DNA from: Ignavibacteria bacterium CG1_02_37_35
GTDB lineage: Bacteria > Bacteroidota > Ignavibacteria > Ignavibacteriales > Ignavibacteriaceae
Assembly (NCBI GenBank): GCA_001871325.1
Contig: MNVA01000086.1
Span: forward strand, 1-36,631
Direction of reading: 5' to 3'
DNA: 36,631 nt
Below the pieces are notes generated by a model, which worked only from the letters and a program-made list of their open reading frames with translations, was not told where the DNA came from and made no database searches. The stretch's first letter is position 1, and every line of letters starts with the position of its first letter. A program made the translations under genes and the position numbers. Positions 1 through 36,631 of this stretch are shown in pieces.

Positions 1-1
1 C

Positions 2-1201
2 GATAAAGTTTGCGATGCCATTTCGGACGGCGTGTTAGACGCCATTTATGTGCAAGACCCCAAAGCCCGCGTAGCCTGCGAAACGTTAGTTACAACCGGA
101 CTCGTAGTCGTTGCCGGTGAAGTAACTACTACCGCTTATGTTGATATTCAAGCCGTTGTCCGCAACACGGTAAAAAATATTGGCTATACAAAAGGCGAGT
201 ATATGTTCTCTTACGATTCATGCGGAGTTTTAAATGCAATCCATTCACAATCTCCGGACATCGCGCAAGGTGTTGACGAAGGCAAAGGTCTTCATAAAGA
301 ACAAGGCGCCGGCGATCAAGGAATGATGTTCGGTTACGCGTGCGATCAATCCGCAGATTATATGCCGTTAACTTTAGAGTATTCACATAAGCTCGTAAAA
401 AAATTAGCTGACATCCGCAAAAAGCGACCGAAGTTAATGCCTTACCTTCGTCCAGATGCAAAATCTCAAGTAACGATTGAATATGATGAAGTTACACGCA
501 AACCTTTACGCGTTGATGCGGTTGTAATTTCCACCCAACATGATGATAATGTTAATCAAAAGAAAATTGAAGCTGACATGAAGAAATACGTTATCCCCAA
601 CGTAATTCCGACAAAATATCTCGATAAAAAAACCAAATACTATGTTAACCCAACAGGGAAATTTGTTATCGGCGGACCGCACGGAGACAGCGGTTTAACC
701 GGAAGAAAAATTATTGTTGATTCTTACGGCGGATGGGGCGCTCACGGCGGCGGAGCTTTTTCCGGCAAAGACCCTTCCAAAGTTGATAGAAGCGCTGCGT
801 ATGCCGCAAGACATATCGCAAAAAATTTAGTCGCCGCTAAATTAACAAAAGAATGTTTGGTCCAAGTTTCTTATGCTATCGGTGTTGCCGAGCCGATGTC
901 TATCTTTGTAAATACTTATGGAACCGGTGTTGCTTCAGATGCCGAACTTTCTAAAATGATCCGGAAAGTTGTTCCGATGACTCCGAAAGCGATCATCGAC
1001 AGATTGAAACTTCGCAACCCGATTTATATTGCAACTTCTTCATACGGTCACTTCGGCAGAAAATATGAAAAGGATGCTAAGATAAAAGTTATCGTTGGTG
1101 AAGAAAACGGTAAACCAAAATTTGTTGAAAGGACTGTCGATTTATTCACATGGGAACAATTAGATTTGGTTCCGCTGTTTAAAGAATATATAAAGAAGTA
1201 A
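2..1201 (+). CDS. metK: S-adenosylmethionine synthetase (5' partial)
   Basis: Makes S-adenosylmethionine from ATP and methionine in the cytoplasm. The open frame runs to the first base of the window: codons upstream of the GTG at 32 read [10 protein letters not shown], the conserved N-terminal MetK segment, so that GTG is internal and the true start lies outside the window. Family signatures are clear: [12 protein letters not shown], then [13 protein letters not shown] and [17 protein letters not shown], the ATP/phosphate-binding loops. About 400 residues remain, so only a short N-terminal piece is missing. It ends in TAA two to three bases before an inverted-repeat element; ahcY follows downstream, the usual SAM-cycle pairing. 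Confidence 0.97.
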
Positions 1202-1727
1202 CTCTTAATCTTAATCATAATCGTATTCTTAATCTTCTTCTGTTTTAAGTAACCGGAAGGTTTTGATTAAACCGTCGAAAAAGCAAATGATTTATTTTGA
1301 TCACGAAAAATTAAACGTGTATCAAGCCTCTTTAGAATTCACTAATTGGCTTGAATCGATTTTTCCAAAAGTTGATAAAAATTTATCTGTTAGAAATCAA
1401 CTTGAAAGAGCGTCAACTTCGATTCCTCTCAATATTGCAGAAGGAAATGGAAAGTATACAGCTAATGACAGATGCAAATTCTTTGATATTGCTCGTGGTT
1501 CGGCTTTGGAATGTGCTAGTTGTCTTGATGTCCTGGTCAGGAAGAAAAAACTAACCGAAGCAGAAATTGTCTTTGGAAAGGAAATTCTTAGAAATATAGT
1601 ATCGATGCTGATCGGATTAATAAAAAACAATTCTGATCGATTGCATGAACCGGAAAATGATTATTCAAAGGAGATGCTTTGATTAAGAATAAGAATAAGA
1701 ATAAGATTATGATTATGATTAAGATAT
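1202..1727. mobile_element. Putative cassette: four-helix-bundle gene between inverted hexad arrays
   Basis: Seen directly: the left arm (1204-1231) and right arm (1696-1723) are reverse complements over 28 bases with two mismatches. Both arms are built from roughly 6-bp units such as TTAATC/GATTAA and TTATTC/GAATAA. The right arm array starts on the stop codon of the enclosed gene and the left arm starts just after the metK stop. The element separates metK from ahcY. Similar S23-type genes occur as intervening sequences in bacterial 23S rRNA genes, also bounded by long complementary ends. That this is a mobile or once-mobile unit is inference; no target-site duplication could be identified with confidence. 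Confidence 0.45.
1263..1682 (+). CDS. Four-helix-bundle protein, S23/IVS-encoded family
   Basis: Small, all-helical protein of the family known from 23S rRNA intervening sequences (S23 proteins), related to the Avd accessory proteins of diversity-generating retroelements. The pattern fits: FDHEKLNVYQ near the N-terminus, LERASTSIPLNIAEG in helix 2, then FFDIARGSALECASCLDVL in helix 3. The length of about 130 residues is normal. The biochemical role of stand-alone members is not established. The start is uncertain: TTG at 1263 has GGAAGG just upstream but only 2 bp away, while ATG at 1287 has no clear ribosome-binding site. The gene sits inside inverted repeat arrays, and its stop codon overlaps the right array. 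Confidence 0.85.
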   Translation: MIKPSKKQMIYFDHEKLNVYQASLEFTNWLESIFPKVDKNLSVRNQLERASTSIPLNIAEGNGKYTANDRCKFFDIARGSALECASCLDVLVRKKKLTEAEIVFGKEILRNIVSMLIGLIKNNSDRLHEPENDYSKEML

Positions 1728-1769
1728 AAGAAATATTTCAAACGTTTATAAATATAATAAAGGAAAAAA

Positions 1770-3086
1770 ATGAGTTACGAAGTAGAAACCAAAAAACTTC
1801 CCTATAAAGTAAAAGATATTTCTCTTGCCGAATGGGGACGCAAAGAGATTGAATTAGCCGAAGCGGAAATGCCCGGCTTAATGTCTTTACGCGATCAATA
1901 TAGAGCAACGAAGCCGTTAAAAGGCGCGCGCATTGCCGGTTGTTTGCACATGACAATCCAAACTGCCGTCTTAATTGAAACATTGGTTGAACTCGGCGCA
2001 GAAGTTCAGTGGTCGTCGTGTAATATTTTTTCAACGCAAGACCACGCCGCCGCCGCAATTGCCGCCGCGGGAGTTCCTGTTTACGCTTGGAAAGGTATGA
2101 ACGCTGAAGAATTCGATTGGTGCATTGAGCAGACACTTTATTTTAAAGATAGGCAGCCGTTGAATTTAATTCTTGATGACGGCGGCGATTTAACAAATAT
2201 GGTTCTTGATAAATATCCCGAAATGGTAAAAGGCATAAAAGGATTAAGCGAAGAAACCACCACCGGCGTTCACAGACTTTACGAAAGAATGAACAACGGA
2301 ACGCTTCCTCTCCCGGCTATCAACGTAAACGATTCGGTTACAAAATCTAAATTCGATAATAAATACGGTTGCCGCGAATCTTTAGTTGATGCAATCCGCC
2401 GTGCGACAGATCTAATGCTTGCCGGTAAAGTTGCCGTTGTTGCCGGTTACGGTGATGTTGGCAAAGGTTCGGCTGAATCATTAAAGAATAATCATGTCCG
2501 CGTAATCGTTACGGAAGTTGATCCGATCTGTGCGCTGCAAGCTGCGATGGAAGGATACGAAGTTAAGAAAATGGTTGATGCGGTTAAGGAAGCCGACATT
2601 GTTGTAACCACTACCGGAAATATGAAAATTGTTACCGGCGAACATTTTAAACTGATGAAAGACAAAACCGTTGTCTGCAACATCGGACATTTTGATACCG
2701 AAATTGATATGGCTTGGTTGAACAAAAATTATGGTAACACCAAAAACACAATCAAACCGCAAGTTGATAAATACACAATTGATGGAAAAGACATCATCGT
2801 TTTAGCTGAAGGGAGATTGGTAAATCTCGGCTGTGCAACGGGACATCCCTCTTATGTAATGTCAAACTCTTTCACCAACCAAACACTGGCTCAACTTGAG
2901 CTTTGGAATCATTCAGACAAATACGAAAACAAAGTTTATACTTTGCCGAAACATTTGGATGAAATGGTTGCACGGTTACACCTTGCAAAAATCGGTGTTG
3001 TACTTGATACGCTTACCGAAGAACAAGCAAAATATATCGGCGTTAAGGTTGAAGGTCCTTACAAGCCGGACTATTACCGATATTGA
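1770..3086 (+). CDS. ahcY: Adenosylhomocysteinase
   Basis: Hydrolyses S-adenosylhomocysteine to adenosine and homocysteine, relieving product inhibition of SAM-dependent methyltransferases. Full length at 438 residues. The Rossmann NAD-binding loop reads [12 protein letters not shown] near residue 220, and the signature [20 protein letters not shown] lies around residue 350. The C-terminus ends KPDYYRY as in the family. ATG at 1770 follows AAAGGA with normal spacing. With metK upstream it forms a SAM-recycling pair interrupted by the four-helix-bundle element, and it is closed by a strong hairpin terminator. Confidence 0.97.
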
Positions 3087-3110
3087 TCTTCTTCATTTTC
3101 ATAAAAAGAA

Positions 3111-3141
3111 AAAGGCTGAGTTGGTTGCTCAGCCTTTTTTA
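3111..3141 (+). terminator. Rho-independent terminator after ahcY (likely bidirectional)
   Basis: A 10-bp stem AAAGGCTGAG / CTCAGCCTTT with a 7-nt loop is followed by a T run. It lies 24 bp after the ahcY stop. A-rich sequence on the other side gives a T run on the minus strand too, so it could also end the converging ATPase gene, whose stop is 77 bp away. Confidence 0.9.
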
Positions 3142-3217
3142 TTTGTAATCCACTGTATTATGAGAACATCGAATTAAAGCTGGCACGCAACGCGAAATTT
3201 TATTGACCAGATCGAGA

Positions 3218-4654
3218 TTAATCAAACAGCAAAAGAAAAATTGGAAGCGGGATGTAAAAGATATTTTCTTTAGGTCCATAATCCGACCATTGTTTGGAAA
3301 CCACTATTGCTTGCGCCGAATTTGGATACTGCTTAACAAAATTTAGAATTCCGGAGAGATAACTCTTTTCAATTTTATTCCGGTATTTAACTTCGACCGG
3401 TAAATAGCGGTTAGGGGCAATGTGAATAACAAAATCAACTTCGCCATTACGCTCCCGGAAATAATCCATCTGGATAGTTCCGCGCCACTTTTTGAGCGCA
3501 AGAAATACGAGGTTTTCAGCATACAAGCCGAGCATTGTTTCATCTTTCAGCAACGTATCCGTTAATCTAAGAACTGCATTTCGGAGAGCAAGATCAACAA
3601 GATAAAACTTCATCATCCCCTTACGCACACGCAAAGCGCCGGAGCGGAACTTAGAAATTTTATAAACGAGATCGGTCATCTCAAGCAAAGGAATATATTT
3701 ATCAATTTGCGCCGACTTCACATCGGTTTCTTGAGAAATTGATTGAACGGCAATTTCGCGACCGGGCATTTCGAGCAGAGAAATATAAAATCGTTTTAAC
3801 AATTCCGGTTTGCGGAACTCGGCGGCAAGAATTAAATCTTCGTAGATTACTTTTTTAACCTGGTTATCGTAAAGATATTCTTGTTTGGAAACCCAGGTTG
3901 GAAGATTCCACACTTCAGGAAAACCCCCTTCAAGAAAATAGCGGTTGAGAAGAGCGTCAAGTTCCGCTTTTAATTCAAGAGAAAGGTCACTTAGAGAAAC
4001 AACCTCTGTAGAAATTTGAGGATCGCCGGTAATCATTCCCTGGATTGTTTTTCCTTGTTTGTAGAGCGAATTAATTTCTGAAAGGAAAGTCGGTTTATGC
4101 TGAAATGAATAAAGAGCAAATTCACGGAACGAAAAAGGAAGCAGGTGGTAATCTTTAACCCTGCCGAGCAAACTTTCCCTTGTCTTTTTAAAAATAGGTG
4201 AAGAAGCTGAACCGGAGATAATAACTTTAGCGGGAAATTTTAGATCGTAATATTTCTTCAAGTAAAGTTCCCATCGCTCAAGACGTTGAATCTCATCAAG
4301 GAATAGGTAAGTTACTCCTTCTCCTTTTTTGTTTGAGGCTATTTTGAAAAGGTAATCAATAAGATTATCAAGATTCATCTTGCTCGAAATTAAAGCAGGG
4401 TCATCAAATGAATAATAGATCAAATGTTTTGGATTAATTCCGTCATTAATCAACTTTTGAATAATCTGTTGAAGAAGTGTGGATTTCCCGATTCTACGGG
4501 GACCCGTAATAGAAAGTATTTGAGGAATAGTGTTCAGGTCCTCAATTAGAATGTAATACAGCGGTCTCCTGAAAGAAGGAACGCTTGAAAAAGCCGATTC
4601 CTTATTTGACCACCATGGATTATACGGAAGTAATATTTGGTCTAAGTTATTCAT
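3218..4654 (-). CDS. AAA-family ATPase with DUF4143 C-terminal domain
   Basis: Predicted ATP-binding protein of the AAA_14/DUF4143 group, a widespread family with no settled function. Walker A reads GPRRIGKST (residues 51-59) and Walker B YLFLDEIQ (about 114-121). The C-terminal part contains NGEVDFVIHI followed by LPVEVKYRNK, the D...ExK spacing of a PD-(D/E)XK-like fold seen in DUF4143 proteins. The length of 478 residues is slightly above the common 380-450. It is a single-gene unit with no obvious partner; its start lies 10 bp from a perfect 11-bp inverted repeat that may be its promoter/operator. Such genes are often strain-variable, and nothing nearby tells its role. Confidence 0.85.
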   Translation of the reverse strand: MNNLDQILLPYNPWWSNKESAFSSVPSFRRPLYYILIEDLNTIPQILSITGPRRIGKSTLLQQIIQKLINDGINPKHLIYYSFDDPALISSKMNLDNLIDYLFKIASNKKGEGVTYLFLDEIQRLERWELYLKKYYDLKFPAKVIISGSASSPIFKKTRESLLGRVKDYHLLPFSFREFALYSFQHKPTFLSEINSLYKQGKTIQGMITGDPQISTEVVSLSDLSLELKAELDALLNRYFLEGGFPEVWNLPTWVSKQEYLYDNQVKKVIYEDLILAAEFRKPELLKRFYISLLEMPGREIAVQSISQETDVKSAQIDKYIPLLEMTDLVYKISKFRSGALRVRKGMMKFYLVDLALRNAVLRLTDTLLKDETMLGLYAENLVFLALKKWRGTIQMDYFRERNGEVDFVIHIAPNRYLPVEVKYRNKIEKSYLSGILNFVKQYPNSAQAIVVSKQWSDYGPKENIFYIPLPIFLLLFD

Positions 4655-4664
4655 TTTTCAACAC

Positions 4665-4702
4665 TTGTAAATTATTACTGTTATAATATGCATAATTTAC
4701 AA
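4665..4702 (-). promoter_or_regulatory. Perfect 11-bp inverted repeat upstream of the ATPase gene
   Basis: TTGTAAATTAT (4665-4675) and ATAATTTACAA (4692-4702) are exact reverse complements separated by 16 bp containing a TATAAT-like string. The proximal arm ends 10 bp before the ATPase start codon at 4654. The geometry suits an operator overlapping the promoter, or a stem at the mRNA 5' end. No other gene starts here. Confidence 0.5.
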
Positions 4703-4849
4703 TTTACCGGCAAGTTATTTCTGTTAAACAAGTTAAGTGGTATGTTAAATAGTTAGCAAAAATCCACCGCGGCGGACTGCGCAACCCGGACAAAAACATA
4801 TGAAGTAAAACTTTATTTTGAATAACAAGTTTCTTTTCTTATATCCTCA

Positions 4850-6001
4850 TTAGCTACCGCGTGTTGCATTAATTAATTTTGGTAAAGTTGACGGAAATAT
4901 TTTTATAAAATTGACAGCGGAATTTCTGAATTTACTTTGAAGTATTATCTTTTGAATGAATGAAGCGTAATTTAATCTTTTCCTAAAAAGTTTATGCCAG
5001 CAATTTTTATATGTTCGTTCAGTTTCTTCGACAGGTAAATTTTCATTTCTTGATTTAACAAAAACATCTGATATGAGCTTAGCCGACTGAAGAGCCATTC
5101 CGATTCCGTCACCCGCAAGCGGGGCGATAACACCGGCAGCATCGCCAATCATAAAAACGCCATTCTCAACTAAATTTCTTTCCCCGAAATAGATATTAAC
5201 AATTCCATAAGTCTGAAGTTCATTTATTTGTTTGAATGAATTTTCCGCAAAGATATTTTGAAAACTTTTATTCCTGGAAATAAATTCAATAAGATTTTGC
5301 CGGGATGAATTTTTCAGGGTTATTCGATTTTCAAGAAAGCATAATGTAATGGTATCATTATCTACCTCGTTCACTCCGCAATAAATTCCGTTAGCTACGT
5401 AAATACGAATTTCATTCGGCAAAATATTTTTTAATCTTGATTTAGCAAGATGAAATTTTATTCCGTTAAGAAATGATTTATGTCGGGCGAAATTCCGATT
5501 TAAAGTTTTATCAAGAATATTCTGTTTGCCATAAGCAGCGATTACATTTTTACTTAGAATATCAACGTTCAAGCCATCTTGATTTTGCGCTGATATTAAA
5601 AAATCTACACCGGATTTTTTAATTTCGGAAATCTCATACGGTTGGAATACTTTTACTTTTTTACTGCTTGCTGCGTTAAGAAGTAAATTGTCAAAGACCG
5701 ATCTTCTTAAACCGTAAGCAGTGAAATTAAAATTCGCTGAAAACTGTTTACCGTTGTCATTGATAAACCTAAATGTGTTAATAGGGTTTGGATGAAGTGA
5801 TATAAATTTATCGAAAAGATTTAATTCCTTAATAATTGCAATAACTTCTTTGGAAAGAAATTCACCGCACAAAGTTTCCCTCGGAAAAATTTTCTTTTCA
5901 AATAAACAGACTTTAAATCCATAATCAGCAAGATAAATTGCAGCAGTAGAGCCGGCTGGACCTCCGCCGATGATAGCGACGTCATAATTTTCTAAACTCA
6001 T
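4850..6001 (-). CDS. FAD-dependent oxidoreductase (geranylgeranyl-reductase/monooxygenase-like)
   Basis: Flavoprotein of the PHBH/geranylgeranyl reductase superfamily. The N-terminal dinucleotide fold VAIIGGGPAGSTAA (residues 8-21) binds FAD, and a second FAD motif GDAAGVIAPLAGDGIG lies near residue 290. RETLCGEFLS (41-50) is typical of these reductases. It is the last gene of a coupled triad: its ATG overlaps the methyltransferase stop by four bases (ATGA). By analogy to the Streptomyces SrsA-SrsB-SrsC pathway it may hydroxylate or oxidise the polyketide product, for example a resorcinol to a quinone. A C=C reductase role is the main alternative. Confidence 0.85.
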   Translation of the reverse strand: MSLENYDVAIIGGGPAGSTAAIYLADYGFKVCLFEKKIFPRETLCGEFLSKEVIAIIKELNLFDKFISLHPNPINTFRFINDNGKQFSANFNFTAYGLRRSVFDNLLLNAASSKKVKVFQPYEISEIKKSGVDFLISAQNQDGLNVDILSKNVIAAYGKQNILDKTLNRNFARHKSFLNGIKFHLAKSRLKNILPNEIRIYVANGIYCGVNEVDNDTITLCFLENRITLKNSSRQNLIEFISRNKSFQNIFAENSFKQINELQTYGIVNIYFGERNLVENGVFMIGDAAGVIAPLAGDGIGMALQSAKLISDVFVKSRNENLPVEETERTYKNCWHKLFRKRLNYASFIQKIILQSKFRNSAVNFIKIFPSTLPKLINATRGS

Positions 6002-6693
6002 AAAATCAAATTTGACTTGTTTTTATAAACAACAATGCACCATCTGAAAGCCCACTTTCGCTTGATTATATAATTACAAGCTAAATTAGTCAGTATATTT
6101 TTAAGCTCCCTTTTTGTAAAGCCTCTTCTTACGGAAAGGGGCGCATCATTTTTTACCATTTTACTTTTAGAGAAGAAATACGTTAACAGTTTAATTCCTG
6201 TAAGCGCAAAAATTGAACGACGCAAATCATTAATAATTAAACCAAAGCGGGACAGGAGCAAAAGGTTTTCTAAAATATTTCTAATTTCTTTTTCTTTAAA
6301 ATGATGAAGGAATAAAGAGGCGTGAACAAAATCGAAGTGACCGAATTTAAATGGGAGAGTTTTTACATCGCCGCAGACAACCGCTACTTCGGAAGATTTT
6401 TTTAGAAATTCGCATACTCGTTTGTTTCTAACCAACCCGGTGATTTTCATTTTTTTATTATTTCTTCTCAAAGCAATCATAACATCTGAAGCCCCGCTGC
6501 CGACATCCAAAACTTCTAAATCAAGCGACTCATGTTTTTTCCTGATCAAACTTTTCAAACCTGTTTTAGAAGTTGAGATGCCCCCAAGAAATTTGTTGAT
6601 CAATTTTAATTCTTTAAGAGCTTCGTCAACTCTTTCATCTTCAATAGAAAAATCATCCATAATTTCCGGTGCATCGCTTCTTCTCAAAAACAT
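5998..6693 (-). CDS. SAM-dependent class I methyltransferase
   Basis: Methyltransferase with SAM-binding motif I VLDVGSGASD (about residues 61-70), an acidic residue region CGDVKTLPF, and FDFVHASLFLHHF as the post-II motif, the UbiE/Methyltransf_11 pattern. The start chosen is ATG at 6693, coupled to the polyketide synthase stop as TAATG. A longer frame to 6756 would lie inside the upstream gene and adds a non-conserved stretch. It likely methylates the type III polyketide product on oxygen or carbon. About 231 residues, normal for the fold. Confidence 0.85.
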   Translation of the reverse strand: MFLRRSDAPEIMDDFSIEDERVDEALKELKLINKFLGGISTSKTGLKSLIRKKHESLDLEVLDVGSGASDVMIALRRNNKKMKITGLVRNKRVCEFLKKSSEVAVVCGDVKTLPFKFGHFDFVHASLFLHHFKEKEIRNILENLLLLSRFGLIINDLRRSIFALTGIKLLTYFFSKSKMVKNDAPLSVRRGFTKRELKNILTNLACNYIIKRKWAFRWCIVVYKNKSNLIL

Positions 6694-7787
6694 TATGCGC
6701 CTTTGAACATAGCAACTTCCATCGTAAGACCGGGCCCGAATGCAACCGCACAACAATATTCATCTTTGTTGACAACACCTGCATTGATCAATTCTTTCAA
6801 TACAAAAAGGATAGAAGCAGAGGACATGTTTCCGTAATTCCTTAAAACATTTCTTGAAGGTTCCATTTTATCTTCACTTAAATTCAATCCCGATTGAAGT
6901 GAATCCAAAATAGCTCTACCCCCCGGATGAAGCACCCAATGATGTACCTGTCCCGGGGATAGTCCATATAAAGATAAAATATGTTGTAATGCCGGTATGG
7001 CTTTTTCTAAAATAATTTTTGGTAGTTCTGAAGAAAGCATCATTTCAAAACCGAAGTCGCCAATTTTCCATCCCATAAACTCGGAAGTATTTTCAAACAT
7101 AATTGAATCAGCGGAAAGTAAGTTCATTCTCTTTTTTTCTTCAAGGCGCGGCGAGTTAGAAAATAAAGCTGCGGCAGAACCGTCAGCAAAAATCATGTTT
7201 GCTAAAATATTATCGCGAGTTGCGTCTGTTTGAAGATGAAGACTGCACAACTCCACTGAAACTACAAGCGCGTTGACTTCTTTTTCGTTTGAAGAATTAA
7301 TCGCTTCTAAAACAGAATTAAATCCGATGAGCGAAGCGGCGCATCCCATAAAGCCGACGTTGGTTCTTCTTGCTGAAAGCGGAATACCGAATTCGATCAT
7401 TAGATAATGATCTAAACCGGGAGCAAAAAATCCGGTGCAGGAAATTGTAATTAATCTGTTTATTTGAGAAGGATCAACATTACTTTCATCTAACAATTTT
7501 CTTACGGCGGTTTTTGTTAATTCCTTTGACCATTTTTCATATTCGAGCATCCTTCTTTGCGTGCCTGGTTTAATATATTCACCGTTAGTCGAATAAAATT
7601 TTTCTTTGCTCTCTTCATCGCCGTCGGGAACGACAAAATATCTAAAATCAATTCCGGAGTGAGCCGATGCGGCGTCGATCATTCTTGCGACCGCGGGGCG
7701 GACAGCCATTCTCTTTTTTAGTTCTTCCGTAGCTTTTATTTGAGAAACTTTATAGGGAGGATTAGCAGTTGCAATATTGATTAGCAT
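6693..7787 (-). CDS. Type III polyketide synthase (chalcone synthase-like)
   Basis: Homodimeric ketosynthase that extends an acyl-CoA starter with malonyl-CoA and cyclises it to an alkylpyrone or alkylresorcinol-type product. The catalytic triad is complete: Cys149 in GFMGCAAS, His287 in WVLHPGGRAI and Asn320 in LRNYGNMSSAS, numbered from ATG 7787. The C-terminal GFGPG-type loop appears as AFGPGLTMEVA. The length of 364 residues is normal. ATG 7787 is preferred because AAAGGAAG precedes it and a promoter-like pair lies at 7813-7843; the longer frame from 7826 would start inside that promoter. First gene of the PKS-methyltransferase-oxidoreductase operon. Confidence 0.93.
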   Translation of the reverse strand: MLINIATANPPYKVSQIKATEELKKRMAVRPAVARMIDAASAHSGIDFRYFVVPDGDEESKEKFYSTNGEYIKPGTQRRMLEYEKWSKELTKTAVRKLLDESNVDPSQINRLITISCTGFFAPGLDHYLMIEFGIPLSARRTNVGFMGCAASLIGFNSVLEAINSSNEKEVNALVVSVELCSLHLQTDATRDNILANMIFADGSAAALFSNSPRLEEKKRMNLLSADSIMFENTSEFMGWKIGDFGFEMMLSSELPKIILEKAIPALQHILSLYGLSPGQVHHWVLHPGGRAILDSLQSGLNLSEDKMEPSRNVLRNYGNMSSASILFVLKELINAGVVNKDEYCCAVAFGPGLTMEVAMFKGA

Positions 7788-7812
7788 GTTCTTCCTTTTG
7801 TTTTTTGGGATA

Positions 7813-7843
7813 ACAAGATAAATCAAAAATTAGTTCAATGCAA
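7813..7843 (-). promoter_or_regulatory. Candidate promoter for the type III PKS operon
   Basis: On the minus strand a TTG (7843-7841) is followed after 20 bp by TATCTTGT (7820-7813). This resembles the Bacteroidota TTG-N19/20-TAnnTTTG promoter. A start of transcription near 7806 would leave a leader of about 19 nt carrying AAAGGAAG before ATG 7787. Pattern match only. Confidence 0.4.
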
Positions 7844-8363
7844 CATCGGATGTTTTGAGTATGTAGTTTTACTCTATGGCATATCAAAATCATAAAGCAA
7901 TCGATCCACCTGCAAACTCACATTAGGCTTACGTGGGCAACGCGAGAAGAACAATTGAAGTCATTATCAGTATAATTTGAGACTGAGCTCATTTCATTTA
8001 GTTTTCACCCGTAGCAATTTGTTAAATTACCTTACTTAAAATCTAAAATTGAATTGCCACAACCTTTAGCATTGGTATGAAAATAAGTAACCAAAAATTT
8101 TAACTGTTGAGAAATGAATCAAGATTGCACTCTTGGTAAATGAGTTAATGGTCTAAAATTAATATTCACACGTAAATTTAGTTTTAATCCGGCAAGATTC
8201 CGTAAGAAATAAATTCAGATCATGGAGACTCCATAAATTTTAATATCTTCATGCTCTAAACACAAGGAACTTATGAAAGTCTTATGTTGTTTTCATTTAC
8301 ATCGGATAGGATTTCAAATAATTTGGACTGTTTTTTATCAGTAAGCAATATGCGAGGAAAACT
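7844..8363. other. Divergent intergenic region, 520 bp
   Basis: AT-rich region between the PKS operon and the choice-of-anchor-V gene. No RNA gene or repeat is recognised. A short dyad ATGGAGACTCCAT lies at 8223-8235. A 23-codon open frame at 8273-8344 has AAGGA upstream and ends 19 bp before the next start; it may be a leader peptide or chance. The ribosome-binding site GAGGA precedes ATG 8364. Confidence 0.4.
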
Positions 8364-9158
8364 ATGAGAGTATTTACAAACGGGAAATTTTTATTAACCA
8401 CAATGTTTTTATCGGTTGTTGTTACAATTTATGTTTTTGGCTATCACGGAGGCATAACCGGCAGAACACAAAAAAACGGAGTTGGTTGTACATGTCATGC
8501 CAATTCCCCTTCATCAGCCGTTTCAGTGATTATTGATGGACCGGCATCTCTTCTTCCCGGACAAACGGAAACCTATACCGTTACCATTAGCGGTGGACCC
8601 CTCGTTGCGGGAGGTACAAACATTGCTGCCTCGGCGGGAACTTTAGCGCCGGGAACCGGTTTGCGATTAGAAAATTCTGAATTAACTCATCAGGCGCCAA
8701 AAACATCTTCAAGCGGAAATGTGGCTTTCTCTTTTACTTATACCGCTCCGGCGACAGAAGGACCTGTAACCTTATTTGCCAATGGCAACAGTGTAAACCT
8801 TGATGGAACAAACAGCAACGACCAATGGAACTTTGCACAGAATAAAACTATTAGCGTTTCGAGCGCAACTGATATCAAATCGGAAAAATATAATTTGAGC
8901 TATGACCTAAAACAAAATTATCCTAATCCCTTTAATCCAACTACAACTATATTTTATCAAATTCCGAAAGCGGGAAATGTTGTATTAAAAGTTTACAACA
9001 TCACCGGAACCGAAGTTACTTCTTTAGTAAACGGATACAAGCAATCCGGCAGTTATTCAGTAGAGTTTGATGCCTCATCTCTTTCTTCCGGTGTTTACTT
9101 TTATAAAATATCGGTAAACAATTTTTCGGAAATAAAAAAGATGGTTCTGCTCCGTTAG
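8364..9158 (+). CDS. Secreted choice-of-anchor-V protein with CxCH motif and type IX sorting domain
   Basis: Exported protein. Residues 1-27 form a signal/anchor segment, followed by GITGRTQKNGVGCTCHAN, in which C42-T-C44-H45 is the CxCH motif typical of choice-of-anchor-V domains. The motif resembles a c-type haem site but has one residue between the cysteines instead of two. Residues 55-165 look like a beta-sandwich with the SLLPGQTETYTVTI pattern. The C-terminal 80 residues (NYPNPFNP, then SLSSGVYFYKI and KKMVLL) form a Por secretion-system (T9SS) sorting domain, so the protein should be exported across the outer membrane. First gene of the cluster with the cytochrome-like lipoprotein, YceI and beta-barrel genes. 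Whether it binds haem is unknown. Confidence 0.85.
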   Translation: MRVFTNGKFLLTTMFLSVVVTIYVFGYHGGITGRTQKNGVGCTCHANSPSSAVSVIIDGPASLLPGQTETYTVTISGGPLVAGGTNIAASAGTLAPGTGLRLENSELTHQAPKTSSSGNVAFSFTYTAPATEGPVTLFANGNSVNLDGTNSNDQWNFAQNKTISVSSATDIKSEKYNLSYDLKQNYPNPFNPTTTIFYQIPKAGNVVLKVYNITGTEVTSLVNGYKQSGSYSVEFDASSLSSGVYFYKISVNNFSEIKKMVLLR

Positions 9159-9251
9159 TAATTTGAAAGCGGACGAAATACTTATGTAGTTAGTAAAAAT
9201 ATTCTGTGCAAAATGGGCACAATATTTATTTAGTTACAACGGATAAGAAAT

Positions 9252-9304
9252 TGGTCAATCGTCATTGGTCATTAAAAAATACTGACAACTGAAAACTGAT
9301 AACC
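9252..9304. repeat. Opposed heptad arrays, imperfect hairpin
   Basis: Three 7-bp units GTCAATC, GTCATTG, GTCATTA (9254-9274) are followed by a short A-rich spacer and three units CTGACAA, CTGAAAA, CTGATAA (9282-9302). Read in reverse complement, the second set carries the same TCA anchors every 7 bases, giving an imperfect inverted repeat. It occupies the 193-bp gap between the secreted protein and the cytochrome-like lipoprotein gene. Confidence 0.6.
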
Positions 9305-9351
9305 ATTAGGTTCTGATTTACAAGGTTAGAACTGTATATAAGGAATATTTC

Positions 9352-9786
9352 ATGTTGATTAAAAAAAAGATTTTCAGGATTTCGTTCATTCTTCTTTTAA
9401 TAATTTCTTTAACGGGTTGTAAAGTTATTGTTGAACCGGAAGCGAGTAACTCACTTTCAAACAATTCCGCAGCAACATTTTCTACCGTTCAAAAAGAAGT
9501 TTTTAATGTATCGTGCGCATTGGCTGGTTGTCATTCCGGCGCCAATGCAGCGGCTGAAATGGATCTTTCCTCTGGTAAAGCTTTCAACAATTTGGTAAAT
9601 GTTCCAAGTATAAGTAATACTAGCTTCGTCCGCGTACAAGCCGGAAACAGCGCGAACAGTTTCCTAATTAAAAGATTGAGGAATACAGGAGAAAGCTCCG
9701 GAATTATGCCTCCTTCCGGCAAGTTAAGTGAAAACGCTATTCAACTTGTAGAGACCTGGATAAATAACGGAGCTAAGAATGATTAA
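9352..9786 (+). CDS. Cytochrome c-like lipoprotein with CX4CH motif
   Basis: Lipoprotein: a hydrophobic N-terminus ends in the lipobox LTGC (Cys23). The mature part of about 120 residues contains C55-ALAG-C60-H61, a CX4CH spacing instead of the canonical CXXCH, then IMPPSGK, where Met119 could be the distal ligand, and a final helix VETWINNGAKN typical of small c-type cytochrome domains. It is probably in the periplasm or on the outer membrane. It lies 18 bp upstream of the YceI gene and is probably co-transcribed. Haem attachment through CX4CH is possible but unproven; a structural relic without haem is the alternative. Confidence 0.75.
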   Translation: MLIKKKIFRISFILLLIISLTGCKVIVEPEASNSLSNNSAATFSTVQKEVFNVSCALAGCHSGANAAAEMDLSSGKAFNNLVNVPSISNTSFVRVQAGNSANSFLIKRLRNTGESSGIMPPSGKLSENAIQLVETWINNGAKND

Positions 9787-9804
9787 TCATTTGTTGGAGT
9801 TACT

Positions 9805-10392
9805 ATGAGAAAAATACTTTTTGTATGCCTTCTTATTTCAGTAGAATTTTTTTCGCAAGGAACAGAGTTACACGTTAAACAAGGATCAAAGAATCACGTT
9901 GAATTTATTTCCGACGCTCCCTTTGGAAAGTTTTCCGGCGTTACCGAGAACATAGACGGTTATATGTATTGGGAAGGAAATAATTATACTACAAACAGCA
10001 GTCTTTATTTTGAAGTTGATTTAAAAACCTTAGATACAGGAATCGGTCTGCGCAACCGGCACATGCGGGATAATTATTTGCAAACAGATAAATTTCCTGA
10101 TGCTTCATTTAAAGGGAAAATTACGAACGTAACTCCGGCTGCACAAGGTCCGTTTAAGGTTGATGCGGATGGAGAAATGTTCATTCATGGAGTAACAAAG
10201 TATATTAAAATCTCTGGCGTGCTTACAAAGTCCGGTAATTCCGATTACAATCTCAAAACTAATTTTAGTATAAAACTTTCTTCGTATAATATAGATATTC
10301 CAAGTATCATGATGGTGAAATTAAGCGAAGTGATTGAGCTTCAATTAAATTTTAATTTGTTTTCCGTAAATAAAGCAGAAGGGAAAAAATGA
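9805..10392 (+). CDS. YceI-family periplasmic protein
   Basis: Lipocalin-like beta-barrel of the YceI family, whose members bind polyisoprenoid or lipid-like ligands in the periplasm. After a signal peptide (about residues 1-19) come GSKNHVEFISDAPFGKFSG, VDLKTLDTGIGLRNRHMRD and TDKFPDASFKGK, the characteristic YceI strand pattern, and GEMFIHGVTKYIKISGVL near residue 120. The length of 195 residues is normal. The stop overlaps the next start by four bases. Here YceI is grouped with two proteins carrying unusual haem-like motifs, so a redox or quinone/lipid carrier role is conceivable, by inference only. Confidence 0.9.
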   Translation: MRKILFVCLLISVEFFSQGTELHVKQGSKNHVEFISDAPFGKFSGVTENIDGYMYWEGNNYTTNSSLYFEVDLKTLDTGIGLRNRHMRDNYLQTDKFPDASFKGKITNVTPAAQGPFKVDADGEMFIHGVTKYIKISGVLTKSGNSDYNLKTNFSIKLSSYNIDIPSIMMVKLSEVIELQLNFNLFSVNKAEGKK

Positions 10393-11231
10393 AACTTCGT
10401 TCGATAATCGTTTTAACATTTCTATTTTCTCTTGCTATACAAGGAATGGCGCAGATAAGTTGGAAGAAACAAGAAGCAGTAGATAATCTTCCTCTCCAAC
10501 TTTTTCATTCGCCTCAATCAATTAATTTGCCGACGGCGGAAACATTGCAGAAGGGAGATTTTGAGTTTGAAATTTCCCATAGGTTTTTGCCGTCAATCAA
10601 AGACGGTTCAAAAAATTTATACGGTTTTGATGGTCCGGTGAATATGAGATTAGCCCTTGGTTATGCGGTGACGGATGACTTGGTGCTTACGTTAGGCAGA
10701 TCAAACGTTGATGATAATTTTGACTTGCGGGGAAAATACCGCTTACTTCAATTTAAAGAAACTTTTCTTCCATTGCTTGTTGGTGTTCAATTCGGGATTG
10801 CAAAAAACACTCAACCAATAAGACAGATTGCAAGCTCCGGGAGAGCGTATCAATATTTCGGCCAAATAATTTTTAATACGATGATAGATAAAAAGCTCGG
10901 TATAGGATTGGTTCCTTCTTATTTATACAACAGCAACATTTATCGCGCCGATGTTCAAAACTCGTTTACGTTGGGAATGAATCTACAATATTACATTTCA
11001 AATATGGTTAGCGTGCTGGCAGAATTCAATCCAACGGTTAACGGATATTTAAATCGGTTTAATTCAGCTGCTTTTGGTTTTGAGTTAGAAACGGGGGGAC
11101 ATTTCTTCAAAATTATTTTAACGAACAATGCAAAGTTAAATCCAGCGCAGTTTCTTTCCGGTGCAGATAAAGATTTTGGAAATGGTGAATGGAGATTGGG
11201 ATTTAATATTACAAGACTACTTAAGTTTTAA
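10389..11231 (+). CDS. DUF5777-like outer-membrane beta-barrel protein
   Basis: Predicted outer-membrane barrel of unknown function. It has a signal peptide (residues 1-22, ending GMAQ) and then LPTAETLQKGDFEFEISHRF and GYAVTDDLVLTLGRS, typical of the DUF5777 family. Alternating hydrophobic strands run to the C-terminal residue F in NITRLLKF, a usual barrel end signal. Last gene of the 8364-11231 cluster, coupled to YceI by an ATGA overlap. Its job may be to host or export a partner, but that is not shown. Confidence 0.8.
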   Translation: MKLRSIIVLTFLFSLAIQGMAQISWKKQEAVDNLPLQLFHSPQSINLPTAETLQKGDFEFEISHRFLPSIKDGSKNLYGFDGPVNMRLALGYAVTDDLVLTLGRSNVDDNFDLRGKYRLLQFKETFLPLLVGVQFGIAKNTQPIRQIASSGRAYQYFGQIIFNTMIDKKLGIGLVPSYLYNSNIYRADVQNSFTLGMNLQYYISNMVSVLAEFNPTVNGYLNRFNSAAFGFELETGGHFFKIILTNNAKLNPAQFLSGADKDFGNGEWRLGFNITRLLKF

Positions 11232-11255
11232 TTTGCGACAGAACGAATAAATTCC

Positions 11256-11372
11256 GCACAACCATAAATGGATGTGCTACACGAAAAAATCCCGATAAAT
11301 CGGGATGATAAATTATCCCATCATCGTTTACGATGATTTTTTCGTACAGCGATACCGTTTACGGTATCGCTG
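11256..11372. repeat. Structured intergenic repeat, copy A
   Basis: About 117 bp with four hairpins: GCACA...TGTGC with inner CCAT/ATGG (11256-11277); ATCCCGAT-AA-ATCGGGAT (11289-11306); ATCATCG-TTTA-CGATGAT (11320-11337); and CAGCGATACCG-TTTA-CGGTATCGCTG (11347-11372). ACGAAAAA (11281-11288) pairs with TTTTTCGT (11338-11345), enclosing hairpins 2 and 3 as a junction. A second copy lies at 16483-16597. This copy follows the stop of the minus-strand allantoinase gene by 7 bp, so it would be its 3' UTR, and it separates converging operons; it may also serve as a terminator. Confidence 0.85.
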
Positions 11373-11379
11373 ATTTGTT

Positions 11380-12801
11380 TCACGTCAAAAATCTTCCGTA
11401 ACCTTTTTCAACCGCTATTCCAGCCGCATCGCTGTAAATAATTTTTCCACGCAAAATTGTCAGCACAACTTTTCCCGTAAATATTTCATTGTCAAATGGG
11501 GACGTTTCTCCTTTCGATAACAAATATCCTGTTTCAAATTTCCAAGAAATGTTGGGATTGATAATTGCAAAATCTGCATCGCTTCCGGGTTGCAAACTCC
11601 CTTTCTTTGGATATAAATTAAACCGCATTGCTGCATTCGTTGAAACAACTTCAGTAAATCTTTTCAACGAAAGTTTTTGTTTTTTATAACCTTCCGAAAA
11701 AATAACGGGGATCATTGTTTGCACTCCCGGTATGCCGCCATAATCTTTCCAGAAAGAACCGGTTTGTTTTTCGTACAATGGTGCAGGAGCGTGGTCTGAG
11801 ACAACAAAGCTGCAGTTTCCATCTTCTAATAATTTCCACAATTCCAGTTGATCTTTTTTTGATTTGACCACAGGCGCAGTTTTTAACGATGAGCCTTTTG
11901 TTTTAAAATCATCATGAGTAAAAAACAAATAGTGGGAACATGTTTCATAAGTGATTTTGTAATCATTACGAACTTGATTTACAAGTTTAGCCGCTTCCGA
12001 TGAAGCAACGTGAACAATGTGCAAATTTCCATCAACTCTCTTTACAATTTCTATTGCATTTTTAACTGCTGTTATTTCCGCTTGCGCAGGACGTGAATTA
12101 CAATAGCGCAGATAATCATTGTTTGCATTTTCATATTTCTTTGTCATTGCCGAAACAACTTCACTGTCTTCAGCATGAAGCAAAACGGGAAGATTTAATT
12201 CTTTTGCTTTTAGTAAAATTGATTCAAATTGTGAGAGCGAGATTTGCGGAAAAGTTTTCATCCCGGAAACGAAATAGGTTTTGAATCCTTTTACTTTTTT
12301 ACCTGCAAGCTCCTCCATTGATTTTTCATATTGTTCAAAGTTGTTAGCGCAAACGCCACCATAGAGTCCAAAATCTATTACCGATTCATTTTTAATCGCC
12401 GCGAATTTTTCGTCAAAGTTTTTTCCATCGGTTACAGGGGGAAGCGAAGTGCACGGCATATCAATAACGGTTGTAATGCCTCCGGCTGCGGCTGACATGC
12501 TTCCGTGATAAAAATCTTCGCGGTGGGTAAAGCCGGGAGTATCGAAATGCACATGCGGATCAATACCGCCGGGAATGGTAATCGTTCCTTCGCAATCTAA
12601 AATATATTTTTCTGAGTGTTCGTTTATCTGTGCAATTTTTATTTGATCTAGTTCGTTTAATTTAATCGTGGTTTTATTTTCAAGTGAAATTGTTTTTGCA
12701 AGTTCTTCTTTAACTGCCGTTATTTTTTCATCAACAAGAAAATCAACAAGTTTTTCTTGCCCGGTTAGTTCATCATAAATGTAGCAGTTTTTTAGGATCA
12801 T
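11380..12801 (-). CDS. Allantoinase-type cyclic amidohydrolase
   Basis: Zinc-dependent hydrolase of the dihydroorotase/hydantoinase/allantoinase superfamily, opening a cyclic ureide. Metal ligands are visible: H83 and H85 in IDPHVHFDTPG, the lysine to be carboxylated K174 in GFKTYF, H209 in LLHAED, H264 in IVHVAS and D336 in VVSDHAPAP. REDFYHGSMSAAAGGITT and VIDMP match allantoinases best; dihydropyrimidinase is the main alternative. A stretch of about 35 residues (30-65) before the first strand is unusual and charged. It starts 2 bp after the molybdenum-subunit stop (TAATAATG), hence is coupled to it, which favours a purine-degradation role. A structured repeat lies just after the stop. Confidence 0.75.
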   Translation of the reverse strand: MILKNCYIYDELTGQEKLVDFLVDEKITAVKEELAKTISLENKTTIKLNELDQIKIAQINEHSEKYILDCEGTITIPGGIDPHVHFDTPGFTHREDFYHGSMSAAAGGITTVIDMPCTSLPPVTDGKNFDEKFAAIKNESVIDFGLYGGVCANNFEQYEKSMEELAGKKVKGFKTYFVSGMKTFPQISLSQFESILLKAKELNLPVLLHAEDSEVVSAMTKKYENANNDYLRYCNSRPAQAEITAVKNAIEIVKRVDGNLHIVHVASSEAAKLVNQVRNDYKITYETCSHYLFFTHDDFKTKGSSLKTAPVVKSKKDQLELWKLLEDGNCSFVVSDHAPAPLYEKQTGSFWKDYGGIPGVQTMIPVIFSEGYKKQKLSLKRFTEVVSTNAAMRFNLYPKKGSLQPGSDADFAIINPNISWKFETGYLLSKGETSPFDNEIFTGKVVLTILRGKIIYSDAAGIAVEKGYGRFLT

Positions 12802-12803
12802 TA

Positions 12804-15131
12804 TTATTCAGAGAGAACTTTTAAAACATACTCCGGTGTAAACGGACCATTGAATAATCGCTTACCGGTAGCGTTGTAAAAAGCGTTCGCTATACCCGGT
12901 AAAGCGCCGTTAATATTTATTTCTGAAATTGATTTCGCTCCGAAAGGTCCGGTTTCTTCGTACGATTTTATCAACTTTACTTTTATCGGAGGGATATCAA
13001 ATGCGGTGTAAACGCCGTACTTACCGAATGTATCATTCAACATTTTTCCGTGCGGAGAGAAATAATAATTTTCAAACAATGCATACGCCAAACCGTTTAC
13101 AATAGCTCCTTCGGCTTGTCCTTCCGCCGTAACCGGATTGATCGGCGTACCGCAATCAACCGCTGCAACGTAATTCAGCACTTTAATTATTCCGGTAAAA
13201 GTGTCAACTTCAATCTCAATAAAATGCGCTGCAAACGGAGGTGGAGATTTCTGCGAAAAATGCGAAGCAGCTGCCTGAATTTGAAATTGATTTTTCTGAT
13301 ACAGACTATACTGGCAAATTTCCGCAAATGAAACTTCTTCTTTCGTTTGTTCATTTGCGGTAACTCTGCTGTCATTTAATTCAACTTCGTCAGGTGAAAG
13401 CGAAAGCATTTCCGCGCCGACTTTTAGAATTTGTTTTTTAATTTCTTCAGCACATTTTTTTACCGCTTGTCCCGAAAGATAAGTTGTTGAAGATGCATAC
13501 GCGCCGGTATCGAAAGGGGTAAAGTCGGTATCGGAAGAATAGACAATGAAACTTTCAACCGGTGTGTCAAGTACTTCGGAGGCGATTTGCGCAAGCACCG
13601 TATCGGAACCCGTTCCTAAATCTGTTGCGCCAACATTTAAATTGAAAGAACCATCGTCATTCATTTTGATGTAAGCGGAAGCCATATCAATTTCCGGAAT
13701 TGCAGAACCTTGCATAAGCGCAGCCATTCCAATTCCACGCTTCAATCTTTTCCCTTTATTGAAACCGGAATTTGATCCGTACAATTTTTTCTTCTCATAC
13801 CAATTCGAAAGTTTTGCTCCTTCGTCAAGACATTCAACCAACGAAGTTGAACCGATAGTCATTGCAACGCCTTCTTTTCCTTCTCCTAACGCTTGAAAGA
13901 TCGGAGAAGTTTCGCCCGATTTGATCGCCCATTTTTTATAATATTCAACAATATCAAGATTGCAGTCATTGCAAACCATATCAATAACTTGTCCGTAACC
14001 AAGATAAGATTCAGTCGCGCCGTAACCGCGGTAAGCGCCGCCGCAGGGAAGATTTGTGTAAACGCCCATTCCGGTAAAACGTAGATTATCAATTTTATTT
14101 AAGAGCGGAAGCGTTTTCGATCCGGCGTTTGCAAGCACGGTTAATGAGTGTGAACCGTATCCGCCTGAATTTTCCAACGCATCAAGATGCAGCGCGTTGA
14201 TTTTTCCATCTGCTTCATAACCGACTGAAAACTTTGTTTTGTATTCATGCCGGCATCGTGTTGATTTAAAAACTTCTCTGCGTGAATAAACCAACTTAGC
14301 AGGACGCTTTGTCCGCCACGTCATCATCGCAACGATTGGTTCTAACAAAACTTCCTGTTTCCCGCCGAAACCTCCGCCAAGTCTTGGTTTTATTACACGT
14401 ATTTTTGAAACAGGAATTTCGGCAACATGAGAAACAATTCTTCTTACATGAAAAGGGACTTGAGTGGTGCTGATAATTACAAGTCTCCCTCTTCCATCAA
14501 GATAAGAAACCGAAGCGTGAGGCTCTATTGCACAGTGAGATGCATACGAGCAGTAAAAATCATATTCAAACTTTCGCGAAGATTTATTAAATGCCAAATC
14601 AAAATCACCAACATTAGCTTCAACCTTAGATGCAATATTTTTCTTCGCATCATAAAACACGGGAATTTTCGGAAACGCTCCGTCATCTTTGTGGATAATA
14701 ATCGGCGAACCTTCAGACTTGGCTAAATTCAAAATCGGTTTTAATTCTTTATAGGTTACTTTTATTTTTTTGAGCGCTTCATCTGCAATTTCTTTTGATT
14801 CCGCCGCAACCGCGCAAACATTGTCTCCAACGAACCGCATCGTTTTTCCGAAAAGAAGAGTGTCGTATGGCGATGGCTCGGGATAACCTTGTCCGGCGGT
14901 TGTGTACAAAATTTGTTTGACATTTTTATAAGAAAGAATTTCAACAACTCCGTGCATCTTACGCGCCCCGGAATCATCAATGTCAACAATTTTTGCGTAC
15001 GCGTATCCCGAATGTAAAACTGAAACATAAAGCATATTGGTAAAAGAAAAATCGTCAGTATATTTTTCTTCGCCGGTAACAAGCGCTAAGCCGTCAATCT
15101 TTTCAATGGGTTGATTTACATATTTGAACAT
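12804..15131 (-). CDS. Molybdenum hydroxylase, large molybdopterin subunit (E. coli XdhA-like)
   Basis: Mo-cofactor subunit of a three-subunit xanthine dehydrogenase-family enzyme (775 residues; E. coli XdhA is close in size). Compared with bovine xanthine oxidase, the cofactor and substrate positions are Q224 in STTQVP (Gln767), Q259 in GGGFGGKQ where bovine has Glu802, R368 in GAYRGYG (Arg880) and E737 in GAKSISE (Glu1261). The key base Glu is therefore kept, but the purine-contacting Glu802 is Gln, so the substrate may not be xanthine. It follows the 2Fe-2S subunit by 2 bp and precedes the allantoinase-type gene. Nicotinate- or aldehyde-type substrates are alternatives. Confidence 0.88.
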   Translation of the reverse strand: MFKYVNQPIEKIDGLALVTGEEKYTDDFSFTNMLYVSVLHSGYAYAKIVDIDDSGARKMHGVVEILSYKNVKQILYTTAGQGYPEPSPYDTLLFGKTMRFVGDNVCAVAAESKEIADEALKKIKVTYKELKPILNLAKSEGSPIIIHKDDGAFPKIPVFYDAKKNIASKVEANVGDFDLAFNKSSRKFEYDFYCSYASHCAIEPHASVSYLDGRGRLVIISTTQVPFHVRRIVSHVAEIPVSKIRVIKPRLGGGFGGKQEVLLEPIVAMMTWRTKRPAKLVYSRREVFKSTRCRHEYKTKFSVGYEADGKINALHLDALENSGGYGSHSLTVLANAGSKTLPLLNKIDNLRFTGMGVYTNLPCGGAYRGYGATESYLGYGQVIDMVCNDCNLDIVEYYKKWAIKSGETSPIFQALGEGKEGVAMTIGSTSLVECLDEGAKLSNWYEKKKLYGSNSGFNKGKRLKRGIGMAALMQGSAIPEIDMASAYIKMNDDGSFNLNVGATDLGTGSDTVLAQIASEVLDTPVESFIVYSSDTDFTPFDTGAYASSTTYLSGQAVKKCAEEIKKQILKVGAEMLSLSPDEVELNDSRVTANEQTKEEVSFAEICQYSLYQKNQFQIQAAASHFSQKSPPPFAAHFIEIEVDTFTGIIKVLNYVAAVDCGTPINPVTAEGQAEGAIVNGLAYALFENYYFSPHGKMLNDTFGKYGVYTAFDIPPIKVKLIKSYEETGPFGAKSISEININGALPGIANAFYNATGKRLFNGPFTPEYVLKVLSE

Positions 15132-15133
15132 AC

Positions 15134-15613
15134 TTACTCCATTACCAATTTATTTGAATGTAGCTTCTGCGCTGTCATTTCAACCGCATCAATAATTTTC
15201 ACATATCCGGTGCAGCGGCATAAATTGCCATCGAGCGCAACTAAAATTTCTTCACGTGTCGGCTGCGGATTTTCTTTTAACAAGCTGTAAGAAGCGAGCA
15301 CCATTCCCGGAGAACAAAATCCACATTGGTCGGCTCCCGCTTCAGCAAAAGATTTTTGTAAAAGATGCGGTGTATAAAGCGTTCCAATTCCTTTCACTGT
15401 TGTAATCTCTTTTTCTTGAACGCTCATTGCAAGCACCTGGCAGGAGTTGACCGGTTTCCCTTCGAGAAGCACTGTACAGGCGCCACATTCACCTTCGTTA
15501 CAGCCGCATTTTACTTCGGTGAAATGGTTGTTGCGTAAAGCTTGCAAGAGAGTCTCGTTTGGAAGTAGTTCAAGGTGTTTTTGCTTGTTGTTGATTTTGA
15601 ATGGTAATTTCAT
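15134..15613 (-). CDS. Molybdenum hydroxylase, 2Fe-2S subunit
   Basis: Small iron-sulfur subunit (159 residues) carrying electrons from the Mo centre to FAD. The plant-ferredoxin cluster is C38, C43 and C46 (CNEGECGACT) with C58; the second cluster is C97 and C100 (CGFC) with C132 and C134 (CRC). All eight ligands are present. Its start overlaps the FAD-subunit stop by four bases. It matches the E. coli XdhC size and plan. Confidence 0.94.
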   Translation of the reverse strand: MKLPFKINNKQKHLELLPNETLLQALRNNHFTEVKCGCNEGECGACTVLLEGKPVNSCQVLAMSVQEKEITTVKGIGTLYTPHLLQKSFAEAGADQCGFCSPGMVLASYSLLKENPQPTREEILVALDGNLCRCTGYVKIIDAVEMTAQKLHSNKLVME

Positions 15614-16434
15614 TTCACTGTTCCTTTCAACTCTTGCAGTAAATCTGTAAAAAATACTTTGGCGGCGTGTTCTTTATATTCAGCAGAATATTTGTAATCC
15701 GAAACAAACTTTGGAGCAAAATGTTTTTTCGCTTGTTGAATGTTTTCGTCATTCAATTCTTTACCAATTAAAAAATGTTCCGCACGTTTGCAGTGTTTGT
15801 ATCTTCCTTTTACGCCGGTAATAAAAATCCGCGCGTCGGAAATTATATTTTGTTTTGTCCGAAGCGCAACAGCAACCGTAAACAATGGATATTCAAATCG
15901 AATGAGAACAAATCTTTTTACTCCTCCGATGACCTGCGGATCATCCTCAAGAATAATTCGTTTAATTAAATGCTTGGTTTTGATAATTCCCGTTTCAAGA
16001 TATTCTTCAAGTGAAATTATTTTATCGTGTTTGTCCGCAATTTCGATCTGTGCGTTTAACGCAAGAAGCGGTGCATATAAACTTGACCAGATTGGAAAAT
16101 CTTTTAAAGAACCTCCAATTGTAATTCTGTTCCGGAGCGGGGTGGAAGCCGCTTCCGATAAGGCTTTGACAAGCATCGAAAGTTTTTTTGTCCTTGCAGA
16201 AAAACGTATCACCTCATCGTAAGTTGACGCGGAACCGATGCTAATTTTGTTCCCTGAGTGGTGGATATAATTCATATTTAATTTACCGACATCCACCAAT
16301 CCCTTAATTGATTTTGGTGAAGTTTTCAAAATGCGGGTTCCACCGCCGTGGAGAATTACTCCCTGTTGTGAAATAAGTTTTACCGCTTCTTCTGTTGTGT
16401 GCGGGAAAAACCATTCAAGATTCTGGTGCAGCAT
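15610..16434 (-). CDS. Molybdenum hydroxylase, FAD-binding subunit
   Basis: Flavin subunit of the three-part enzyme (274 residues), passing electrons from the iron-sulfur clusters to the acceptor. FAD_binding_5 fold: GGGTRILKTSPKSIKGLVDV (about 31-50) is the first pyrophosphate loop, though the usual GGGTDLL is altered. The second motif TIGGSLKDFPIWSS replaces the common TIGGNIANASP. A CO-dehydrogenase flavoprotein C-terminal domain follows. First gene of the FAD/2Fe-2S/Mo set; GAGAAAG precedes ATG. The changes in both flavin loops suggest divergence from standard xanthine dehydrogenases. Confidence 0.87.
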   Translation of the reverse strand: MLHQNLEWFFPHTTEEAVKLISQQGVILHGGGTRILKTSPKSIKGLVDVGKLNMNYIHHSGNKISIGSASTYDEVIRFSARTKKLSMLVKALSEAASTPLRNRITIGGSLKDFPIWSSLYAPLLALNAQIEIADKHDKIISLEEYLETGIIKTKHLIKRIILEDDPQVIGGVKRFVLIRFEYPLFTVAVALRTKQNIISDARIFITGVKGRYKHCKRAEHFLIGKELNDENIQQAKKHFAPKFVSDYKYSAEYKEHAAKVFFTDLLQELKGTVK

Positions 16435-16482
16435 AGTTTTACTTTCTCATTAACTTGTTAAACTTTTTATAGAGATAATTTC

Positions 16483-16597
16483 GCACAACCATAAATGGTT
16501 TGTGCTAATCGAACAAATTCCGCTGAAGCGGAATATCAAATTCTATCATCGTTTACGATGATTTTTTCGTTCAGCGATTCCCTTCAAGGTATCGCTG
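16483..16597. repeat. Structured intergenic repeat, copy B
   Basis: Same order of hairpins as 11256-11372: GCACAA...TTGTGC (16483-16505); ATTCCGCT-GA-AGCGGAAT (16517-16534); ATCATCG-TTTA-CGATGAT (16545-16562); and CAGCGAT...ATCGCTG (16572-16597). Hairpin 2 differs from copy A in its stem but every change is paired. It lies immediately after the stop of the minus-strand 8-oxoguanine deaminase gene, the same position relative to a stop as copy A. Confidence 0.85.
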
Positions 16598-16598
16598 A

Positions 16599-17954
16599 TT
16601 ATTTAATTTCATAAAGTTTTTTTGCAATCTCATTTCCTTTACGAATGATTAATTCTTCCTCTTCTCCAACAAGCTTACCATTTTCAACAACAACTTTGCC
16701 GTTCACTATTGTAAACTCTGCCTGATGTGAAATGCCCGAAAATAATAACGCGGCAAGCGGATCGGATAAACTTCCGGTGTATTCTAATTTATGAATATTG
16801 AAGATAGCAAGATCGGCGAGATAATCTTCTTTTATCTTTCCGGTTGTAGTATAACCGAGAATCTTTGCACCGCCCTCTATTGAAAGTTGAAAAGCCTGCT
16901 TTGCGGTAAGTGCATTTGCGCCATATTTTACGCGCTGAAGCAGCATTGCGTTGCGAACTTCGCCGAGCATATCGGAAGAATCATTTGATGCCGAGCCGTC
17001 AACTCCAATGCCGACATTAATCTTTTGTTCAATCATTTCTTTTACCCTGCAAATACCCGAACCAAGCCGCATATTTGAAGATGGGCAATGAGCAATAGAA
17101 GTTTTTGTTTCAGACAAAGTTTTTAATTCGGCATCTTTAAAGAAAATTCCGTGCGCATAAAAAACATCTTCACCGATAAACTCAACTTCTTCCATTAACG
17201 CAAGCGGACGTTTTCCATAAAGCGAAACGCAATAATCGTCTTCATCTTTTGTTTCAGCGAGATGCGTATGCAGACGGACTTTATACTCGCGTGCAAGCCG
17301 CGCTGTGTCTCTCATATTTTCTTTGGTAACTGAAAACGGGGAACAGGGCGCAAGCACAATTTTTTTCATCGAATCATCGGAAGCATCGTGATACTGTTGA
17401 ATAACGCGCAAACTGTCTTCTAAAATTTTCTTTTCGGTTTGCACGACAGAATCGGGAGGTAAGCCGCCATTTTTTTTGCTTAGAGACATTGAACCGCGAG
17501 CCGGTGAAAAACGCATTCCTAATTTTTCGGCAGCTGAAAATTGTATTCCCATCAAATCACCGCTAAAAGTATTAGGATATAAATAATGGTGATCGGTTGT
17601 CAGCGTGCATCCGGTTTTCAGAAGTTCTCCCATTGCGATCAAAGAAGAATAGTAAACCGCTTCTTCGTCAAGATTCTTCCAAATTTCATAAAGATAGACA
17701 AGCCAATCAAACAGTTTTGCGTTTTGTACCGCCGGTAAATTTCTTGTTAAGGTTTGATAAAAATGATGATGGGTATTAACCAAACCGGGAATGACGACAC
17801 ATTTTGAGCAATCTAATATCTTGTGATTCTCTTGTAAAGAAATGTTCTTTTCAATTTTTTTTATTTTATTGCTCTCGATAAGAATATCGTATCCGGAATA
17901 CATTTTCTCGTTATCGAACGTTTCAATGTGAAAGCAATTTTTTAGAAGCAGCAT
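16599..17954 (-). CDS. 8-oxoguanine deaminase (amidohydrolase)
   Basis: Deaminates 8-oxoguanine to urate, or possibly a related purine. The amidohydrolase fold has metal ligands in NTHHHFYQ (His62 and His64), HTHLAETKDED, AHCPSSNMRLGSG and VGIGVDGSASND. HHHFYQTLTRNLP, DHHYLYPN and the loop RGSMSLSKKNGGLPPD are typical of the 8-oxoguanine deaminase branch rather than classic guanine deaminase. ATG 17954 is preferred to an upstream TTG at 17963; neither has a strong ribosome-binding site. It lies about 20 bp after xdhB, so urate would be formed next to the xanthine dehydrogenase that makes the same product. Alternatives are other aminohydrolases of the TrzA/AtzB type. Confidence 0.82.
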   Translation of the reverse strand: MLLLKNCFHIETFDNEKMYSGYDILIESNKIKKIEKNISLQENHKILDCSKCVVIPGLVNTHHHFYQTLTRNLPAVQNAKLFDWLVYLYEIWKNLDEEAVYYSSLIAMGELLKTGCTLTTDHHYLYPNTFSGDLMGIQFSAAEKLGMRFSPARGSMSLSKKNGGLPPDSVVQTEKKILEDSLRVIQQYHDASDDSMKKIVLAPCSPFSVTKENMRDTARLAREYKVRLHTHLAETKDEDDYCVSLYGKRPLALMEEVEFIGEDVFYAHGIFFKDAELKTLSETKTSIAHCPSSNMRLGSGICRVKEMIEQKINVGIGVDGSASNDSSDMLGEVRNAMLLQRVKYGANALTAKQAFQLSIEGGAKILGYTTTGKIKEDYLADLAIFNIHKLEYTGSLSDPLAALLFSGISHQAEFTIVNGKVVVENGKLVGEEEELIIRKGNEIAKKLYEIK

Positions 17955-17975
17955 AGTTTTCAAAATACTATTTTG

Positions 17976-20228
17976 TTAATAATAAAGACTGAGTAAAACT
18001 TTTTCCGGAGTGAGCGGCGCAGAAAACTGAAATTCTTTCTCCGGTCGAAAAGATTTCATCGCATTTTGCAAGGCGAAGAAAGTCCCTATGCCATACATTA
18101 ACGGCGGCTCTCCGATTGCTTTTGAATTAAAGATACCAAGCGGATTATCAGAGTTCTCCAAAAAATGAATTTCAATTTCCTTCGGAGCAGAATGAATGTC
18201 CGGCACTTTGTAAGTTGAAAGCGCGTCGGTTAATAATTTGCCATCGGAATTATAAATCACTTCTTCCATTGTCATCCAGCCGATGCCTTGCATTATTGCC
18301 CCTTCGGCTTGTCCGCGGTCAATCACTTTTGCAAAACTTTTTCCAAAATCGTGGACAGCTTTTACAGAATCAACAATATAAGTTCCGCGTAGGCAATCAA
18401 CGGTTACTTCTGTAATTGCAGTTCCGAACGAATAATAAGCAAAAGCATTTCCTTTGTTTTTTTCTCTGTCAAAATAAATTCCGGGAACGGCATAATGAGC
18501 GTGAGCCGAGAGATCCACTCTTTTAAAAAATGCTTTTTGAATTAACTCCACCCACGTTAAACCTATTGCCTTTTCATTACAAAAAATATTCTCATCTCGA
18601 AATGCAATTGGATCTGTTGTAGAATAATTGAATGCATCTTTAACAAAACTTACTAATCTTTCAAATAAATATTTACACGCAAGTTCGGTTGCTTTGCCGT
18701 TAAGATCAGCGGCGCTGCTGGCAGCTGAAGGAGAAGTGTTTGCAACGCGGGTGGTATTTGTTGTCTCAATTTTGATTTTTGATTTATCAATCGAAAAAAT
18801 TTCAGCGGCGACACAACGGATTTTCTCATTCACCCCTTGCCCCATTTCAACCGCGGCGGTGCTTATTCCAACGCTTCCATCGGAATAAATATGAACGAGC
18901 GCCCCGGCTTGATTCATAAAGGTGTTAGTAAAAGAAATTCCGAAACAGATCGGCATACACGCAAAACCTTTTTTTAGAATTTTATTTTCCGCATTATACT
19001 TTTCAACATTTTTTTTGATTTGATCAAAGTTAAATTTTTCTTTCGCTTTAAACCAGCACGCTTGTGCCTTTGAATTTTTTGCCAATTGACCGTAGTGAAA
19101 TTCGTCTCCTTCTTTTAAAAGATTTTTTTCTTGAATGACCGAAGCGTCAACTCCCATTTTTTTAGCGGCTTTATAAATCGCAGCTTCCATTGCGAACATT
19201 GCCTGAGGTCCGCCGAAGCCGCGAAACGCTGTATTTGGTGGAAGATTGGTTCGACAGCATAAACCTGTTGCTTTAACATTCGGGACGAAATAGCTATTCG
19301 TCGCATGAAAAAGTGTCCGGTCTAAAATTGGAGTTGACAAATCCGCAGAAGCGCCCGCGTTTTGAAAGAAGGTAATTTCGTAAGCTAAAATTTTTCCATC
19401 TTGCGATAAACCGATTTTAAAATCGGCAGAATAAGGATGACGTTTGCCCGTCATGCGCATATCTTCCTGTCGCGGGAGAATCAGCTTCACCGGTTTCTTC
19501 GTTACAAAAGCCGAGACAGCCGCCATTGCCGCCCACGCATTTGCTTGATCTTCTTTTCCACCGAAGCCGCCGCCTAACCGCATAACATCAACTTCAACTT
19601 GATGCATGGGCAAACCTAAAACTTTACCTACTGCCCGTTGTGTTGCGGTTGGTCCTTGTGTGGAAGAAATTATTTTTATCCCATTTCCTTCAGTTGGAAA
19701 AGCGATTGCTCCTTGAGTTTCAAGATACAAATGTTCTTGCGCTCCGGTCTCGATTGTTCCATCAACCACTACATCGCATTGTTTCCAGGCTTCATCAACA
19801 TTTCCGTTAGAAAAAATTCTTGGAGGAATGATCAACATTCCTTTTGCATACGCTTCCCGTGCATCGGTAATCGGTGCAAGCGTTTCGTATGCTATTCTGA
19901 TTTTCTTTTTTGCTTCACGAGCAATAAGAAGATTTTCTGCTAACACAACGGCAACCGGTTGTCCGCAATAGTGAACTTCATTTTCTGCAAGGAGAGGTTC
20001 ATCTTGAATAATTCCGCCGATTTGATTTTGTCCCGGAATATCTTTGGAGGTAATAATTTTTTTAACACCGGAAAATTTTTCTGCTTCTGAAATGTCTATA
20101 GAAAGAATTTTTCCGTGCGCAATTGAAGCAGCAAAAACCGATGCGAATAATGTTCCTTCGGGAACAAGAAAGTCATCTGCAAAAAGCGATTCACCGCGAA
20201 CGTGCCGGGTTGTGTCGTAATTTTTCAT
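17976..20228 (-). CDS. xdhB: Xanthine dehydrogenase, molybdopterin subunit
   Basis: Large subunit of bacterial XdhAB (Rhodobacter naming), oxidising hypoxanthine and xanthine to urate. Every catalytic position of bovine xanthine oxidase is kept: Q191 in SSTQGP, E226 in GGGFGGKEDQ (Glu802), R336 in NTAFRGFGGPQ (Arg880) and E707 in KAIGEPPL (Glu1261). EHLYLETQGA near residue 165 and EMGQGVNEK also match. At 750 residues it is full length. The start overlaps xdhA by four bases. No XdhC-type sulfuration chaperone gene is in the window. Confidence 0.95.
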   Translation of the reverse strand: MKNYDTTRHVRGESLFADDFLVPEGTLFASVFAASIAHGKILSIDISEAEKFSGVKKIITSKDIPGQNQIGGIIQDEPLLAENEVHYCGQPVAVVLAENLLIAREAKKKIRIAYETLAPITDAREAYAKGMLIIPPRIFSNGNVDEAWKQCDVVVDGTIETGAQEHLYLETQGAIAFPTEGNGIKIISSTQGPTATQRAVGKVLGLPMHQVEVDVMRLGGGFGGKEDQANAWAAMAAVSAFVTKKPVKLILPRQEDMRMTGKRHPYSADFKIGLSQDGKILAYEITFFQNAGASADLSTPILDRTLFHATNSYFVPNVKATGLCCRTNLPPNTAFRGFGGPQAMFAMEAAIYKAAKKMGVDASVIQEKNLLKEGDEFHYGQLAKNSKAQACWFKAKEKFNFDQIKKNVEKYNAENKILKKGFACMPICFGISFTNTFMNQAGALVHIYSDGSVGISTAAVEMGQGVNEKIRCVAAEIFSIDKSKIKIETTNTTRVANTSPSAASSAADLNGKATELACKYLFERLVSFVKDAFNYSTTDPIAFRDENIFCNEKAIGLTWVELIQKAFFKRVDLSAHAHYAVPGIYFDREKNKGNAFAYYSFGTAITEVTVDCLRGTYIVDSVKAVHDFGKSFAKVIDRGQAEGAIMQGIGWMTMEEVIYNSDGKLLTDALSTYKVPDIHSAPKEIEIHFLENSDNPLGIFNSKAIGEPPLMYGIGTFFALQNAMKSFRPEKEFQFSAPLTPEKVLLSLYY

Positions 20229-21655
20229 ACAACCTCCTCAAGCGAAATAATCTTTGGGAATAATTTTATAAAGTGTGCAAAGAATAATTGACGCAATAAT
20301 AACCGCTTGTACTCCGCCGAACCGCGCGCATCGCTAATGGGAGAAATTTCTGTTTGAATAATTTCGGCAGACTCTTTAACCAGTTGTGGAGAAATTGTTT
20401 TCCCAAGAAGAAATTCTCTTGTTTTAAAAAGATAGAGCGGACAAGGGGCAACCCCGCCGGCTGAAAGATGAATCTCCTTTATCGTTAAATTTTCTTCTTC
20501 TAAATAAATTGAAGTGTTGACACTTGCGATATCTAAAAATGTCCGCTTGCTCACTTTTTCAAAATTGAAGTGAAAAATGTTTTGCGGAAGGTTAAAACTT
20601 ACTGAATCTAAAATTTCATTTTCTTTTTTGTCAAGTTGCTTGTAACCGGTGTAAAAGTTTTTTAGCGGAACAACTCTTCCCTTGTCTTTTTCTTTTAAAT
20701 GAAGCTGGGCGTTTAAAGCTAAAAGAAAATTTGTCATATCTCCGATTGGAGAAGCGTTGATAATGTTTCCTCCAGCCGTAGCGCGGTTTCTAATTGGGAG
20801 CGAACCGAAATATTGAAAATAATTTTCGAGTTGCGGGAAATATTTTTGAAGAATGCCGGAAGATTTTATTTCTGAAATCGTAGTTTGCGAATCAATAAAA
20901 CAACTCTCGCCTTCAATCCTAATTGTTGGAGTTGATGCATCTCGTTGAAGAAATTGTACATCGCTTGACAAAAGTTTTTCCCATTGCTGAACAAACAAAT
21001 CGGTTCCTCCGGAAATAAAAACTCCGCTTGCGTGCTGATTTATCAACAGTTTTATCGCTGCCAGCCTTTCGGGAATTGTTAGAAAATAACCGGGAAGAAC
21101 TTTTAATTCTACAAATTTTTCGAGGGTTGAATAATTTTTATTCAACTTAATTTCGTTCGTAACTTTTTCAACCGAACGTTTTATGGAAGCATAACCGGTA
21201 CAGCGGCAAATATTTCCGTCAAGTGAGTTGATGGCTTCTTCAGCAGAATAAATATCATTGGTAAGGAAATACCCGGTAAGCGACACTAAAAATCCGGGTG
21301 TGCAAAATCCGCATTGCGAAGCGCCTTCATCAACAAAAGCATGCTGCAAAGGATTCAATTCTATTTGATTAATACCTTCAATGGTAACAAGATGTTTTCC
21401 GTGAAGCGAAGCTAAAGGAAGCAAACAAGAATTTACCGGTTTGTATAAAATTATTTCATTGTTTAATTCCCCGACAAGCACCGTGCAAGCGCCGCAGTCA
21501 CCTTCACGGCAGCCTTCTTTTGTGCCGGTTAAGCGCATACTCTTTCGCAGAAAATCGAGAACCGTGGTTGCCGGGTGAACCGCGGTTGTTATCTCGCGAT
21601 CATTGCAAATAAATTGAATTTCATTTTTCATTTGTTGAATTTTTCGATGATCCAT
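20225..21655 (-). CDS. xdhA: Xanthine dehydrogenase, iron-sulfur/FAD subunit
   Basis: Small subunit of XdhAB, with 2Fe-2S domains fused to the flavin domain. The first cluster uses C49, C54, C57 and C77; the second C115, C118, C150 and C152. The FAD domain follows: ISGGTDLFVQQ near residue 215 and ATAGGNIINASPIGD near residue 295, both canonical, then the CO-dehydrogenase flavoprotein C-terminal domain. 476 residues, normal for bacterial XdhA. ATG 21655 is 2 bp after the stop of the upstream glycosidase (TAATTATG), suggesting coupling; an internal ATG at 21631 would lose eight residues that are not conserved. Confidence 0.95.
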   Translation of the reverse strand: MDHRKIQQMKNEIQFICNDREITTAVHPATTVLDFLRKSMRLTGTKEGCREGDCGACTVLVGELNNEIILYKPVNSCLLPLASLHGKHLVTIEGINQIELNPLQHAFVDEGASQCGFCTPGFLVSLTGYFLTNDIYSAEEAINSLDGNICRCTGYASIKRSVEKVTNEIKLNKNYSTLEKFVELKVLPGYFLTIPERLAAIKLLINQHASGVFISGGTDLFVQQWEKLLSSDVQFLQRDASTPTIRIEGESCFIDSQTTISEIKSSGILQKYFPQLENYFQYFGSLPIRNRATAGGNIINASPIGDMTNFLLALNAQLHLKEKDKGRVVPLKNFYTGYKQLDKKENEILDSVSFNLPQNIFHFNFEKVSKRTFLDIASVNTSIYLEEENLTIKEIHLSAGGVAPCPLYLFKTREFLLGKTISPQLVKESAEIIQTEISPISDARGSAEYKRLLLRQLFFAHFIKLFPKIISLEEVV

Positions 21656-21657
21656 AA

Positions 21658-23448
21658 TTACTTTGTTTTTTCATCATAGAATTTTTGCAGAACATAAAAC
21701 GCTTGCTTCTTTTCTCCTTTATCAGAGATTAATCCTTTTCTGTTGTACATATCTTGAATACCGGGAAGCGGTCTTCTTGGTGAACGAAAATCAGCAAGAA
21801 TCCAGGGACTCATTCCGCGAAGGAACGGAATTTTCTTCAACATTTCAATTTGCTTAACATATACATTCGCTTGATATTCTTCGGTGAAACGCTCGTGCGC
21901 ATTTCCGTGTAAATCAAATTTTGCATCTGCGCCAAATTCGCTAATAATTAGCGGCTTGTTATATTTTGCTTCCCAACTTGTTTTCGGTGCGTCTTCCGCT
22001 ATTCCACCGTACCAGCCGATATATTCATTAACGCCGATGACATCGAGCAAATTGCTGAGCGAATCGCTTAACGTAATTTTATTTTTATCAGAATGAATTT
22101 CCGTTGCGGCTGTTATCAATCTTGTCGGGTCTAATTTTTTTGCTGTTTTAATTAAATGATGAAGAAAATTATATCGCGCTTCACCAACCGGAGTTTCATT
22201 CGCGACCGACCAAATGATGATTGGCGTACGGTTTTTATCGCGCGTGATCATTTCAGTTAATTGGTTTTCCGCGTTTGCAAACACGTCTTTGTTATCCCAT
22301 AAGATCGTCCAATAAACGGGAATCTCTGCCCAGACCAACAATCCAAGTTTTTCAGCTTTTCGGATCATCTTTTCGTTATGTGGATAGTGGGCAAGTCGAA
22401 CGAAATTGCAGCCGAGCTGTTTTGCCCAGCCCAAAAGTGTGTCAGCGTCTTTTTCGGAATTTGCTCTGCCTCCGCCGAACGGCGCTTCTTCGTGAATCGA
22501 AATTCCCCGGAGAAAAATTGATTTGCCATTTATGAATATTTCACTTCCCCTTGTTTCTATTGATCGAAAACCGATTTTGTCTTCAAGCGAATCTGTTTGT
22601 GAAATAATTTTTGTTGTGTAAGTTTTAGGATTTTCGGATGACCATAAAGTTAGATCGGCAGAAAAATGAATTCCGGCAAATCCATTTTCGTTTGTTTTTA
22701 CTTGTATAGATTTTTTTACTTCGGGAATCTCGATCTTGATTTCTTGAAGTTTTTCTTTCCCTTCAAGTTGAATCCAGCCTGAGATTTCAGTTAAAGAATT
22801 TTTCTTTAGTTGAAGAAAATAATCCTTGATGAAAGTTTGGGGGACATTTATTAAATAAACATCGCGTGTAATACCGCCGTAATTCCACCAATCGGTATTT
22901 AGCGTGGGGACGCCTTCGCGCTTTCTATTATTATCAACTTTCACAACAACAAAATTTTCGCCGTCAATCAGTTCGTTTGTTGCTTCGAAATTAAACGGGG
23001 TAAATCCGCCAACGTGCTCACCGAGCTTTTTCCCGTTCACATAAACAATCGCTTCGTAATTTACCGCATCAAAATAAAGGAAAGCGTGTGTGTTGGTTTT
23101 CTTTTTATACTGAAAAGATTTTTTGTACCAGATCGTTCCTTCGTAAAGAAATAATTTTTCTTTTTGTGTGTTCCAATCTCCGGGAACGGTAAGCTCCTCC
23201 GAAGTATCAAAATTATATTCGACTAATTCTGATTTATCTTTTGGTTTTCTGTTCTCAAAATACCCGTCTGTGCGTGGCTGGTAGCGGTAGTTATAATAGC
23301 CGGTTTCGTACGGATCAATAATAATTTTCCACTGCCCGTTTAAGCTTTGTTTCTGACGATGCTCAACGTTAGCGAGAAGCGTTTCACTTTGAGCCGGAAG
23401 GTTCATTGCGAAAAGGAAAATTACTAGAGTTTGAAAAAGCAGCGACAT
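21658..23448 (-). CDS. Secreted glycoside hydrolase family 2 enzyme
   Basis: Retaining GH2 glycosidase (beta-glucuronidase/beta-galactosidase type). It has a signal peptide MSLLFQTLVIFLFAMNLPAQS, then a sugar-binding jelly roll (LNGQWKII, FDAVNYEAIVYVNGKKLGEH), an immunoglobulin-like domain and a TIM barrel. The acid/base is E418 in SVANETP and the nucleophile E504 in IISEFGAD. ATG 23448 gives a clean signal peptide; a TTG at 23487 is less likely. About 596 residues matches beta-glucuronidases. Oddly it is separated by only 2 bp from xdhA and so heads a purine-catabolism run. GH2 substrate cannot be fixed from sequence alone. Confidence 0.9.
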   Translation of the reverse strand: MSLLFQTLVIFLFAMNLPAQSETLLANVEHRQKQSLNGQWKIIIDPYETGYYNYRYQPRTDGYFENRKPKDKSELVEYNFDTSEELTVPGDWNTQKEKLFLYEGTIWYKKSFQYKKKTNTHAFLYFDAVNYEAIVYVNGKKLGEHVGGFTPFNFEATNELIDGENFVVVKVDNNRKREGVPTLNTDWWNYGGITRDVYLINVPQTFIKDYFLQLKKNSLTEISGWIQLEGKEKLQEIKIEIPEVKKSIQVKTNENGFAGIHFSADLTLWSSENPKTYTTKIISQTDSLEDKIGFRSIETRGSEIFINGKSIFLRGISIHEEAPFGGGRANSEKDADTLLGWAKQLGCNFVRLAHYPHNEKMIRKAEKLGLLVWAEIPVYWTILWDNKDVFANAENQLTEMITRDKNRTPIIIWSVANETPVGEARYNFLHHLIKTAKKLDPTRLITAATEIHSDKNKITLSDSLSNLLDVIGVNEYIGWYGGIAEDAPKTSWEAKYNKPLIISEFGADAKFDLHGNAHERFTEEYQANVYVKQIEMLKKIPFLRGMSPWILADFRSPRRPLPGIQDMYNRKGLISDKGEKKQAFYVLQKFYDEKTK

Positions 23449-23548
23449 TCTTCTTTGAGAAAAATTTATAAATAAGTGCTGGTGCAAATTATAAAAAAAA
23501 GTTGAATTGGCTTTAGAATAAAAAAAATGAAAATGCCGCCTCTTAGCA

Positions 23549-23569
23549 GAAAAAGATGATTACCATCTT
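23549..23569 (-). terminator. Weak terminator-like hairpin downstream of msrB
   Basis: On the minus strand AAGATG-GTAAT-CATCTT is followed by TTTCT. The stem is only 6 bp and lies about 140 bp beyond the msrB stop, so it is a weak candidate. Confidence 0.3.
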
Positions 23570-23585
23570 CTTTGACAGCATGAGA

Positions 23586-23677
23586 GAATGAAGTTGAATG
23601 GACGAATGGTTTGACCAACAAATTATTAACTGTTGAATTGATTTTCATTCAGCCATACAAACATTCAATCATTCATT
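23586..23677. repeat. Opposed octad arrays (inverted repeat, no gene)
   Basis: The right arm at 23646-23677 is four 8-bp units CATTCAGC, CATACAAA, CATTCAAT, CATTCATT. The left arm at 23586-23609 carries GAATG every 8 bases. The reverse complement of the right arm aligns with the left over about 22 bases (GAATGA, TTGAATG, then ATGG) with few mismatches and a 2-base gap. It lies between msrB and the GH2 gene. Confidence 0.6.
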
Positions 23678-23710
23678 GATCTCAAATAATTTGGTTCCGG
23701 CTTAACCATG

Positions 23711-24268
23711 TTATGGATTATGTTTCTTCTCTTCCTTCTTGAAATCCAAAGAGGCGGAATTAATACAGTATCGCAAATGTGTCGGCTGTGGACCATCATC
23801 AAAAACATGCCCCAGATGTGAACCGCACTTTTTGCAAATCACTTCAAACCGGATCATTCCAAAGCTGGAATCTTTTTTCAACTCAATCGCCGAACTTGAA
23901 GAGACATCGTAAAAACTGGGCCAGCCGCAGCCAGAATCAAATTTTGTGTCGGAAGAGAATAATTCGCTTCCGCAAGCTGCACATTTATATGTTCCCTGTT
24001 CGTGATTATCCCAATACAAACCGGTAAACGGACGTTCTGTGCCCTTCTCGCGAAGCACGCTATATTGTTCAGGTGTTAAGCGCTGCTTCCATTCTTCTTC
24101 GGTTAAGTTCATGGTTTTCATTGTTGATTCATCCTTGTTGATTAAAGAGTCCGATGTAAAATGATTTGTTCTTGAAGCCGCAGGAATTCCGTTTAGCGGA
24201 TAGGCAAAGTAGAGAACGAAAAAAATCATTGTAAATAAAATAATGGGTAAAATTATTTTGGGTTTCAT
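23711..24268 (-). CDS. msrB: Peptide-methionine (R)-S-oxide reductase, membrane-anchored
   Basis: Reduces methionine-R-sulfoxide in damaged proteins. The MsrB domain spans about residues 55-175: zinc ligands C96 and C99 (CAAC) and C145 and C148 (CKKC), [11 protein letters not shown] with C114 as probable resolving cysteine, and catalytic C168 in RYCINSASL. Residues 1-24 are a hydrophobic signal or anchor, so the enzyme acts outside the cytoplasm. ATG 24268 retains that segment. A single gene, divergent from the GH3 gene. Confidence 0.95.
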
Positions 24269-24624
24269 TTTATACTCATAGGGACTCTGGCAATTTTATT
24301 GTTATTAGCTTCTCCTAATGCTAACAACTTTTCGGTAAAAATGGTTTCTTTCATTTAGCGAGCTCTTTCTTTTTGCACTCTTTGCTCAGGTTGAGCATAA
24401 CTTAAAATATTTTTAATGCTTTGTTTTTATTAATTCGATAAGAATTCCATTATTAGCTTAATAATATCCTCAAGGTCGCATCGTATAAAGTTAGAGAATT
24501 TTCACCGGTGTAGGTTCTTTTAAGGCATAAAAATTGTTTGCCTTTTCCTTATAAAGAAATTTTATCTTCGGTAAAGTTTTAATATTTTTAGCTCATTCAA
24601 CTTTTATTTACAAGCGAGTACCTT
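24269..24624. promoter_or_regulatory. Divergent intergenic region between msrB and the GH3 gene
   Basis: 356 bp. ATTATTA-GCT-TAATAAT (24449-24465) is a perfect 7-bp dyad. AAGGCA (24522-24527) and TGCCTT (24539-24544) form another. TATCTTCG at 24563-24570 resembles a Bacteroidota -7 box, with TTG at 24538-24540, 22 bp upstream. The second dyad overlaps this TTG, so it could be an operator for the glycosidase operon. These are pattern observations only. Confidence 0.3.
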
Positions 24625-26865
24625 ATGAAAGCCGGCAAATCAACCATCATTCTTTTCCCTTTTATTATTTTCTTTTTAATCATTCAAAAAAATGTTTTCT
24701 CCCAAAGCGTAAAAACGATCGAAGAACGGGTTGATTCAGTTCTTTCGCTCATGACGCAAACCGAAAAAATCGGGCAGCTTGTTCAGTTTTCAGGAGGTTG
24801 GGACACCGGCGCGCAATCAACAAAACCAAAAACAGGAAGCGAAGAGCTCATCGCTCAAGGAAAAATTGGTTCCTTCTTAAATATTATCGGGGCTGAAACA
24901 ACTAAAGAGCTTCAACAAATAGCAATTGAAAAATCACGGATGAAAATTCCTTTAATTTTCGGTTTGGATGTTATTCACGGCTTCCGCACTACCTTTCCCG
25001 TCCCGTTGGCTGAAGCAAGTAGCTGGGATCCGGCGCTTGTGAAAAAATCAGCGCGAATGCAGGCGATTGAAGCGTCTGCATCCGGAATCCATTGGACATT
25101 TAATCCCATGGTTGATATTGCCCGTGATCCACGCTGGGGAAGAATTGTTGAAGGAAGCGGAGAAGATCCCTTCCTCGGATCTGCTATGGCTGCCGCACGT
25201 GTAAAGGGATATCAAGGCAGCGATCTTTCTGCGAATAACACCATTGCTGCCTGCTTAAAACATTTTGCCGGTTACGGTGGCGCTGAAGGCGGTCGGGATT
25301 ACAACACAGTTGATTTTTCTGAACGCACATTTAGAGACGTTTATTTAAAACCATTTAAAGCGGGTGTTGATGCCGGAGCCGCAACGCTTATGGCCTCCTT
25401 CAACGAAATTGGCGGAGTACCATCTTCTTCAAACCAGCAGCTCCTTACAAAAATTTTACGAGATGAGTGGAAGTTTGATGGTTTTGTGGTTAGCGACTGG
25501 AATTCAATCGGCGAGTTAATTCCACACGGAGTTGCAAAAGATTTGAAGCAAGCCGGAGAACTTGCTCTTAACGCAGGTCTTGATATGGATATGGAAGCAA
25601 GCGCTTACACAAAACATTTAAGCGAATTAATTGCCGAGGGGAAAGTATCCATGCTAACCGTTGACGAAAGCGTTCGAAGAATTTTAAGAATAAAATTCCG
25701 CCTTGGTTTGTTTGATGATCCTTATAAATATTGTGACACCGACCGCGAAAAGAAAACCATTCTCACTAAAGAAATGCGAGAGGCTTCTCTTGAAACTGCG
25801 CAAAAATCAATTGTTCTTTTAAAAAATGAAAACGAACTTCTCCCCATCGCTAAAGGCGAAAAGAAGATTGCGGTTATCGGTCCACTGGGAAATTCAACGA
25901 TTGATCCACTCGGACCTTGGAATCAACAAGGCGATGCCAAGCAAGTTGTTTCTGTGCTTCAAGGAATCAAAAATAAACTTGGCATCAATGCGGAAATTCT
26001 TTTTGAAGAAGGATGTTCTATAAAGGGAAACGAAAAAGACCGATTTGCAAAAGCAGTCGAAACTGCTAACCAAGCCGATATTGTCGTTTTGGTTTTAGGT
26101 GAAAGTCTGGACATGAGCGGAGAAGCAAGATCGCGTGCAACGCTTGATCTGCCCGGTGTGCAAGAGGAACTTGCAAAAGAAATTCACAAAACCGGGAAAC
26201 CAATTGTTGCGGTAATAATGAACGGCAGACCGCTTACTATCACCTGGTTAGACGAACATGTTTCATCTATTTTGGAAACCTGGTTTTTGGGTATTGAAGC
26301 CGGCAGTGCGATTGCAGATGTTTTGTTCGGCGATGTTAATCCAAGCGGAAAACTTCCCGTAACATTTCCAAGATTTGTTGGTCAGGTGCCAATGTATTAC
26401 AACCATAAAAATTCCGGCAGGCCTTACAACCCTAAAGACAATTACACTTCCTACTACTCCGATTATAGTAATTCTCCCCTTTATCCCTTCGGATATGGAT
26501 TGAGTTATGCTAAGTTTATTTACAGTAATCTAAAATTATCATCAAAAAATATCTCTAAAATCGAACCGTTAAAAATTTCTGTTGAAGTAAAGAATGATGG
26601 ATTATACAACGGTGAAGAAGTGGTGCAGCTTTACATCCGTGATTTGGTTGGCTCGGTTACACGCCCCGTTAAAGAGTTGAAAGGATTTCACAAAATCTTT
26701 TTGACGAAAGGAGAAACGAAAAATGTTGAGTTTGTACTAACGGAAGAAGATTTGAAGTTCTACAACCTAAATATGAACTTCGTGTCAGAGCCGGGGATGT
26801 TTAAAGTCTTTGTAGGAACAAACTCGGCCGAATGCCTAGAGGATGAGTTTGAACTAATGGATTAA
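24625..26865 (+). CDS. bglX: Glycoside hydrolase family 3 beta-glucosidase
   Basis: Exported GH3 enzyme releasing terminal beta-linked glucose (or xylose) from oligosaccharides. The signal peptide ends near FSQS (residue 28). The (alpha/beta)8 domain has HWTFNPMVDIARDPRWGRI, CLKHFAGYG and the nucleophile Asp291 in FVVSDWNS. The alpha/beta sandwich domain includes VVLVLGESLDMSGEA, and a fibronectin-III-like C-terminal domain ends the protein. 746 residues, the standard BglX plan. ATG 24625 is the only start giving a signal peptide. Followed after 19 bp by another glycosidase, so an oligosaccharide-use operon is likely; a nearby beta-1,3-glucan-type enzyme would fit laminarin-like substrates, by inference. 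Confidence 0.93.
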   Translation: MKAGKSTIILFPFIIFFLIIQKNVFSQSVKTIEERVDSVLSLMTQTEKIGQLVQFSGGWDTGAQSTKPKTGSEELIAQGKIGSFLNIIGAETTKELQQIAIEKSRMKIPLIFGLDVIHGFRTTFPVPLAEASSWDPALVKKSARMQAIEASASGIHWTFNPMVDIARDPRWGRIVEGSGEDPFLGSAMAAARVKGYQGSDLSANNTIAACLKHFAGYGGAEGGRDYNTVDFSERTFRDVYLKPFKAGVDAGAATLMASFNEIGGVPSSSNQQLLTKILRDEWKFDGFVVSDWNSIGELIPHGVAKDLKQAGELALNAGLDMDMEASAYTKHLSELIAEGKVSMLTVDESVRRILRIKFRLGLFDDPYKYCDTDREKKTILTKEMREASLETAQKSIVLLKNENELLPIAKGEKKIAVIGPLGNSTIDPLGPWNQQGDAKQVVSVLQGIKNKLGINAEILFEEGCSIKGNEKDRFAKAVETANQADIVVLVLGESLDMSGEARSRATLDLPGVQEELAKEIHKTGKPIVAVIMNGRPLTITWLDEHVSSILETWFLGIEAGSAIADVLFGDVNPSGKLPVTFPRFVGQVPMYYNHKNSGRPYNPKDNYTSYYSDYSNSPLYPFGYGLSYAKFIYSNLKLSSKNISKIEPLKISVEVKNDGLYNGEEVVQLYIRDLVGSVTRPVKELKGFHKIFLTKGETKNVEFVLTEEDLKFYNLNMNFVSEPGMFKVFVGTNSAECLEDEFELMD

Positions 26866-26884
26866 AAATTTTCTGAAGGAAAAA

Positions 26885-28225
26885 ATGGAAAAGTTATTGA
26901 TCTTATTTCTGCTAACCTCAATGATCGGTTGTACAACTGACCCGAAAAAAGAGGATTATCAAAATCCAACAACTATTTCGGGAGTTGTAAAAAATAGCGG
27001 CGGGAAAGTCGTTAGTGATTCGAAAGTCTCTCTGGCTACGGCACCAACATATGAAGGAGAATTAACGAATGCACAAGGACAATTTATTCTGCAAAATGTT
27101 CCTGCCGGAAAGCATACGTTAAAAGTTGAACATATCGGATATGAAACATACCTCGCCGAAGTTCCCTCGGCAATAAATGGTTACTCAACTATCAATCCGG
27201 TTTTAACGTTAAAAAATTATAATGTGCCCGATGTAAAACCGATGAGTACCGGTCCTGTCCGTATCACTAATAAAAAATTAGAAGTTGATTATGATGGTGA
27301 CGGAAACTACTCGCCATATTATGTAAAAGGAGCTGCATATTCAATTACACCGATTGGAAATAAACCAATTACCTCAACGCTCGAAGACAGAAGTATTCAG
27401 TACTTGAAATATATGAATGCCAACACAATTCGAACATACTCAACTCCCGGCAAAACAATGTTGACCAAAATGGCGGCACAAAATATTCGGGTTATCGCAG
27501 GCTTTTGGGTAGAAACCAGTTATGATCTCACTCAGCCCTCGGTGAGGCAGCAAGTAAAAGATGATTTCGCCAAAATGGTGGTTGACCTTAAAGATAATCC
27601 CGGTGTCTTGATGTGGAACCTTGGCAACGAACAAAATTATCAGAACGGAAACAATGCTAATTGGTATTCCCTTTGCCAGGAACTTGCCATTGTTGCTTAT
27701 CAAGTTGAAGGAGAAAAATATCATCCGGTTTGTATAAATAATGGAAACATTTATAACGTTGGAAGCGTTTCGATGAACGCTGATGACGCGGCTCTTTCTT
27801 ATGTTGATCTTTGGGCGACGAATATTTACGAACTAAACTTAACCCCGCGTTTTGATATCTACCGGACAAAAACCAATAAACCTTTGGTGATAACCGAATT
27901 TGGAATTGATGCGTTAGACAATCGCACAAAGCAGGAATATGAAACAACACAAGCGGTTATTGACAGTATGAATTGGTCACAGATACTTTCCGCAAACGAT
28001 GTTGTAATTGGCGGAACTGTTTTTGAATACACAGATGAATGGTGGAAAGCGGGCGATCCGAATAGCCATGATTACGGTGGTTATACAACAGGTGCGCATC
28101 CTGACGGCTATTCGAACGAAGAATGGTGGGGCACAATTGCCGTAACGCAGGATCAAAACGGCGATGGTTATGATGAATGGAGACCGAGGCAGGTCTATTA
28201 CATGTTTCAGCGAAATTGGAAATGA
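26885..28225 (+). CDS. Lipoprotein clan GH-A glycosidase with N-terminal regulatory-like domain
   Basis: Surface or periplasmic lipoprotein (lipobox MIGC, Cys16). Residues 30-105 are a carboxypeptidase regulatory-like beta-sandwich (SGVVKNSGGKVVSDS, GQFILQNVPAGKHTLKV). From about residue 120 comes a TIM barrel: YVKGAAYSI, ANTIRTYS, the acid/base E249 in WNLGNEQNY and the nucleophile E338 in LVITEFG. The pattern of early KGxAY and NTIRxYS with a late GGTVFEYTDEWW resembles GH2-type barrels and glucanosyltransferases of family GH72. Family and substrate are uncertain. GAAGGA precedes the start. It lies between GH3 and an esterase gene. Confidence 0.8.
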   Translation: MEKLLILFLLTSMIGCTTDPKKEDYQNPTTISGVVKNSGGKVVSDSKVSLATAPTYEGELTNAQGQFILQNVPAGKHTLKVEHIGYETYLAEVPSAINGYSTINPVLTLKNYNVPDVKPMSTGPVRITNKKLEVDYDGDGNYSPYYVKGAAYSITPIGNKPITSTLEDRSIQYLKYMNANTIRTYSTPGKTMLTKMAAQNIRVIAGFWVETSYDLTQPSVRQQVKDDFAKMVVDLKDNPGVLMWNLGNEQNYQNGNNANWYSLCQELAIVAYQVEGEKYHPVCINNGNIYNVGSVSMNADDAALSYVDLWATNIYELNLTPRFDIYRTKTNKPLVITEFGIDALDNRTKQEYETTQAVIDSMNWSQILSANDVVIGGTVFEYTDEWWKAGDPNSHDYGGYTTGAHPDGYSNEEWWGTIAVTQDQNGDGYDEWRPRQVYYMFQRNWK

Positions 28226-28229
28226 AAGC

Positions 28230-28260
28230 AGTAAAAAGTGGAAAGTAGAAAGTAGAAAGT
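28230..28260 (+). repeat. Heptad array after the GH-A gene
   Basis: AGTAAAA, AGTGGAA, AGTAGAA, AGTAGAA and AGT run in strict 7-bp register, starting 5 bp after the stop codon at 28225. There is no matching opposite arm beyond a short TTTCTT. Confidence 0.6.
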
Positions 28261-28299
28261 TTCTTGACCAAAGTTTTATTTAAATTAAAAGGATACAAA

Positions 28300-29040
28300 A
28301 TGAAAAAAGGAATCATTGTTTTGGGTTTTGCATTTGTCGGGGCGTTGATGTTTTCCGGATGCGCTTCATCAAAGAAAACGCAAGAAGAAGCAACTGGACA
28401 GCAAGCAAAAACTTTTTCAAAAGAAATTAAAAAGAAAGTGGAGATGAATTATCTTCTTTATCTTCCAAAGAATTATAACTCAGCTCAAGAAAAATTTCCG
28501 CTTTTATTATTCTTACATGGAGCCGGAGAACGTGGGAACGATCTAAATCTGGTAAAGAAACACGGTCCTCCAAAACTAATTGATCAAGGAAAAGATTTCC
28601 CGTTTCTTGTTGTGTCGCCACAATGTCCCGAAAATATCTGGTGGTCGGCGGAAGACCTTTCTGCTCTGCTCGACGATATAGTTCAAAAATATAAAGTTGA
28701 TGAAAAAAGTATTTATGTAACGGGACTCTCGATGGGGGGGTATGCTACCTGGGCATTAGCCGAAAAATATCCGGACAGATTTGCTGCCCTTGCACCGGTT
28801 TGCGGTGGTGGAAATCCACTGACGATTTGTAAAATTGGAAAACTTCCGGTCTGGGTTTTTCACGGCGCAAAAGATCCAGTTGTTCCGATCAAAGAATCTC
28901 AGCAGTTAGTTGATGCTTTGAAAAATTGCGGTAATGATGCAAAGCTAACAATTTATCCCGAAGCCTGGCATGATGCATGGACGGAGACGTACAACAATCA
29001 AGAATTGTATGATTGGCTTTTAAAACAGAAAAGGCAGTAA
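28300..29040 (+). CDS. Lipoprotein alpha/beta-hydrolase esterase
   Basis: Predicted carboxylesterase of the dienelactone-hydrolase/PHB-depolymerase-like group, exported as a lipoprotein (lipobox FSGC, Cys21). The oxyanion region is LFLHGAGERGND, the nucleophile Ser144 in GLSMGGYATW, the acid Asp in FHGAKDPVVPI and the His in EAWHDAW. ATG 28300 follows AAAGGA and gives the lipobox; a TTG 36 bases earlier is less likely. Such enzymes often remove acyl or feruloyl groups from polysaccharides, which suits the two glycosidases upstream; the actual ester is unknown. Confidence 0.85.
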   Translation: MKKGIIVLGFAFVGALMFSGCASSKKTQEEATGQQAKTFSKEIKKKVEMNYLLYLPKNYNSAQEKFPLLLFLHGAGERGNDLNLVKKHGPPKLIDQGKDFPFLVVSPQCPENIWWSAEDLSALLDDIVQKYKVDEKSIYVTGLSMGGYATWALAEKYPDRFAALAPVCGGGNPLTICKIGKLPVWVFHGAKDPVVPIKESQQLVDALKNCGNDAKLTIYPEAWHDAWTETYNNQELYDWLLKQKRQ

Positions 29041-29060
29041 CTGAACATATCGCTAGAATT

Positions 29061-29142
29061 CTTAATCTTAATCATAATCTTTTTCTTCCTCTTAATCCGG
29101 TGAAAAACTGGATTAAGATTATGCATAGGAGTAAGATTAAGG
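29061..29142. repeat. Solo inverted hexad array (no gene)
   Basis: The left arm at 29061-29098 begins with the same 19 bases as the metK-side arm at 1204-1222. After an 11-base loop the right arm (29110-29142) pairs through TCTTAATCC/GGATTAAGA near the loop and CTTAATCTTA/TAAGATTAAG at the base. It begins 20 bp after the esterase stop. It looks like an empty counterpart of the 1202-1727 element. Confidence 0.65.
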
Positions 29143-29290
29143 AGGAATATAACACCAAACATCCGCGAAGCGCGAATGCAATTGTTGGGAAGGAAAAACC
29201 TTTATAAAGAGTATTCGGGAGAAAAATTGTAACTTATTTCTATCGAGGTGAAATTTCCTTATTTTGCATTCAAAATTAAACACAGTCCCG

Positions 29291-29317
29291 AAAACCGCTA
29301 AGTGCGGTTTTATTTTA
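29291..29317 (+). terminator. Terminator-like hairpin just upstream of queC
   Basis: AAAACCGC-TAAGT-GCGGTTTT followed by ATTTTAT. The 8-bp stem and T-rich tail fit a Rho-independent terminator. It ends only about 10 bp before ATG 29328, so it may attenuate queC or simply end transcription from upstream. A promoter-like TTATTTTG lies at 29259-29266, before the hairpin. Confidence 0.65.
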
Positions 29318-29327
29318 TAAGAGTAGT

Positions 29328-30011
29328 ATGAACAAACCTTTAGCAGTTATTGCGGTCAGCGGCGGAATGGATAGTTGTGTAACCGCGGCAATCTTAAACG
29401 AAAAATACGAATTGGCGTTTGCCCATTTTAATTATGGTCAGCGGACGGAAACGCGCGAGCTAAAAGCGTTTAATGATGTCGCTGATTTTTATAACGTGCA
29501 GCATAGATTGCTGATTGACTTTTCTCACTTTCATAAAATCGGCGGTTCATCGCTTACCGATTTTCATCTGGCGGTAGAAAAAGCTGATTTGGAAAATAAA
29601 GAAGTTCCCAGTTCGTATGTTCCTTTTAGAAATGCAAATATTTTATCGGCATGTGTAAGCTGGGCGGAAGTTATTAAAGCTGAAGCTGTTGGAATAGGCG
29701 CTGTTTATGAAGATGCAAGCGGTTACCCCGATTGCCGCCCGCAGTTTTATTCCGCATTTGAAAAAATGGTTGACGAAGGAACAAAACCGGAAACGAAAAT
29801 TAAAATTCTTACTCCGATAATAAATTTATCGAAAGCGGAAATTGTAAAAAAAGGAACCGAGTTAAAAGCTCCGCTTCATTTAACATGGTCTTGTTACCAA
29901 AGTGAAGATGAAGCGTGCGGTGTGTGCGATAGCTGCGCATTTCGTTTGCGCGGCTTTCAGCAAGCAGGTGTTGAAGACCCGATTCCGTATAAAGTTAAAC
30001 CGAAGTATTAG
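29328..30011 (+). CDS. queC: 7-cyano-7-deazaguanine (preQ0) synthase
   Basis: ATP-dependent conversion of 7-carboxy-7-deazaguanine to preQ0, a step to queuosine in tRNA. The PP-loop is AVSGGMDSC (residues 9-17). FAHFNYGQRTETRE and SSYVPFRNANILSAC are QueC signatures. C-terminal zinc cysteines are in WSCYQSEDEACGVCDSC. 227 residues, full length. The ribosome-binding site is weak and a terminator hairpin lies in its leader. The next step, QueF, is encoded 2.8 kb downstream, beyond a restriction-modification pair. Confidence 0.96.
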   Translation: MNKPLAVIAVSGGMDSCVTAAILNEKYELAFAHFNYGQRTETRELKAFNDVADFYNVQHRLLIDFSHFHKIGGSSLTDFHLAVEKADLENKEVPSSYVPFRNANILSACVSWAEVIKAEAVGIGAVYEDASGYPDCRPQFYSAFEKMVDEGTKPETKIKILTPIINLSKAEIVKKGTELKAPLHLTWSCYQSEDEACGVCDSCAFRLRGFQQAGVEDPIPYKVKPKY

Positions 30012-30023
30012 ATAAAATATAAC

Positions 30024-31607
30024 ATGAAAACCGAATTAATAACAATTAAAGAAGCCAGTGAATGGATAAGTTTGGAGTTGAACCGAAAGGTCACGACTGC
30101 GAATATTTCTTACCTGGTTAATTATGGTCGTATTGAAAAATTCGGAAATAATGGGGATGCTTTCGTCTGCAAAGAGGAGTTAATTAATTATTACAAAGAT
30201 TATTTGGGAAGTCGTCAGTCAAACTGGAAAGAAAAACTCGGTACTGATATTGACTGGCATTTATCTTTTGAGCAATATAAAGAATCCGAAACGACTAAAC
30301 ATGTTCATCGCTTGCATCCGTATAAAGGGAAATTCATTCCACAGTTGGTGGAGTATTTTTTAGATGAACACACAGATGAATTTAAGAAAGACGTTTATTT
30401 TCATAAAGGCGATATCGTGCTTGATCCGTTTTGTGGGAGCGGAACATCTTTGGTTCAAGCAAATGAACTTGGGATGAATGCTTTGGGAATTGATGTTTCG
30501 GCCTTTAATTCGCTGATTAGTAATGTTAAAATCGCTCACTATGATTTACCTGACCTTAACCTTGAATTAAAAAAAATAACAGAAAAACTTCGGCAATTTA
30601 TTTTAGATTCAAAAACGGTCAAGTTTGAACAATGTTTACTAGAAAAACTTTCGGTTTTTAATAATGAGTTTTTCCCTTCTCCAGGGTACAAGTGGCAACT
30701 TAGGAATAAAGAAATTGATGAGCATATTTATGGAAAGGCAAAAGAAAAAGAATTTTTGTCAATTTATAAAAAATTAGTTACAGAATTTGGAATAGAATTA
30801 AAACAAGAAAATGCAGAAAGATTTTTAGATAAATGGTATCTCAAACATGTTAGAACAGAAATTGATTTTGCATTTGAATTAATAAAAAAAATCAAAAATC
30901 CAAACACCAAGAGAATTGCTACAATTATATTAAGTAGAACAATTCGCTCTTGTCGGGCAACAACTCATTCAGACTTGGCGACACTGTTGGAACCCATTTC
31001 AACCACATACTATTGCTCAAAACACGGAAAGATTTGCAAACCGCTGTTTTCAATTATGAGTTGGTGGGAAAGATATGCCAAGGATACGTTGAAACGATTG
31101 GTTGAATTTAATTCACTAAGAACGGGGACTTATCATCATTGTTTTACCGGTGATAGTAGAACAATTGATTTGTTTAGTTCTACGGATAAAATAAATCCGG
31201 AATTCTCAAAACAATTGATGAAACAAAAAATCAGTGGTATATTTTCAAGTCCGCCTTATGTTGGTTTAATCGACTATCACGAACAACATGCTTATGCTTA
31301 TGATTTATTTGGTTTTGAACGAAGAGATGAATTGGAAATTGGCAGGCTCTTCTCCGGGCAAGGACGAGCAGCAAAAGAGTCTTACGTTAGCGGTATTGCA
31401 GCAGTTCTAAATAACTGTAAAAAATATTTACAAGATGAATACAATGTTTTTTTAGTAGCTAATGATAAATATAACTTGTATCCAACAATTGCTGAAAAAG
31501 CCGGGATGACAATAGTACAGCAATTTAAAAGACCGGTTTTGAATAGAACAGAGAAAGATAAAGGCGCGTATTCTGAAACAATATTTTTATTTAAAAGGAA
31601 TTCATAA
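30024..31607 (+). CDS. Type II DNA methyltransferase with N-terminal helix-turn-helix
   Basis: DNA amino-methyltransferase protecting host sites from the neighbouring nuclease. Motif I is DPFCGSGTS (residues 134-142) and catalytic motif IV SPPY (409-412), usual in N4-cytosine enzymes. The I-then-IV order with about 270 residues between them, presumably target recognition, is alpha-type. HRLHPYKGKFIPQLVEYFL (95-113) is the conserved lead-in. Residues 5-55 (TIKEASEWIS...TTANISYLVNYGRI, then AFVCKEELINYY) look like a DNA-binding helix-turn-helix that may autoregulate the pair. Base use is more AT-rich than queC or glnD, suggesting transfer. The stop overlaps the nuclease start as TAATG. Confidence 0.88.
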   Translation: MKTELITIKEASEWISLELNRKVTTANISYLVNYGRIEKFGNNGDAFVCKEELINYYKDYLGSRQSNWKEKLGTDIDWHLSFEQYKESETTKHVHRLHPYKGKFIPQLVEYFLDEHTDEFKKDVYFHKGDIVLDPFCGSGTSLVQANELGMNALGIDVSAFNSLISNVKIAHYDLPDLNLELKKITEKLRQFILDSKTVKFEQCLLEKLSVFNNEFFPSPGYKWQLRNKEIDEHIYGKAKEKEFLSIYKKLVTEFGIELKQENAERFLDKWYLKHVRTEIDFAFELIKKIKNPNTKRIATIILSRTIRSCRATTHSDLATLLEPISTTYYCSKHGKICKPLFSIMSWWERYAKDTLKRLVEFNSLRTGTYHHCFTGDSRTIDLFSSTDKINPEFSKQLMKQKISGIFSSPPYVGLIDYHEQHAYAYDLFGFERRDELEIGRLFSGQGRAAKESYVSGIAAVLNNCKKYLQDEYNVFLVANDKYNLYPTIAEKAGMTIVQQFKRPVLNRTEKDKGAYSETIFLFKRNS

Positions 31608-32635
31608 TGGATGCTTTGAAGAAAGAAAGAATTGCTTTAGAAGTTATTAAAACTTTAAAATCGAGATTTGATAATTTCCCTGAAGATGCGTTAAAAAATC
31701 GCAATGCACCATTTCATGCAGCTTTTTTAGAAGCATTCAAAGTAAAAATTGAAAAGTATGTTACAGATATTCCAATATTTGTTAGTTTAGCAAGTTGGAT
31801 GCATGGACTGAACACAAGCGTTGGTCAGTCGTTTTTTGAAAATGTTGCCCATGTTTTATGTGATGGGGAAAAAAGAAAGTTCCATGGAATGCTTATCAAT
31901 AGTCATCAACAATCGACTATTAGTAATATAATTTCCTCATTAAAAAATGGAAATCGCGTTCCAATTTTGTCTAAAGAAAATGATGAGATATTTTTTAGTT
32001 TGGCAAATGGGAATGTTGAAGCCCCAAATTTTTCGGCGGATGTTTATTACGAAGAAGAAGATAAAATAATAATGATTGAGTTAAAAACAGTAAAACCTAA
32101 CAGCGATATCTCTAGAGAACAAAAAACTAAATTCTTAAATGGGAAGGCTTCACTTAAAGCCAAATTCCCATCAAAGGAAATATTTTTCTTTCTTGGATTT
32201 CCGTTTGATCCTTTACACAGTAAAAAATGTGGCTACGATAAAGATAGATTTTTCAATTATTGCGTGGACTTCAAGAAATATTTTGACCATGAAGAAATTT
32301 TACTCGCCGATGAACTCTGGAATTTCCTTTCCCAAGAGACTGGAACGATGGAAGTAATTCTTTCAATTATTAATGCTATTGCCAAACCCGACTTTATGGA
32401 AGAATTCAAATTTATAAATGATGCAAAGAATATTGAAATTGATAATGCAAAATATTCTTGCATTTTAGAAAAGTGGTTCCTTCAGAGAGAATTAAATGTT
32501 GTGAATAATTTCCGTGTGCTTAAGTCGCAATCCACAGAGAAAAAAAACATGCAAAGAATTTTGTCACAAAGTTTATTTGATTCTCAAAATGAATACAAAG
32601 AAAATAGAATAAATACATTACTAAATTATTTATAG
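31607..32635 (+). CDS. TdeIII-like type II restriction endonuclease
   Basis: Companion nuclease of the methyltransferase. SWMHGLNTSVGQSFFENVAH (about 64-83), followed by GEKRKFHG, is the hallmark of TdeIII-family enzymes. A PD-(D/E)XK centre is visible: Asp in NFSADVYY and MIELKTVKPNSD (ExK) near residue 160. 342 residues. The family is recalled to cut GGNCC, but specificity here is inferred and unchecked. The ATG shares one base with the methyltransferase TAA, so modification is translated first. AT-rich like its partner. Confidence 0.85.
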   Translation: MDALKKERIALEVIKTLKSRFDNFPEDALKNRNAPFHAAFLEAFKVKIEKYVTDIPIFVSLASWMHGLNTSVGQSFFENVAHVLCDGEKRKFHGMLINSHQQSTISNIISSLKNGNRVPILSKENDEIFFSLANGNVEAPNFSADVYYEEEDKIIMIELKTVKPNSDISREQKTKFLNGKASLKAKFPSKEIFFFLGFPFDPLHSKKCGYDKDRFFNYCVDFKKYFDHEEILLADELWNFLSQETGTMEVILSIINAIAKPDFMEEFKFINDAKNIEIDNAKYSCILEKWFLQRELNVVNNFRVLKSQSTEKKNMQRILSQSLFDSQNEYKENRINTLLNYL

Positions 32636-32655
32636 TGTAATAAAAAGAGCTAATT

Positions 32656-32859
32656 GTGCGAAGAAATAAAATCATTTATTCGTTATGTGTCGCTGATCTT
32701 CAAGAAGTGGCTGGCGATGAATTGAATCGCAAACTGACCGAGGATGAGCTAAAAAGAGTTGTTGATAAAGTTGGAAATTATATCTCTTGGTATGACGCTA
32801 TTTCATTAACATTTTCAGATTTAGGTCTGAAAGCAACAGAGGAAGATGAAGAAGAATGA
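32656..32859 (+). CDS. Small conserved-looking protein, unknown function
   Basis: 67-residue protein with a GTG start; AAAAGAGC lies upstream. Helical, with IIYSLCVADLQEVAGDELNR and KLTEDELKRVVDKVGNYISW, and an acidic tail TEEDEEE. It is real by context: its stop overlaps the queF ATG by four bases. No known domain is recognised. Because it precedes queF in a coupled run, it may belong to the original queuosine operon rather than to the R-M insert. Confidence 0.7.
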   Translation: MRRNKIIYSLCVADLQEVAGDELNRKLTEDELKRVVDKVGNYISWYDAISLTFSDLGLKATEEDEEE

Positions 32860-33233
32860 ACTCCAAACAAAAAATATTAGTCCTCTTTCCAAACCCGAAC
32901 CCGGAAAGAAATTATAAAATTATTCATACAGCGCACGAATTCACTTCTGTTTGTCCTGTTACCGGTCAGCCTGATTTCGGAAAGATCACGCTTGAATATA
33001 TTGCAGAGGGCTTGTGTGTTGAATTAAAAAGTTACAAATTATATTTGCAGTCTTTCCGCAACGACGGCATCTATTTTGAAGCGGTAACAAACAAAATTCT
33101 AAACGATCTTGTTGAACTGATGCAGCCGCGTTATATGAAGATCACCAGCGACTTTAATATGCGCGGAGGCATTTCATCCGTTATTGAAGCGGTTTATCAA
33201 TCCCCTAATTTTTCCTTTTTAAGCAACGAATGA
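32856..33233 (+). CDS. queF: NADPH-dependent preQ0 reductase
   Basis: Reduces the nitrile of preQ0 to preQ1 for queuosine. Short YkvM-type QueF (125 residues). The nucleophile Cys33 is in TSVCPVTGQPDF with Asp40 close by, and the NADPH-binding QueF motif reads ELKSYKLYLQSFRN (about 57-70). DFNMRGGI near the C-terminus is conserved. It overlaps both neighbours by four bases (small protein before, glnD after). queC lies upstream of the R-M insert. Confidence 0.95.
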   Translation: MNSKQKILVLFPNPNPERNYKIIHTAHEFTSVCPVTGQPDFGKITLEYIAEGLCVELKSYKLYLQSFRNDGIYFEAVTNKILNDLVELMQPRYMKITSDFNMRGGISSVIEAVYQSPNFSFLSNE

Positions 33234-35794
33234 AATCAAAAGAAGAAATACAAAAAGATTTTTTTGCTAAGAAAGAAAAACTTTTCACCGCAGAAAATAT
33301 ATTGAAAGATTCGCTTGCTTTTTCTTTTGAGTACAGCGTTCTGGTTGAAGATTTGCTCAGACAGATTTCCGCAGACGTTCATTATCCGTTTGCACTTGCT
33401 TCGGCGGGCAGTTTCAGCCGGCGCGAGCTTTCTCCTTATTCCGATATTGATATTATGTTCATTGTTTCCTCCATGAAAGAATCAGAAGAAGGAATAAAAG
33501 ATATTATTACCCGCTGCTGGGATTTTGGTTTGGAAGTTTCTCACACTATCCGTGAACTGCCAGACATCAAACGATTCCTAACGGAAGACCTGCACACTTT
33601 CACGCAGTTTTTTGAAACGCGCTATATTTTCGGTTCGTTAAAACTTTTTAACGAATGGAATGCGCTCTTGTTTAAAACCATCACCGGGAAAGTTAAAAAA
33701 CAAATCTTTGCCGCGTTTCTTGCAGACCGCGATGAACGCTATGAGAAATATGGAAATTCACCAAAAGTAATCGAGCCGAATGTAAAACTCTCCGCCGGCG
33801 GTCAGCGCGATATTCAAATGATTGAGTGGATTTATATTTTACTCAACAAAGAAATTTTGAACAAGCAGTCGGAGCAATCGCAAACAGAATCATTTATCGC
33901 TCTTCTTTCCGAGCATGAATACACAACTCCAAAAGAGTGTCTCCGTTTGTTAGCCGGCGTCAAATTTATTTTGAAGATGAGAAACCTGCTTCACTTTCTT
34001 CACAAACAAAAAAATGACCGCATGGAATTTGCCGACCAGCTTGCCATTGCCGACCTTTTACAATACGGCGATGACGGTTATAAAAAGTTGATGAAAGAAT
34101 ATTTTGATTCATCCAATGTTATCTACCGCTTCAACCGCTCCTTCACCAAAAAGATGCGCGCTACAATTTCTACATCGCTTCCCGATGTTCTTTCCATTGA
34201 TCTCGACGATGATTTTAAATTAAAAGGAAGCATCATCTTTTTTACCGGGCAGCGCTATTTAACTATCTCCGAAATCTTTCGCGGCTTTTATTACCGCGGA
34301 TTATATGACGCAAACTTCGATGAGCATTTTAGAATGCAAATTATTGACAGCCTTGATCAGCATACGGTTAAAGGAGATGCGGAATCTTCAACTTTTTTCC
34401 GGGAAATTTTTCGTCTCCCGAAAAATGTCGGGAAAACATTATCCGTTATGAACGAACTCGGGGTGCTTGATGCTTTTCTTCCCGAGTTTCATGATTTAAG
34501 CGGATATATGCAGCACGGAGTTTATCATTGTTATACTGCCGATGAACATACACTGATGACCATTCAAAATGTTGAAAAATTAGAAAACGATGCTACCGAA
34601 TTGGGAAACATTTATAATAATTTAAAAGAGAAAGAGATGCTTTTCCTCGGTTTGTTTTTTCATGATATTGCTAAACCGATTAACCTCGGCGGGCATGAAA
34701 TTATCGGCGCCGAAATGGCGGCATCTATTATGCAGCGTCTCGGCTACGATGAAACCATCATTGATAAAGTTTCGTTTCTCGTTCGGTACCATTTACAGAT
34801 GGAACAAATTGCTTTCCGAAGAAATTTAAATGATGCGGAAACTTTAAATAGTTTTGTCTCAGTTTTTCCGAGCGTTGAACAAATTGAACTTCTTTATCTG
34901 CTTACGTACGCCGATCTTTCTGCTGTCAATCCGGCTTTGTGGACATCGTGGAAACATGAAATGCTGAACGAGTTGTTCCGCAAAGCTAAAGCGATGATTG
35001 AAGAGCAGGTTTCAGGAGAAGAGTTATTATTTGCCTCAACGTTAGTTCAGCCGGAAGAAATTTCTAAATATTCCGACGCCATTTCCGAAGACAACGTAAA
35101 GGATCATATTGATTCTATTAACGATACCGGCTATGCTTCGCTTTTTTCGGATGAAGAAATTGCGTTTCATATTGAAGAAATACTTTCCGGCGTTCCGGTT
35201 TCGGTTTCTTTTAAAGAGATGGAAAGCTTTACCAACATCACCGTTATTTCAAAAGATTCTCCCGCTCTTCTTTCAAAATTATGCGGTGTGTTATCTATAA
35301 ATGATTTGAACATTCACGACGCAAAAATCTTTACGCGCAAAGACGGAATTATCATTGATAACTTTAACGTAACGGATTTTCGTTCAAACGAAAAAGTTGA
35401 CGCGCTCCGCTATGGCAAAATTGAAGAAGACTTTTCTCTTTTCCTTTCGGGTTTAAAAGAACTAAGTAGTGAAATGAAAAAAATGAAAACGAAATGGTGG
35501 CGCATCGAAAATAAATTTTTCAAGCGGCAGGGCAAAGTGAAAATCAAATTTGAGGAGCAGGAAAAATTTACCATCATAGATGTCTTTTCGCCCGACCGGC
35601 TTGGATTCCTGTATCATGTTACCCATAAATTAAACGAACTTGGGCTGAGTATTTATTTTGCAAAAATCGGAACACGCGGCGATGATATTATTGATGCGTT
35701 TTATGTTTTGGACAACAAACAAAAAAAAGTCTCAAAAAACTTTTACGCTTTCATTGAATCCGAATTAACCGAAGCCATCAATCAAATTTTATAA
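33230..35794 (+). CDS. glnD: [Protein-PII] uridylyltransferase/uridylyl-removing enzyme
   Basis: Bifunctional nitrogen sensor that adds and removes UMP on PII proteins. Domains in order: nucleotidyltransferase with AGSFSRRELSPYSDIDIMFI (about 62-81); the PII-uridylyltransferase helical region with KLSAGGQRDIQMIEWIY; an HD hydrolase domain with HCYTADEHTL and FFHDIAKP (about 430-490); and two ACT domains, TNITVISKDSPALLSKL and FTIIDVFSPDRLGFLYHV. 854 residues, typical. The canonical GGYGRGEL is GSFSRREL here, keeping the catalytic Gly-Ser and both Asp. Coupled to queF by ATGA. Confidence 0.93.
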   Translation: MKSKEEIQKDFFAKKEKLFTAENILKDSLAFSFEYSVLVEDLLRQISADVHYPFALASAGSFSRRELSPYSDIDIMFIVSSMKESEEGIKDIITRCWDFGLEVSHTIRELPDIKRFLTEDLHTFTQFFETRYIFGSLKLFNEWNALLFKTITGKVKKQIFAAFLADRDERYEKYGNSPKVIEPNVKLSAGGQRDIQMIEWIYILLNKEILNKQSEQSQTESFIALLSEHEYTTPKECLRLLAGVKFILKMRNLLHFLHKQKNDRMEFADQLAIADLLQYGDDGYKKLMKEYFDSSNVIYRFNRSFTKKMRATISTSLPDVLSIDLDDDFKLKGSIIFFTGQRYLTISEIFRGFYYRGLYDANFDEHFRMQIIDSLDQHTVKGDAESSTFFREIFRLPKNVGKTLSVMNELGVLDAFLPEFHDLSGYMQHGVYHCYTADEHTLMTIQNVEKLENDATELGNIYNNLKEKEMLFLGLFFHDIAKPINLGGHEIIGAEMAASIMQRLGYDETIIDKVSFLVRYHLQMEQIAFRRNLNDAETLNSFVSVFPSVEQIELLYLLTYADLSAVNPALWTSWKHEMLNELFRKAKAMIEEQVSGEELLFASTLVQPEEISKYSDAISEDNVKDHIDSINDTGYASLFSDEEIAFHIEEILSGVPVSVSFKEMESFTNITVISKDSPALLSKLCGVLSINDLNIHDAKIFTRKDGIIIDNFNVTDFRSNEKVDALRYGKIEEDFSLFLSGLKELSSEMKKMKTKWWRIENKFFKRQGKVKIKFEEQEKFTIIDVFSPDRLGFLYHVTHKLNELGLSIYFAKIGTRGDDIIDAFYVLDNKQKKVSKNFYAFIESELTEAINQIL

Positions 35795-35805
35795 GGAAAA
35801 CATTT

Positions 35806-36630
35806 TTGAACTTCATGGAAAAAGCAAAACCGATCGGCGTATTTGATTCCGGAATCGGCGGACTTACCGTCGTGCGGCAAATTGCCTCAACCCTGCCGAA
35901 TGAAAGCATCGTCTATTTCGGAGATACCGCACGCGTTCCCTACGGTTCAAAATCGAACGACACCGTTATTGAATACGCACTGCAAGACGCTCATTTCTTA
36001 ATTGAAAAAAATGTAAAAGCGATTGTCGTTGCGTGCAATACGGTTTCGGCGATTGCGTTGAGTGTTTTAAAAGAAAAATTCACCGTTCCGATCATCGGGA
36101 TGATTACTCCCGGTTCGCAGCTTGCGTTGAAGCATTCACGGTCGAAACGAATTGGAGTTATCGGCACAAGAGCAACCATTGCTAATCACGCCTATTTAAA
36201 TGAACTGAAGAAAAACGACACGGAAGTTGAAGTATTTGAAAAAGCTTGTCCTCTTTTTGTTCCCCTTGCGGAAGAAGGCTGGATAGACCACGAAGCAACA
36301 AAATTAATTGCGGAAGAATATTTGAAAGAACTCCGCAACTTGAATATTGATACGCTTGTTCTCGGCTGTACGCATTATCCCATTCTCGCAAAGATCATTC
36401 AACAAGTAGTTGGAGATAAAGTTAAGTTGATTGATTCCGGTGTCGCTTCGGCTGAGGTTGTCCGCCGGGAAATTAACCGTATCGGGTTGGAAACAAATTC
36501 TCACGCCCTCGGCTATCAAGATTTTTATGTAAGTGATATTCCAACCACATTTAAAAAAGTTGCTGAATTGTTCTTGGGGCAGTCCATTCTTAATGTAAAA
36601 AAAATTGATTTGGAAGAGTTGCAGAAATAA
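35806..36630 (+). CDS. murI: Glutamate racemase
   Basis: Makes D-glutamate for peptidoglycan. IGVFDSGIGGLTVVRQI and YFGDTARVPYGSKS are at the N-terminus. The catalytic cysteines are in VVACNTVSA and LVLGCTHYPIL, one on each half of the active site. 274 residues. The TTG start at 35806 is favoured because AGGA lies 8 bp upstream; ATG 35815 is 17 bp away. Starts 11 bp after glnD and is complete before the window end. Confidence 0.96.
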   Translation: MNFMEKAKPIGVFDSGIGGLTVVRQIASTLPNESIVYFGDTARVPYGSKSNDTVIEYALQDAHFLIEKNVKAIVVACNTVSAIALSVLKEKFTVPIIGMITPGSQLALKHSRSKRIGVIGTRATIANHAYLNELKKNDTEVEVFEKACPLFVPLAEEGWIDHEATKLIAEEYLKELRNLNIDTLVLGCTHYPILAKIIQQVVGDKVKLIDSGVASAEVVRREINRIGLETNSHALGYQDFYVSDIPTTFKKVAELFLGQSILNVKKIDLEELQK

Positions 36631-36631
36631 A

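What the first reader, a model, noticed from the sequence alone, without database searches (positions are those of the whole stretch)
1202..1727. Four-helix-bundle gene enclosed by inverted hexad arrays between metK and ahcY
The arms (1204-1231 and 1696-1723) are 28-base reverse complements with two mismatches, made of drifting 6-bp units. The right array starts on the stop codon of the gene. Related genes in 23S rRNA intervening sequences also sit within complementary ends. This suggests a compact mobile unit that inserts just after gene stops and tolerates transcription by forming a stem. Inference: the protein or RNA helps its movement or processing.
Basis: partly seen in the sequence, partly recalled or inferred. 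Interest (0 to 1): 0.72.

Follow-up and report, generated by a model that had tools for sequence, protein, structure and literature searches.

The report
S23p gene elements with heptad arms
A tiny gene for a ring-forming four-helix protein sits between two mirror-image runs of a short DNA word; the same layout, each gene lineage with its own word, surrounds this gene family across many bacterial phyla, and some copies are present in one species and missing in its sister, so it looks like an overlooked class of miniature mobile element.

Summary
Arms 1204-1231/1696-1723 are 28-nt reverse complements with 2 mismatches (39 nt with 4), in 6-bp units, around a PF05635 (S23p/23S_rRNA_IVP) gene between metK and ahcY. 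It is also general. Of 212 S23p genes from many phyla, 119 have inverted flanking arms against 19 of 619 neighbouring genes (p ~ 1e-63), usually in ~7-bp units, as do 8/8 cyanobacterial plasmid copies. Each protein lineage has its own unit: unlinked copies with >=70% identical proteins share the unit in 7/9 cases (baseline 2%). Gene-less arrays of the same units are dispersed in the genome. Borders abut stop codons (median 5 bp). In 24 relatives the metK-ahcY gap lacks the gene; the congener holds a different hairpin there. In another genus two sites are filled in some species and empty in others. 'Tolerates transcription by forming a stem' is not: no G.U bias, and unit order is not mirrored. 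I propose that the S23p ring binds its cognate repeats, as a TRAP-like RNP or ssDNP. How it moves is unknown. The layout may unite 23S intervening sequences, intergenic heptamers and stray cas-operon S23p genes.

The parts
1203..1241 (-). left array, 6-bp units (G-rich word reads on the minus strand); core arm 1204-1231
1263..1682 (+). S23p / 23S_rRNA_IVP (PF05635) four-helix-bundle gene; TTG 1263 or in-frame ATG 1287; stop TGA 1680-1682
   Evidence: Pfam 76.1 bits; AF2 model pLDDT 88.5 and PDB matches 2RLD, 2GSC
1681..1732 (+). right array, 6-bp units, begins on the stop codon; core arm 1696-1723
2..1201 (+). metK, upstream host gene; the element starts 2 nt after its stop
   Evidence: adjacency to ahcY kept in 24 relatives
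1770..3086 (+). ahcY, downstream host gene
29058..29143 (.). gene-less hairpin made of the same hexads, just behind another stop codon: proposed derivative of the element
28231..28260 (+). solo AAAGTRG heptad array behind a stop codon; same unit as the arms of S23p copies L001 and L003 elsewhere in this genome

Best explanation
The region is one copy of a miniature mobile element of about 0.5 kb: an S23p-family (PF05635) gene between inverted arrays of a short unit (6 bp here, about 7 bp in most of the family) that belongs to that protein lineage. Shown: gene and arms are inherited, diverge and appear or disappear together; they sit directly behind stop codons; gene-less arrays of the same units are dispersed in the genome. 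Inferred: the S23p ring (same fold as the DGR protein Avd, which works in an RNA complex) recognises its own repeat units in single-stranded RNA or DNA, perhaps one unit per subunit, as TRAP does with its tandem triplets; the arms and dispersed hairpins are its binding sites and mark the element and its derivatives for copying or insertion. Unknown: which enzyme cuts and joins; S23p has no recognisable nuclease, so a host or trans-acting activity is assumed.
For: Arms around 119/212 S23p genes vs 19/619 control genes, p=7.7e-64, plus 8/8 cyanobacterial plasmid copies. Period 7 in 48/72; fixed polarity: left array G-rich in 61 vs 10, right array C-rich in 83 vs 10. Unit follows the protein lineage: Mantel p=0.0015; 7/9 unlinked pairs with >=70% protein identity share the unit vs 2% baseline, including a cross-phylum pair. 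Dispersed gene-less arrays: hexad 62 hits vs 1 in the control pattern; AAAGTAG 100 hits in this genome, 13 in the congener, 7 in 39 other relatives together. Borders a median 5 bp from stop codons. Presence/absence between close relatives: metK-ahcY, sites A and B in genus g69; same site with a different S23p element. Selection on the protein: dN/dS mostly 0.02-0.06 in orthologous copies.
Against: No transposition event was observed, no target duplication identified, and no cutting enzyme is known. Many copies are old, orthologous and under purifying selection, which also fits a resident host gene. About 44% of S23p genes fall below the arm threshold. RNA or DNA binding to the heptads is not tested. 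The window copy has reversed array polarity relative to its gene, so polarity is not absolute. Several presence/absence cases could be losses rather than gains.
Confidence: 0.6

Rival explanations
1. Intervening-sequence model: the arms pair in the transcript, RNase III cuts the stem, and the element is tolerated in operons because it is processed out as RNA.
For: Coxiella 23S IVS with S23p is excised by RNase III inside its terminal stem (PMC4990558); elements lie between co-directional genes in 94/112 cases vs 581/838 for other genes.
Against: No G.U over A.C bias, unit order not mirrored, solo arrays without a partner.
Confidence: 0.15
2. REP/RAYT-type passenger: a Y1 (IS200-like) transposase in trans recognises the arrays as hairpins and moves them; S23p is cargo or accessory.
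For: S23p and Y1 copy numbers correlate over 41 genomes (rho 0.62, p=2e-5); layout resembles REPINs around RAYT genes.
Against: 24 Y1 loci show other, mostly G+C-rich palindromes and no heptad arrays; the unit follows the S23p lineage, not a Y1 gene. The correlation may only reflect general mobile-element load.
Confidence: 0.12
3. Static host regulator: S23p is a resident RNA-binding regulator and the arrays are its operator sites; no mobility.
For: dN/dS 0.02-0.06 and long-term orthology; arrays sit close to gene ends.
Against: Empty sites, element exchange at the same site, cross-phylum copies with the same unit and unrelated flanks.
Confidence: 0.1
4. Reverse-transcriptase-linked (DGR-like) element that moves through an RNA copy.
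For: Avd fold (8UB7, 4DWL); Avd acts with a reverse transcriptase and RNA.
Against: S23p number does not correlate with RT number (rho 0.01); several genomes with 15-20 S23p genes have no RVT_1 match. The apparent DGR Avd of this genome (L015/L323) has no arms.
Confidence: 0.07
5. Chance or an ordinary terminator-like palindrome.
For: Arrays lie behind stop codons.
Against: Shuffles, 619 control genes, fixed polarity and period; arms are separated by a whole gene.
Confidence: 0.01

Closest known systems
23S rRNA intervening sequences (IVS) encoding S23p (Coxiella; PMC4990558)
   Same: S23p ORF between complementary ends of similar length; tandem heptamers (GACAGAT) in front of the start; total about 0.43 kb.
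   Different: The elements here lie between protein genes, are multicopy, each lineage has its own unit, and gene-less derivatives are dispersed; RNA excision is not shown.
REPIN-RAYT systems (from general knowledge)
   Same: A gene flanked by inverted repeats whose relatives are dispersed gene-less in the genome.
   Different: S23p is not a Y1 nuclease; repeats are tandem 6-8-bp units, not REP palindromes; RAYT genes of the same genomes have other repeats.
Cyanobacterial STRR heptamers and Xanthomonas/Nostoc G-rich heptamers (PMC4692102), Beggiatoaceae TAACTGA (PMC4679880)
   Same: Tandem 7-bp units, intergenic, between aligned genes, near or overlapping stop codons; in Xanthomonas often as convergent pairs.
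   Different: Those papers link the repeats to no gene; here such units bracket S23p genes.
DGR accessory protein Avd
   Same: Same fold (4DWL target TM 0.85, 8UB7 0.79).
   Different: No adjacent RT, template or variable repeat; the own genome's apparent DGR Avd lacks arms.
TRAP (tryptophan RNA-binding attenuation protein; from general knowledge)
   Same: Proposed principle: a ring protein reading tandem short repeats.
   Different: Unrelated fold and 11-mer; for S23p binding is untested.

Membership tests
S23p / 23S_rRNA_IVP protein family (PF05635) | profile match over the curated cut-off | tested here: met
   76.1 bits vs 33.8
S23p / 23S_rRNA_IVP protein family (PF05635) | four-helix bundle like 2GSC/2RLD | tested here: met
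S23p / 23S_rRNA_IVP protein family (PF05635) | homopentameric ring | not tested
   only the monomer was modelled; ring known for 2GSC (PMC4990558)
23S rRNA intervening sequence | located inside a 23S rRNA gene | tested here: not met
   lies between metK and ahcY; no rRNA match in the window
23S rRNA intervening sequence | complementary ends around an S23p ORF | tested here: met
23S rRNA intervening sequence | excised from RNA by RNase III | not testable with these tools
   needs RNA data
REPIN-RAYT | flanked gene is a Y1 (HUH) transposase | tested here: not met
   gene is PF05635 only
REPIN-RAYT | inverted repeats around the gene with dispersed gene-less relatives | tested here: met
DGR Avd | adjacent reverse transcriptase with template and variable repeats | tested here: not met
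   neighbours are metK and ahcY; the genome's only RVT_1 match is on another contig, C57
intergenic heptamer repeats (STRR / GGGAATC type) | tandem ~7-bp units in intergenic regions near stop codons | tested here: met
   family arms: period 7 dominant, stop distance median 5 bp; the window copy itself has 6-bp units
classical transposon / MITE | target-site duplication and a transposase | tested here: inconclusive
   no transposase in the element; empty-site junctions show no clear duplication, arrays blur the borders

The most novel reading that the evidence does not exclude
S23p elements are a separate class of mobile element with no transposase or reverse transcriptase of their own: a ring protein and its private tandem-repeat word co-diverge as lock and key, words change between lineages, and the protein spreads both its gene and word-only hairpins into stop-codon/start-codon gaps. 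Many intergenic heptamers of cyanobacteria, xanthomonads and Bacteroidota, and the S23p-coding 23S intervening sequences, would be its products.
Probability: 0.4. Interest if true: 0.92.

Novelty: new variant of a known kind. Interest (0 to 1): 0.82.

Why it matters
Three long-standing puzzles would get one testable answer: what the widespread 'four helix bundle / S23 ribosomal protein' genes do, where intergenic heptamer repeats come from, and what 23S intervening sequences are. It predicts a protein-repeat code that can be read from genomes and checked by binding assays. It also warns that guilt-by-association links of S23p to CRISPR-cas or other operons (PMC3936711; here S23p genes between cas6 and cas4 on two plasmids) may just be insertions.

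Tried and rejected
(1) RNA-stem selection: no G.U vs A.C mismatch asymmetry; unit order not mirrored. (2) A universal shape of the heptad: the two least conserved positions are adjacent more than expected on the left (p=0.04) but not on the right (p=0.6), so not claimed. (3) RAYT origin of the arms: 24 Y1 loci show other palindromes and no heptads (a first motif search failed). (4) Reverse transcriptase as partner: no correlation. (5) Chance: shuffles and 619 control genes. (6) Gene-less arrays as relics of the gene: two widely spaced AAAGT pairs (L336, L339) hold no S23p remnant. (7) S23p loci inside rRNA: the eight loci with little ORF cover that were scanned show no rRNA. (8) Xcc0516-like genes on Xanthomonas plasmids: none in the plasmid collection. 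(10) Literature searches for a known link found none in the open-licence library; subscription papers were not searchable.

Full report
OBSERVATION. Window 1204-1231 and 1696-1723 are 28-nt reverse complements with two mismatches; the match runs to 39 nt with four, score 27, while 300 shuffles of the region gave at most 12 and a coarse scan of the window found no second pair of score >=17. TRF sees both as period-6 arrays. The gene between them (1263-1682) is a PF05635 member. Its AF2 model has four long helices, mean pLDDT 88.5, and matches the S23p structures 2RLD and 2GSC and, more weakly, the DGR protein Avd alone and in its reverse-transcriptase complex. The right array starts on the stop codon of the gene; the left one starts 2 nt after the metK stop.

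IT IS A FAMILY TRAIT. The own genome has 17 PF05635 matches, and 36 of 41 genomes in the relatives search (own included) have 1-20 each. I compared each S23p gene with other ORFs from the same loci, scoring the best ungapped inverted repeat within 250 bp on each side. Score >=14: own genome and order 66/105 vs 9/368; wider phylum 10/27 vs 1/32; 80 loci from named records of many phyla (Poribacteria, Chloroflexi, Acidobacteria, deltaproteobacteria, Verrucomicrobia, CPR and others) 43/80 vs 9/219. Together 119/212 vs 19/619, Fisher p=7.7e-64. All 8 cyanobacterial plasmid copies examined have such arms, several near perfect. Some copies under the threshold still show short or interrupted arrays. 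The control ORFs are naive gene calls and some share an array with a neighbouring S23p gene, so the control rate is if anything too high.

ANATOMY. In the first 72 armed copies the arm period is 7 in 48, 8 in 12 and 6 in 5, so the window's hexads are a minority form. On the coding strand the left array is G-rich (G>C in 61, reverse in 10) and the right array C-rich (83 vs 10). The window copy is an exception: its sister copy L011 (78% identical protein, same hexad) has the usual polarity and further hexads beyond it on the right, whereas the window copy has only the two arrays of reversed polarity. Element borders lie a median 5 bp from stop codons and 19 bp from start codons, and both neighbours are co-directional in 94/112 cases against 581/838 for other genes.

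EACH PROTEIN LINEAGE HAS ITS OWN WORD. Protein identity and unit similarity correlate (Mantel p=0.0015). For proteins >=70% identical in loci without shared flanking genes, 7 of 9 pairs share the unit, against 2% of unrelated pairs; the pair L109 (this order) and L264 (Oryzomonas, another phylum) shares GTGAATG with unrelated flanks. Below about 70% identity the units usually differ. Gene and arms therefore travel and diverge together.

GENE-LESS DERIVATIVES. The window itself has a hairpin of the same hexads at 29058-29143 and a solo AAAGTRG array at 28231-28260. Genome-wide the hexad pattern has 62 hits against 1 for the reversed-pattern control, at roughly twenty sites, two of which flank S23p genes. 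The AAAGTAG array, the unit of the S23p copies L001 and L003, has 100 hits in this genome, 13 in the congener and 7 in all 39 other relatives together. Hexad arrays are common in G000, G001, G014 and G029, and in G014 there is again an S23p gene flanked by hexad arrays; whether G001 and G029 hold a hexad-armed gene was not checked.

MOBILITY. metK and ahcY are adjacent in all 24 relatives with an ahcY match, and none has the gene there. The congener G001 (metK 95%, ahcY 96% identical) has instead a gene-less hairpin of a different, heptad-like unit in the same gap. In genus g69 (another family of the phylum) site A is filled in G064, G129 and G098 but not in G074 and G088 (92% and 88% identical flanks; a small array remains there) or G101. 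Site B is filled in G129, G064, G088 and G074, clean in G098, where the two host genes overlap as ATGA, and holds a short stretch resembling the start of the element in G101. In the filled site B the element supplies a new stop codon for the upstream gene. At two further sites the same gap holds clearly different S23p elements in different congeners. These facts show gain, loss or exchange of whole units between close relatives; they do not show the mechanism, and no clear target duplication was seen.

SELECTION. Close orthologous copies in g69 have dN/dS mostly 0.02-0.06, so the protein works and is kept. A purely parasitic reading is too simple.

MECHANISM. The arms pair because both repeat one unit in opposite directions, not because each base is kept paired: A.C mismatches are about as common as G.U on the coding strand (80 vs 89), and permuting unit order within an arm hardly lowers the match (these tests have limited power because arms are short). 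What is kept is the unit, its polarity and its tie to the protein. This fits a binding-site model. PMC4990558 describes 2GSC as a homopentameric toroid; Avd, of the same fold, sits in a reverse-transcriptase ribonucleoprotein (8UB7). I therefore propose a ring that reads tandem repeats in RNA or ssDNA, like TRAP on its triplets (from general knowledge). This is inference. The enzyme for movement is unknown. Y1 transposase number correlates with S23p number (rho 0.62), reverse transcriptases do not (0.01), but Y1 genes have their own, different repeats.

COMPARISON WITH THE KNOWN. The 23S intervening sequence of Coxiella has a 28-bp terminal stem, an S23p ORF and three GACAGAT heptamers in front of it (PMC4990558). 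Xanthomonas and Nostoc genomes carry many G-rich heptamers between aligned genes, near or overlapping stop codons, in Xanthomonas often as convergent pairs, with no owner gene named (PMC4692102); Xanthomonas campestris is also the source of the S23p structure 2GSC, whose flanks I could not read here. MacGregor's TAACTGA repeats are similar (PMC4679880). S23p genes in cas loci were reported as associated functions (PMC3936711); two of the plasmid copies seen here lie between cas6 and cas4 with heptad arms. I found no paper that joins these, within a library of open-licence papers only.

VERDICT. Observation confirmed; interpretation partly supported and widened. New variant of a known kind (S23p/IVS elements), with a fair chance of being a class of its own.

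Noticed in passing
L323 (G000:C57) 2376-6347: A DGR-like cassette in the own genome: a candidate variable protein, an Avd-like S23p protein (L015), a Y1 transposase and a reverse-transcriptase ORF whose start translates into an Asn-rich copy of the variable region. Its Avd-like gene has no heptad arms.
   Followed up: partly
L048, metK-ahcY gap of the congener G001: A gene-less hairpin of a different heptad-like unit (TGTCAATGGTCAGTAGTCAT / ATGACCACTGACTAATGACA) occupies the gap that holds the S23p element in the window.
   Followed up: partly
L365 and L371 (Pseudanabaena pPg_01, Anabaena pANA02): S23p genes with heptad arms lie between cas6 and cas4, so their reported association with CRISPR-cas may reflect insertion.
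   Followed up: partly
L073, L074, L098 (own genome): Hexad hairpins nested inside a second inverted sequence resembling ACTAACTCAC-TTACGCA, possibly another repeat family.
   Followed up: no
L087, L093 (own genome): Solo hexad arrays next to a further repeated inverted sequence (AATATCGAATATTGAACAAG...), which also flanks the weak S23p match L017.
   Followed up: no
41 genomes of the order: S23p and Y1 transposase copy numbers correlate (rho 0.62); cause unknown.
   Followed up: partly
L328 (G000:C203:9155-9329): An expanded solo AAAGTAG array of about 25 units next to an ORF end, among the longest seen in this genome.
   Followed up: no
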